This document shows positions 1 to 53,418 of a DNA stretch of 53,418 bases, piece after piece. Position numbers and translations under genes: made by a program. The first letter of the stretch is position 1, and each line of letters opens with the position of its first letter. A model generated the notes under the pieces. The model had not been told where the DNA came from. It was given only the letters and a program-made list of their open reading frames with translations, and made no database searches. The stretch is taken from contig JAAYBJ010000324.1 in the NCBI GenBank assembly GCA_012730105.1, positions 1 through 53,418 of the forward strand, given 5' to 3'. This stretch comes from Candidatus Hydrogenedentota bacterium (GTDB taxonomy: Bacteria; Hydrogenedentota; Hydrogenedentia; Hydrogenedentales; CAITNO01).

Positions 1-18
1 CAAAAAACCGGAATGACG
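1..18. repeat. Partial copy of the ~77-bp palindromic element
   Basis: The first 18 bases (CAAAAAACCGGAATGACG) are identical to one end of the palindromic element at 5971-6046. The rest of this copy would lie outside the window. It is at least the third occurrence of this terminal sequence here, which marks it as a dispersed repeat. Confidence 0.6.
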
Positions 19-127
19 CGTTGTTTTTGGGTCTTTGAGACAAATCAAAACATGATCCTCTTCTTGGTTACCTATACTTAAAACAGAACTCATAATTAAT
101 TGTCAGCAAAATGGCCTTAAGCGCCTA

Positions 128-147
128 ACGCGGCAAGGATGCCGCGT
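128..147. other. Perfect 8-bp hairpin downstream of the hydrolase gene
   Basis: ACGCGGCA and TGCCGCGT form an 8-bp perfect stem around an AGGA loop, 49 bases beyond the stop of the minus-strand hydrolase gene. It could help end that transcript, but no T-run follows on either strand, so a classical intrinsic terminator is not supported. The rest of 19-195 holds no gene I can support. Confidence 0.4.
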
Positions 148-195
148 CTACCTTTTCATTGTTCACGAGAGAGCCATAGACGGACTATTCCATAT

Positions 196-2298
196 TCACG
201 GAGCCAATATCCGGTCGATAAAGTCAGCAATACCGCCTTCAAAAACAAGATTCTCCCTTGGATCAGAACCAAGAGATTCCCGGAAGGTACTTTCGGCCGC
301 TTCCGTGTCCACGGGTTGTCTTGCCGCATTTAAAGGATTTCGAATCAGAACCGGCGCCGCAACCATTCCGGCGAGGTCGGACAAGTCATAGCGGCATAAA
401 ATACGGGGGATAAAAATATCCGGCGGCCACAGGCAGTCCGACCCGGTAACCAGTATTTCTATGCTTGCGGGCATTTCATCGCAGAACACGCCGTCAACAT
501 CTCCGGCGAGCACCGCCACATGAAGGGCCACCACGGCGCCGAGGCCATGGCCTCCAACCACAATCCGTCTGATTCCCGGGCGAGCCCGCAGCCAGGCATA
601 GGCCGCCAGTCCATCACGAACGCGCATGGCCATGATCGGGTCTCCCAGCGCAGCAGAGACATAGGCGATCCAACGTTCCCGCCCGCCCCAGCCCGCGAGA
701 TCATAGGGTAATTCCGCAGGTGTGGTATCCCCCCAACCGCGCAAATCCACCGCGAGCAGTTGTCTCGCCTTTTGTTCATCGCCCAGGAACCCCGCCCACC
801 CGGAGGCCACCCCTTGTTTGCGCAGATCCGTCCAGCGCCCCCGGTCGTCCAGGTAAAGGACGGCATCGGACTGTCGGTTTTCATCAACGGGACACAGCCA
901 GGTTGCCGGCAAGGCAATGTCCGGTTCCGGCAGCAATACCAATTCGCTGACCCAGTGCTGCCACGAACGCACCGGCTCTCCCAGGCGGGTTTCCGGAACT
1001 GCCTGCGGGCCCTCAATCCCCATGATTTCCCGGACCGCTGCCGGGGTTGTAAGGGCGCGCGTTTCCCGCAGCCGCACCGACATGTCCCGGTTTTCAGCGG
1101 CCATGTTTCGCTCCTGGCGGGGACCACATGCCATCTGGGAAGCATCGAGCAGTTCCAAGGTGGACGGGGCGATGTCGGGCAGGACACGTTCCGGCCGATT
1201 CAGCAGCCAGCGGTCCATCCACCTAACGAATTCAAGCGCCATCGCAGGAGTATAGGCGTGCCCGGAAATATCCATAAAGAGGGCGAACCGTCCGCCCATG
1301 CCTGCGAATTCGAAGGCGGCGGACACCGCATCAGCAATGCCCCTGGTCATCGTTTTCGTAAATACTTCGTCATCCTTGCCGGCCATGAGGAGGACCGCCG
1401 CAGGCATGGCGGCCGCCAGCAGATCGATATCATCAAAATGATTGAATCGATTGTACGCCAGCACTTCCGGACATTCCGGATAGGCGTCCAGCACGGGATG
1501 AACGGCCTTCGGCGTGGCGCAACAGGACGGTCCGGCGACTTTAATCCGCTCGTCAAGGAGCGTCATGAACATGGTGGTCACGCCGCCGCCGCTGACGCCG
1601 GTGGCCGCCACGCCGGGACCAAGGTCCACATCGTCGCGGGACGCAAGATAATCAATGGAGCGCAGTCCATCGATTATAAAATACCGGTTGCTTGAAACGC
1701 CAACGGCATAGGACCGCACACCATCGTTAAAATGATCGTTTCCCGCCTGCTTTTCGCCAGCCATGCCGGGGGGATCGTAGAGCAGGGCGACATAACCGCA
1801 GCGCGCGAAAATCTGGGCAGGCTTCTGGTAGCTCTCGCCGGTCTTGGTACTGTGGCCGACGGATACCACCACGGCTGGCCAGGGCGGCGGAAAGGCAGAC
1901 GGATCGGGCAGGTAGACAGAAGCGTTCACATCCATTCCCGGCAACGATTCAAACAGCACGTTTTCCACGTTGTACCCGTTCCGTTCGTGGCGGGAAACGA
2001 TGCGCGTATTCAACGGTCCGCCCGACGGCCCAAAAGGCAACTCCCCCAACGCGGCGCGCACCTGATCTCGTATTCCGGCACGCCATGCTTGCCAGTCACC
2101 GCCTTGAAAAGCCGCTTCACGGCGCGCGGCGGTTTTTTCGAGGGCGAGACAACTCTTCCGGACCAGGTGATTCGTAACCATGGTCCGCAAGTCAAAGGGC
2201 GCGTCCACCGGTCCCAACGCAAAGGATTCCGCCCGCGCGGACCATTCGCCGTCGGCTGCTCCGCAGATACTCGCGAGCATGACCAGAAGCATCCACAT
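196..2298 (-). CDS. Secreted tandem alpha/beta hydrolase (acetylxylan-esterase-like)
   Basis: 700 residues with a short hydrophobic N-terminus ending near CGAADG, so probably exported. The N-terminal half (about residues 70-370) is an alpha/beta hydrolase of the acetylxylan esterase/prolyl-oligopeptidase type. The nucleophile elbow GVSGG has Ser236, the acid is probably Asp309 or Asp310 in GKDDEVF, and the base is His347 in SGHAYT. The C-terminal half (about 450-700) again looks like an alpha/beta hydrolase, but its elbow reads GHGLG (583-587) with Gly in place of the nucleophile, so this copy is probably not catalytic. The ATG is preceded by GGGAG at 7-base spacing. It is last in a same-strand run behind a VCBS propeller and a PQQ-like propeller. 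The substrate is unknown; a carbohydrate ester is a guess from the family. Confidence 0.8.
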   Translation of the reverse strand: MWMLLVMLASICGAADGEWSARAESFALGPVDAPFDLRTMVTNHLVRKSCLALEKTAARREAAFQGGDWQAWRAGIRDQVRAALGELPFGPSGGPLNTRIVSRHERNGYNVENVLFESLPGMDVNASVYLPDPSAFPPPWPAVVVSVGHSTKTGESYQKPAQIFARCGYVALLYDPPGMAGEKQAGNDHFNDGVRSYAVGVSSNRYFIIDGLRSIDYLASRDDVDLGPGVAATGVSGGGVTTMFMTLLDERIKVAGPSCCATPKAVHPVLDAYPECPEVLAYNRFNHFDDIDLLAAAMPAAVLLMAGKDDEVFTKTMTRGIADAVSAAFEFAGMGGRFALFMDISGHAYTPAMALEFVRWMDRWLLNRPERVLPDIAPSTLELLDASQMACGPRQERNMAAENRDMSVRLRETRALTTPAAVREIMGIEGPQAVPETRLGEPVRSWQHWVSELVLLPEPDIALPATWLCPVDENRQSDAVLYLDDRGRWTDLRKQGVASGWAGFLGDEQKARQLLAVDLRGWGDTTPAELPYDLAGWGGRERWIAYVSAALGDPIMAMRVRDGLAAYAWLRARPGIRRIVVGGHGLGAVVALHVAVLAGDVDGVFCDEMPASIEILVTGSDCLWPPDIFIPRILCRYDLSDLAGMVAAPVLIRNPLNAARQPVDTEAAESTFRESLGSDPRENLVFEGGIADFIDRILAP

Positions 2299-2334
2299 TT
2301 TTCTACTCCCACCGGGTTAAGAGCCAAGGAGAAA

Positions 2335-2370
2335 ATGGACGGCATGGACACTATGGACGCCATGGACGCC
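2335..2370. repeat. Four tandem 9-bp ATGGAC-N3 units
   Basis: In the 96-base gap between the VCBS gene and the hydrolase gene, the plus strand reads four consecutive 9-base units, each beginning ATGGAC and followed by GGC, ACT, GCC and GCC. It lies upstream of the hydrolase start on its 5' side. No protein can be assigned to it, so it looks like a short intergenic tandem repeat. Confidence 0.7.
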
Positions 2371-2394
2371 ATAGCAGGCCCTTTGTTTCAAGCC

Positions 2395-3702
2395 TTAATA
2401 CAGGGTCACATTCAGTCCGGTACCCAGAGGGACGGTTTCAGCCGGCCCGCTTCCCAGTTCATTGCGATACAGGAACACCCGGGTCGGGGTGGTGATCAAC
2501 ACGTCGGGCACGCCATCGCCGTCCATATCGCCAGTCAACACACTGATTTCGACCCCGGCCGCGTCTTCCAACGCGGCTTCGGGAACCGCGAAGGTTGCGA
2601 GACGCTTTCCTTGCCCGTCATACAGGGCGCGGTTGCCAGCCACCACCAGTTCGCACAGCCCGTCACCAGTCCAATCCACCAGTTTATGGTGCCGGCTGTA
2701 CCGGGTCACGATTTCACCAAGTTTGTTTCCTTCAGGGTCTAAAATCCAAATCGGGCTGTTTCCTTCCGGCTGATGGTCAATGTCCACAACGATTTGTGGT
2801 TTTGGCGCCTCGGAGGACAGGGTTCCGATGTTGATGGATTCAAAATGATGCCCCGTGAGTTCCCACACTGTGCGGCCGTTCCCGTCCGCGACAGCAAGGG
2901 CGTTGGCGCCGCAAAAAGACATCGCGATACGCCAGTCTTCCGGCGTTGCGCCTCGTGCGAGGACACGCGCGCAGTCCAGATGGCCCCGCCTAAGATCAAC
3001 CTTGTCTGAAACGTAGACCCACCTCACCGAGCCATCATGGTTCAACAGCGCATACCCGGCCATAATCTCGTCCCGCCCGTCGCCGTCCAAATCCACGGGA
3101 AAGGGTTGATGGGCGGTACGGCTGCCACCCGGCAACGTGGAGGTCCATAAACATTCACCGGCGAGGTTAAAGGCCCAAATCTGTTCATAACGGTTCTTGA
3201 CGAGAATGTCCGAGGGCCGACCCGCGCCGGAAAGATCACAGAAAACAAGACAATCCGAGGCGTCTTTCGGGATTGGGATATGCCGTTTCTCCGCACCGCT
3301 TTTCCCGTCCAGTTCCACAATCGCGCCGTCCCCGCAAAGCACCACCTCCGCCGCGCCGTCACCGTCCCAGTCGTGAATCTGGCAGGCCACGTCATGATGC
3401 CAGGTTTTGCGCCCCTTGTCAGGCGTTCCCCAGGTCCATAGAACCGTTCCGTCCAGCCGCTGCGCGGCAACCGCGCTGGTATAATGGGTATCCGCCTCGT
3501 TAAAATTCTCTGCGGAAACGATCTCAGGCTGCCCGTCGCCGTCCAGGTCACCCGCCACCACCCACTGTCCTCCGTATTCCGCTTCCAAGACTATGGTTTT
3601 CCAAGGAGTAATTTTTAGTATCCCTTCATCGGCCCCGCCGGTATCCTGCACCGAAAAAGGTTCGGCCGCGAACAACAATAAGCATGTAATGATGGTGTAC
3701 AT
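2395..3702 (-). CDS. Secreted VCBS/FG-GAP beta-propeller protein
   Basis: 435 residues with a signal peptide (MYTIITCLLLFAAEPFSVQ). At least five Asp-rich calcium-binding FG-GAP/VCBS motifs are spaced along it: DLDGDGQPE at about residue 52, then DWDGDGAAE, DLDGDGRDE, DWTGDGLCE and DMDGDGVPD near the C-terminus. This pattern builds a seven-bladed propeller resembling integrin alpha N-terminal repeats. Such proteins are usually exported and bind surfaces or polysaccharide; no catalytic residues are visible. The ATG has a strong ribosome binding site (AGGAGA, 6 bases away). It lies 62 bases after the PQQ-like propeller gene and 96 bases before the hydrolase gene, all on one strand, so a three-gene transcript is likely. 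Confidence 0.85.
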   Translation of the reverse strand: MYTIITCLLLFAAEPFSVQDTGGADEGILKITPWKTIVLEAEYGGQWVVAGDLDGDGQPEIVSAENFNEADTHYTSAVAAQRLDGTVLWTWGTPDKGRKTWHHDVACQIHDWDGDGAAEVVLCGDGAIVELDGKSGAEKRHIPIPKDASDCLVFCDLSGAGRPSDILVKNRYEQIWAFNLAGECLWTSTLPGGSRTAHQPFPVDLDGDGRDEIMAGYALLNHDGSVRWVYVSDKVDLRRGHLDCARVLARGATPEDWRIAMSFCGANALAVADGNGRTVWELTGHHFESINIGTLSSEAPKPQIVVDIDHQPEGNSPIWILDPEGNKLGEIVTRYSRHHKLVDWTGDGLCELVVAGNRALYDGQGKRLATFAVPEAALEDAAGVEISVLTGDMDGDGVPDVLITTPTRVFLYRNELGSGPAETVPLGTGLNVTLY

Positions 3703-3764
3703 AAGGGTTCTCCTGTAAATTTCATGATACAGACCGCGACGCGCGAAAACCCGACATGTTTAAC

Positions 3765-5591
3765 TTATGCCGCGCCTTCGACTTGCGGTAATTCGAAACA
3801 AACGGCTTCGCGATCATTCCGGACGAACAGTTTTCCGCCTCTGATGATGGGATGGTTCCAGGTTTTTCCCGAAAGCGCCTTGAACCGCGCTTTTTCCGAA
3901 TATCCTTCGGGCACGGCGGGTACGAGGACCACCTCGCCCGCCTCGCTCAGGACAAGCAACATATCCATATCGACGATGAGGAGCAATTGACCGCTGAAAC
4001 GTTCCCCCGCCCAAAGACGCCTGCCCGCATCGATATCCAGGCAGGCCACGCGCTCACCGTCAAATCCGTAATAATAACCCCGATGCAGGGCGCCATCATT
4101 AAAATAGGGCCTGAACTGCCTGGTGGTCCATATCTCCTTTGCCTGCCAGTCATCCCCCGTGCGTTCCACGCGGAGCCGGCGCGTTCCGGAGGTTCCCGTC
4201 GCGCCCAACATGACGCCGTCGTCCTGAATGACCACCGGCTGGGTACAGCGCGGGTTGGTCTGGATGTCCCACTGGTTTTCCCAAAGGCGCGCCCCGCTTG
4301 CCGGGTCCAAAGACTCTATGCCAAAATTGCTCACCATAAGCAGTTGCGGAACGCCACACAGTGCCGCCAAATGGGGGGAACAGTAGCCCGAATTACCGTG
4401 TCCCGACATCCATACGATCTCTCCCGAAAGACGGTCGTAGGCTATGACGCCTTTCCCCTCCGCCCCCCCGGTGAAGACTATCACCTGATCACCTATGACG
4501 AGTGGGGACGAGGTAAAGCCCCATTCGGGGACTTCCATGCCGGCATCTTCACGCACATCCCGCCTCCAAAGGACGGCACCGGTGGCGGCATCCAGGCATT
4601 GCACTACACCGGTGGCTCCTTGGGTGTACAGCCGTCCATCATCATAGGAAGGCGTGGCCCGGGGCCCCACGCCCATGCCGTCCGCAAATTTTTCAGGAAT
4701 GCCATTCCGCCAGACAGGCTCGCCCGTAGCGGCGAGATAACAGGTTACGAGTTCCTCCTCCCCGCGCTGTTCCTGCGTAAAAAGGTACTTGCCCACCAGA
4801 ATAAAAGCGGACCAGGCGGAACCGATGGGCTGCCGCCACACTTCACGGGGCGGCCGGCTCCAATCCGCGGAGAACCGGACCCCGTCAACGCGCCCATCGC
4901 GATGGGAGCCGCGAAAAGCGGGCCAGTCTCCGGGAAGCGTTGTTTCAGGCAGGACCGCCCTTGCGCCGGTTTTGAAAAAAGGGAGGGTATCGGACTCTTG
5001 GACGGCCATTGATTCCCAAGGCCAGGAGAGAACCGGGAACAGATTGCCGCCGATGCTTTCCACACGCGTCAGGACGAACACCCCCGTCCAAACGATGAGG
5101 AAGGCCGCAAGCACCCATCGGCGCAACGACCAGCGCAACAGGCCGGTAACCACGAGCAACGCCGCCACGCCATATAATAGAAACGGCAACGCCCGGGCCA
5201 GCAGCATGGCGCCCATGGCCGGCGTCTTCTGCATGAAGGTAATGGCAAGCGCGGCCAAGATGAAGCAGGCGATGCCGGCAATTCTGTCGCGCCAGGGCGC
5301 GAGGCTCGCTCCCAGCCACCAGGCCAGGAAAAGCAGCAACGCGAAGGCCGGCGCAACGCCAAGAGCCATGGCGCTGTGTATGTTTGTCGTACCGAAGGTA
5401 AACAGCAGCCACAGAGCAGCCGCCAAAAGCGCCGCGACGACCACAGCCGGCCAGATGCGCAACCTTACAGGCGGTGAAAGCCCCAATCCTTCCACCTGGC
5501 TTTCATCGACGCAATTGTTCTCGGGTCGGTTTGTCATAGGGCACGATTCCGCCATGTTGATAAAGAAAAGGGACGACATCAACGCGCGCAT
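3765..5591 (-). CDS. Membrane-anchored PQQ-like beta-propeller protein
   Basis: 608 residues. The N-terminal ~200 residues contain about five hydrophobic segments (for example PAVVVAALLAAALWLLF and IAGIACFILAALAITF). The remainder is a PQQ-like propeller, with repeated blade motifs such as CYLAATGEPVWRN, CLDAATGAVLWRR, AYDRLSGEIVWMS and CLDIDAGRRLWAG. The entry motif WPAFRGSHRDG is typical of PQQ-like proteins abundant in planctomycete-type genomes. Many of these are not quinoprotein enzymes but scaffold or sensor domains, and I see no clear dehydrogenase active site. Start choice is uncertain: Met codons at residues 1, 5, 13 and 19 all lack a good ribosome binding site. It is first in the run with the VCBS and hydrolase genes. 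Confidence 0.8.
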   Translation of the reverse strand: MRALMSSLFFINMAESCPMTNRPENNCVDESQVEGLGLSPPVRLRIWPAVVVAALLAAALWLLFTFGTTNIHSAMALGVAPAFALLLFLAWWLGASLAPWRDRIAGIACFILAALAITFMQKTPAMGAMLLARALPFLLYGVAALLVVTGLLRWSLRRWVLAAFLIVWTGVFVLTRVESIGGNLFPVLSWPWESMAVQESDTLPFFKTGARAVLPETTLPGDWPAFRGSHRDGRVDGVRFSADWSRPPREVWRQPIGSAWSAFILVGKYLFTQEQRGEEELVTCYLAATGEPVWRNGIPEKFADGMGVGPRATPSYDDGRLYTQGATGVVQCLDAATGAVLWRRDVREDAGMEVPEWGFTSSPLVIGDQVIVFTGGAEGKGVIAYDRLSGEIVWMSGHGNSGYCSPHLAALCGVPQLLMVSNFGIESLDPASGARLWENQWDIQTNPRCTQPVVIQDDGVMLGATGTSGTRRLRVERTGDDWQAKEIWTTRQFRPYFNDGALHRGYYYGFDGERVACLDIDAGRRLWAGERFSGQLLLIVDMDMLLVLSEAGEVVLVPAVPEGYSEKARFKALSGKTWNHPIIRGGKLFVRNDREAVCFELPQVEGAA

Positions 5592-5806
5592 ACCCTACCA
5601 TACGACTTCGTAGGATTCAACAAAAACCACCTTCCTTGAACGGTAAGAGATGAAAATATTTGACAGCAAATCGCATGGGTAAATAGGGGCGGTTGGTAGA
5701 CTATGAACCAGAACATCCTGGGCACACCGTCGGGGTGTAACAAGGAAATTAACTCAATGGAATCTTTTCAAAGGACGGCACGCTTCCTATAAACCGCCCC
5801 GGCAAA

Positions 5807-5884
5807 CGTCATTCCGGTTTTTTCGCGATCGACAGCTGGGGTCGAAGAACGGCACTTCACAACGCGAAAAATACCGGAATCCAG
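5807..5884 (+). repeat. Palindromic MITE/REP-like element, copy A
   Basis: About 78 bases. It begins CGTCATTCCGGTTTTTTCGC and ends ACGCGAAAAATACCGGAATC plus CAG, so its two ends are inverted copies of each other around a central ~38 bases. Compared with copy B on the reverse strand, the ends are nearly identical and the middle is only weakly similar (a shared TCGAAG). That suggests selection or mobility of the ends rather than the core. It contains no gene. Confidence 0.75.
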
Positions 5885-5970
5885 ATTCGACCCACCACAG
5901 TGAATGCCCATTACCCATCTCAAACAAATTTAGCCAACGTGGGCTGTCCCTCACTCGCGGCTCCAGAAGA

Positions 5971-6046
5971 TGGATTCCGGTCTTTTTGCGGCCAAGCGCA
6001 CCCTTCGACACTAGATCCTTCTTCACCGCAAAAAACCGGAATGACG
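5971..6046 (-). repeat. Palindromic MITE/REP-like element, copy B (inverted)
   Basis: About 76 bases, in opposite orientation to copy A and 86 bases from it. It begins TGGATTCCGGTCTTTTTGCG and ends CGCAAAAAACCGGAATGACG. The terminal inverted repeats match copy A and its right end matches the first 18 bases of the window. Such CCGGAAT-ended palindromes are a common class of non-coding repeat in bacteria; the transposase that would move it, if any, is not here. Confidence 0.75.
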
Positions 6047-6320
6047 TTGCTGCTGGGCCGTATAAACGAATCCGGTTACTGCCGCTGTCTGCAGACCTTT
6101 GTACGAATCTCCAAAAAAAGATTTCCGGAAGGGCAACAAATGGTTTCGGTTCAAAGGACTTCGCGGTTAATTAAAAACGATCCCACGAATGTCATTCCTG
6201 TTTTTGTAGAGGGGAAAGGGCATCTTGCCCATGTATTGTACGGACGGGACGGCGGTGCCACCGGGCATTGGTTTGAAAAATTGACCGGCAATCGCCACCC
6301 TGCTACCATGTGCATTTACC

Positions 6321-7595
6321 ATGATGGAAAGGCCTATGCTTGACACGGTACTGAAAAATCCCTGGGTGCGCGCCGCGGGCGTGCTGCTGGTTCTTCTGGC
6401 GGCGGGAAGTGTGGTATATCTGCTCCTTCCGATCCTCACGTCCCTGTTTTTTTCCTTCCTGGTCGCCTATGTGCTAAAACCGGTCGTGGATTTCGGGGCG
6501 CGGTTCCGCATCCCCCGCATGGCCACCATCTGTGTGCTGTTGGCGCTGCTGTTGTGCATTGTCGTTTTTTTCCCCCTGTACCTGGTCACCAATATCGTTG
6601 AGGAGGCGCATATGCTGGTGACACGCGCCGGTGAGGGAATCAGCGAGGAGGGGCTTGACCAATTTCTTGACAGGCTGCCGCTTCGCGACCTGGTACATTA
6701 TCTGGGCTGGGCGCCGGAACATGAAGCTGATTTTAACGAACGCGCCGTGATCATTGAACACCTGGGAAGGATCATCGAAGAAAACGCGCTTCGTATCCTG
6801 CGCGATTACGGCCAGAACCTCACCAGCCTGGGACGCGACGCCGGCCGCTCCGCGGCCCAGATACTCGCGTCCCTGGGCCGATGGTCCCAATCAGCCGTGT
6901 CCTTCCTGGTCAATCTGTCCCTGTTCGGCTTCGTGGCCATTTACCTGCTGCGCGATTACGAGAAACTCATGGCGGGTTTACACGAATTGGTGCCTTTGCG
7001 CCACCGGCCCCGGATTGACCGCGTCATGAACAAGATAGACACGCAGTTGCATTCATTTCTGCGCGGACAGGTTACCGTTTGCGCGGCCCTGGCCGTGCTG
7101 TACGGCATAGGGCTGCATTTCGCGAGTTCTCCCTTCGCCATTCCCATTGCCCTGTTCGGCGGCGCGGCAAGCATCGTGCCGTATATCGGCCCCTTCATGA
7201 CCCTGCTGCCGGCGGCGCTGATGACGCTGTTGTTTCACGGCATCGGCGGCAACCTGTTCTGGGTCTTTGCGGTCTTTATCGCCGTCCAGATCATTGAATC
7301 TTACTTTTTGACCCCGCGTGTGCTGGGATCGCACATCGGACTGAACCCGGTGTGGGTGGTGGTCGCCCTGATGGTATTCGGCAGCGCTTTCGGATTCCTC
7401 GGCATGGTCATAGCGGTCCCCACGGCGGCGGTCCTCAAAGTGCTTGCGGAAGAGGCTGGCGCCTATTACCGCCGGTCCGCCTTTTACCTGGAACCCGCCC
7501 CGGCATCGGCCTCGGGAAATCCCGGTTCCGACTCCGCTTCTGAATCTTCGGATTCTTCTTCGTCTTCCGGCACATCGGGCATCATCGGTTCATAA
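6321..7595 (+). CDS. AI-2E/PerM-family permease
   Basis: 424 residues with the family layout: two hydrophobic segments near the N-terminus (AAGVLLVLLAAGSVVYLLLP, then SLFFSFLVAYVLKPVVDF), a long soluble stretch, and a cluster of C-terminal segments. The family signatures FLRGQVTVCAALAVLYGIGL and PYIGPFMTLLPAALM are present, as is the final SHIGLNPVWVVVALMVFGSAFGFLGM. Members include E. coli TqsA and sodium/proton antiporters, so the transported molecule cannot be read from sequence. The last ~30 residues are a Ser/Gly/Asp-rich tail that overlaps, antisense, the acidic tail of pssA. The first ATG is taken; a second at 6336 is possible, and neither has a clear ribosome binding site. Confidence 0.85.
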   Translation: MMERPMLDTVLKNPWVRAAGVLLVLLAAGSVVYLLLPILTSLFFSFLVAYVLKPVVDFGARFRIPRMATICVLLALLLCIVVFFPLYLVTNIVEEAHMLVTRAGEGISEEGLDQFLDRLPLRDLVHYLGWAPEHEADFNERAVIIEHLGRIIEENALRILRDYGQNLTSLGRDAGRSAAQILASLGRWSQSAVSFLVNLSLFGFVAIYLLRDYEKLMAGLHELVPLRHRPRIDRVMNKIDTQLHSFLRGQVTVCAALAVLYGIGLHFASSPFAIPIALFGGAASIVPYIGPFMTLLPAALMTLLFHGIGGNLFWVFAVFIAVQIIESYFLTPRVLGSHIGLNPVWVVVALMVFGSAFGFLGMVIAVPTAAVLKVLAEEAGAYYRRSAFYLEPAPASASGNPGSDSASESSDSSSSSGTSGIIGS

Positions 7596-8416
7596 GCGGC
7601 CTCCCGCCCCGTCACCCTCCCGTAAATGGTATCACCAATACCAAAGAGCACGTACAGCGCCGCCAGCGGAAACAGCACCAGGGAAATGCTTTTCACGATG
7701 GCGTAGTGAACGATGACAATGGAAAACGCGCAGGTGGCCAGGGTAAGAAAGGCGTTGCGCGGCCGGAACAGAAAGGACTTGAAGCGGTTCTTCGGGTAAA
7801 GAATGGGACTGACCATCAACAGCGCCAGGAACACGGCGGTAGGACCGAGAGCAACATAGGCCAGGGCCCCAAGTGCATGCCGGTCCAGGAGCTCTTCAAA
7901 ATAGACCAGGAAAAGTACAAAGGTGGCCAGCGCTCCGGCGGCGGCGGGCGACGGCAGGCCCACAAAGGAATCGCGGCGCGCGGCATGGTAGACGTTAAAG
8001 CGGGCGAGCCGCAACACGGCACAGATGACGTAAATGATGGCCATATAGGAGCCCGTCATGCCGATGACCGATTCCGTGCGGGCGGAGAGGGGCAGATGCG
8101 CGTCCGCCGGCATATAGGCCATAAACACAAGCACCGCAGGGGCCACGCCAAAAGACACCGCGTCACACAGGCTGTCCAGTTCCTTGCCGAAATCGGACTC
8201 ACTGTGGGTAAGGCGCGCGACAAAACCGTCAAGCATATCGAAACCGATGGCGATCAGGATACAGGTGGCGGCCCACTGAAATTCCAGGCCGATACTGGCC
8301 AGAATGCTGGTGGTTCCCATGTACAGGTTCATGGTGGTCATGACGCTGGCCAGCACATTAATATGCGCCCGCAGGGGTTTTCCGGTCCTTTTGTTTATTT
8401 TTGGAATGAGTTTCAT
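7484..8416 (-). CDS. pssA: CDP-diacylglycerol-serine O-phosphatidyltransferase
   Basis: 310 residues; makes phosphatidylserine from CDP-diacylglycerol and serine in the inner membrane. The CDP-alcohol phosphotransferase signature is complete: Asp63-Gly64, Ala67-Arg68, Gly77, Asp81, Asp85 (DGFVARLTHSESDFGKELD). Several membrane segments follow. The start is the ATG that overlaps the psd stop (ATGA), which couples the two genes. The open frame continues 76 codons upstream, but that part is antisense-quality and lies over psd. The C-terminus is a very acidic tail (EDEEESEDSEAESE) not needed for the family fold. Its coding DNA overlaps the convergent permease gene by 112 bases. Confidence 0.9.
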   Translation of the reverse strand: MKLIPKINKRTGKPLRAHINVLASVMTTMNLYMGTTSILASIGLEFQWAATCILIAIGFDMLDGFVARLTHSESDFGKELDSLCDAVSFGVAPAVLVFMAYMPADAHLPLSARTESVIGMTGSYMAIIYVICAVLRLARFNVYHAARRDSFVGLPSPAAAGALATFVLFLVYFEELLDRHALGALAYVALGPTAVFLALLMVSPILYPKNRFKSFLFRPRNAFLTLATCAFSIVIVHYAIVKSISLVLFPLAALYVLFGIGDTIYGRVTGREAAYEPMMPDVPEDEEESEDSEAESEPGFPEADAGAGSR

Positions 8417-9063
8417 GGGAACCTCGCGAGAATGGTAAGTCCCGCTTTTGTTTTCGCGCCGACCGGCACACAGGCCTGGGAGCCCGGGGGCAGATACAAT
8501 TCCACCCGGGATCCGAACTTGATCATACCGAACTTTTCTCCCCGTTTCAGGCCCATACCGGGCCTGGCGCGGCACACAATACGCCGCGCCACGGCACCGG
8601 AAATCTGACGAACAGAAACCGGCCCCCGTTCCGTTTCCAACCAAAGGGCGCTGGATTCGTTGACCCGGCTGGCTTCCGGATCCCGCGCATCTTTATAGGC
8701 GCCCGGCGCGTAACGCACTTCACGAACCACGCCGTCAAAGGGCGCACGGTTAACATGGACATTGAACACGGACATGAAAATAGAAATCCGCATCGCAGCC
8801 CCGTCATAGTGCGGGGTCTCCTCCAAAGTTTCGATCGCCACAACGGTGCCATCCGCCGGCGAGAACAACTCATCAGGCCCGGCGGCGCCTTGACGGGGAA
8901 AATCACGAAAGAAGAGGAGCGCGGCAAAGGCAACCACCCAAAAGGGCACGGCAACCCAGCCATGACCCAGATATCGAAGCCCTACGGTAACCACAAGGGC
9001 GACCGCGAACCAAGGCAGATAATGAGGCAGACCCTCACGCCACCCGCTGAAAGGAATATCCAT
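8413..9063 (-). CDS. psd: Phosphatidylserine decarboxylase proenzyme (short type)
   Basis: 216 residues, the length of the archaeal-type/short phosphatidylserine decarboxylases. It converts phosphatidylserine to phosphatidylethanolamine at the membrane. Two hydrophobic segments lie at the N-terminus (about residues 14-55). The self-cleavage site is in KFGSRVEL, between Gly184 and Ser185; the Ser becomes the pyruvoyl group of the small alpha chain. The upstream NVHVNRAP motif fits the family's catalytic His region. Its stop overlaps the pssA start by 4 bases, giving the order psd-pssA, so the two consecutive steps of phosphatidylethanolamine synthesis are co-transcribed. Confidence 0.92.
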   Translation of the reverse strand: MDIPFSGWREGLPHYLPWFAVALVVTVGLRYLGHGWVAVPFWVVAFAALLFFRDFPRQGAAGPDELFSPADGTVVAIETLEETPHYDGAAMRISIFMSVFNVHVNRAPFDGVVREVRYAPGAYKDARDPEASRVNESSALWLETERGPVSVRQISGAVARRIVCRARPGMGLKRGEKFGMIKFGSRVELYLPPGSQACVPVGAKTKAGLTILARFP

Positions 9064-9115
9064 AAATGTCTTTCTAAAAATCCAGAATTATCGGAATCGC
9101 CGGCCTGACCGCCTG

Positions 9116-9817
9116 TCAGATATAGCCGCGTTCCTTAAAACTTACATGGCTGCCATCACCAATGATAACATGATCGAGAAAACGAATGCCGAGCAGGTCC
9201 GCTGCCTGGGACAGCCTGCGGGTAATTTCAATGTCGGACGGACTGGGCTCGGGGTCCCCACTGGGATGATTATGCGCCACGATAACGCCGTGGGCGCCGT
9301 CCCGCAGCGCCTGCCGAAAGACATCGCGCGGCATGGCGGTGGTGCCGTCCAAACCTCCGATACTGATCACATCCCATTTTAAAATAAAATTCTTGGTATT
9401 TACCTGGACACAGATAAATCGTTCCGTTTCACAAGCGCGCAACTCGGGCATCAGATATTTCACCACATCGTCCGCCCGTTGGATGCGCATATACTTCGAG
9501 CGTTTGTGATTAACGGCGCGTTTGCCGAGTTCCAGGGCGGCCTTGATTTCGATGGCCTTGACCAGGCCAATGCCTTTCTCCTGGCACAATTCCTCAACGG
9601 ACGCCTGGGACAGGCGCTGTAGATTTTCAAAACGCCTAAGCACTTGTTCCGCAAGGGTTACGGCGTTCATTTCCCGTGTTCCCGAACGAAACAAGATAGC
9701 CAACAGTTCCGCATCCTTGAGCGCCTCGGCGCCAAGTCTTACAAGCCTTTCGCGCGGCCGTTCCTCATCCTGGATTTCATGCATGGAAAACCTGTATTCT
9801 GAAAGAGGATCACACAT
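9116..9817 (-). CDS. radC: RadC/YicR-family JAMM-domain protein
   Basis: 233 residues from the chosen ATG. The N-terminal RPRERLVRLGAEALKDAELLAILFRSG and a helix-hairpin-helix-like stretch (LCQEKGIGLVKAIEIKAAL) precede a JAMM/MPN+ domain. The metal site is HNHPSGDPEPSPSD, with the usual upstream Glu in the family. Members were named for DNA repair, but the biochemical role is still unsettled. The start at 9817 is preferred because AGAAGG lies 9 bases ahead. An ATG at 9841 and one at 9784 are alternatives without such a site. It sits 52 bases before psd on the same strand. Confidence 0.88.
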   Translation of the reverse strand: MCDPLSEYRFSMHEIQDEERPRERLVRLGAEALKDAELLAILFRSGTREMNAVTLAEQVLRRFENLQRLSQASVEELCQEKGIGLVKAIEIKAALELGKRAVNHKRSKYMRIQRADDVVKYLMPELRACETERFICVQVNTKNFILKWDVISIGGLDGTTAMPRDVFRQALRDGAHGVIVAHNHPSGDPEPSPSDIEITRRLSQAADLLGIRFLDHVIIGDGSHVSFKERGYI

Positions 9818-10234
9818 ATCTGACAACCTTCTTTTCCCCATCTGCCAGCCATAGCCGATAAATTATAAGGCCACACAGATCTGCCGAAAGCGGCGGCCTA
9901 CATGCCTACATATGAAAGAGAAGCCGACAGGGCGCACTTCGGAAAAGCCGGGGATTCCACTTTTTAATAAAACAAAGCATCCAGCGCCTCTTTTTCTCCA
10001 GCCTCCGGCACAAGCATGTTCCAATAGTAAAGACTGCCCACCTGCCCAAGCAAATTTTGTTCTACCAAGAAAGATTTACAGCATTTATACACCTGTGGTG
10101 CAATTGTTCCCCAGTTCTCCTTTTTTGTTACACTCCAAGGTGATTTTTGAGTGTAAAGACCTGATTAACCTGTAAAGAAGGCTGTTGTTCCCAACAATCA
10201 CCGCAGGGCTTCTTTTTAAAACTGGGATAATGTC
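9818..10234. other. Intergenic region between radC and the membrane protein gene
   Basis: 417 bases between divergent genes, turning clearly AT-rich from about 10000. It must contain the promoters of radC and of the membrane protein gene. The only structure I can support is the inverted repeat at 10128-10156. A small open frame (9912-10175) shows no recognisable protein and no ribosome binding site, so it is not called. Confidence 0.5.
10128..10156. promoter_or_regulatory. Inverted repeat upstream of the membrane protein gene
   Basis: TTACACTC and GAGTGTAA are perfect 8-base inverted copies separated by 13 bases, about 80 bases ahead of the membrane protein gene. The spacing suits either a dimeric repressor site or an RNA hairpin. 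No T-run follows, so a terminator is less likely. The role is inferred. Confidence 0.35.
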
Positions 10235-11926
10235 ATGAAAATAAGACTTTCCCCTAAATTTACCGGCATACTTCTTGTGGCGCTTTTATCCGTCATTCTT
10301 TTTGCAGGCACCGCAACATTCCGTCACAATATGTACGGGGAAATGCGCACACTGCATGCATGGTTCAGCGACCTGACGCTGCAGTTTGCGAGGAACTGGT
10401 ATCGTGACGGAGTAATAGCACTTCGGGGCGCGCTATTTTGGAAACCTGCATCTCCAGAATTTCCGGATTTGCCTTCGCGCCGCATGCACAGTTCCTATCC
10501 ATCCGGGATGTTGCTCCCCGTCTATTTGGCCGCAGTGGTTACCCGGAAAGATCCCACGCCTCATCATGTGTCCTTTGCCAACGCGTGTTGTCAGTTGGCC
10601 CTCATGACAGGTTGCGCCATGATGCTGTATTTTTTCGCCATCCAGGCTGGCGGTTCCGTTGTTGACGCCTGCATTTTTTCATTTACGCCTCTAATATTGT
10701 TAAGCCTGCTTCCAGCCCCTTTTTACTTTTTCGACAAATGTTATTTCTCTTACGAGGCAGTCATTCCGCTGGTAAGCCTTTATTTGCTGCTTGAAATGCT
10801 GCGGGACACCCTCCTTTCCAAACGCATCTTCTTTTGCTTGCGCATACTGCAGGGAGTAACGGCTTTCCTTGGCGCTTTTACGGAATGGTTGTTTATCCTG
10901 ATAGCCGCCGGTGTGTATATAAAGCGCCTTCTTTTAGGTGAACTTGGCTGGCAAGTACGCCCTATTATTCGTAAAACAGCCCTCTTCTGGGTGCCCGTAG
11001 GAGCGGCATTAATGTTATTCATGGTTCAAGTGCTATGTTTTGGCGGATATGAATACCTTCAAAACCGTTTCCTGCTCAGGACAGGTATCTCTCAGGGAAA
11101 ATTTTTATTCCTCACAACGTTGAATCCATTCTGGCAGCGTCATATGCTCCGCATGTTCGGGGGGATCGGAATTGCGGCACTGGCCGCGTCGGCAATCGCC
11201 CTGTTGTTGCTTGGTGCTATAATTTTCATCCGCCGGCTTCAGAAACGTCCCCGGGACAAATGTATGCGCACTGCAGTATGGATCGGGCTTGCAACCCTTG
11301 TTCCCTGTATAGCGCATGTAGAATTGCTGCGGAATCAATCGAGTTTCCTGCTTCATGGTTTTGAAGCACTGAAGTTTTCGATTCCCATAGCACTACTGCC
11401 TCTCGGAATAATTCCCCTAGCGCTGTTGCGTGCCGCAAATCTGAATTGGTCCGCCTGGACGTTCCGCCGAGGCTTGTTTCCATCAGCAGTTCCCGTCATC
11501 GCTTTGGTTCTGGCTGTAGGATATGCTGTATTGATGTATCCGCGGATAGCATCGTTCTACGTTTCCCCTATATCAGACAAGAAGATTATTGAGCGGGGTG
11601 TCTTTTTGGATGAACAAACTGGCCCCAAAGACATAGTATTTACATTCACCACAGAGATGGCCCAAGACGAGTCTCCCTTTTTCATGGCCTATACCATGAA
11701 GGTCATCCATTTGACACAAAATCTTACCGAAATCCATGACATAGTGCATGACATAAAAGGGGATTATGCGCTCTGCTTCTTTCATCCAACAAATCAGTTG
11801 CCCGATGAAGTTCATTACATCGATCTGTTAAAGCAGGCTGACACCACTGTGATCCATGAAAGTTATTCGTTACACCGCATCTCGAAGGAAACATTTTTCA
11901 CGACATGGAACGCAGTAAATCCCTGA
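10235..11926 (+). CDS. Polytopic membrane protein of unknown function, GT-C-like
   Basis: 563 residues with about nine to ten hydrophobic segments, beginning with TGILLVALLSVILFAG. An N-terminal external loop contains FSDLTLQFARNWYRDG and SSYPSGMLLPVYLAAV. This type of loop, followed by many membrane helices, resembles GT-C glycosyltransferases or PMT/ArnT-like proteins (family 39). However, I do not see a decisive DxD/ExD catalytic motif, so the assignment stays open. The last ~100 residues are soluble. The gene is visibly richer in A and T than its neighbours and stands alone between convergent and divergent genes, which fits horizontal acquisition. The ATG follows CTGGGATAATGTC, a weak ribosome binding site. 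Confidence 0.6.
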   Translation: MKIRLSPKFTGILLVALLSVILFAGTATFRHNMYGEMRTLHAWFSDLTLQFARNWYRDGVIALRGALFWKPASPEFPDLPSRRMHSSYPSGMLLPVYLAAVVTRKDPTPHHVSFANACCQLALMTGCAMMLYFFAIQAGGSVVDACIFSFTPLILLSLLPAPFYFFDKCYFSYEAVIPLVSLYLLLEMLRDTLLSKRIFFCLRILQGVTAFLGAFTEWLFILIAAGVYIKRLLLGELGWQVRPIIRKTALFWVPVGAALMLFMVQVLCFGGYEYLQNRFLLRTGISQGKFLFLTTLNPFWQRHMLRMFGGIGIAALAASAIALLLLGAIIFIRRLQKRPRDKCMRTAVWIGLATLVPCIAHVELLRNQSSFLLHGFEALKFSIPIALLPLGIIPLALLRAANLNWSAWTFRRGLFPSAVPVIALVLAVGYAVLMYPRIASFYVSPISDKKIIERGVFLDEQTGPKDIVFTFTTEMAQDESPFFMAYTMKVIHLTQNLTEIHDIVHDIKGDYALCFFHPTNQLPDEVHYIDLLKQADTTVIHESYSLHRISKETFFTTWNAVNP

Positions 11927-12078
11927 AATGGCATGGATCTTATGATCACGATGCGGGGAAAGAACGTGAGATTCCGCCCGCAACGCATTTAGATTCAGGG
12001 CATTAGTATCGCAGGTATTCTTAAAGGATCTTGTCGGTCTTTTTCGCCCAGCCAAAAACAGAGATTCTCAGGCTGAAA

Positions 12079-13824
12079 TTAAAACGCCTGCCCTTCCAAA
12101 TGCATCTGGGCCAGTTCTGCAATGCGATCGGGGTCAAGTTTCGGGAAAAGCACTTGCGGGGATTCCAGTTTCCAACCGGACTCCAAACGAACGAGGGCTT
12201 CCCGCCAGGCATCCGGGCCGCCGTCCGGGCCGCCGCCCGACAGGCGAAGATTCAATAGGGAAGCCAGCTTTGCCGCGCCTTCCGGGAGGAAGGGCGCCAT
12301 GCCGTAACACAGGGCTTTGACTACCTGGCAACACACATGAAGCGTGGTTCCCGTGCGTTCCATGTCGGTCTTGCGCGTTACCCAGGGCTGCATGGCGTCG
12401 AAATATACATTCGCCTTGCGGCCCAGTTCGATATAGCGTTCCAGGGCCTGCCTGAAACGGAACATCTCCAGGGCATCGGCGACGGCATCCATTTGCTCGG
12501 CGATGGCATCCAGCATGGCGACATCCTCGGCCTCCAGGAGTCCCACGGCGGGGACGGAGCCGTCAAAATTTTTAACCGTCATGGTCATGGAACGGTGAAT
12601 AAAATTGCCTACCACGTCACAGAGTTCGCCGTTATAGCGGTTCATAAACTCGTCCCAGTCGAAATCCGAATCCTTGGACTCGGGCGCTATGGCGCAAAGG
12701 TAATAGCGCAACGCATCGACAGAGAGATGTTCCAGCGCCCAGCGCACACTGATCATGTTGCCCCTGGACTTGGAACCCTTTTCCGATTGGCCCGTTTTTC
12801 TGTTGAAAATATTGAGATATTCGTTGCCGACCACATGATCGGGCAGGATATAGTCCTCCTGGCCCATGAGCATGGCGGGAAAGATGACGGCATGGAAGGG
12901 CACATTGTCCTTGCCGATGAAATGGATCATCCGGGTTCCCGGATCTTTCCACCAGCGTTTCCAGGCGTTTTCATCACCGGCGACCTCCATGCTCCACTGC
13001 CGGGTATTGGTCACATAACCGATGGGCGCGTCGAACCAGACATAAATGCGCTTGCCCGCGGCGTCTTCATCCTCCACGGGAATGGGCACGCCCCAATCGG
13101 TGTCCCGGGTGATGCATCGCGGACGCAAGTCGTTTACCCACCCGTAGGCGATCCCCTTCACATTGGCGCGCCACTCCGGATGCCCGTCGAGCCAGGCCTT
13201 CAGTTTCTCCGCGAAACGGGGCAGGTCCAGGAACCAGTGCCGGGATTGTCGCAGCACGGGCGATGAAGTATCGCCGGGCACATTCGCCCGGGGCGCCAGC
13301 AATTCCTGGGCGGCATACTGAGCCCCGCAGGCTTCGCACTCGTCGCCGTTGGCGTCCGTATAGCCGCACTTTGGACACGTGCCTTTCACATAGCGATCCG
13401 GAAGAAAACGCTCCAACTGGGGGGAATACCAGAGTTCCACGGATTCCGTGTGAATGAAGCCTTCCTGGTCCAGTTTCCTGAAAAACTGCTGCGTTGTGTC
13501 CACGTGCAGCGGCCACGAGGTGCGGCCGTAAATGTCGTAGGAAATGCCCAACGCCTTAAAGGACTCCGCGTTGGCGGTGTGATAGCGGTCTATCACCTCC
13601 TGGGGGGTAATGCCTTCTTTCAACGCGGTGAGCGTAATGGGCACGCCGTACTCATCGGACCCGCCGATATAAATGACCTTATCGCCTCTAAGCCGTTTGT
13701 AGCGCACATAAATGTCCGCAGGCAGATAGGCCCCCGCGATATGTCCCAAATGAATGTACCCATTCGCATAGGGCAAAGCGCTGGTCACCAGCGTACGTTC
13801 AAATTGTTTTACTTCGGCATTCAT
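12079..13824 (-). CDS. metG: Methionyl-tRNA synthetase
   Basis: 581 residues; charges tRNA-Met with methionine in the cytosol. HLGH (residues 25-28) is the class I HIGH motif, and KGSKS (349-353) stands for KMSKS. A zinc knuckle is formed by Cys150, Cys153, Cys163 and Cys166. The C-terminal part is the anticodon-binding helical bundle; the fused EMAP-like tRNA-binding domain of some MetRS is absent. The start chosen has AAGGAA 6 bases upstream and begins just before the conserved TLVTSALPYANGYIHLGH. The open frame extends 48 codons further without support. It is transcribed from the structured leader at 13825-14111. Confidence 0.95.
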   Translation of the reverse strand: MNAEVKQFERTLVTSALPYANGYIHLGHIAGAYLPADIYVRYKRLRGDKVIYIGGSDEYGVPITLTALKEGITPQEVIDRYHTANAESFKALGISYDIYGRTSWPLHVDTTQQFFRKLDQEGFIHTESVELWYSPQLERFLPDRYVKGTCPKCGYTDANGDECEACGAQYAAQELLAPRANVPGDTSSPVLRQSRHWFLDLPRFAEKLKAWLDGHPEWRANVKGIAYGWVNDLRPRCITRDTDWGVPIPVEDEDAAGKRIYVWFDAPIGYVTNTRQWSMEVAGDENAWKRWWKDPGTRMIHFIGKDNVPFHAVIFPAMLMGQEDYILPDHVVGNEYLNIFNRKTGQSEKGSKSRGNMISVRWALEHLSVDALRYYLCAIAPESKDSDFDWDEFMNRYNGELCDVVGNFIHRSMTMTVKNFDGSVPAVGLLEAEDVAMLDAIAEQMDAVADALEMFRFRQALERYIELGRKANVYFDAMQPWVTRKTDMERTGTTLHVCCQVVKALCYGMAPFLPEGAAKLASLLNLRLSGGGPDGGPDAWREALVRLESGWKLESPQVLFPKLDPDRIAELAQMHLEGQAF

Positions 13825-14111
13825 AACAGGTTCCTTATCAACTGACACAGGCAAATCCCTGTATTCCAGTCTTTTCCAGTTTATCTTTTCTTGATATCTG
13901 CGTCCGGAAGCAAAGCGCCTATTCAGGTCAGAACACGCCGCAGGGGGCGTGTCGGAACCTGATAGCATCTCCCCTATCCTGGCATGCCCTTCATGCCTTC
14001 CCTCTTACAGATTCGCCTGCCGCCAGTTCAAAGGTACGAACGGCACTCTTTGTACTTGTTATTTTACCCTACCAGCCATGGCAAATTCAGCATCTCCCCG
14101 GAACAAGGCAA
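13825..14111. other. metG leader with an imperfect hairpin
   Basis: 287 bases between metG and the terminator of the porin gene. On the minus strand, AGGTTCCGACACGCC and GGCGTGTTCTGACCT (about 13925-13960) form a 15-position stem with two mismatches around CCCTGC. It does not match a SAM riboswitch or a T-box, and no T-run follows. It may be a regulatory hairpin in the metG leader or an old repeat. Nothing else is recognised. Confidence 0.4.
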
Positions 14112-14138
14112 CCCCCCGGCGCATAAAACGCCGGGGGG
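14112..14138 (-). terminator. GC-rich terminator hairpin after the porin gene
   Basis: A perfect 10-bp stem, CCCCCCGGCG against CGCCGGGGGG with a 7-base loop, lies 35 bases beyond the stop of the porin gene. On the minus strand it is followed only by TTGCCTT, so it is strong in stem but weak in U-tract. It separates the porin transcript from metG. Confidence 0.65.
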
Positions 14139-14172
14139 CGCATTGGGAAGCACAAGGTGGCCAAAGCCCGCG

Positions 14173-15516
14173 TCAGAAAGACAGCTCTGTTTCCAGAAAG
14201 AGGTAATCCCAATCTTCATCTTTACCGGCACCCAGAGATCCGAGCCCATTGAAGATGTAGTAGTTCTGCGCCAAACCGTCCTGACCGAAGAAGTGGGCGT
14301 AACCCGCGCGCACTACGAGATCTTCGCTGTACTGATAGGCGCCATACAAACCCACTTCCAGGCCGAGGGTCTTGTCGGAGCCCTTCTTCCCGAGCCACCA
14401 GCCGACACTGGGCACCTGTTCATCGACCTGAAAATAACCGCATACCAACTGGAGCGTAACCGCTTCCGTCGGCGCCAGATCCAGGCCGAGCGCGTAATAA
14501 ATCAAATTGGATTCATCCGTGTTGGCGAAGAATTCGGTGTATTCCCAATTTGAAAACAGACGGTTGAAAGGAAGTTCCCGATCATTGGTATAGCCTTTCA
14601 GGTACTCCGTGTCACCGCCGCCGAAATAAGCAAAGCGCGCGAAAATACGCGGGGTCCATGTGGCTTCAAAGGTATACCCCATCGCAGCGTTTACCCCAAA
14701 GGAATCGTATTCGACGTCAGCCTTTCCGAATCCATAGGGACAAGCCGAGGGTATCCCATCCACATCGCCAAATTGGTATGCCGCCTCAAGATCATAATCA
14801 AAAGCGCCGATAACGCCGGCTCCGCGCAGACCGATGGTATGAAGATCCGCTTTGTTTCCCGGCAGGTCGGCAATACCGCCCGAATCCACCACCTCATCGC
14901 GCACATACATCCAATAGGCGTCCAGAGTAAGGTTTTCCATGCCGGTATAGGAGAAATAAAGGGCGTAAAAATCGGTGTCGTCTTCACCGAAATCCCCATG
15001 ATTTTCAGCCAGTTTTGAAGCAACGGCGTCCAGCGAGAAGTTATCCGTCGCGTAAGTCAAACGCAACGCGTCAAAAGACAGGCCGGTAAAAATAGCGGCC
15101 GCGCTATTAACACCGACCAGCCACTCCGTGCCGAAACTGAGTTCCTGGCGACCAACACGGGCAGTCAGGGGCACGCCCCACATGTCTCGGGCCTCAATGT
15201 AGGCCTGGTACAGGTGGACGCTGTCGTCACCGCCAGAGCGGAAGTCCGCGCCGGTAAGATAGTTGGAACGAAAATCATCACCCCAACCGCTATAGTAGTC
15301 AAACTCGATAAAGGCGGACACCTCACTGGTGAAATCCGCCTTAACATTCAGGCGGGTTCGCTGTTCAATCCAGCTCATGTCAGTGAGGCTGTCAAAATTG
15401 TAATAGTTGCCCCGTATTCTGATAGATCCGCCCACTTCAACGTTTTGAAGTTCCGCATGAACGGAAAAGGCTGTCAAAACGAGCAGCAATACTGAAAACA
15501 TAGGATATCTGGTCAT
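14173..15516 (-). CDS. Outer-membrane porin, alginate-export-like beta-barrel
   Basis: 447 residues. A signal peptide (MTRYPMFSVLLLVLTAFSVHA) precedes a protein rich in alternating aromatic and hydrophobic strands that ends in Phe, the typical outer-membrane assembly signal. The opening strand VEVGGSIRIRGNYYNFDS and RTRLNVKADFTSEVSAFIEF resemble the alginate-export/porin family, but the solute is unknown. The ATG at 15516 is chosen because AGGGAG lies upstream and it starts the signal peptide directly; a TTG nine codons earlier is less likely. This gene is direct evidence for a diderm cell. It stands alone, followed by a strong hairpin. Confidence 0.8.
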   Translation of the reverse strand: MTRYPMFSVLLLVLTAFSVHAELQNVEVGGSIRIRGNYYNFDSLTDMSWIEQRTRLNVKADFTSEVSAFIEFDYYSGWGDDFRSNYLTGADFRSGGDDSVHLYQAYIEARDMWGVPLTARVGRQELSFGTEWLVGVNSAAAIFTGLSFDALRLTYATDNFSLDAVASKLAENHGDFGEDDTDFYALYFSYTGMENLTLDAYWMYVRDEVVDSGGIADLPGNKADLHTIGLRGAGVIGAFDYDLEAAYQFGDVDGIPSACPYGFGKADVEYDSFGVNAAMGYTFEATWTPRIFARFAYFGGGDTEYLKGYTNDRELPFNRLFSNWEYTEFFANTDESNLIYYALGLDLAPTEAVTLQLVCGYFQVDEQVPSVGWWLGKKGSDKTLGLEVGLYGAYQYSEDLVVRAGYAHFFGQDGLAQNYYIFNGLGSLGAGKDEDWDYLFLETELSF

Positions 15517-15888
15517 GCTGTGGTTACTCCCTGGTTTTCTCAAAGGCCTTCCTATTAAATTGAAAGCCCAGACACAATTTATTGGTTTAATCCGGTTATC
15601 TGTAAGGTATTCCGAGGCAGGGATGCACGCTTCATAAATTCATACCTCCTTTCCGGCATCCATAAGTCCTGCCCGAAGAAAATACGCTCTGAGAATGAGA
15701 TGAACTTAATGGTGTTAAAGCAAATTTGATGCCGAACTTTGTTGGAAAGCAGATTTGCCTTGTGTTACAGGGAGTTTAGGAGGGATTCCATCCGAAGGGG
15801 AAAGGTGGGATCTGCTGTTTCCCTACCAGATGGAAGGTTTTGGGGACGCATGCACTCTGCGGTAGGGTTTTTCTGCTCAGGCCCGCTA
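15517..15888. other. Intergenic region, tatD 3' side / porin 5' side
   Basis: 372 bases between tatD and the porin gene, both on the minus strand. The half next to the porin is AT-rich and should hold its promoter, but no clear -35/-10 pair can be fixed. A weak direct repeat (AAAGCAAATTTG and AAAGCAGATTTG, about 15717-15765) is visible. I see no gene and no clear terminator. Confidence 0.45.
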
Positions 15889-16659
15889 TCAGTCGGGCAG
15901 CGGAATAGTAAAGGCCTTGCAGGCATTTTTCACTACCTGCGCCTGCATATCTTCCGGCACCTGACCCTTCAGGTCCGCCAGGAACCGCAAGGTATGCAAC
16001 ACGTGCCCCGGTTCACAGCGTTTGCCGCGCACGGGCTGCGGCGCAAGGTAGGGGGCATCCGTCTCAGCCAGCAGTCTATCCAAGGGAACGCGTTTGGCTG
16101 CCTCCTGCAGTGTAATCGCCTTTGGGAAAGTCACATTGCCGGCGAAGGAGATGAAACAGCCGAGATCCAGGCACTTGCTGGCGAAATCCACTCCCCCGCC
16201 AAAGCAGTGCAGGATGCAGGCGGCCAGGTGGGGCACCTGTTCACGAAGCACGGCGTAGGTGTCTTCATCGGCGTCACGGCTGTGAATTACAGCGGGCAGG
16301 CCAAGGCGCGCGGCAAGGGCCAGCTGTTGTTCGAAAGCCCTGCGCTGCACCGGGCGCGGCGAGACTTCGTTGTGGTAGTCGAGACCGATTTCTCCGATGG
16401 CCACAACGCCTGGACGGGAGGCGAATTCCTCCAGCCGGTTTTCGGCATCCTTGTCGTATTGGACAGCGTGGTAGGGATGAAACCCGACGGTGGCATAGAC
16501 ATTGGGGCGGACCAACTCGAGGGCGCCAAGGCATCCATCAACTGCGTCGCCGATGACAATGATAAACGCCAGTTGTTCCAGCGCCCGCGCAAGCACCTCC
16601 TCCCGATCAGCGTCAAATTGGGTCATTTGCAGGTGGCAATGGGTGTCCACGCTTCTCAT
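15889..16659 (-). CDS. tatD: TatD-family metal-dependent hydrolase
   Basis: 256 residues, the usual size. The TIM-barrel metal ligands are in place: His7 and His9 (DTHCHL), Glu in GEIGLDY, His in VIHSRD, His in LHCFGG and Asp in ETDAPYL. Family members are 3'-5' DNA/RNA exonucleases or related deoxyribonucleases; the exact substrate here is not shown. The ATG overlaps the stop of ricT by 4 bases (ATGA). It is the last gene of the infC operon. A tatD-type gene near ricT and holB is also known in Bacillus. Confidence 0.9.
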   Translation of the reverse strand: MRSVDTHCHLQMTQFDADREEVLARALEQLAFIIVIGDAVDGCLGALELVRPNVYATVGFHPYHAVQYDKDAENRLEEFASRPGVVAIGEIGLDYHNEVSPRPVQRRAFEQQLALAARLGLPAVIHSRDADEDTYAVLREQVPHLAACILHCFGGGVDFASKCLDLGCFISFAGNVTFPKAITLQEAAKRVPLDRLLAETDAPYLAPQPVRGKRCEPGHVLHTLRFLADLKGQVPEDMQAQVVKNACKAFTIPLPD

Positions 16660-17549
16660 TGGACATCAGACCCCTGTCCGGACTTTTTTTTGCGTTTTTT
16701 ATTTCGCTTCTTTTTTCTGTCGCCGTCCTGCCGGCGTCCCGCTTGAGCCTGCGTATCTCCGGCACCCGCGGCATTCACAGGCGCACGGGGCGCCTCAACG
16801 ACAAACGACTTGGCGGGAGAGGCCCCTCCGCCCTCGTCGGCGATTGCAGCCAAATGCCGTTCATCCACAGCATCGTCTACGGGAATAAACCTGGCGGGTT
16901 TCAAATCGCCCCGCTCATAGACTTCGTTTTCATATTGGAGACAACAAAGCAGACGGCCGCATTGCCCGCTGATCTTGTTCGGATTCAGGGAGAGATTCTG
17001 ACACTTGGCCATACGCATGGAAATGGGCACAAAGCCTTCAAGCCAGCTAGCACAGCACAGAGGCCGGCCACAGCAGCCCAAGCCCCCGATCATCTTCGAC
17101 CGGTCTCTCACCTGGATGTGCCGTAACTCTATGCGGCTGTGCAGTTCGCGGGCGAGGTCGCGTACAAGATCTCGAAAATCCACCCGGTTCTCGGCGGTGA
17201 AGTAGAAAGTGACTTTGTGCCGGTCAAAGGTGTACTGGACATCCACCAGGCGCATGGGCATATTCCGCTTCTGAATCCGTTTCTGGCACAAGTCCAGAGC
17301 TTTCGCCTCTTCCTGGTCCAGCGTCTTGAACGACTCCTCGTCCGTAACGGTCGCCTTGCGCACCACACGCATGGTGATACGTTTTTCCATTTCGGGCGAG
17401 CAGGGTTCCGGCGGCAGCACGCACCACCCCCATTCCAAGCCCTGATCCGTATGAACGATGACGTGGTCGTCCCGTTGCAGCATCATATCGCCCGAGGAAA
17501 ACGTCAATACACGCCGAGGCTTGCGCAGCCTGATTTTTGCTATGTTCAT
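16656..17549 (-). CDS. ricT: PSP1-domain protein RicT (YaaT)
   Basis: 297 residues. The PSP1 domain (about residues 55-140) is followed by the Cys-rich signature GGLGCCGRPLCCASWL and CGRLLCCLQYENEVY. In Bacillus, RicT with RicA and RicF forms an iron-sulfur complex that affects RNase Y, competence and sporulation. RicA and RicF are not seen here, so the partner set must differ. The C-terminus is a long Lys/Arg-rich low-complexity tail (KKKRNKKRKKKSGQ), which may bind nucleic acid. It lies between holB and tatD in the long operon, the same neighbourhood as in many Firmicutes. Confidence 0.9.
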   Translation of the reverse strand: MNIAKIRLRKPRRVLTFSSGDMMLQRDDHVIVHTDQGLEWGWCVLPPEPCSPEMEKRITMRVVRKATVTDEESFKTLDQEEAKALDLCQKRIQKRNMPMRLVDVQYTFDRHKVTFYFTAENRVDFRDLVRDLARELHSRIELRHIQVRDRSKMIGGLGCCGRPLCCASWLEGFVPISMRMAKCQNLSLNPNKISGQCGRLLCCLQYENEVYERGDLKPARFIPVDDAVDERHLAAIADEGGGASPAKSFVVEAPRAPVNAAGAGDTQAQAGRRQDGDRKKKRNKKRKKKSGQGSDVQ

Positions 17550-17601
17550 GCGTTACCGCTCCGTAGTCCGTCCTTTTAAAGCATGCTGTTCCCGGCGGCT
17601 T

Positions 17602-18690
17602 TCATGTACCAGCCAGCACGAAGAACAGATCGCGGAATATCCGTTGCTTATTCATATTGCGTTCGATGTATTTCCACGCGTCCGTAATCGCCTGCAGTTT
17701 GGCGGCGCAGACATCCGCATTCACCCGTTTCCCGAGCATGTGCGTGCTGTCCAGATTGTGCGTGAAACGGGTGTCTTCCGTGACGCTGTGCACCAGTTCG
17801 TCTCGATACCAGGCGTCAAACAATACCAGGTGTTCTATCATTTCCTGGCGCACGAGACCTGTGATATGCGCCTCCAGCGCCTCCTTGTCCGGGGCCGGCT
17901 CCCCGTCCTCATCGCCCTTTCGCGGCGCGGGGTTATCCTCCATGACCTTTGTCGCGATACGTTTTTCGGTTTCCTGAATATAAACGCCGAACTGTTCGCT
18001 CAATGCCAGAGGGTCCTCCCCTTCGGCAAGGTTCTTTACGACATCCATAACCACCTTGCGACGCTCCGTTTTCGCAAGATCCAAGGCGCGCGCCATGCTA
18101 CCACCGGACAAAGCCGCAAAGGCAAGGCTTTTTTCCGGGCTGATGTCCGGGTCACGGGCAAGCATCGCGGCAATGGTCTTGGGACGCAGGGCGCCAAAAC
18201 GCACGCGCTGGCAACGTGACCGTATGGTGGGCAATAGAAAACGGGGCTGTCCGGACAGCAAAACAAAGGCGGTGTTGCTTGGCGGTTCTTCGAGTGTTTT
18301 TAAAAATTTATTTTGCGCCGTCTCGTTCATCCGGTCCGCATCTTCAATAATGACGATACGCATGGCGCTTTCAAAGGGCCTGAAAGCGGCCATCTCGTTC
18401 AGGTCTTCAATGACCTCCTTTTTGATTATGCGGGTTTTTCCTGTCGGACTGATGTAAACCACGTCGGCATGGTTACGGTGGTCGATCTTACGGCAGGAAA
18501 GGCAGGCGTCACAGGCATCATCGGGACTTTCAGCGCAATTCACCGCTTTGGCGAATTCATAGGCCGCCAGCCGTTTGCCCACCCCGTCAGGCCCCCAAAA
18601 CAACAGACCGTTGGGCACACGGCCCCGGCGGACAATGCCGCGCAAAAGCCGCAAGGCCACCTCCTGATCCTGTATGTTTTCAAAACTCAT
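17602..18690 (-). CDS. holB: DNA polymerase III delta-prime subunit
   Basis: 362 residues; part of the clamp loader that opens the sliding clamp on DNA. A P-loop-like WGPDGVGKR lies at about residues 32-40, and a four-Cys zinc module is formed by CAESPDDACDACLSC. The sensor-like region FLKTLEEPPSNTAFVLLSGQP and the RSRCQRVRF motif are typical of delta-prime and gamma/tau. At the 3' side it is followed after 52 bases by ricT, and 27 bases separate it from tmk. tmk-holB adjacency is conserved across many bacteria. Confidence 0.92.
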   Translation of the reverse strand: MSFENIQDQEVALRLLRGIVRRGRVPNGLLFWGPDGVGKRLAAYEFAKAVNCAESPDDACDACLSCRKIDHRNHADVVYISPTGKTRIIKKEVIEDLNEMAAFRPFESAMRIVIIEDADRMNETAQNKFLKTLEEPPSNTAFVLLSGQPRFLLPTIRSRCQRVRFGALRPKTIAAMLARDPDISPEKSLAFAALSGGSMARALDLAKTERRKVVMDVVKNLAEGEDPLALSEQFGVYIQETEKRIATKVMEDNPAPRKGDEDGEPAPDKEALEAHITGLVRQEMIEHLVLFDAWYRDELVHSVTEDTRFTHNLDSTHMLGKRVNADVCAAKLQAITDAWKYIERNMNKQRIFRDLFFVLAGT

Positions 18691-18717
18691 AAGCGATACT
18701 TCAGGGTTTCTCCGGAT

Positions 18718-19347
18718 TCACCGTGCCATAAACGGCAGGCCGCAAATATGCCGCCGCAACTCCTCCTGGATCCTCTCCACGGGACGGGCAGCGTCTATCA
18801 TTGTAATACGATCCTGTTCCTCTCTTGCAAGGGACAGGAATTCCTCCCGGATACGGTCGTGAAAGGCAAGGGATTCCTGCATCATGCGGTCATCACTTCC
18901 GCGGTCGCGCGCGCGACGGAGTCCTTCGGCCGCGCACAGGTCAAACACATAGGTATGGAAGGGCCATGCCTCCCCGGCGGCAAGCCGGTTAAGCCGGGTG
19001 ACAACGGCGGGGTCCAGTCTTCGTCCGGCGCCCTGATAGGCCGTGGTGGAATCCGCGAAACGATCACATAACACAACGGCGCCCCGTTGGAGCGCAGGCA
19101 GAATAAGAGTGTTCACATGCTGCGCGCGCGCCGCTTCATAGAGGAAAAGTTCCGCCAGGGGGGACATGGTTTCATCAGAATTTTCCATGAGGAGCCGTCG
19201 TATACGCTCCGCCAGGGGGGTGCCCCCCGGCTCCCGTGTGACGACCACGTCACGGCCGAGGCCTTTGAGGAAATCCGCGACAAGACGCAGTTGTGTCGTT
19301 TTGCCGGAACCTTCCACACCTTCAAATGTAATAAACACCCCGTTCAT
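18718..19347 (-). CDS. tmk: Thymidylate kinase
   Basis: 209 residues, normal size. It phosphorylates dTMP to dTDP for DNA synthesis. The P-loop is GVEGSGKTT (residues 10-18), the TMP-binding DRFADSTTAYQGAGR is present, and the EPGGTPLAERIRRLL stretch is the family signature. The ATG overlaps the tyrA stop by 4 bases, and holB follows 27 bases downstream. Confidence 0.95.
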   Translation of the reverse strand: MNGVFITFEGVEGSGKTTQLRLVADFLKGLGRDVVVTREPGGTPLAERIRRLLMENSDETMSPLAELFLYEAARAQHVNTLILPALQRGAVVLCDRFADSTTAYQGAGRRLDPAVVTRLNRLAAGEAWPFHTYVFDLCAAEGLRRARDRGSDDRMMQESLAFHDRIREEFLSLAREEQDRITMIDAARPVERIQEELRRHICGLPFMAR

Positions 19348-20201
19348 GACCCCATCACCCTCATCCTCGCCTCTGCCCCGGCCTCAAAATATGTTTCAAT
19401 ACCAGGACCGTCCGCAGCGGCAAGAAGGTTTTCAAAATCGCTCAAACGGCCCCGGATCTCGGCCAGGACATCGCGCAACACTTCCCGGTTTTCAAGACAA
19501 ATGTCCCGCCAGATTTCCGGACGCGACAGGGCGATCCGCGTGGTATCCAGGAAACCGTTTCCAATCATGTCACGCCGGGCGCCGCACATGTCTGCGACAA
19601 GCGCCAGAGCAACGGCGGCCACATGGGGCGCATGACTGGTCCGGGCGAGTATGGCATCGTGCGCATGAACATCCAAATCCACCACGCGCGCGCCGCAAGA
19701 TCTCCACAAGGCGCAAGCACGGATGCGCGCGTCGGGATCAAGTTCATCATCTTTTTCAACCAGGCAGACCCGGTCCGTGAACAGATCCGCCCTGCCATTC
19801 TCCGGGCCGTAGCTTTCCGCGCCGGCCATGGGATGACATCCGATAAAACGCCTGGGCTTTGGACACACTTGGCGGGCATGAGCGCAGATAGCCCCCTTTG
19901 TGCTGGCCACATCAATAATAAGCGCACCTGCCGCGCAAACGGGCAGCACCAAGTCCAGCATGGGGGCGACGAGGCGGGCGGGTGTGGCAATGACGACCAA
20001 ATCGGCGCCCGTGGCGCCGGCAACGGCATCCGTGGCGATCGAATCGACCGCACCCCGCGCCCTGGCAATTTCCAGAGAGGCGGGCCGCCTTCCCACCCCG
20101 GTTATATGGGAGACCGTATTGCGTTTTTTCAGGGCTAGTCCCAGCGAGGCGCCCAGCAGCCCCACGCCGATGATCGCGGCCCCTTCAAAATGAATGGTCA
20201 T
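19344..20201 (-). CDS. tyrA: Prephenate dehydrogenase
   Basis: 285 residues; oxidises prephenate (or arogenate) with NAD(P) in tyrosine synthesis. The N-terminal Rossmann motif is GVGLLGASLGLAL, followed by GVGRRPASLEIA. The catalytic region contains FIGCHPMAGAESYGPENG, and the C-terminal half is the helical dimerisation domain with HDAILARTSHAPHVAA. No chorismate mutase or ACT domain is fused. It overlaps hisA by 4 bases and tmk by 4 bases, so translation is coupled. Confidence 0.92.
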   Translation of the reverse strand: MTIHFEGAAIIGVGLLGASLGLALKKRNTVSHITGVGRRPASLEIARARGAVDSIATDAVAGATGADLVVIATPARLVAPMLDLVLPVCAAGALIIDVASTKGAICAHARQVCPKPRRFIGCHPMAGAESYGPENGRADLFTDRVCLVEKDDELDPDARIRACALWRSCGARVVDLDVHAHDAILARTSHAPHVAAVALALVADMCGARRDMIGNGFLDTTRIALSRPEIWRDICLENREVLRDVLAEIRGRLSDFENLLAAADGPGIETYFEAGAEARMRVMGS

Positions 20202-20956
20202 GATCCTTCTTTCAATGCGGCAACCGCCTGGCTGACGGTAAAATGCCCCACGTATAAGGCACGCCCAATTATGATTTCATCAACACCCAAGGGTGCGAGG
20301 GCACGGGAATTGCGTATGTCGTCCAATGAAGAAACGCCCCCGGAAATAGTAACGGGAATGGAGACATTGCGGGCAACGTCGGCAGTAGTATCGTAATTGG
20401 GGCCATTCAACATACCGTCACTCAAAATATCGGTATAGATAATGCGCGCCGCACCCGCTTTCTCAACCGTCCGGGCAAAGTCAACGGCTTCCTCACCGGT
20501 ATTTTCGAGCCACCCGTTCAGCGAAACACAACCACCGCGCGCGTCGATTCCGGCGACAATACGCCCGGGCCAGCGTCGGCATGCTTCCCGCAGGAGTTCG
20601 GGATCGCGATACGCCGCCGTGCCCAGAATGGCCCGGGAGGCGCCCGCTTTGAAAACGGCCTCGAGGGTGTCGAGGGACCGCAACCCGCCTCCCAACTCAA
20701 AACAAATCCCGTGGTGGGCAAGCGCTATCAGTTGGGGCAATACGCAGCATACGCCTGTCTTCGCACCATCGAGGTCGACAATATGTATAACCGCGTCTTG
20801 GTATTCTTCCGAGGACAGGCATTGACCCAAGGCGTCCCACCAGGCACGGGCCTGCTCCACCGGATCTTCGGAAAATACGGTTTCCTGACAATAATCGCCC
20901 TGAACCAGGTTGACGCACAGACCGCCCCGGATATCTACCGCAGGGACAATCCGCAT
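20198..20956 (-). CDS. hisA: HisA: ProFAR isomerase (histidine biosynthesis)
   Basis: 252 residues, TIM barrel. It catalyses the fourth step of histidine synthesis, the Amadori rearrangement of ProFAR to PRFAR. Catalytic Asp8 lies in PAVDIRGG and a second Asp in VAGIDARGG. Phosphate-binding GGGLRSLD and ISGGVSSLDDIRN are visible. No other his gene is in the window, so hisA is separated from its pathway and placed with ribosomal genes. It begins 2 bases after rplT. Confidence 0.93.
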   Translation of the reverse strand: MRIVPAVDIRGGLCVNLVQGDYCQETVFSEDPVEQARAWWDALGQCLSSEEYQDAVIHIVDLDGAKTGVCCVLPQLIALAHHGICFELGGGLRSLDTLEAVFKAGASRAILGTAAYRDPELLREACRRWPGRIVAGIDARGGCVSLNGWLENTGEEAVDFARTVEKAGAARIIYTDILSDGMLNGPNYDTTADVARNVSIPVTISGGVSSLDDIRNSRALAPLGVDEIIIGRALYVGHFTVSQAVAALKEGS

Positions 20957-20958
20957 GG

Positions 20959-21321
20959 TTACGCTGCCGTCAGGGAAGCCTTGGCGCGTTCCACCAGCAC
21001 GGCGAAAGCCTCGGCGTTGTTTACCGCGAGTTCGGCAAGCATCTTGCGGTCCAGGCCGATTTCCGCCTTGCGCAGTCCTTCCATGAGGCGGTTATACGTC
21101 ATGCCATTGGCGCGGGCTCCGGCATTGATGCGCGCAATCCACAGACGGCGGAATTCGCGCTTGCGGTTCTTGCGATCGCGATACGCGTAAACACCGCTGT
21201 GGTCAACCGCCTGCTTGGCGGTTTTAAAGAGACGATGACGGCTTCCGCGGTAACCGGCGGCCTGTTTGAGTACTTTGTTACGACGGCGCCTTGACGCCGG
21301 ATTATTGGTTGCTCGTGGCAT
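20959..21321 (-). CDS. rplT: Ribosomal protein L20
   Basis: 120 residues, the normal length. It is a large-subunit assembly protein that binds 23S rRNA. The basic N-terminal arm ([19 protein letters not shown]) and core [22 protein letters not shown] are diagnostic. The start has AAGGAA at 7 bases; nine further codons upstream are not used. In Bacillus, L20 represses its own operon by promoting termination in the infC leader, which fits the attenuator found upstream here. It lies 105 bases after rpmI. Confidence 0.97.
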
Positions 21322-21426
21322 AATCGAGTTCCTTATATTCTTGAACACCCTCCCGGGTATAACGGCGCGTATCGGCGCCGGGAGCTGTTACCCGGGCAAG
21401 GGGAAAGTTCATGTTTCCATGGTTAC

Positions 21427-21624
21427 TCACGCATAAGGCAGCAGGCGCTTGATCCGCGGGATTTCCTCCAGCGAAGCATGCGTGGACTGGCGCAAGTTAC
21501 GCCTGCGTTTGGGGCTTTTCACGGCCTTCAGGTGCCTGGCATAAGCATGCTGACGTTTAAACTTGCCGTTCTTGGTCCGGCTGAAGCGCTTGGACGCGCT
21601 GCGGTTGGTTTTCATTTTCGGCAT
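21427..21624 (-). CDS. rpmI: Ribosomal protein L35
   Basis: 65 residues, MPKMKTNRSASKRFSRTKNG start, the invariant L35 opening. The C-terminus is slightly acidic-basic mixed as usual. AGGAGA lies 10 bases before the ATG. The 38 upstream in-frame codons have no L35 similarity. It sits between infC and rplT, the universal order. Confidence 0.97.
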   Translation of the reverse strand: MPKMKTNRSASKRFSRTKNGKFKRQHAYARHLKAVKSPKRRRNLRQSTHASLEEIPRIKRLLPYA

Positions 21625-21766
21625 ATTAAAAGTGTCTCCTATGGTTAATCTTCGCGCCGCGGACAGTACGTACTTCCGCCCGCGCGTATCCGAATATCCC
21701 GGCAGGCATACCCGCCGGGTTCGAGTTGCAGGTTTCAATCAGACAAAACCGTATACCCGGTATCGA

Positions 21767-22300
21767 TTATTTGCTGGGTGTCAACACCAGCGACATATTC
21801 CGGCCTTCCAGCTTGATATGATTCGTGTCGTGATCACCGACGCACAGATCCGAGGTAGCCTCAACAACACGCTGGATTATTTCACGTCCAAATTCCTGAT
21901 GGGCCATCTCACGTCCCCGAAACATAATGGTGATCCGGACCTTATTGCCTTCCGCCAGGAACTCCCGCACATGATTTGTCTTAAAATCAAAATCATGTTT
22001 GTCAATTTTGGGGCGATATTTAATTTCTTTTACGGAAACGGTATGCTGGTGTTTCCTGGATTCCCGAGCGCGCCGCTTCTGCTCATAGCGATACTTGCCG
22101 TAATCCATAATCCGGCATACGGGCGGCGTCGCTTTCGGCGCCACCTCCACCAGGTCAAAACCATGGCTTTCCGCTTCACGAAGGGCATCTCTAGGTGTCA
22201 TAATGCCCAATTGCGCACCTTCTTCATCAATCACGCGCACCTGGCGTGCGCGGATCTGGTCATTGACACGTACCAGATCTTCCTTCTTTTCCTTGGCGAT
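21767..22300 (-). CDS. infC: Translation initiation factor IF-3 with AUC start codon
   Basis: 177 residues if begun at ATC 22300 (E. coli has 180). IF-3 keeps the 30S subunit free and checks the start codon. The protein reads MAKEKKEDLVRVND, then QIRARQVRVIDEEG, matching the conserved IF-3 N-domain; the C-domain holds KIDKHDFDFKTNHVREFL. In frame, a TAG lies at 22315-22313, and the first usual start (GTG 22240) would cut off the conserved N-terminus. No ATG, GTG or TTG lies between. ATC sits 9 bases after AGGAG, so AUC is the best start. E. coli infC uses AUU for self-control; the same logic probably applies here. Confidence 0.9.
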   Translation of the reverse strand: MAKEKKEDLVRVNDQIRARQVRVIDEEGAQLGIMTPRDALREAESHGFDLVEVAPKATPPVCRIMDYGKYRYEQKRRARESRKHQHTVSVKEIKYRPKIDKHDFDFKTNHVREFLAEGNKVRITIMFRGREMAHQEFGREIIQRVVEATSDLCVGDHDTNHIKLEGRNMSLVLTPSK

Positions 22301-22383
22301 GGGTAGAGTCTCCTATAGGCCGCCAACCGGCCGGACAAACCGACACAATAAACCGCGAGGCCACATCACATCGCGGCCAAAAC

Positions 22384-22419
22384 AAAAAAAAAGCGGCAAA
22401 GGCACCTCACCTTTGTCGC
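22384..22419 (-). terminator. Intrinsic terminator in the infC leader
   Basis: CAAAGG and CCTTTG form a 6-bp stem around a 7-base loop. It is extended past one mismatch by GCG with CGC and followed immediately by nine Ts on the minus strand. It lies about 84 bases ahead of infC and after the promoter, so it can only act as a conditional terminator for the operon. Confidence 0.8.
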
Positions 22420-22509
22420 GGAATATAGTTGGACACATTTCACGTCCATCTGTTCGCAACCAAGCAGGCAAGCCCGGAGACCGCCGCAAGGTGAGGAAAA
22501 ACCTTCCTT
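22384..22509 (-). promoter_or_regulatory. infC operon leader attenuator (L20-leader-like)
   Basis: Three competing RNA pairings can be drawn on the minus strand. (1) CCTTCCTT's complement AAGGAAGG can pair partly with CCTCACCTT across a TTTTT loop (22488-22509). (2) CCTCACCTT (22488-22496) is a perfect 9-base complement of AAGGTGAGG (22405-22413), extended by GCGG with CCGC after a bulge. (3) AAAGGTGAGG is otherwise consumed by the terminator hairpin. Pairing 2 excludes 3, and pairing 1 excludes 2. In Bacillus, L20 controls infC-rpmI-rplT by such attenuation. The ligand here is inferred to be L20; the sequence alone does not prove it. Confidence 0.7.
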
Positions 22510-22550
22510 CTTCGCGGTGGAACCAGCCGTAACTGTTTCCACAATAAGAA

Positions 22551-22580
22551 AGTGTAGCAAAAATTGCCCTCGACAATCAA
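22551..22580 (-). promoter_or_regulatory. Probable sigma70 promoter of the infC operon
   Basis: TTGATT (22580-22575) and TACACT (22556-22551) are 18 bases apart on the minus strand. Transcription would start near 22543, giving a leader of about 240 bases that contains the whole attenuator. Other -35 registers (TTGTCG, 14-base spacer) fit worse. Confidence 0.5.
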
Positions 22581-22632
22581 ACAATCACTGTGAACAGCAT
22601 TTCTCACTTAAAATCAGGCTGAAGAGGGCAGG

Positions 22633-24099
22633 CTATCCCGCCGTTGTTTCCATCAGCGTCGCATAAAACATGATCATGCGACTAAAATCTTCGATACCCA
22701 GGCGTTCATTGGGTCCGTGCATGCGTTCGAGATCTTCCTGAGACATACGCAAAGGCAGAAAGCCGTATATGTTATCCGTAACGACGTGATAATGGTGGGA
22801 ATCACTTCCGCCCAACATCAGGCCGGGCGCAACGATCACTTCCGGAAACACGGCGCGTATGGCGGTGTGTACCGTGGCAAAAGCGGGGCCGTCTACTTGG
22901 GACGGATCGGGTGATGGATAGGCCTCGCACGTAGGGGTTATGGCGACCCGGTCATCATTGACAAGACGTCGCGTCCGCTCCGTAACAGCCTCTACAGTGT
23001 CCCCCGGCAGCAACCGGTAATTAACCACGGCCCGGGCCTCGGCGGGCAGCACATTCTCGGTATGGCCCCCTTCGATAATTGTGAACGCCGTGGTAGTCCG
23101 GATGGCCGCATCGGTGGTACGTGATCCCGCAAGTTGCTTTAGAAGCAGAGGCCGGGTCAACCACAGGTTGGCGAAAAACGCCCGCATGGGGAAGGATATT
23201 TCAGGTCCCAAGTAACGGAACATATGACGGACAGGATCTGTCATGCGGGCGGACATGGGCGATTCCGCCACCCGGGTGACGGCAGTGGCCAATGCGCCGA
23301 TGGCGGTTTCGCGGGGCGGGGTGCTGGAATGGCCGGGTTCACTCTCCGTCTTGAGTTCAAGGCTGAGGTATCCTTTTTCCGTAAGCGCCACCAAGGCGAT
23401 GTCCCGGTCCACCCCGAACATATCCCCCCCCACAATAACCAGCCCCTCATCCAGGGTGAATTCAGCCTTGACACCCCGTTCCGCCAGAGTCGCGGCAATG
23501 ACAGCCGCGCCTTTATAGCCGCCCACTTCCTCGTCATGTCCGAAACAACAATAAATGTCCCGGCCCGGCTGAAACCCCTGTTCCAGCAGGGATTCCACCG
23601 CTTCCAGAATAGCGATCAAACTCCCCTTGTCATCCATGGCGCCGCGCCCCCAGACATACCCGTCCGCCACCTCACCACCGAACGGGGGGCGGATCCAAGC
23701 ATCCCCTTCCGGGGCCGGCACAACATCCTGGTGGGCCAAAAAAACAATCGCCTTTTGCGATGAATCCGTTCCCGGCCACTGATAGAGCAAACTCAGTCCG
23801 CCGATCCGTTCTTTGCGCAACTTTTGATGCACCAGGGGAAATCTTTCTTCAAGCAGAACATGCAGCGCCTGAAAAACGCCCGGATCCATCTCAGACGGGT
23901 CCCTGGAAGACAAGGTCTCCAGTTGTAAGGCCGAGGACAGTGCCGCCACAGCACGTTCAAGATTCACTTCGGGTAAGACCCGTTCTTCGGGCGTGATTTG
24001 CATGGAACGAAACGTCAATGCACGGTACAGCACTGTTCCGATAAGAATCAGAACGATAGCCCCCAAAAGCAAAGAAGTTTTCTTTATAAACGGTTTCAC
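22633..24099 (-). CDS. M20-family metallopeptidase, membrane-anchored
   Basis: 488 residues. One N-terminal membrane segment (LLLGAIVLILIGTVLYRAL) anchors an M20 peptidase of the PM20D1/carboxypeptidase S type. Zinc-site motifs are visible: LAHQDVVPAPEGD (His, with Asp two residues after), GRGAMDDKGSL, HDEEVGGYKG (catalytic Glu-Glu) and the late GGSDSHHY. A lid domain (about residues 240-350) contains GHSSTPPRE. The family removes C-terminal or N-acyl amino acids; the substrate here is not known. The start is GTG with no clear ribosome binding site. It is downstream of the PASTA/FGE protein gene by 130 bases. Confidence 0.85.
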   Translation of the reverse strand: MKPFIKKTSLLLGAIVLILIGTVLYRALTFRSMQITPEERVLPEVNLERAVAALSSALQLETLSSRDPSEMDPGVFQALHVLLEERFPLVHQKLRKERIGGLSLLYQWPGTDSSQKAIVFLAHQDVVPAPEGDAWIRPPFGGEVADGYVWGRGAMDDKGSLIAILEAVESLLEQGFQPGRDIYCCFGHDEEVGGYKGAAVIAATLAERGVKAEFTLDEGLVIVGGDMFGVDRDIALVALTEKGYLSLELKTESEPGHSSTPPRETAIGALATAVTRVAESPMSARMTDPVRHMFRYLGPEISFPMRAFFANLWLTRPLLLKQLAGSRTTDAAIRTTTAFTIIEGGHTENVLPAEARAVVNYRLLPGDTVEAVTERTRRLVNDDRVAITPTCEAYPSPDPSQVDGPAFATVHTAIRAVFPEVIVAPGLMLGGSDSHHYHVVTDNIYGFLPLRMSQEDLERMHGPNERLGIEDFSRMIMFYATLMETTAG

Positions 24100-24229
24100 T
24101 GTTTTTTCTTTCTACTTTCTGGTGTACTCGCTGCCCATGAGGCGGAACAAAATATACCTTTATTCCTCTTCCCACCTATTTAACAGAAAAGGGACACAAC
24201 CTCTTCCACCCCCCCAAGAACCATCATGA

Positions 24230-27151
24230 CTATTGTCGAACCACGCGGAAACCCGCCGAATAATGGGAGCGATCGGCGGGATTAACCGCCCAGCGCATGG
24301 TAGAGGTGCATAGATAAGCATCATTGGCATTGCCGCCACGCATTACCCGGTTTTCGCCCCGGGGCGAATCCAGCCAGGCCGTTCCATCCACGGGGACGTT
24401 CAGATAATTCCAGTGCCAGTCGTCTTCGCAGTACTCCCAGCAATTCCCGTGCATATCGTACAGGCCGAAAGCATTGGGCAGTTTCAAGCCGACCCGCGCC
24501 GCAACACCTTTGTCATAATTACCGCAAAACCACATGTATTTGCCCCGTATCCCGTCATCTTCACAGTTGTCACCGATCTCCGAATCCCCAAAATAAAAGC
24601 GCGTTTGCGTGCCGGCGCGGCAGGCATATTCCCACTCCGCCTCGGTAGGCAGGCGAAAAGTTGCGGTCCCTTGCCCGGTGTCCAAAATGTGGGCATTCAA
24701 CGCGTCAATAAAATTGTGGGCGTCCTCCCAGGAAATGTAATACATGGGATAGTCATCGCCAATCCCCATCCACTCCACAGGTTCGTTCTCCGGCCACACG
24801 TTCATCAGCGCCAACCATTGCCGCTGGGTCAATTCATACTTCGCCATGCAAAAATCATGGGCGAGGGTCACATTGTGCACGGGCCCTTCACGGGAGGGTT
24901 CTGTTGTCGCGCCCATTTGAAAGGAGCCTGCAGGTACATGGACCAGCACGAGAGGTACATTCCCGGGTAATAACACAGACATCTCATCGACGTTATGCAG
25001 CGGACCGAAGACGTAAGAATGCTCCGCCGTTTCACTGGGCGCGTATCCCGTTTTCCATGCCCGCGTTTTCAAGGTCCGTGCGGTCCCTTCCGGACCACCC
25101 AAAATGAAGGGCCCTGTATAAAGAGGCGAATCCGCATCGGGTTCACTCCCATTTGTGGTATACCGTATTTCCGCATCTTCATCATCACATGAAAGCCGTA
25201 CAACATAATAGGGGCAACCGGTATTCGCATAGGGCGAAATCACAGGAGCGGAGACCTGCTCGAGATCTTCGGAAAGATCCCAGCACCCGCCTTCCCAAAG
25301 CGTATGACGCACCTCAAATAATTCTATGGGGTCCGGCGCCCATTCCCAAACGAACAAGTCCGCATAAACACCCACACCACCATCGATGCCGACATCGAGC
25401 TTCGGCGCAGGGGGACAGGGATAATGGGCGTCAAAATTCAGGAAGGGTCTTATCTGCACATAGGCGCCGACACGACCGTAAAGGGCAATATCCACTTTGG
25501 GTTTAAGAAAGACCTTGGCATCCAGAGAGGCACTCACATCAAGTTCCGGTCCCAGAAATTCATTCCCCAATTCCAGACTGGACAGGCTTGTCAGCACATC
25601 ATTGGCATACACGGCCCCTAATGTCATGTTCGTTTGGGACCGGAACCCGGCATAAAGGCTTGCCTGACCCTCCAGCGTCAGTTCAAATCCCGCCGAAGCG
25701 GACAAGGTCACTACCAGCGGTGTGGAAGGAATTGGGAAGGGCACCGAGGCCAAAGGAATTTCATGTTGCAGTTCATAGGCGCTTGTGACCGCCAGCAGCG
25801 CGCCCAACTGCAACAGCATACCGCCTGAGAGAACGGCGGAAAATTCCTGCACTTCCCCTGCTTGGATAATCAGCGTGTAAGAAAGATCAGGCGTCAACAA
25901 GACCCGGCCATCACAAAGGGAGGCTGAGAATATATCATCGGAATATACCGGGAAATCGGCCAGAAAATCCTCCAGAATGGTCCCATCCGTGTCCAACGTA
26001 ATAGGTATGGATCCCTCCAGATTCAATTCGTCGAATACATTTTCCAGGGCGGCATCGACGGTGTCGACAATAATTTCTCCGCCCTCCTCCACAACGCTTC
26101 CAGCTTCCCGCAGAAAGCCTACCGCACTATCCGTTAGTCCTTTTTCATCCGTATATTGATAACCAAAAGAAGAAGAAATCAGTATATTTCCTGGTACGAG
26201 CAATTCGGTTTTGGAAGTCATCCCCGCAAAAACCAGTTGATTCGGGCGCACTTCAATCAATTGCAATTCCGGATATTTTTCAATAAAAACGGCTTTCTGC
26301 GCGGGAGTTCCGTGTTTGACAAGAGGATCCGCATTGCTGTAGTACAGGGCACCGTCGCTGAAGCCGTCACCGGAGGTATCCCACAAGGCCGGGTCAGACC
26401 CGATTTCTGTTTCCAACCCGTCCGGAAGCCCGTCGCCATCACCATCCGCCGCCGCCGCCACGGTAATAAAGTTCTCTTTTGTCAGATATGCCTCTCCGGC
26501 ATCCGAATAGACTTTCAAATTCACCGGGTAAACCCCCGGCGTAACGTAGCGATGTGCGGGATGCTGTTCAAGGCTCTTCCCCCCATCTCCAAAGTCCCAT
26601 ATCCAGCCACGTACGGGCACAGAACCGGATTCTGAAAGGTCCGTGAAACTGACAGTTAACGGCCAAAAACCCGATGAAGGCGCCGCCGTAAAATCGACCA
26701 CCGGCCCTTCAGCCAACGGCAGTTCCTCCTCGCCTTCGGGTGTTTCTCCTTCGCCTTCCACGGGTTGCTCGCCTTCTCCCTCTTTTACGGGCTCCCCTTC
26801 ACCTTCCTCTGTCGCCTCGCCTTCTCCTTCCAAGGCCATTTCCCCTTCGCCCTCTTCTGGCGTTCCGGGACCACGCGAGACCACCAGGTTAACCAAGGAA
26901 CCCTCTTCCACCCGTTCCCCCGCACCCGGCGTCTGGCGAATTACCACCCCCTCCGGCATGTCGCCGCCCGGCTCTTCCATTACAGTACCCACATTAAGGC
27001 CGGAAGCATTCAGCGCCGCAGCCGCAGCCAATACCGTCATCCCGGTCACATCGGGAACAGTAACCCTCCGCGAAATACATCCCAACCCTGCCAGGCCGGG
27101 TAAAAGGGCCACAATACATATCCAGCCGCAAGCAAACCACGTTCGATGCAT
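24230..27151 (-). CDS. Surface protein: PASTA + EGEGE linker + PKD + FGE-like domain
   Basis: 973 residues. A signal sequence ends in a poor lipobox (AGLGC). One PASTA domain (about residues 30-80) is followed by an EGEGE linker (about 82-140), a PKD domain (DFGDGGKSLEQHPAHRY) and a calcium-type DGDGDGLPDGLETEIGSDP segment. A long beta-rich region comes next, then a CHB_HEX_C-like domain (IRYTTNGSEPDADSPLYTGP) and a C-terminal formylglycine-generating-enzyme fold (FRLPTEAEWEYACRAG, NAFGLYDMHGNCWEY). The paired catalytic Cys of true FGE seem incomplete: one Cys lies in LCTSTMRW (about 948) and its partner position in RGGNANDAY is not Cys. So sulfatase activation is doubtful. The ATG follows GGAGGG at 7 bases; a start 15 codons earlier is less likely. 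Confidence 0.8.
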   Translation of the reverse strand: MHRTWFACGWICIVALLPGLAGLGCISRRVTVPDVTGMTVLAAAAALNASGLNVGTVMEEPGGDMPEGVVIRQTPGAGERVEEGSLVNLVVSRGPGTPEEGEGEMALEGEGEATEEGEGEPVKEGEGEQPVEGEGETPEGEEELPLAEGPVVDFTAAPSSGFWPLTVSFTDLSESGSVPVRGWIWDFGDGGKSLEQHPAHRYVTPGVYPVNLKVYSDAGEAYLTKENFITVAAAADGDGDGLPDGLETEIGSDPALWDTSGDGFSDGALYYSNADPLVKHGTPAQKAVFIEKYPELQLIEVRPNQLVFAGMTSKTELLVPGNILISSSFGYQYTDEKGLTDSAVGFLREAGSVVEEGGEIIVDTVDAALENVFDELNLEGSIPITLDTDGTILEDFLADFPVYSDDIFSASLCDGRVLLTPDLSYTLIIQAGEVQEFSAVLSGGMLLQLGALLAVTSAYELQHEIPLASVPFPIPSTPLVVTLSASAGFELTLEGQASLYAGFRSQTNMTLGAVYANDVLTSLSSLELGNEFLGPELDVSASLDAKVFLKPKVDIALYGRVGAYVQIRPFLNFDAHYPCPPAPKLDVGIDGGVGVYADLFVWEWAPDPIELFEVRHTLWEGGCWDLSEDLEQVSAPVISPYANTGCPYYVVRLSCDDEDAEIRYTTNGSEPDADSPLYTGPFILGGPEGTARTLKTRAWKTGYAPSETAEHSYVFGPLHNVDEMSVLLPGNVPLVLVHVPAGSFQMGATTEPSREGPVHNVTLAHDFCMAKYELTQRQWLALMNVWPENEPVEWMGIGDDYPMYYISWEDAHNFIDALNAHILDTGQGTATFRLPTEAEWEYACRAGTQTRFYFGDSEIGDNCEDDGIRGKYMWFCGNYDKGVAARVGLKLPNAFGLYDMHGNCWEYCEDDWHWNYLNVPVDGTAWLDSPRGENRVMRGGNANDAYLCTSTMRWAVNPADRSHYSAGFRVVRQ
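26715..26862 (-). repeat. EGEGE coding repeat in the PASTA/FGE protein
   Basis: About 50 codons made of degenerate GEGE(x)n units (EEGEGEMALEGEGEATEEGE and so on). It is shorter and more diverged than the tract in the gene at 40635-43793. It probably forms a flexible, highly acidic spacer between PASTA and PKD domains. Confidence 0.75.
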
Positions 27152-27478
27152 ACTCCATCCCTCCATTAAAGGATTTCGCTGTCGCCCCATCAGCAACGGC
27201 CCATTTGCCTGATAGAGAGCACAGATACAAGATCGTTTAACTATTCAAAACAGTATACACCAGATAATCGTGATACGCCGAAAAATCGCACCGTCCCGCG
27301 CAGTTATACCCTGGCCAAACAGGAACCACCCGTTGGGAACGTGCAACAACCTTCCGCAGGCATTCCTCGAGTATTTTGCTCCATTGAAAATGCCTTGATT
27401 CCCCCCCCTCGGTTGCGGGTAGACTATACCATCTTTACTTTTCAGTATCCTGTGGATTAACTTGGAGGAGTGCGCGGC
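27152..27478. other. Divergent promoter region
   Basis: 327 bases between the minus-strand PASTA/FGE gene and the plus-strand symporter gene, so promoters of both must lie here. For the symporter, TTGATT (27395-27400) and TAGACT (27420-27425) are 19 bases apart with a C-run between, a weak candidate. A TATACT box is seen on the other strand near 27256. No operator-like repeat is visible. Confidence 0.4.
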
Positions 27479-29140
27479 ATGGCTTCTATAGCCCCCCTTG
27501 ATTGGATAATGATCGGCGGGTATTTTGCATTGTTGACGGCGGTGATCGTGTATACGATGCGCAAACAGGAGACATCGGCCGATTATTTTCTCGCGGGAAG
27601 AAACATCGGGTGGTTTGTGATCGGTGCCTCGCTGTTCGCATCGAATATTGGCTCGGAACATTTGGTCGGTCTTGCCGGTTCCGGGGCAAAGAGCGGCGTG
27701 GCCATGGCGCACTACGAGTTGCATGCCTGGTGCCTGCTGGTGCTCGGCTGGGTGCTGGTGCCTTTCTATTATCGTTCCGGCGTGTATACCATGCCGGAAT
27801 TCCTGGAAAGGCGCTACAACGCTACCGCACGATGGATACTCTCGTTGGTAAGCCTGGTGGCTTACGTGTTCACCAAGGTCAGCGTTACCGTCTACGCGGG
27901 GGCGCTGGTCATCCAGACGCTGTTGCCTGAACTGGAATTCTGGGGCATAAACAGTTTCTGGCTCGGCGCGATCTGTGTGGTGGTGATCACGGGAATATAT
28001 ACAATCTTCGGCGGATTACGCGCCGTGGTCTACACGGACGCGGCACAGACCGTGGTGCTCATCCTGGGTTCCCTGTGCATCACCGCCATCGGGCTTTACC
28101 ATCTCGGCGGTTGGGGCGAGCTTCGCGAGATCAGCGGCAGCACGCGCTTCAACTTGTGGCGCCCCATGAGCGACCCGGACTTTCCCTGGGCGGGCATGCT
28201 GTTCGCAGCACCCATTGTGGGCCTGTGGTACTGGTGCACCGACCAGTACATTGTGCAGCGCACCCTGGCCGCGCGCAACCTTAAAATTGCGCGGCGTGGC
28301 ACAATTTTCGGCGCATATCTAAAGATCACCCCCGTCTTCCTGTTCATCGTACCCGGAATGATCGCCCACGCGCTGGCGCAGAAAGGCCTGCTTCAACTCG
28401 ACAATCCGGACCAGGCTTTCCCCGCCATGGTTAGCCAACTGCTTCCTGTGGGATTGCGCGGACTGGTCATCGCAGGGCTGCTTGCGGCGCTTATGAGTTC
28501 CTTATCCTCGCTTTTCAACTCCTGTTCCACCCTGTTCACCGTTGATATTTACAAGAAACTCAAGACGGACGCCTCCGAACGGGAAATGGTTATGGTGGGC
28601 CGTATCGCCACACTGGGGGTGGTAGCGCTTGGACTGCTCTGGATTCCGGCCATGCAGTGGGTGTCCGGGGCCTTGTACGAATACCTGCAGAGCGTCCAGG
28701 CCTACCTGGCGCCGCCTATGACGGCCGTCTTTTTCCTCGGCGTGTTCTGGAGCCGGGTCAACGGTACCGGCGCGGTGATAACATTGATCTCCGGGTTCAT
28801 ACTTGGCCTGCTCAAACTTGGCTGCCAGATATACGCAGGCATACTGCCGGCCGGCCCGGTGGAATCGCTTTCAACACTGCAACAAATCGTTATTTCCTAC
28901 GGTAACATCAATTTCCTAATCTTCTGCGTCATACTTTTCGCGTACTGCTGTTTCACGCTTATCCTGTTCAGCCTGCTGACCCCTCCGCCGGCATCCAGCC
29001 GGATTGAAAACCTCTGTTACGCGGCTAATACAGCAGAAGGCCGACAGCAAGTGCGTGCGAGCTGGAATAAGTGGGACGTTATTAATACGGTCATCGTGCT
29101 GCTGGTTATACTAAGCGTCTATCTTTACTTCACCGGCTGA
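27479..29140 (+). CDS. Sodium:solute symporter (SSS family, SGLT-like)
   Basis: 553 residues with about 13 to 14 membrane segments. LSSLFNSCSTLFTVDIYKKL and GRIATLGVVALGLLWIP are SSS signatures, and the N-terminal DYFLAGRNIGWFVIGASLFASNIGSEHLVGLAGSG is the sodium/sugar-binding unwound helix 1. Similarity of layout to bacterial SGLT (vSGLT) suggests a sugar substrate. ATG 27479 is chosen because GGAGGAG lies 8 bases upstream; the GTG three codons earlier overlaps that site. It leads a plus-strand run with the ABC permease and the GH30 gene, which points to uptake and breakdown of a glycoside. Confidence 0.9.
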   Translation: MASIAPLDWIMIGGYFALLTAVIVYTMRKQETSADYFLAGRNIGWFVIGASLFASNIGSEHLVGLAGSGAKSGVAMAHYELHAWCLLVLGWVLVPFYYRSGVYTMPEFLERRYNATARWILSLVSLVAYVFTKVSVTVYAGALVIQTLLPELEFWGINSFWLGAICVVVITGIYTIFGGLRAVVYTDAAQTVVLILGSLCITAIGLYHLGGWGELREISGSTRFNLWRPMSDPDFPWAGMLFAAPIVGLWYWCTDQYIVQRTLAARNLKIARRGTIFGAYLKITPVFLFIVPGMIAHALAQKGLLQLDNPDQAFPAMVSQLLPVGLRGLVIAGLLAALMSSLSSLFNSCSTLFTVDIYKKLKTDASEREMVMVGRIATLGVVALGLLWIPAMQWVSGALYEYLQSVQAYLAPPMTAVFFLGVFWSRVNGTGAVITLISGFILGLLKLGCQIYAGILPAGPVESLSTLQQIVISYGNINFLIFCVILFAYCCFTLILFSLLTPPPASSRIENLCYAANTAEGRQQVRASWNKWDVINTVIVLLVILSVYLYFTG

Positions 29141-29195
29141 AACGGCAACGTCTTCACATTGATCAGTATCACTACAATCGGGGACTAAAATCATT

Positions 29196-30134
29196 ATGGG
29201 AAATTTTATTGCGAAACACTCTCCCATCTTTATACTGGCATTTCTATGTATCGTGCTGGCGGTAGCCTCGCCTCTTTTCCGTTCTTCCGCGAACCTGCAG
29301 AATGTGATGCAGCGCACGGCAGTCGTGGGCATATTGGCGCTGGGCCAGTTGCTCGTAATACTGACCGCGGGCATTGATCTGTCCGTGGGCAGCGTGGCGG
29401 CGCTGGGCGGCGTTATAGGCTGTATGGGCATGGTAAATTACGGGCTGCCGATTATTCCCGGCATTCTGCTCGGCACGGGGGTGGGTCTGGCCTGCGGCGC
29501 AGTAAGCGGGGTGCTGACGGCCAAGGGCCGTATCCCGCCGTTTATTGTCACGCTAGGCATGATGATGGCGGCACGCGGGCTCGCCCTCATCGTATCGGGC
29601 GCGGTGCCGATATTCGGCCTTCCTCCAGGCTTCGCCTGGCTGGGGGGCACGCGGGGCTGGTGGCTGCCGGCGGGCCTTATGTTCGGTCTGGCTGCGGTCA
29701 TGGCGTTTATGCTCCGGTATACCCGCTTCGGCAGGTCCCTTTACGCCGTGGGCGGCAACAATGAAGCCGCGCGACTTTCAGGGTTGCCCGTTGACTGGGT
29801 GCGCATCGCCGCCTACACGATCAGCGGCGCCTGCGCCGGATTCGGCGGCATGATGATGGCCTCACGCAGCGGCGTAGCCTCCCCCACGGAACTGCAGATG
29901 TTTGAATTAAACGCCGTGGCGGCCTGTGTTATCGGCGGCGCCAGCCTTTCCGGCGGCGAAGGCGGCGCCTTTGCCGCCATTGCGGGCGCATTAATTATGA
30001 CCGTGCTGCAGAATTTTTGTAATCTTCAGGATATCAACGTACACTGGCAGCAAATTCTTGTGGGCGCCCTACTCGTGGCCCTCGTTTTTTATGACAACCA
30101 CCGGAAAAGGAAATCGGGGCTGTTGCGACAATAA
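29196..30134 (+). CDS. Ribose/sugar-type ABC transporter permease (orphan)
   Basis: 312 residues with about eight to nine hydrophobic segments, of the RbsC/BPD_transp_2 family. Signatures are [43 protein letters not shown], and [20 protein letters not shown]. The usual ATPase and periplasmic binding protein are not adjacent: the upstream neighbour is a sodium symporter and the downstream one a GH30 enzyme. The permease must share an ATPase from elsewhere, or partners lie in another locus. It begins 55 bases after the symporter; the ATG is preceded by a weak site (GGGGAC, 10 bases). Confidence 0.9.
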
Positions 30135-30222
30135 GACCGATCACCTCCGCCCTGTTTTGGCGGGCTTACAGGCCAGACTTCCATCAGTAGCTCACAAGTA
30201 CCAAGAAGGAATGCAAGATCTT

Positions 30223-31635
30223 ATGATTTTAACCACTCCATCCTGTATTAAGTTATATCTACCAGTCGTCATTTCCCTTTGCGCCCTCATGACAATCCCC
30301 TCGGAATTCGCACAGGCGGCGTCGGACGTGGCGGTGTGGATAAGCACTCAGGATGGTAAAAAACAGCTAAGCCGTGAAAATGACCTACTGTGGCAGGAAC
30401 CCTGCCCCTGCGATCCGATGGTCATCTTCATTGATCCGGGCAGCAAGTTTCAAAGTGTATTGGGGATGGGTTCCTCGTGGGATCATGCGACTTGCGAGAA
30501 CCTTTTCAAACTATCGGAACCCGCACGCAACGAAGTTCTAAAACGGATTGTACATCCGGTAGATGGTATCGGCATGAACCTGATGCGCCTGTGCATCGGC
30601 GCCAGTGATTTTATCGGCGAGCCCTATTATACATATGACGATCTTCCCGCAGGGGAAACGGACCCGGAACTGAAACACTTTTCAATAGAAAAGGACAGAG
30701 CCTATGTCATTCCGGTCATTAAAAAATCCATGGAATACAATCCTGACCTGCTGTTTTTCGCGTCGCCGTGGAGCCCTCCCGCCTGGATGAAGACCAACGG
30801 CGCACTGGGCGGAGGGAAATTAAAGACGGAATATTATGATGTCTGGGCACTCTACCTGGCCCGGTACATCGAAGAATATGCCGCGGAAGGCATTCCCATC
30901 CACGCCATTACGGTACAAAACGAGCCTAATATGGCGCACAAGGACTACCCGACCACCCTCTGGACCGGCGAGGAGCAGCGCGACTTTATCCGCAACCATC
31001 TGGGACCGCTTTTTGTAAAACGGGGGCTCAAAACACTGGTATGGTGCTGGGATCACAACTGGAACAACCTGGACTTTCCCCGGACTGTCCTGTCGGACCC
31101 CGCCGCGACCGCCTTTGTTGACGGCACAGCGTTTCACCTGTATGAAGGAAAGGTGGACGCACAATCCGAGTTAAAGAAACAGTACCCCGCCAAAGACATC
31201 TATTTTTCGGAAGGTTCCGTGTTTAATGCCTCAGGTGCGTTAAAAATGGCCGATATTTTCCGGAACTGGTCGCGCAGCTATAATGCCTGGGTAACCCTGC
31301 TGGACGAAGACCGAAAGCCTAATCGCGGTCCCCACAAGGCCAGCGCCACCTGTATTGAGCTGAAAAAGAATCTCGCCGTGGAATATCGCCAAGATTACTA
31401 TATCTATGGCCAATTTATGAAGTTTGTCCAGCGCGGGGCCTTTCGAATCAGCAGCGGCCTGCAGGAAACGCGCCTGTTTAATCATGTGGCCTTCCATAAT
31501 CCTGACGGCAGCATGGTATTGGTTGCCGTTAACGCCGCCAGGACGCCACAGCCGTTTTCCGTTACCTGCGACAATGTCATTTTCCGCGCCGAATTGCCCG
31601 GTCGTTCCGTGGGCACCTTTACCTGGATGCCGTGA
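30223..31635 (+). CDS. Secreted glycoside hydrolase family 30
   Basis: 470 residues with a signal peptide ending near FAQA. A GH30 (beta/alpha)8 barrel: the family start QSVLGMGSSWDHATCEN, SPWSPPAWMKTNG, the acid/base Glu234 in VQNEPN and the nucleophile Glu330 in IYFSEGS. The C-terminal beta domain contains FSVTCDNVIF. Family members cleave beta-glucosyl, beta-xylosyl or beta-1,6-glucan bonds; the exact specificity is not clear. ATG 30223 is chosen as it starts the signal peptide, 12 bases after AAGAAGGA; an in-frame ATG at 30211 sits too close to that site. It is 88 bases after the ABC permease, in the same direction. Confidence 0.88.
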   Translation: MILTTPSCIKLYLPVVISLCALMTIPSEFAQAASDVAVWISTQDGKKQLSRENDLLWQEPCPCDPMVIFIDPGSKFQSVLGMGSSWDHATCENLFKLSEPARNEVLKRIVHPVDGIGMNLMRLCIGASDFIGEPYYTYDDLPAGETDPELKHFSIEKDRAYVIPVIKKSMEYNPDLLFFASPWSPPAWMKTNGALGGGKLKTEYYDVWALYLARYIEEYAAEGIPIHAITVQNEPNMAHKDYPTTLWTGEEQRDFIRNHLGPLFVKRGLKTLVWCWDHNWNNLDFPRTVLSDPAATAFVDGTAFHLYEGKVDAQSELKKQYPAKDIYFSEGSVFNASGALKMADIFRNWSRSYNAWVTLLDEDRKPNRGPHKASATCIELKKNLAVEYRQDYYIYGQFMKFVQRGAFRISSGLQETRLFNHVAFHNPDGSMVLVAVNAARTPQPFSVTCDNVIFRAELPGRSVGTFTWMP

Positions 31636-31731
31636 GACCGACAGGATAACTTTTCCCCTGAAGGAATCGTTCTATAGTTGAAGTTTCCAGCCAGTAAGGC
31701 TGTTCATGATTACTTTTTGAAGGAAACTGTA

Positions 31732-34455
31732 ATGAGAATCTGCATCTGTTCCCCGCTCATAGCCTGCCTGACGGTCTTCTGCCTGTTTTTATCATTTTCC
31801 TTGCCTGCAGGTGCTGAAACACCGGAGACCGCTCCTGAAGCCATCCCCGTACCCTTGGAGACCACAGCACTCCCGACACCTTCTCCGACTGTGGGTGGTT
31901 CGGATCAGCATCGCACCGGCACGCCCTTGGAGACCACAGCACTCCCGACACCTTCTCCGACCCTCTATGCCACGCTGCTCCAGGCAGTAAGCGCTGGAGA
32001 AATGTATACCGCACTGGACATGCTTAAGTCGGGTCTGAAAGATGACACGCGCGACGAGGAAGGCAAAAATGCGCTGCTGGTCGCCGCGGAAACAAAACAA
32101 CCCCACATTATCACCGCACTGGTCGATGCGGGCGAAGATATTATGGCGCGCGATAACCTGGGCAATACAGCTCTGCACCTTGCGGCGCGCGCAAACGATC
32201 TTTACATGACTGGTCTTCTTGTGGATCGGGGCATACCCGTTATGGAGACAAACCAGCAGTTTTACACCCCGCTTCACGAAGCGGCCGTCAAGGGCCATCT
32301 TGATTGTGCCAGATTTTTGATGGGAAAGGGTGCTGATCCCCTGAGGAGTTTCACCGAGGATAAAAATTCCAGCGCGTACGTGGTTGCCACCCAAGAGAAG
32401 CAATGGGAAGTAACGGCGATGTTCCGGGCCATGGGAGCGGACCCCGGCCCTTTTATAAACGCCGCTTTTGGCGAAGTATACGCCTTGCAGGAATATGCAA
32501 AATCCGACCCTTTAAAGCTAATCCAAACGAACAGATTAAGCCTTACACCACTTTATATGGCTGCAGCCGGAAATCACCCCGACGCAGTTACTTTTCTTCT
32601 TGAGCAGGGCGTCACTCCTGGTCCTGATATCGAGGGCAATAATCCACAATCGGTAGCGCTTGAAAAAGGATACAAAGAAGTGCTGAATTCCTTTTTCAGT
32701 CATGGCGTATCTCCCAATGATCGTGACGCTACGTATTTGGGAAATACCTTGCTTATCCGTGCGGTGCGCAAGGGTGATTTGGACATGATGCAGTTTCTTA
32801 TAGACCAAGGCGCCCAGTTGGGTTATACGGCGGCCAGTGGCGAAACGCCGCTACATCAAGCCGTGGATTCGGACCAATACGAGGCGGCCAGGTTTCTCAT
32901 AGAAAAGGGTTTCATCATAGACGTCAAGAACGCAAAGGCCTATTCCGCACTTCACTTGGCAGCCGAACAGAATAAGTCAAAATATGCCGAATTACTGCTG
33001 GACCACGGGGCAGACATCCAGATAACGGAAAAACGGCGTTGGACTCCGTTGCATATCGCTGTGAACGCGGGACACAGCGGCATGGTCAGATTGTTGCTGG
33101 ATCGCGGGGCAGACGGAAACGCACGGGACAAAGAAGGCAATACCCCGTTGCACCTGGCCGCGAGCAAAGGAGAAGAGGAAATCGCCGCCATGCTGCTTGA
33201 AAAGGGAAGCGATCCGTCATCCGTCAACAACGCACAGATAACGCCTCTCCATTTGGCTGCAGGAATCGGCAGTCTAGGCCTTGCAAACAAGCTGTTGAGT
33301 ATCGGTTCCGATATCAACGCCGTCGATGCCAACAACCATACACCCCTTTACATGGCATTGCATGAAGATCATTATCCCGTCGCACGTGTACTGGCCGAGA
33401 AAGGCGCTGTTTTAACAACGGTAGATACTTTCGGTGAGACGCTGATGTTCCCCGCGGCACGCAGTGAAACGGCGGATGCTGTGGCCTGGCTTACAGACAA
33501 CAGTGTTCCAATCAACTCCCAGAACAGTAGCGGCTTTACACCCCTTCATGCGGCCGCACGTTACGGATCGGAAGCGCCCCTAATCTATCTTGTTGAGAAC
33601 GGGGCAGACATCAACGCCCAGGATGCGGAAGGCCAGACCCCCTTGCACCTGGCATCGAGCCGGGGACATATCATCAACGTGCAGCAACTGGTACAGCATA
33701 ATGCCGACCTGTTCGTAAAGGATAAACAAGGGCAGTATGCGTTGCACGCCGCTACCAAAAACGGTCACTGGGGACCCGCCCAGATGTTCATTCTTCGCGG
33801 GGTCAACGTCAATTCTCAGGACAATCATGGCAACACGGCGCTTCACCTGACCGCTCGGGGCGGATTTCATCGTACCGCCAAGTTGCTCCTTGCACGAGGA
33901 GCAGATTTTACCCTCAAGAATGCCGCCGGAGAAACGCCGCTCCAGGTATCCATAAATGCCCTGGCAGAGACGCAAGGGGCGGTCGGTCTCACGCCCTCCC
34001 AGTCCGCAACCAGAACCGGGCTACGAACGGCCATCATCTTTTTTGAAGCCGTTATTATTGATGAATACCGCAACGCGGCCGAACGCATGGATGCGGTTTT
34101 CATGAAAAAACTTTTGGAGGTGTACGGGGAATACAAAAATGCGCAGTATTTTGGATGCACTCCCCTGTATCGCGCGATGCGTAAAAAGCATGTTCCCACA
34201 GTGCAAGCGCTTCTGGAAAAAGGCGCCGACCCGAATATTGCCGCTTTGTCGGACGGCAACAAGACGCCGCTGCACCAGGCAGTGCTGTCAGGTCGTGTGG
34301 ATTTGACACGGTCATTGTTGAAGGCGGGCGCTCAAACGGATATCCCCGATGCCCTCGGCATGACCCCACTGGATCTGACCAGAAAAGAGGGACTGCCTGA
34401 GATAACCGCACTGATTGAAGAGGCGTCACTTACTCCATCTACGGAAAAATCGTGA
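31732..34455 (+). CDS. Secreted ankyrin-repeat protein
   Basis: 907 residues. Signal peptide (ending PAGA) and a Pro/Thr-rich linker with a duplicated TPLETTALPTPSP-type segment (residues 34-80) precede about 20 ankyrin repeats of ~33 residues running nearly to the C-terminus. Examples are NTPLHLAASKGEEEIAAMLL and QTPLHLASSRGHIINVQQLV. A few repeats are degenerate around residues 230-320 and 740-800. Ankyrin arrays bind proteins; the export signal puts this one outside the cytoplasm. The ATG has AAGGA at 7 bases; a TTG 18 codons before is not supported. One base separates its stop from the DUF3810 gene, so the two are coupled. Confidence 0.88.
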   Translation: MRICICSPLIACLTVFCLFLSFSLPAGAETPETAPEAIPVPLETTALPTPSPTVGGSDQHRTGTPLETTALPTPSPTLYATLLQAVSAGEMYTALDMLKSGLKDDTRDEEGKNALLVAAETKQPHIITALVDAGEDIMARDNLGNTALHLAARANDLYMTGLLVDRGIPVMETNQQFYTPLHEAAVKGHLDCARFLMGKGADPLRSFTEDKNSSAYVVATQEKQWEVTAMFRAMGADPGPFINAAFGEVYALQEYAKSDPLKLIQTNRLSLTPLYMAAAGNHPDAVTFLLEQGVTPGPDIEGNNPQSVALEKGYKEVLNSFFSHGVSPNDRDATYLGNTLLIRAVRKGDLDMMQFLIDQGAQLGYTAASGETPLHQAVDSDQYEAARFLIEKGFIIDVKNAKAYSALHLAAEQNKSKYAELLLDHGADIQITEKRRWTPLHIAVNAGHSGMVRLLLDRGADGNARDKEGNTPLHLAASKGEEEIAAMLLEKGSDPSSVNNAQITPLHLAAGIGSLGLANKLLSIGSDINAVDANNHTPLYMALHEDHYPVARVLAEKGAVLTTVDTFGETLMFPAARSETADAVAWLTDNSVPINSQNSSGFTPLHAAARYGSEAPLIYLVENGADINAQDAEGQTPLHLASSRGHIINVQQLVQHNADLFVKDKQGQYALHAATKNGHWGPAQMFILRGVNVNSQDNHGNTALHLTARGGFHRTAKLLLARGADFTLKNAAGETPLQVSINALAETQGAVGLTPSQSATRTGLRTAIIFFEAVIIDEYRNAAERMDAVFMKKLLEVYGEYKNAQYFGCTPLYRAMRKKHVPTVQALLEKGADPNIAALSDGNKTPLHQAVLSGRVDLTRSLLKAGAQTDIPDALGMTPLDLTRKEGLPEITALIEEASLTPSTEKS
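31852..31961 (+). repeat. Duplicated 38-base segment (72-base period) in the ankyrin gene
   Basis: The 38 bases at 31852-31889 recur exactly at 31924-31961, one 72-base period later. They encode the repeated PLETTALPTPSPT linker. Identity at the DNA level means a recent tandem duplication that kept frame. Confidence 0.9.
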
Positions 34456-34456
34456 T

Positions 34457-35662
34457 ATGAATCAGGATCCACGTGAAGAGACCGCCACGCAGCAGAAGAA
34501 CGTCTTTTTAAAGCAACATGCCATGTTCATTACCATGACCGTCGGACTCTGGTTAGTATGCGCGGCCTGGTATCTTTTTCAACCGACACCCGCTACCGTG
34601 GAAGCCCTGTATACCCGTGGCTTTTACCGCATAATCGTTGGCATGACAGTCCCTGTAACCGAAAGGCTCCCCTTTTCGCTGGCACTAATTCTGGTAACCG
34701 GGGGCCCGCTTCTGTTTCTCGCCCTGTGGGCGTCCAACTGGATCTATCGGCGGCGTGTTCACAAACTGACTCATTGGCGCGGATTGCTTTGGGGGCCGAA
34801 ATGGCTTCTTCCAATAGTCCCCGTCATTTGGCTTTGGTTTTTAGTGTTCTGGGGTATTGGATATGGGCGCCTGCCAGTGGAGGAACGCCTGCATTTTGAC
34901 GGCGGAAACGTGTCTGAAGAAGAACTGTTTCGCATCAAGGAAGGGCTGCTGGCGGTCATTTTGGGGGACCAACCCCGCTCTGATGGCGACCGGGACACAG
35001 ACCGCGCCCTGGCATCCGTATCCCGGACCATGCAGATGTTGACCAGCGAATGGGAAGGCAAGCCAGTACGCGTTCCCCGGCGCGTCAAGGCGACACCCGA
35101 CGGGTTATTGCTGATGAACGGCACCTCCGGGGTCTGTGCTCCCTTTACACTGGAACCCCACGTGGACGGCGCCCTTCCCGACACATGGTTCGTATCCGTG
35201 GGCGCCCACGAACTGGGGCATATTGCCGGGGTATGTGACGAGGGCGAAACCAATCTCATCAGTTATATCGCCGGGTTGCGCGCCGATGACCCCTACGCAC
35301 GGTATGCCGTGGCATTGAGCATATACTTGGGCGTAGTTCGCCAGTTGAAGAGTGAAGACCGTAAAACGGCTATGGACCGTCTTCCTGAACAGGCGCACCG
35401 GGACATAGAACGCACACGCAAAGCACAGGAACGTTACAAGATTGACTGGTTTCAAAAATGGAGCTGGCGCGCCTACAACCAGTACCTGAAATCACAGGGG
35501 GTACAGGAAGGCGTACGCAGTTACGGGCGCGGCACACAATTACTGGCCCGGGCCTGGCGCGCCGGATATATAGACCTTCCCGAAGTCCCCGCAGATCCCT
35601 CTGTCCAGGAGAAAACAGCGCCTGCAACCCTGGATGAATCCTCCACCCCGGCGATGCAATAG
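34457..35662 (+). CDS. DUF3810-family membrane protein with HELGH motif
   Basis: 401 residues. Three hydrophobic segments (MFITMTVGLWLVCAAWYLF, LALILVTGGPLLFLALW, LLPIVPVIWLWFLVFWGIG) precede a soluble domain with SVGAHELGHIAGVCDEGETNLISYIAG. The HExxH and downstream Glu resemble a gluzincin-type zinc site, so a membrane-bound metalloprotease is plausible, though DUF3810 proteins are uncharacterised. The layout matches this family as I know it. Its ATG lies one base after the ankyrin stop, with only a weak binding site, so reinitiation is likely. Fourteen upstream in-frame codons lie inside the ankyrin gene. Confidence 0.8.
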   Translation: MNQDPREETATQQKNVFLKQHAMFITMTVGLWLVCAAWYLFQPTPATVEALYTRGFYRIIVGMTVPVTERLPFSLALILVTGGPLLFLALWASNWIYRRRVHKLTHWRGLLWGPKWLLPIVPVIWLWFLVFWGIGYGRLPVEERLHFDGGNVSEEELFRIKEGLLAVILGDQPRSDGDRDTDRALASVSRTMQMLTSEWEGKPVRVPRRVKATPDGLLLMNGTSGVCAPFTLEPHVDGALPDTWFVSVGAHELGHIAGVCDEGETNLISYIAGLRADDPYARYAVALSIYLGVVRQLKSEDRKTAMDRLPEQAHRDIERTRKAQERYKIDWFQKWSWRAYNQYLKSQGVQEGVRSYGRGTQLLARAWRAGYIDLPEVPADPSVQEKTAPATLDESSTPAMQ

Positions 35663-35665
35663 AGA

Positions 35666-35992
35666 TTATTCCTTTCCCGGCACGGGAATGTCTATGTGAT
35701 AGCGTTGTTCCAGGTTCTTCAGTTGGGAGGCAACGTGTTCGAGCGCCTTGACCAGATCATGGACGTCCTGTTCGTGCCGCTTTTCAAGATCATACATTTC
35801 CGCTGCGAACTCGTAGGCGATCTGCACGGCGAAACGTTGCGTATCCACGGTGCCGCTTTCCTTTTCGAGACGCTTCATACGCTCTTCCACCTGCCCGGCA
35901 AGTCGGGTGGTGGTTTCAAGATCGACATGTATGGGCAGGACCACGGGGATCTTGTTGATTTTAAGGCTGGCTTTGTTAATTTCCGTGCTCAT
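35666..35992 (-). CDS. zapA: ZapA-like cell division protein
   Basis: 108 residues. The N-terminal beta-strands (KINKIPVVLPIHVDLETTTRLAGQVEERMKRL, read in parts) and the coiled-coil second half (AAEMYDLEKRHEQDVHDLVKALEHVASQL) match the ZapA shape. ZapA binds FtsZ and cross-links filaments at the Z-ring. Position supports it: in Bacillus and others zapA lies close to pheT, as here. Similarity is not strong by eye, so confidence is moderate. The ATG overlaps the coiled-coil gene stop by 4 bases; only 3 bases separate its stop from the convergent DUF3810 gene. Confidence 0.7.
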   Translation of the reverse strand: MSTEINKASLKINKIPVVLPIHVDLETTTRLAGQVEERMKRLEKESGTVDTQRFAVQIAYEFAAEMYDLEKRHEQDVHDLVKALEHVASQLKNLEQRYHIDIPVPGKE

Positions 35993-36285
35993 CGCTCAAT
36001 GGATCCTGACAGCGCCTTCGCATAGTCGAGAATGCGCCGGACTCGTTCAAGGGCCTCGCTGTTTTTTTCACGAAGACACGCGTTTTCCTCTTCCAAGGCG
36101 GGCATTCGATCAAGGGTTTCCCGCATGGCCTTGGCCTGCCGGGTTACCGCCCACCACTCCTTCATCTTCTCTTCCTTGTCATCCTGGGCCTGATGCAGCC
36201 GCCGTTCGTACTCCTCAAGGGTGTTGGATAAATCCACAACGGCCTGGTTAATCTGGGTGACATAGGTTTGAAAAAATGGATTCAC
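35989..36285 (-). CDS. Small coiled-coil protein between pheT and zapA
   Basis: 98 residues, GTG start overlapping the pheT stop (GTGA) and ATGA overlap with zapA at its end, so it is translationally coupled on both sides. Nearly all of it is predicted heptad coiled-coil: VDLSNTLEEYERRLHQAQDD and ALEEENACLREKNSEALERV. I do not recognise a family. Size, helix content and a place directly before zapA suggest a ZapB-like or other Z-ring partner, but this is inference from context. No membrane segment. Confidence 0.75.
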   Translation of the reverse strand: MNPFFQTYVTQINQAVVDLSNTLEEYERRLHQAQDDKEEKMKEWWAVTRQAKAMRETLDRMPALEEENACLREKNSEALERVRRILDYAKALSGSIER

Positions 36286-38675
36286 CGCAATTCCGCTCCA
36301 CAGTCTCTAACCACGGCGGCAACAATGCGCTCAAGCGCCTTTTGGGTATCCTTGTCTGTAAGCGTCCGCTCAGGAGACTGAAAGACCAGGCTGAGGGCGA
36401 TACTTTTTTTATCGGGCGGCAGGGGCTTTCCGGAATATACGTCAAAAACATCCACCTCTTTCAATAGCGGACCGCCTGCGTTCGTTAGCGACTTAATGAC
36501 TTGCGCGGCTGGCATGTCCTTATCCACCACCACGGCCAGATCACGCAGTGACGACGGATACTGCGGAATACTTACGAATTGCGCAGGCGGCACCGGCTTC
36601 GACAGCAACATCTCCAGGTCAAGTTCAAATGCAAACGTATTTTCAGGCAGATCAAAACTGCGCGCTACCGACAATTCCACTTTGCCAGCCTGCCCCAGCA
36701 CATGCTTGCGCAGTTTAATCGATGCGCTCTGTCCCGCTTGGAAAGCATTATCAGCCAAGTCTTCGAAAGTGAATTCTCGATGGAAGAAAACGCCCACGGA
36801 CTCAAGAAAACCCTTAATATCATAAAAATCCCACGCGCGTTCCGGGATGTTCCAACGGCCCCGGGTTACTCCACTAAGGAGCACGGCGGCATGAACAGGT
36901 TCTTGGGGCAGCGTTTCACCCTCCACGGCGTGGTACACCGGTCCCAGCTCAAAAATGGCAATACTTCGGGCGCCGCGCTTGCAGTTATAGGCTGCCGTGG
37001 CATAAAGCGCGGGCAACAACGCGGTACGCATGCCGGCATAATTTTCTGAAAGTGGGTTTTCCAACATGACCATGGGGGTACAACATCCCGCGAGCCCGGC
37101 CTGTGATTCACTTTCACGTCCGGCAAAGGACCAATTGACCACCTCGGTAAGTCCCTGGGCGGCGAGAAAGCGCCTGAGTTCCCGCATGGTCCGATCCTGA
37201 GGAGCGAACACTTTTTCGGACTGCCGCACCGGCGGCATGGCCACCGGGATATGGTCATAACCGTGGTGGCGCGCAATTTCTTCAATGAGATCAGTTTCAT
37301 GGCTGACATCATGGCGCCACGAAGGTACGGCAGCAGTGCATGTTGCCTCCTCGTTTTGCAGCATTTTAAAACCAAGCCCCTCCAGGATAGTCCGCTGACG
37401 GCACGAATCTATCGCCACACCCAGCAATGCGTCTGTTCGCGCATACCGCAACTGCACCCTGCCGCGATCCTGTTTCTCCGGATATTCATCAAGAATACCG
37501 GGCGCCACATCCGCGTCGGCAAGTTCCTGCATCAGCATGGCGGCGCGGTTAAGCGCATAAAGGACCATATCGCAATCCGCGCCACGCTGAAAATTCTGCG
37601 CGGCGTCCGTCAATAAGCCCAGTTTTCGAGCCGTGGAACGAATGGACCGCGGGTTGAAATAAGCGCTTTCAAGGAACACATGCTTTGTGTTTTCATCCAC
37701 CTCACTGTCCGCCCCGCCCATAACGCCCGCCACGGCCTGGGGCTTTGAGGCATCGGCAATTACCAACATATCCTCCATTAAGACCCGTGCTTCTCCGTCG
37801 AGGGTGATGATGCCCTCGCCCGGCCGCACCCGCCTGGCCACCACGCGGTTTTCCGCGAGTTTTTCATAGTCGAAGGCATGCAGGGGATGCCCGGTTTCCA
37901 GCAGGACATAATTCGTAATATCGACGATATTGTTAATGGGCCGCTGGCCTGCGGCGATCAGGCGAGAACAAAGCCAGGGTGGCGAAGGTTTAATCACCAC
38001 ATTACGCACAACGCGACCCGCGTACCGTGGGCAAAGATCCGGGTCTTCAATGGTAACCGAAGAAAGTTTTGTGGCAGGTTCACCCGTTTCACGAATAGAG
38101 ATTTCCGGCATCCTCAAAGGAATGCCATAATAAGCACTCAATTCGCGTGCGACACCTATCATGCCCGCCCAGTCACCCCGGTTCGGGGTCACTTCAATCT
38201 CGAAGACCACGTCATCCAGGCCCAACACGGGCTTTATATCCGCGCCGATGGGGGTTTCCGGGTCGAGAATCATCAGGCCACTGTGATCTTCTCCGAGCCC
38301 CAGTTCCCGGGCGGAACACATCATTCCGCAGGACTGGATACCGCGCATTTTGCGGTTCAGGATTTTGAAGCCTCCCGGCAAGGTGGCGCCCTCAATGGCG
38401 GTGGGCACTTTGTCGCCGGCTTTCATATTTTTCGCGCCGCACACGATCTGCAACGGCTCACCCCGCCCGATATCCGTTTTGCAAACCACCAGTTTATCCG
38501 CATCAGGATGGGGCTGTATGTCCAGGATATGGCCGACATAGATTTCGCTAATCTCTTTCCCGGGTTCAGTAATCGCCTCAATCTCGAGCCCTAGCATGGT
38601 CAGGCGTTCGGCGAGTTCATCCACACCCACTTCCAACGGAACCAGGTCTTTAAGCCAGTTAAGTGATATTTGCAT
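36282..38675 (-). CDS. pheT: Phenylalanyl-tRNA synthetase beta subunit
   Basis: 797 residues, normal length. Order: N-terminal helix MQISLNWLKDLVPLEVGVDEL, EMAP-type tRNA-binding domain (EIYVGHILDIQPHPDADKLVVC), B3/4 editing domain (GDWAGMIGVARELSAYYGIP), B5, the catalytic-like core and a C-terminal FDX-ACB anticodon-binding domain (FVSIPQYPSSLRDLAVVVDKDMP). Forms an alpha2-beta2 enzyme with pheS. GGAG lies 10 bases before the ATG; the stop of pheS is 1 base upstream. Confidence 0.96.
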   Translation of the reverse strand: MQISLNWLKDLVPLEVGVDELAERLTMLGLEIEAITEPGKEISEIYVGHILDIQPHPDADKLVVCKTDIGRGEPLQIVCGAKNMKAGDKVPTAIEGATLPGGFKILNRKMRGIQSCGMMCSARELGLGEDHSGLMILDPETPIGADIKPVLGLDDVVFEIEVTPNRGDWAGMIGVARELSAYYGIPLRMPEISIRETGEPATKLSSVTIEDPDLCPRYAGRVVRNVVIKPSPPWLCSRLIAAGQRPINNIVDITNYVLLETGHPLHAFDYEKLAENRVVARRVRPGEGIITLDGEARVLMEDMLVIADASKPQAVAGVMGGADSEVDENTKHVFLESAYFNPRSIRSTARKLGLLTDAAQNFQRGADCDMVLYALNRAAMLMQELADADVAPGILDEYPEKQDRGRVQLRYARTDALLGVAIDSCRQRTILEGLGFKMLQNEEATCTAAVPSWRHDVSHETDLIEEIARHHGYDHIPVAMPPVRQSEKVFAPQDRTMRELRRFLAAQGLTEVVNWSFAGRESESQAGLAGCCTPMVMLENPLSENYAGMRTALLPALYATAAYNCKRGARSIAIFELGPVYHAVEGETLPQEPVHAAVLLSGVTRGRWNIPERAWDFYDIKGFLESVGVFFHREFTFEDLADNAFQAGQSASIKLRKHVLGQAGKVELSVARSFDLPENTFAFELDLEMLLSKPVPPAQFVSIPQYPSSLRDLAVVVDKDMPAAQVIKSLTNAGGPLLKEVDVFDVYSGKPLPPDKKSIALSLVFQSPERTLTDKDTQKALERIVAAVVRDCGAELR

Positions 38676-38676
38676 G

Positions 38677-39687
38677 TTAGAATTGCTCCAGAAATCTGAG
38701 GTCGTTTTCATACAAGTGAGTAATGCTGCTGATGGCGTGTTTTACCATGGCGATACGATCAAGCCCCAATCCGAAGGCGTAACCGGAATACGTCTCGTAA
38801 TCGTAGGACACATTCTTGAACACCTGGGGGTGCACCATGCCGCAGCCGAGGATTTCCAGCCATTTGCTTTTGACCTCGCCCGTGTGCCGGTCCCGGGCAG
38901 TCCACAGGATATCCACTTCGGCGCTGGGTTCCGTGAAGGGGAAGAAATGAGGACGGAACCGCACCTTAATGTCTGGTCCGAAAAAGGCATGGATGAAATG
39001 CATCAAGGTGCCCTTCAGATCGGCAAAGGTGATGCCTTTGTCCACTAACAACCCCTCCATCTGCACAAACATGGGGCTGTGTGTCGCGTCGAGGTCAACC
39101 CGATAGACCCGTCCGGGAACAATCACGGCGACTGGTGGCGGCGTCTGCTCCATCACGCGGATCTGAACAGGTGATGTCTGTGTGCGCAACACGACACCGG
39201 GCTTGACGAAGAAGGTATCATGTGAATCCCGGGCAGGATGGTCATCCGGAGTATTCAAGGCGTCAAAATTGTAGTACTCTGTTTCGATATCAGGTCCCAA
39301 GGCTACCTGAAATCCCATCTGCGTAAAAATACCAACGATTTCTTCCATGATCTGATTGAGCACATGCACGTGCCCTTGGGGCACACATCTTCCAGGCAAG
39401 CTCAAATCCACGCTTTGCTCCTGGGCTTTCTGTTGTTTAAGCGTGCCTTCAAGTTCCGCAAGCCGCGTTTCCAGCGCGGCAGTCAGGATGTCTTTAAGCG
39501 CATTTGCCTTCTGCCCGATTTCCCGTCGTTCCTCTGGGGCCGCCTGCGCAAGACCGCGCAGAATTTCCGTCACCCTGCCCTTGCGACCCAGGAACGCCAC
39601 CCGGACCTCATCCAGCGCTTGAAGGCTGGACGCGGCGGTAATACGGGCGATTGCTTCCTGCCGCAATGCTTCAATTTGCTCTTTCAT
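38677..39687 (-). CDS. pheS: Phenylalanyl-tRNA synthetase alpha subunit
   Basis: 336 residues; carries the class II active site for Phe activation. N-terminal coiled coil (about 1-90) binds tRNA; motif 2 region contains VYRVDLDATHSPMFVQMEG and motif 3 GYAFGLGLDRIAMVKH. The ATG follows AAGGTG at 6 bases; an upstream extension of 15 codons has no support. It leads pheS-pheT-coiled coil-zapA. No T-box or attenuator was found in the 117 bases between it and the upstream yggS-type gene. Confidence 0.96.
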   Translation of the reverse strand: MKEQIEALRQEAIARITAASSLQALDEVRVAFLGRKGRVTEILRGLAQAAPEERREIGQKANALKDILTAALETRLAELEGTLKQQKAQEQSVDLSLPGRCVPQGHVHVLNQIMEEIVGIFTQMGFQVALGPDIETEYYNFDALNTPDDHPARDSHDTFFVKPGVVLRTQTSPVQIRVMEQTPPPVAVIVPGRVYRVDLDATHSPMFVQMEGLLVDKGITFADLKGTLMHFIHAFFGPDIKVRFRPHFFPFTEPSAEVDILWTARDRHTGEVKSKWLEILGCGMVHPQVFKNVSYDYETYSGYAFGLGLDRIAMVKHAISSITHLYENDLRFLEQF

Positions 39688-39804
39688 AAATAACACCTTA
39701 TTGGATTGGGATGCCGCAGACATACATGCCACGGCGCCGCATGGTTATCAGGGATAAAAACAGCGTGGAGCACTTCCCGTGCAATATCTTGTCCGCACAT
39801 CCTA

Positions 39805-40464
39805 TTATATAAACAAGGCACGCCCGATTCGCACCTGGGTCGATCCTTCTTCAATAGCAATTTCGAAATCATCAGTCATGCCCATGCTGCGCTCCGGCAG
39901 TCCCGCGTCTTCACAGAGACGGTTCAGATCCCGGAAGCAGGCGCGCAACACCGGTTCGGGGGCATCAAACGGCGCCATAGTCATCAGGCCTTTAATACGG
40001 AGCCGGTCAAAAGCACACATCTCCCGCAGGGCTTCCTGCAGCAATTCCGGAACAAATCCGTGTTTTGAGGCTTCCCCGGTAACATTGACTTCCACAAGCA
40101 CGTCCAGGATCTTATCCTGTTCGTCACAACGGCGTTGCAGGGCTTCGGCCGCTTTGACACGATCAATGGCATCTGCCACACTAAACATAGTCACAATATC
40201 TTTTGCCTTGCGGGTCTGCACCGGCGCTATATGATGCCACAGGATGTCCGCGGGCAGGGCGCTGATTTTCGGGGCGGCCGATTCCAGCCTGTTCTCTCCG
40301 AAATCCCGGATACCAAGCTCGTAAAGCGCCTGCACTTCCGCGATTGACACCGTTTTAGTAACTGCAATGATCCTTACTGCTGAAGCATCCCGGCCCACCC
40401 GAAGGGCGGCCTGTTCAATCCTTGCCTGAATCCGACTCAGATTCTGTGCTATACGATGTTGCAT
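39805..40464 (-). CDS. yggS: PLP-homeostasis protein (YggS/PLPBP family)
   Basis: 219 residues. Lys37 in IAVTK binds pyridoxal phosphate; GENRLESAAPK, VNVTGEASKHGF and SMGMTDDFEIAIEEGSTQVR are family signatures. YggS proteins have no enzyme activity but keep free PLP in balance and affect amino-acid pools. The family WHFIGxLQ-like segment reads WHHIAPVQTRKAK here, a small deviation. It is upstream of pheS by 117 bases on the same strand, so may share its transcript. Confidence 0.93.
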   Translation of the reverse strand: MQHRIAQNLSRIQARIEQAALRVGRDASAVRIIAVTKTVSIAEVQALYELGIRDFGENRLESAAPKISALPADILWHHIAPVQTRKAKDIVTMFSVADAIDRVKAAEALQRRCDEQDKILDVLVEVNVTGEASKHGFVPELLQEALREMCAFDRLRIKGLMTMAPFDAPEPVLRACFRDLNRLCEDAGLPERSMGMTDDFEIAIEEGSTQVRIGRALFI

Positions 40465-40634
40465 GCAAATAAACCTAATTTTTACCCCCCGGAGTATCTT
40501 CGGGAAACATACGCGGGACCACCCCTGTCGATAATACAGGCCTCGGTATAGTAACGCCTCCCCTTTTCATACGAACAAAGGACATTCCTCTGTACAACAA
40601 AATTATAACATCCTGAGGCCTATTTTATTAAGTC

Positions 40635-43600
40635 TTAGTCCTCCACCAGAACTGTCCTTGTGACGGTAAGCGGCGTATTCGCATTCGTGGTTGCCACGCT
40701 GGTATAGGTCACCAGATACGGCGTGTTTCCCATGTCCAGTGTTTCAATAAACGGTACAATGTTATCACTCTTGTCTGTGAGCACTTCACTCTCGATTTCC
40801 AAAGGTGTGTTGAGCGCATCATCATCCCAGGCATAAGCGCCGGCGGCAGGAATAAAGTTGTGTGAGGACACCTCAGGACGTACGGTTTCCCACGTTGAAC
40901 CGGCCGCAACGGTCATCGGACTTTCTCCATAAAGCCCTACGCCCGCAACATTTGTCTCTGTAACATCACAAACGATCACAAACCTTATGGAATTGCCCTG
41001 ATTACCACTATTGTCCCGGATATAATAACCCGCCAAATAGGCGCCCGGCGCACTCAGCCAGGTATTCGCATCCAAGCCAACGGTTTCCAATGCCAGACCG
41101 TATAATTCTCCTGGCCATACGGGATTTTCATAATCAGGATACACCCGGCTGATGACCTCTTCACATTCATCCACCGGCAGATAACCTTCACACAGGTCGT
41201 ACACTTCCACCAGGACAATACCAAAAGCGGCTTTAGCCTCGTCCCAATGGCCGTAGTCAGCACATCCGGCCATGTATAAGGGAATGCCCGACCCCGGCTC
41301 AATATAGGAAGGATTGTCAATCACAACGACCAGTGGAGGCTGCGTGTCCAACGCGTCAATCATGCGGACTTCCTCAAGCAGCCCCGGTTCTTCCGTGCCG
41401 GGCTGTTCATACTGGTAACGGTAGGTGGCGCGATAGGGCGAATTCTCAGCCAGAAACACATTGCTGCCCGGATCTATCACTATCCAGTCATCGCCTGACT
41501 GGTACTCGACCGTGGCGGCATAAATCGGCCCGGCAATCACTCCCCCCCCGCCATACACTTCCGCACCGGGATCGTCCCATAACCCACCGCACTCCACGCT
41601 ATCCGGATCAGCTCCAAGGAGTGTCATGACCTGCGGCTCCGGACCCAAAGATACCGTTAATTCCACAGGAATACCGCATTCGAATATTCCGGGGGCAGGG
41701 ATCTGGCTTATAACCGTGCCGGGGGAGGACGACTCCCATGTTGTGTTGATCGACACATTTGTAAAGCCTGCTGATGTAAGCAACGTAGTTGCCTCAGCCT
41801 CGGTACGGCCCCAAAGCTGGGGCATTTCACATGGTCCTTCTGAAAGCGTTATGTTAACGGCGGAACCGCAAGGAGCCGGGTCGCCAGCGAAGGGCGATTG
41901 GGCAATGACCGTGCCCGGCGGCGCTACTGAGGGCGCGGTAGTCACGGAACCGGACACATATCCGGCCGCCACAATAGCGGCCTCAGCCGATTCCTGTGTC
42001 ATACCGGAAAGGTCCGGAACGGAACAGGGGCCCAGGGAAACCAACAGACGCACCGTAGAGCCACAGGGAACTTCTTGCCCCGATGCCGGATCTTGTGAAA
42101 TAACCGTACCTGCGGCAGAATCACCATGCCCCTCTGTTATCTCGGCAACAAGATGCGCGGCTATAATCATTTCCACAGCATCCGCCACAGGAAGGGCATA
42201 CCCCCCCACGGCGGGTACTAATGTGGTACTTAAAACCTCCACATAACGCGGATATTCGGCAGCCTGCAGGACTGACACATTACCCACTACATCCATCACC
42301 GTATAGTCAAGCCGGTACAGCCCCGGAAAATTTGTAAATTCCGCCAGGTCCACCGTGATATCGTTGCCATATTCGTCCTGCTGGACCTGAAAAGCGGCAT
42401 CCAGCAGTCGGACTGTTACCACCACATCGCCCCAATAGTCCGTCGGGCTCTCCCCGCCACACATATCCAACGCCGTGCCCGAATCAATACTGGCCCAGTC
42501 GGCGAGGCAACTTATTTCGTGCACATGATAATATGCCGGCCACAATTCCCAATGGGGCACAAAGTCGCGATAACCATATTCAAAAAGGCCTAATGTCTGG
42601 ATGGCTGCCACTTGGATAACCGGAGCCTGGGTATCTACAACCGCAACCGTCCGGGTAATGGTGAGAGGGCCACCCGCCACCGGATTGGCGGTATAGGAGA
42701 TGAGATACGATTCGCCCAAAGCTGCCAGGGAAGAAACAATTGCGTCAACAATCACATCATCCAGCGTAATTACAGTCTCGACACTCAATGTAGTTCCATC
42801 CGCATCAAAGGCAACCGCACCAGGATCCAGAAATTCGGATCCACATTCAACGCTGTTAATTTCAGGGGCCATAAGTTCTATCAGCGGTTCACCCTCGCCT
42901 TCGCCCTCTGGAAGCACTTCACCCTCGCCTTCGGGAAGCATCTCGCCTTCGCCCTCTGGAAGCACTTCGCCCTCGCCTTCGGGAAGTATTTCGCCTTCGC
43001 CCTCTGGAAGCACTTCACCCTCGCCTTCGGGCAGTATTTCGCCTTCGCCCTCTGGAAGCACTTCGCCCTCGCCTTCGGGCAGTATTTCGCCCTCGCCCTC
43101 TGGAAGCACTTCGCCCTCGCCTTCGGGCAGTATTTCGCCTTCGCCCTCTGGAAGCACTTCGCCCTCGCCTTCGGGCAGTATTTCGCCCTCACCCTCTGGA
43201 AGCACTTCGCCCTCGCCTTCGGACAGTATTTCGCCTTCACCCTCTGGCGGTTCTTCACCCTCGCCTTCGAGCAGTATTTCGCCCTCACCCTCTGGAAGCA
43301 CTTCACCCTCGCCTTCGGGCAGTATTTCGCCCTCACCCTCTGGAAGCACTTCGCCCTCGCCTTCGGGCAGTATTTCGCCCTCACCCTCTGGAAGCACTTC
43401 ACCCTCGCCTTCGGGAAGCATTTCGCCTTCGCCCTCTGGAAGCACTTCACCTTCGCCTTCTGGCAGTTCTTCACCCTCGCCTTCGGGTAATATTTCGCCC
43501 TCACCCTCTGGTGGTATTTCGCCTTCAACGACAATTTCCCCTTCGAGTTCACCTTCGTCGGGTTCCCCTTCGTGCAATTCCCCCTCACCTTCCACACGTT

Positions 43601-43793
43601 CTCCTTCCTGCGGCTCTCCCTCGCCCTCTTCAGGTTCTCCTTCCTCCGGTTGACAACCATCGCAACCTGATCCGCCCAGGCACTTTGTAACGAATACAGA
43701 CATATTCTCATTGGGCGGCGGACAGCCCATTACAGAAATCAGCACAGCTATAACTGATGCTAACAATGCGACATGAAAAAAATATTTACCCAT
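40635..43793 (-). CDS. Large surface lipoprotein: EGEGE array, PASTA-like repeats
   Basis: 1052 residues. Lipobox VMGC puts the lipid on Cys24. Residues about 50-302 are Glu-Gly-rich, mostly 8-residue units (EGEGEVLP / EGEGEILP). Then come Ig-like DUF5011-type segments (EINSVECGSEFLDPGAVAFDADG). Next are three PASTA-like repeats, each ending with a Cys pair (PCGSTVRLLVSLGPC, PCGSAVNITLSEGPC, ECGIPVELTVSLGP), and a last set of Ig-like domains. PASTA often binds muropeptides, but this copy is fused to a secretion anchor rather than a kinase. The likely role is cell-surface adhesion or structure. The start has AAGGA at 8 bases and a near-consensus promoter. Confidence 0.85.
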   Translation of the reverse strand: MGKYFFHVALLASVIAVLISVMGCPPPNENMSVFVTKCLGGSGCDGCQPEEGEPEEGEGEPQEGERVEGEGELHEGEPDEGELEGEIVVEGEIPPEGEGEILPEGEGEELPEGEGEVLPEGEGEMLPEGEGEVLPEGEGEILPEGEGEVLPEGEGEILPEGEGEVLPEGEGEILLEGEGEEPPEGEGEILSEGEGEVLPEGEGEILPEGEGEVLPEGEGEILPEGEGEVLPEGEGEILPEGEGEVLPEGEGEILPEGEGEVLPEGEGEILPEGEGEVLPEGEGEMLPEGEGEVLPEGEGEGEPLIELMAPEINSVECGSEFLDPGAVAFDADGTTLSVETVITLDDVIVDAIVSSLAALGESYLISYTANPVAGGPLTITRTVAVVDTQAPVIQVAAIQTLGLFEYGYRDFVPHWELWPAYYHVHEISCLADWASIDSGTALDMCGGESPTDYWGDVVVTVRLLDAAFQVQQDEYGNDITVDLAEFTNFPGLYRLDYTVMDVVGNVSVLQAAEYPRYVEVLSTTLVPAVGGYALPVADAVEMIIAAHLVAEITEGHGDSAAGTVISQDPASGQEVPCGSTVRLLVSLGPCSVPDLSGMTQESAEAAIVAAGYVSGSVTTAPSVAPPGTVIAQSPFAGDPAPCGSAVNITLSEGPCEMPQLWGRTEAEATTLLTSAGFTNVSINTTWESSSPGTVISQIPAPGIFECGIPVELTVSLGPEPQVMTLLGADPDSVECGGLWDDPGAEVYGGGGVIAGPIYAATVEYQSGDDWIVIDPGSNVFLAENSPYRATYRYQYEQPGTEEPGLLEEVRMIDALDTQPPLVVVIDNPSYIEPGSGIPLYMAGCADYGHWDEAKAAFGIVLVEVYDLCEGYLPVDECEEVISRVYPDYENPVWPGELYGLALETVGLDANTWLSAPGAYLAGYYIRDNSGNQGNSIRFVIVCDVTETNVAGVGLYGESPMTVAAGSTWETVRPEVSSHNFIPAAGAYAWDDDALNTPLEIESEVLTDKSDNIVPFIETLDMGNTPYLVTYTSVATTNANTPLTVTRTVLVED
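42889..43646 (-). repeat. 24/48-bp tandem repeat encoding EGEGE units
   Basis: About 25 units of 24 bases, pairing into 48-base units (EVLPEGEG then EILPEGEG). The DNA is near-identical across many copies, so slippage or recombination can change copy number in steps of 24 or 48 bases without loss of frame. Confidence 0.9.
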
Positions 43794-43876
43794 GGTTTAT
43801 TTCCTTAGCCCGTGCCCAATGGGCTGTTATCCAGCCAAAAAAAAGTTTCGCGTTATCGGCATCAGCACCAAACCAA

Positions 43877-43905
43877 AGTATAGAATGCACTAAAAAAAAT
43901 GTCAA
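43877..43905 (-). promoter_or_regulatory. Near-consensus sigma70 promoter of the EGEGE lipoprotein
   Basis: TTGACA (43905-43900), a 17-base spacer beginning with eight Ts, and TATACT (43882-43877). One mismatch to the ideal promoter. The start would be near 43870, a ~77-base leader, then AAGGA before the ATG. It implies strong, housekeeping-type expression. Confidence 0.85.
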
Positions 43906-44143
43906 GTTTTCCTGTTCTACCGAGGACGTTCCTTCTAAAGAAATAACAATATTCGAAGATGATTTCTCTACCTATAAATATTCAACTCTTATGCTTTAGA
44001 TTCCCGCTAACAGGCGCCTTCTTCTGTATCGAAATTGGAGACCTCATAGGCGGTATATGCAGGATTAATTGGGCACGTTTTCCTGCAAATAAGCCAAGAT
44101 ATTCCTCTCCCAGGACGACACTGCTTTTGTGTTAAAAAAATAA

Positions 44144-44169
44144 CGGCGGACAGCCGTAACCGTCCGCCG
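44144..44169 (-). terminator. Terminator of gnd, bidirectional
   Basis: CGGCGGAC and GTCCGCCG form a perfect 8-bp stem with a 10-base loop. On the minus strand it is followed by TTATTTTTTT, and on the plus strand by eight As preceding a pyrimidine-free tail. It lies 23 bases after the gnd stop. Confidence 0.85.
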
Positions 44170-44192
44170 AAAAAAAAGACCTTCAGGTATTT

Positions 44193-45644
<1,452 letters not shown>

Positions 45645-45833
45645 GATCGTGTCTCCTACAGGTTTTGCGGCGGTCCGCGCCGCACAATAATGTAAAGTTG
45701 GATACCCCAATGACGTTTGCCCCTGCATCATGATAGCAAATAGGCACCCGGAAAAACGAATACCAGGCAATCGTCACACGAGGAAAGCGTCCCGATTTTT
45801 CCTGGCACTTTCGCCGCCCATCATATCGGTCCG

Positions 45834-46526
45834 CTATTGATATTGTCTGCTGAACAGGTGCGGATCATAGGGCGCCCTGCGGTTGGGGCAGTCTTTTCTT
45901 GAGCATAACTGGCAATTCACGAAGCCCTTGTCTGTCTCAAACCATACGCCAGAAACGGATTTAACTGGCGACATCAGGAAACTGTCCGTCAACGAGACAC
46001 CAATAGCGTCAGCGGCTCCTCGGAACAGGCGGAACAGGGGGCGCTGTTCGCTTACCGGCCAGTCCTGCAGGGAACCGGGATTCATTGTGGCGAGCGCGCC
46101 CGGCTGGTACGCGGCGGCGCAATGGTCTCCCACTGCGCGCAACGCCACAGCCAGGGCCATTTCCTTGACAGCATCCGCCCAGAACTGCTGCAGGGGATCC
46201 CGCAACGTGCGCGACCATGCTTCCAATTCGGTCCCGCAGGTGGCGATAAAGGGAAACACCCGATAAACCCCTTCCAGGTTGACACGCAACACGCGACTCC
46301 TAAACATAAAACCGTCAAGCATAACGGAGGCATCATCGGCAGGATTCACCGCCACCAATGTATAGAGACCCTTGGGCCGCGCACACGTTTCCGCGTCACG
46401 CGCGAAACACCTGATATCCTCCAGGAAGACCGATGACTCATCGGCATGAAGCCGCTGAAGCAGTTCCGGCTCATCAATTTTAAAGGGTATGGGGTCCAGA
46501 ATAGTCGGCGATACGTGTTTTCCCAT
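45834..46526 (-). CDS. Stand-alone MetH activation-domain-like protein
   Basis: 230 residues. MNPGSLQDWPVSEQRPLFRLF and the closing CQLCSRKDCPNRRAPYD resemble the activation domain of cobalamin-dependent methionine synthase, as found alone in corrinoid methyltransferase systems. It may bind S-adenosylmethionine or reactivate a corrinoid protein. The Cys triple near the C-terminus could bind metal. No methyltransferase or corrinoid protein is nearby. The ATG follows AAGAGG at 5 bases; upstream ATG (46553) lacks a site. It is followed 189 bases later by gnd and preceded by the HNH gene. Confidence 0.7.
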   Translation of the reverse strand: MGKHVSPTILDPIPFKIDEPELLQRLHADESSVFLEDIRCFARDAETCARPKGLYTLVAVNPADDASVMLDGFMFRSRVLRVNLEGVYRVFPFIATCGTELEAWSRTLRDPLQQFWADAVKEMALAVALRAVGDHCAAAYQPGALATMNPGSLQDWPVSEQRPLFRLFRGAADAIGVSLTDSFLMSPVKSVSGVWFETDKGFVNCQLCSRKDCPNRRAPYDPHLFSRQYQ

Positions 46527-46592
46527 GATGACCTCTTCATATCCTCTTGTCATGCGCGCTGTGTCGGCGCCCGATAACCGGAGCAACGAACC

Positions 46593-46973
46593 CTACTGTT
46601 CTTGAGACCTTTCATCCTTGCTGACCAGCAACTCCCGGAGCCCTTCAAAAGCCTGAAAGCCAAGGGGCTCGGACGGTGCGTTCCCTGTCGTGCCCCCATG
46701 GCCCACCCCACGCTGTTCCGCCGTTCCATGTTCATCATCGTGACAATACAAGCATAAAAGCGCCCAGTTGCTGCCATCCGGAGGATTGTTCATATGGTTC
46801 CCGTCCTTGTGGTGCACCGTCAGCTCACGAAGACGGGTGCCGGAAAATTCCCGGCCGCAGCGCTGGCACACATGGGGAAAGAGTTTCAGCGCCTGTTCCC
46901 GGTACGTTTTAGCCCGTTCATTATTTTCACGTCTCAACGATGCCAGCAAGGCAGATTTTCGTTTCTCATCCAT
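46593..46973 (-). CDS. yajD: HNH nuclease, YajD-like
   Basis: 126 residues. CQRCGREFSGTRLRELTVHHKDGNHMNN and LLCLYCHDDEH form the HNH fold with its two CxxC zinc pairs; the metal His is in VHHKDGNH. The size and RRENNERAKTYREQALKL start match E. coli YajD. The family cuts DNA, but the cellular role is unclear. It ends 66 bases before the MetH-like gene. The C-terminal 35 residues are extra and not conserved. Confidence 0.85.
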   Translation of the reverse strand: MDEKRKSALLASLRRENNERAKTYREQALKLFPHVCQRCGREFSGTRLRELTVHHKDGNHMNNPPDGSNWALLCLYCHDDEHGTAEQRGVGHGGTTGNAPSEPLGFQAFEGLRELLVSKDERSQEQ

Positions 46974-47093
46974 TGCATGATTAATCCTTGGCTGTAGGTC
47001 TTTTTGATCACGAATACTTGACCGAAATCGTTATCAAGGCATCCATGCTTCTCACCCTAGACCCGTACTTTAATCATACGTTCGGGCTAACAT

Positions 47094-49508
47094 CTATTTT
47101 TTTCGCCCGATAGCGTTCTCTTCAGCCGGACGACATGATCCGGACAGCACCTTGGCTATTGTCTTCAGGCAATCCTCCGCATCGATATGTGATAGGAATC
47201 GGTACAGAAACGTTTCCTGAAACAGGCGCAAAGCCTCCTGCACCCGCCTCGGGCGCGGAGTGCCTCCAGTTGCCCGGGCATCCGGTCCCGCCACATCCGA
47301 ATCTCTTTCTTCCGCGGGCGTTTTTTTTGCGTTTGTCAGGTCTGTTTCACCCATTCGAGTCGCATTGTCCACTGAGTCAGCATCGGTAAACAGGAAAGGG
47401 CATTGTTCGGCAAGAAGGTTGAACCAGCCAATGCTGTGAGCCACGGTAAGCGGGAAAAGGGTTTCCCCATAATAACGGGAAAGGTGCATGTCGGTAGGCG
47501 TCCCATTAGGCAGTTGAACCGGATGGCAATGGGGCACACGGAAACCACGCTGGGTAAAATAAAAACGCCCGGTGATCCGCAGGACTTCTTTCCCTTCCAC
47601 CTCCGCAAAACTACGCAACACCCCCTCGCAGGAAGGCCCACCGACAGGGTTGGAACAAGGGCGGAACCCATCCACAAGAAAACACTTGTTCCAGCTGAAG
47701 GTGTTTCCCATACGATCCTCGATTTCAAAGTAATCGCCCCACCATGAGGTGTGATACCGAATACGGCCGTTGAACATGGCGTATAAACCATTGTCTTGCG
47801 CTTCTACATGCTTTTCCCGGAACGTACCGGGAAGGGTATGCGCCTCGGCGGTCGTATCATCGAAACGAATTTCGCCCCAGTGCGACGCCGTGAAATATGT
47901 TGCCCAGGAGAGTGCCTCCAGACGACCGGGCATGGTGTCCGGTATTGCTTCCAAGCGTTTTTGAAGCCGCGCCACGCTGAAAGGATCCAGTATTTCCCGG
48001 CACTCCGCCGGTACGACAGCAGGATGGGCGGGAATTATTTCCCGACCGTGGAGCACGGTTTCCACTTCCCCATGATTGTCACGCCAATAGGCTTCAAACA
48101 GGCAGGTATTAAACGGATGTGAAACACCAAAGATATGAAGTGGGCTGCTCATGTCTTCAACAAGATGTAGCACCCTCCCGGCAAGGTCCAGGGATGTTTC
48201 GGTATTTTGAACGTCCGTGGCGGCCTTTAATTCGTCAAGCAGTTCTCCCATATACCGACGCGCGGCCCCACCGAAGGTACCATAGCCGAAAAAGCCCCGT
48301 CCCGTCAGGGGGTTATAGGCGTGCCGCAATGGTTTAACACCGGAATCCTCCAGCACCACAGCGCTTACCAGGCGCAGGCCATCAGCAAGGTCCATCCTTG
48401 GAGCCCACGGCTGAGCATGATACCGTTGCAGGCTCTCCTCGGTAAGCGTGTGATGCACCACGCTGTGATGCTTTTCTATTGGAAGTCTTCCTCTGCCGGG
48501 CATCACTTTTTCTTTTACATCCGCGCGCACACGAAACCGCGCGCGACACCAGACGCCCATATCTGAATTTTCCCGGGCGAGTTTTCCAACGGCGGCATAG
48601 GCGCGGACCTTGTCGATGGTGTTCAACGTATTCAGTGCCCAGAGCCGCTCCTCATCCTCTCCGGAATCAAGGATAGTTTCAAAATAACTTCTCTCCGCAT
48701 CCGGAGAAATCTGGCGGGCCCGGTAAAATCCGAGGGCAAGGCGCGCCATGCGCGCGGCGGATGAATTTGCTTCCCGGGCCAAGGCCGTCCTCAGCAGCAC
48801 GTCCGCGCCGTGGACATCAGAAGCGCCAAGGGCGTCATACGCTTCCTGGCGAACGAGATAGTCTTCGGACTCCGAAAAAGTTTTAAAAAAAGACAACGCG
48901 GGCGCACATCCCTGCTCCGTCAAAAGCCGTGCCGCATACAGGCGGGTAAGAGGATCGTCTCCAAGGAGCAGGGACTCGAGCACGGGAACGTCATCGCTAT
49001 CAGTTTGGCCTGCCAATGCAGCAAGGGCAGCCCGGTCCGCAAGGGCACAACCTGTTTCTGCGACATTCTTAAGCAGAACGGCCTTCTCCGCTTCATTTAA
49101 ACCGCTTTCCCGAAGGGCATAACAGGCGGCAGCCCGGACGGCGCCGTTTCGCTTCGGATCCACGGCCACCGCCAGCAACGGCGCCCGAAGGTCTTCGCCC
49201 CCCAGTTCCCCGGCTATGCGGGCCGCTTCGTACCGTTCCGCGTCATTTCCAAAACGCAACAGATGTTCCAGCCAGGCAGCCGCCTCTTCTCCCCGTTCCG
49301 CAAAGGCGACAAGCGAATCCAACCGTTCCAATCCCTGTTTGCTCCCGTAGAAGCGGAATAATTCACCGATAGACAGTTCTCCGGCCGAATCATCAGAGGG
49401 CGGCCCCTTCGATACGATCAGCGTAAAAAGAAACGCTACGACCGCGAAAAACGCCCCCATTCCCAAACAAACATGTTGGGGGGCTCTATTTTTTGGCGAA
49501 GATGTCAT
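47094..49508 (-). CDS. HEAT-repeat protein fused to phospholipase-C/S1-nuclease-like domain
   Basis: 804 residues. One membrane segment near the start (AFFAVVAFLFTLIVS) is followed by HEAT-like helical repeats (about 60-330; for example ERYEAARIAGELGG and LTRLYAARLLTEQG). The second half contains HLVEDMSSPLH (448-458) and VAHSIGWFNLL, the His/Asp pattern of zinc-dependent phospholipase C or S1/P1 nuclease. Whether the three-metal site is complete cannot be judged by eye. The HEAT part may bind other proteins at the membrane. ATG 49508 is chosen over an upstream TTG because it starts just before the membrane helix; AGGA is 12 bases ahead. It lies 185 bases after pbpC. Confidence 0.7.
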   Translation of the reverse strand: MTSSPKNRAPQHVCLGMGAFFAVVAFLFTLIVSKGPPSDDSAGELSIGELFRFYGSKQGLERLDSLVAFAERGEEAAAWLEHLLRFGNDAERYEAARIAGELGGEDLRAPLLAVAVDPKRNGAVRAAACYALRESGLNEAEKAVLLKNVAETGCALADRAALAALAGQTDSDDVPVLESLLLGDDPLTRLYAARLLTEQGCAPALSFFKTFSESEDYLVRQEAYDALGASDVHGADVLLRTALAREANSSAARMARLALGFYRARQISPDAERSYFETILDSGEDEERLWALNTLNTIDKVRAYAAVGKLARENSDMGVWCRARFRVRADVKEKVMPGRGRLPIEKHHSVVHHTLTEESLQRYHAQPWAPRMDLADGLRLVSAVVLEDSGVKPLRHAYNPLTGRGFFGYGTFGGAARRYMGELLDELKAATDVQNTETSLDLAGRVLHLVEDMSSPLHIFGVSHPFNTCLFEAYWRDNHGEVETVLHGREIIPAHPAVVPAECREILDPFSVARLQKRLEAIPDTMPGRLEALSWATYFTASHWGEIRFDDTTAEAHTLPGTFREKHVEAQDNGLYAMFNGRIRYHTSWWGDYFEIEDRMGNTFSWNKCFLVDGFRPCSNPVGGPSCEGVLRSFAEVEGKEVLRITGRFYFTQRGFRVPHCHPVQLPNGTPTDMHLSRYYGETLFPLTVAHSIGWFNLLAEQCPFLFTDADSVDNATRMGETDLTNAKKTPAEERDSDVAGPDARATGGTPRPRRVQEALRLFQETFLYRFLSHIDAEDCLKTIAKVLSGSCRPAEENAIGRKK

Positions 49509-49693
49509 AAAATTTGTTCGTCCTGCCGGCGAGATTTTAGCATGCACGCGCGGGGGATAGCCAACGGCATGGCGATAAGCATAAGCGCGCGCCACGTCAC
49601 CCGATATATTCTCCAAAACATCCGGGCGAACTATTGAATTCCTCCCGCTGCGCGTTTTGCCCCTTCCGTCCGCCCCATATTTATCACAACCAC

Positions 49694-51997
49694 TCAGCCT
49701 GCGGTTACGACAAAAGTCACCTTAGCCGTCTGCCCGCCGGCATTCATGCAGGATACTTCCTGTTCACCCGGAGTCAGCTCCATAAAGAGGGGACTGTGAT
49801 AATCGGAAACACCCAGGTATCGACCGTTACAATACCATTGCAGCGTTTCCCGGGCGGCATTTGCCTCAAGACGGATACGGTCCAGTCCCTCTTCGCCGGA
49901 TAATACATACGTGGCATTTTGCACGGGCGTTTTAATGGCGAGCTTTCGCCGGCGATCCCGTTGAGCCGCCGAATCCTCAGCACCTGTTCTGGCACTTTCC
50001 CTTGCTGCAGGCACCTTTGCGAGATCCCAGTTTCTTGTTTCCGCCGGCCAATGCACTTCAACCGTTCCGTTGTCACTGGGTCGATGGACATCGCATTGGC
50101 GGTGCAAATACTGTTCTGCGGGAAAGAGGGCCGTCGAGGTTACCGGGCACCAAGGGCCGGCCGGTAGACCTGTCGCGGCACACACCTTTACCTGAGCCAG
50201 GCGGCCTTCCACGGGCGGCCAGGCGGGTGCGGACGGCACGGGTAGCGACCGAAACACACGCGCCGCCAAGGGCAACGCGGCCTGCGCGCCGATAAGCCGG
50301 TGCGAGGGATGACCGTCGGTATTGCCCAGCCAAACACCCACGACATAATGCCCGTTAAAGGCCACCGCCCACGCGTCACGGTAACCCGATGACGTGCCTG
50401 TTTTCCAGCAGATCCTCTGGGTCCGGTCGTTTGGCCTGACGAGGTTAGTCCAGGGCTCATCAGGGAAGGGCTGTTCAAGCATATACCACAAGGCTAGCGC
50501 CACTCCCTCTGAAAGCACGCGCCGCGGCTGGATCGTGGCGGAATCCTCACGCACCAGGACCGCCTCCTGCGCAAGTCCAAGGCGTGCGAGGGCAAGATAC
50601 GCGTTGACCAGGGCTTCGAGTCTCACCTCACAGTTCCCCAGCACCAGACCCAGCCCGTAATACTCAGGAACCCGACTGAATCCGCCGAAACCCAGGCTTC
50701 GGAGAAATTCCAAGGTCGGATCGACGCCCATACGCTCGAGGACCTGTACAGCCGGTATATTCAAAGACCAGCGCAGCGCCTCCCCGGCGGATACCAGCCC
50801 ATTGAATTCACCGTCGAAATTGTTCGGATTATAGATGCCGTAATCCAGGTCACGGTCCAAAAACGCCTCCGTAGGATAGAGCCGCTGCCGTTCCATGGCC
50901 AAGGCGTAGACAAAGGGTTTCAACGCGGACCCCGGCGCGCGCGGCGCGCGGCAGGCGTCATATTGACCTTGGATGGCGCCATTATAAAAATCAGCGGATC
51001 CAATCCGGGCGAGAATCTCGCAGGAACGGGTATCCACCACCATGAGCGCCGCATTGTTGATTTGGTTATCGAATTGCCGCAAGTGCTCGCGAACCAGGTT
51101 TTCCAGCCGCGCCTGCAACACGCCGTCAAGCGCAAGGACAAGACTGCCATCGCGTCGGGCGCGTTCGCGAAGATGCTGCGCGGTATGGGGCGCGAGAACC
51201 GGGAACTCATGCCAGGACACCTCCAGCGGCCGGGCCGCATGAACGCGCAACAAGTCTTCGCTGATAAATCCTTCTTCACGCATACGTGCCAGCACCGCAT
51301 TGCGTCGGACCAGAGCCCGTTCCGGATGCAAGAAAGGATTCATCAGGGTCGGCGATTTGGGAAGCCCGGCCAGCAGGGCCGCCTCATCCAGGGTCACCTC
51401 CGACGCACTCTTCCCGAAATAACGGCGCGCCGCGGCTTCGGCGCCGACAAGATTGCCGCCATAAGGCGCCCGGTTCAGGTAGGCCCCAAGAATGGCATCC
51501 TTGTCCGCGCACCGTTCCAGGCGGATTGCGGCCAAGGCCTGGGCCGCCTTGCCTGAGAAACCGCGGCCGGCATACTGCTGCTTCACAAGTTGCATTGTCA
51601 GGGTGGACGCGCCGGAAACGATATCCCCTGCCCGCGCGTTGGACCAGGCCGCGCGCAGCACGGCACACAGGTCAATCCCCGCGTGCCAATAAAAGCGCTT
51701 GTCTTCGGCCGCAAGTGTAGCGTTGATCAGATGGGGACTGGCGGTTTCAAGACTGAAGGGAAACAGCCATTGTTCTTCGTCATTCAGAAACGCATAAAGC
51801 AGACGCCCTTCCCGGTCCAACAGCATCGGTGACGGTCGTGCTTCCAGGCAAGGCGCCGCATCAAGACGGGGCAGAAACAGTGCCACCCCACGCGCGACAG
51901 TTCCCTGAAACACAAGCATAAGCCCCAAAAGCGCCACTGCGGCGACGCCACAAGCGGCGATCTTCCGGAAAAACGCATATTTTCCGCGAAGAATCAT
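49694..51997 (-). CDS. pbpC: Penicillin-binding protein 1C
   Basis: 767 residues. A membrane anchor (IAACGVAAVALLGLMLVFQG) precedes a GT51 transglycosylase (EDKRFYWHAGID, ASTLTMQLVKQ, NRAPYGGNLVGAEAAARRYFGK). The transpeptidase domain has the three motifs: SALK in PGSALKPF, SLN in RWSLNIPA and KTG in CWKTGTSSG. The C-terminal BiPBP_C domain is present (LDRIRLEANAARETLQWYCNG). Length and order match PBP1C. The ATG overlaps the alpha-2-macroglobulin stop by 4 bases, the same pairing as E. coli yfhM-pbpC, which is thought to guard the periplasm against proteases when the wall is damaged. Confidence 0.95.
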   Translation of the reverse strand: MILRGKYAFFRKIAACGVAAVALLGLMLVFQGTVARGVALFLPRLDAAPCLEARPSPMLLDREGRLLYAFLNDEEQWLFPFSLETASPHLINATLAAEDKRFYWHAGIDLCAVLRAAWSNARAGDIVSGASTLTMQLVKQQYAGRGFSGKAAQALAAIRLERCADKDAILGAYLNRAPYGGNLVGAEAAARRYFGKSASEVTLDEAALLAGLPKSPTLMNPFLHPERALVRRNAVLARMREEGFISEDLLRVHAARPLEVSWHEFPVLAPHTAQHLRERARRDGSLVLALDGVLQARLENLVREHLRQFDNQINNAALMVVDTRSCEILARIGSADFYNGAIQGQYDACRAPRAPGSALKPFVYALAMERQRLYPTEAFLDRDLDYGIYNPNNFDGEFNGLVSAGEALRWSLNIPAVQVLERMGVDPTLEFLRSLGFGGFSRVPEYYGLGLVLGNCEVRLEALVNAYLALARLGLAQEAVLVREDSATIQPRRVLSEGVALALWYMLEQPFPDEPWTNLVRPNDRTQRICWKTGTSSGYRDAWAVAFNGHYVVGVWLGNTDGHPSHRLIGAQAALPLAARVFRSLPVPSAPAWPPVEGRLAQVKVCAATGLPAGPWCPVTSTALFPAEQYLHRQCDVHRPSDNGTVEVHWPAETRNWDLAKVPAARESARTGAEDSAAQRDRRRKLAIKTPVQNATYVLSGEEGLDRIRLEANAARETLQWYCNGRYLGVSDYHSPLFMELTPGEQEVSCMNAGGQTAKVTFVVTAG

Positions 51998-53418
51998 TGG
52001 ATGGCAATTTCCGAGGGCACGGTTGTCGCCTGAAGATCCGGGGCGTACATGCATTCCGCGTGCAGCGCGGGCAACTGAAAACGTCCCGGGGTAACAGCGC
52101 GCACCAAGTAGCGGAAGGTGTACATTTTTGCTTCAATATTGTTCATGGCGAAAGCAAGGCGGTCATCACGCACCTCCAGGAAATCCGGGGTGATGATGAG
52201 ATTATTGGCGTCAACATCTTCAGACTCCTCTTCTTCCGACTCGTCTCCCTCCGATGCAGCCCGAGGCTGCTTGTCGGCTTCCAGTCTGGGATTTGCGATT
52301 TCAAAGCCCGCCGGAAGGAGGTCGGTAACCAGCAGGTTCTGCATCGGCTTTCTCGGTATGATGGTAAGTTCCACCATGTACTGTGCACCGTGCTTATAAA
52401 GGGATTCCTCCACAGGCGTTCCGTTCTCGTTCATGATTCCACGGGAGATGACAATTCCCTTTTCCACAGGAACCAGCCTGGGCGCCAGGGGATTGCCGGA
52501 TATTTCCAGGTAGACATAAGCGGGGGCGGCGCCTTCATTAGCGACCTCAAAACGAGGGGCGGCCCCTTCCAGAGTCTTTGAAAACACGTCGCCCGCGTTT
52601 ATCACCCGTTCGCCGTCCAGATCCGCAATTCGAATGGACGCGGCCCCCGGATCCGCCTTTTGATTTTCCAGGTACAAGCCCAATGCGGTAACCGCGAAGG
52701 CCGTACCCTGGGTGGTATAGCGATCCCTGTCCGCCAGGTAGGAAACCAGGGATTCCACCAAGGGGCGACAGCGTTCTTCCGGCGCGTTCATCTGCATGAG
52801 CGCAATAAGGTGAACCGCCTCCGCACGAACAACAGAGTGAAGATTTCCGCCATATTCATGGGGCCCGTCTTCCGATACGGGCGCGCCGTCCAAATATTCC
52901 AACAGCGATTCCGGCGCGCTGGAGTGCATGGCACGGGCCGCGGCCAACAAATGGCGCGCCGAGCGCGGGACACTGACGGTATCGAAACGTGGAGCGAATT
53001 CGATGGCCTCCAGGTTTCCGTCCAGGGCGAGCACGTAACAGGCGTAGGCGCGCAGGTAGTAATTGCCCGCGGTGGAAACGCGGTCATTCTTCATGATTTC
53101 AGCCACATGGTTCTGCAGGTTGTTGAAGGCCGGTTCATACACCGGCACGGCATGATCCCGACGCACCAGTGTGAGGAAATGCAGGGCATACACCGACCCG
53201 TAGGGATAGGATTCCACGGATCCCGGCCAGTAACCGATGCCGCCGTCCACGGTCTGCATGGACAAGAGGCGTTCAACGGCGGAAGCGATATAACTGTCCG
53301 CGTTGGAAGCCACCTTGGCCGCTTCCATATCCCCTATGAACAGGTCATCGTAAAGCCGGGCATAGTTGCGCAGGAAATACAGGGGCATGGCGCGGGAGAC
53401 AGTTTGTTCCACACACCC
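51994..53418 (-). CDS. yfhM: Alpha-2-macroglobulin family protein, C-terminal part
   Basis: Incomplete: the gene runs past the window end. The visible 474 residues begin at GCVEQTVSRAMPLYF, the thioester motif CxEQ that traps proteases covalently, so all of the upstream MG domains lie outside. The following helical toroid (STAGNYYLRAYACYVLALDG) and RYTTQGTAFAVTALGLYLE form the thioester domain, then a last MG domain with an acidic insertion (EGDESEEEESEDVDANN). It is normally a periplasmic lipoprotein. It overlaps pbpC by 4 bases. The predicted Met at 53412 (GTG) is internal and not a real start. Confidence 0.93.
   Translation of the reverse strand, partial: GCVEQTVSRAMPLYFLRNYARLYDDLFIGDMEAAKVASNADSYIASAVERLLSMQTVDGGIGYWPGSVESYPYGSVYALHFLTLVRRDHAVPVYEPAFNNLQNHVAEIMKNDRVSTAGNYYLRAYACYVLALDGNLEAIEFAPRFDTVSVPRSARHLLAAARAMHSSAPESLLEYLDGAPVSEDGPHEYGGNLHSVVRAEAVHLIALMQMNAPEERCRPLVESLVSYLADRDRYTTQGTAFAVTALGLYLENQKADPGAASIRIADLDGERVINAGDVFSKTLEGAAPRFEVANEGAAPAYVYLEISGNPLAPRLVPVEKGIVISRGIMNENGTPVEESLYKHGAQYMVELTIIPRKPMQNLLVTDLLPAGFEIANPRLEADKQPRAASEGDESEEEESEDVDANNLIITPDFLEVRDDRLAFAMNNIEAKMYTFRYLVRAVTPGRFQLPALHAECMYAPDLQATTVPSEIAIQ

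Follow-up and report, generated by a model that had tools for sequence, protein, structure and literature searches.

Organization of the infC-rpmI-rplT Locus

In the analyzed stretch of Candidatus Hydrogenedentota DNA (53,418 nucleotides, hereafter the window), the genes infC, rpmI, and rplT were located consecutively on the minus strand. Among named genomes, Hydrogenedentota MAGs contained the closest relatives of this infC. The infC gene (21767–22300) encoded IF3 (Pfam IF3_N and IF3_C), and its start codon, ATC, was inferred from conservation in 55 relatives; rpmI (21427–21624) encoded L35 (Pfam PF01632), and rplT (20959–21321, Pfam PF00453), with a start inferred at MPRATNN, encoded L20, the presumed regulator. 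Directly after rplT, on the same strand, hisA (20198–20956) was found, followed by a prephenate-dehydrogenase-like gene, and not the pheST genes, which are often found downstream of rplT. Elsewhere in the window, the minus strand encoded surface-type proteins (24230–27196 and 43500–43700) containing long runs of glutamate and glycine (EGEGEGE-like), which were also seen in relatives (L180).

The leader was located before the operon, as in L20-type attenuators, between the end of the upstream M20 peptidase gene (22633) and the start of infC (22300). Its elements followed each other, 5' to 3' on the minus strand, in the order hairpin H1, hinge CUCACC, helix H2, linker, terminator, and nine T. 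H1 (AGGAA-GGTTT-TTCCT, 22494–22508), the proposed anti-antiterminator, had a homologous helix in relatives, and H2 (22459–22492), the base of which (ACC/GGU) adjoined H1, was supported by pairing and by both-side changes in relatives. Together with the hinge they made up the predicted L20-binding half (22454–22518, model R2), with the conserved sequence AAGNAG...CUCACCUUGC...GGUU. The intrinsic terminator (22393–22419), identified from the sequence, a terminator scan, and a homologous helix, lay between the binding site and infC, again as in L20-type attenuators; its stem paired 22419–22410 with 22402–22393 over 10 positions with one A–C mismatch (GCGaCAAAGG/CCUUUGcCGC), and its loop was UGAGGUG. 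The antiterminator 5' arm CCUCACCUU (22488–22496) overlapped the 3' strand of H1 and the 5' strand of H2 and was a perfect complement of the 3' arm AAGGUGAGG (22405–22413), which comprised the upper 5' arm of the terminator plus the loop and was assigned from complementarity, duplex prediction, and folds.

Thus, the layout proposed in the first-pass annotation was recovered: a terminator with nine T in the infC leader (T at 22392–22384), an exact 9-base complement (CCTCACCTT, 22496–22488, with AAGGTGAGG, 22413–22405, minus strand), and a hairpin hiding the antiterminator arm (H1, 22508–22494), while the four-base GCGG/CCGC extension of the complement was possible across a bulge according to duplex prediction. 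A candidate promoter, TTGATT-N18-TACACT (22551–22580, minus strand), was read by eye; it matched 8 of 12 consensus positions, was below the threshold of the promoter scan, and might place the leader start near 22544, giving a terminated RNA of ~160 nt.

The ATC of infC (22300–22298), preceded by a Shine-Dalgarno sequence GGAG (22313–22310), agreed with relatives, and infC therefore begins with one of the rare start codons AUU, AUC, and AUA. A rare AUC start behind a good Shine-Dalgarno sequence is the usual setting for IF3 autoregulation. According to a simple scan of 55 relatives, infC starts with ATC in 39, ATA in 14, and ATT in 1, and in Firmicutes loci with L20 leaders it starts with ATT or ATA. 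Because 54 of the 55 relatives and the Firmicutes loci share this feature, a rare start next to an L20 leader is the normal state of the operon; the rare start that had been singled out earlier beside the attenuator was confirmed as ATC, but it is not special to this organism.

Chance Baseline of the Layout

Of 5000 dinucleotide-shuffled versions of the upstream 119 nt, 1.1% contained a perfect complement, 9 bases or longer, to the 5' arm and loop of the terminator, and the simple terminator scan revealed no excess over shuffles. The layout alone is therefore weak evidence. The single-sequence folding energy was only mildly low (z = −1.8). The 9-bp complement by itself is mildly improbable (P about 0.01), and the case for a switch rests on comparative evidence.

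Profile and Covariance Model Searches

A search with the Rfam L20_leader model (RF00558), suggested in the first-pass annotation, gave a significant full-length match in the window (22379–22518, minus strand; consensus positions 1–127 of 127; E-value = 0.008 for 1 kb); the score of 26.6 bits, however, was below the gathering score of 58.7 bits, which is a curator's cut-off and not a biological feature, and the best relative reached 54.6 bits. One match each was detected in 27 of 60 relatives (E-value ≤ 1 × 10−3, best 7.6 × 10−10), none above the cut-off, and 26 of these matches were directly upstream of infC; the 27th (G034, contig 17) was a terminator after rpsI and was regarded as a chance match, as was a match of the Rfam SOX2OT model on the other strand of the window.

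The covariance model R1, built from 25 leaders, none of them from the family of the window, recovered the window leader out of sample (68.8 bits, E-value = 1 × 10−18) and matched 51 of the 55 infC loci of the phylum. Matches were present in 57 of 68 phylum genomes; the remaining 11 comprised five without an infC match in the assembly, four of genus g13, and G006 and G061, and the G006 leader was matched once its infC locus was searched directly. Model R2, which represented the L20-binding half alone, without the terminator, and was also built without the family of the window, scored 43 bits at this site (E-value = 4.7 × 10−8 over the whole 5.6-Mb genome), the next best place scoring 16.9 bits. 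A second R1 match in the window (44129–44276, minus strand, 21 bits) was spurious, since a strong intrinsic terminator (CGGCGGACGGttacggcTGTCCGCCG followed by a T run) lies there after a probable 6-phosphogluconate dehydrogenase gene. G024 and G048 yielded additional weak matches, but not before infC. Two R1 matches in G060, considered as tandem leaders, were rejected as such, being halves of one leader parted by a long palindromic insert. This insert (AGGCTTTAGG...CCTAAAGCCT, ~100 nt; L178, G060 contig 494, 14199–14432, minus strand) separates the L20 site from the terminator, and the linker seems to tolerate insertions.

Conservation and Covariation of the Leader

In 27 aligned leaders of the phylum, 24 of the 30 consensus pairs had changes on both sides that kept the pairing, and 92.8% of cells were paired, compared with 80% in shuffles and ~40% in slid controls. 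The helix homologous to H1 was paired in 97.5% (compensatory changes in 4 of 6 pairs) and that homologous to H2 in 94.4% of cells (both-side changes in 9 of 12 pairs), and compensatory changes were found in 11 of the 12 pairs of the terminator helix. The H1–hinge–H2 motif, AAGNAGAAGC.CC.GCUUCUCACCUUGC...GC..GGUU, was nearly invariant at key positions, and the H1–H2 junction, predicted to bind L20, was conserved (A1/A2 conservation and model R2). A T run preceded infC in nearly all relatives, mostly 50–115 nt before the gene. The covariation in homologous leaders that had been named earlier as a check was accordingly present: 51 of 55 infC leaders kept the element and showed compensatory changes.

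According to R1, the leader was absent from four of the 55 infC loci, all of genus g13 (G029, G039, G034, and G022; L157–L160). This is an AT-rich genus of Hydrogenedentota with an ATA start of infC and no clear terminator before the gene, and the absence of the leader was read as a lineage loss. Taken together, the sequence, structure, gene context, covariation, and profile searches support the original reading of the region as an L20-type attenuator, and these comparisons argue for a real RNA switch, unannotated in an uncultured phylum distant from Bacillus.

Antiterminator Pairing

Over most of the phylum, H1 (apical loop and 3' strand, e.g., GCACCAG) can pair with the terminator at its upper 5' arm and loop (CUGGUGC), and the partners change together (CACCCG/CGGGUG, CGCCGG/CUGGCG, CUCUGC/GCAGAG). 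In a swap test with 36 genera, own partners had a pairing energy of −16.4 kcal/mol versus −12.7 kcal/mol for swapped partners (z = −8.3, 0 of 20,000 permutations), whereas a segment lower down that terminator arm showed no own-partner effect (z = −1.0) and thus served as a negative control. Since related genera are not independent, permutation within families only was added (z = −5.7; swap tests keep composition); inside family f1 alone, the test was not significant (p = 0.08). Firmicutes and Actinomycetota leaders showed the same effect (z = −5.1 and −2.2, respectively). The antiterminator formed in 31 of the 36 genera in transcript prefixes ending before the terminator 3' arm, pair counts were also above controls, and a strong antiterminator was missing in genera g3, g6, g7, g10, and g23. 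Phylum-wide covariation thus revealed an alternative antiterminator that is mutually exclusive with the binding site, more weakly inside the family of the window. It is the many diverged leaders that supply this covariation evidence.

In the window, the antiterminator arm was shifted to CCUCACCUU, with a duplex energy of −16.7 kcal/mol, and the pairing was present in the minimum-energy fold (−57.7 kcal/mol, compared with −52.5 kcal/mol for an enforced H1-plus-terminator state) and in transcript prefixes. The exact 9-bp register was not kept in two genomes of the same genus (duplex −7.4 and −12.0 kcal/mol, not formed in prefixes), which retained the site and the terminator without strong antiterminator pairing. 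The pairing noted in the first-pass annotation is therefore exact in the window, but its CCUCACCUU/AAGGUGAGG register is a shifted version that these two genomes do not share. A tentative reading, to which we give a smaller share of probability, is that the antiterminator was rewired in the family of the window, its arm having left the H1 loop for the L20-binding hinge (CCUCACCUU) or having been lost in sister genera. In that case, L20 binding and terminator formation would draw on one set of nucleotides in direct competition, the conserved leader would contain a variant switch, and the diverged leaders would show a rewired antiterminator beside a fixed binding site.

Proposed Mechanism and Alternative Explanations

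The leader very probably belongs to the Bacillus type (the RF00558 kind) and controls infC-rpmI-rplT by transcription attenuation. In the absence of free L20, the 3' strand of H1 and the hinge would pair with the upper 5' arm and loop of the terminator, and transcription would read on into infC. L20 in excess of its 23S rRNA sites would bind and hold H1–hinge–H2, withdrawing the antiterminator arm, so that the terminator (22393–22419) could form and transcription would stop at the T run, ~85 nt before infC. With the antiterminator present in the minimum-energy fold, transcription would read through by default, and we infer, by analogy with B. subtilis, that L20 binding tips the balance to termination. 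L20 is accordingly named here as the presumable ligand, with the direction of control and termination itself likewise predicted. Separately, the AUC start behind a good Shine-Dalgarno sequence may allow IF3 to limit its own translation.

It might be supposed that the RNA binds L20 but that, in the lineage of the window, the hairpin works chiefly as a terminator that is in part constitutive and simply stabilized by L20, the 9-bp antiterminator being chance or incidental. The genomes of the same genus and several of family f1, which keep the binding site and the terminator and not a strong antiterminator, are consistent with this, as is the chance of about 1% for a 9-bp match; however, strong covariation of the pairing is seen both in Firmicutes and across most of the phylum, and the pairing of the window is itself strong (−16.7 kcal/mol), which makes this explanation rather unlikely. 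IF3 and L35 are further products of the operon, and the leader could answer either of these, or translation, instead of L20; its conserved motif, however, matches the one in the L20 leader of Firmicutes, in which mutations of the H1–H2 junction abolish repression of the L20 operon (PMC6097659), and the probability of such a signal is very low.

An even less probable explanation is that the terminator merely ends the transcript of the M20 peptidase gene or insulates infC, the complement being coincidental. Intergenic terminators are common, and the upstream gene is on the same strand and ends at 22633, but the compensatory changes in a conserved binding half, the single match per genome before infC across families, and the covariation of the antiterminator with the terminator already contradict it.

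Range and Comparison with Known Leaders

The B. subtilis infC-rpmI-rplT leader (RF00558) was reportedly characterized by Choonee in 2007. R1 also matched Firmicutes L20 leaders, one above the Rfam cut-off, and the Rfam L20_leader model also matched in Thermotoga maritima. R1 likewise matched infC leaders of contigs labelled Actinomycetota (L065, L088, L096, L100, L090, L054, and others); matches of such leaders to the L20 leader model scored up to 45.9 bits, none reaching the Rfam gathering score. A 2018 paper describes this L20 RNA as having a narrow distribution, in Firmicutes (PMC6097659), and Gammaproteobacteria and Deltaproteobacteria have other L20 leaders (PMC7247131); in the literature search, no report of an L20 leader in Hydrogenedentota was found. 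Since the leader is present throughout Hydrogenedentota and the Actinomycetota loci are missed by the Rfam cut-off, its range has been underestimated. The kind of RNA is already known, whereas the wider range and the shifted antiterminator of the window are new.

For the operon, the binding site, and the logic of the terminator, the corresponding arrangement is established in B. subtilis (PMC6097659, PMC10931766), where the terminator is stabilized by L20 binding and mutations of the junction lift repression (PMC6097659). The window leader shares with RF00558 the operon, the order H1–hinge–H2–linker–terminator with the terminator before infC, the AAGNAG/CUCACCUU/GGU motif, an antiterminator between H1 and the 5' side of the terminator, and the rare infC start; it differs in scoring below the Rfam cut-off. 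The partner of the H1 loop is the upper arm and loop of the terminator (CUGGUG) in most Hydrogenedentota, whereas it is the lower stem in Firmicutes; the window has a pairing displaced to the hinge. The Deltaproteobacteria L20 r-leader is similar as a proposed mimic of the 23S rRNA L20 site, but it represents yet another structural scaffold in another lineage (PMC7247131); 23S rRNA, sought for a comparison of such mimicry, was not found in the assembly of the window. The E. coli rpmI-rplT operator likewise provides L20 autogenous control of the same genes, but this control is translational, involves a pseudoknot plus a hairpin, and does not extend to infC (PMC10931766). As described in PMC10931766, the B. 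subtilis L10(L12)4 rplJL attenuator (PMC4538822) has the same terminator/antiterminator/anti-antiterminator logic driven by a ribosomal protein, whereas its ligand, RNA motif, and operon are different.
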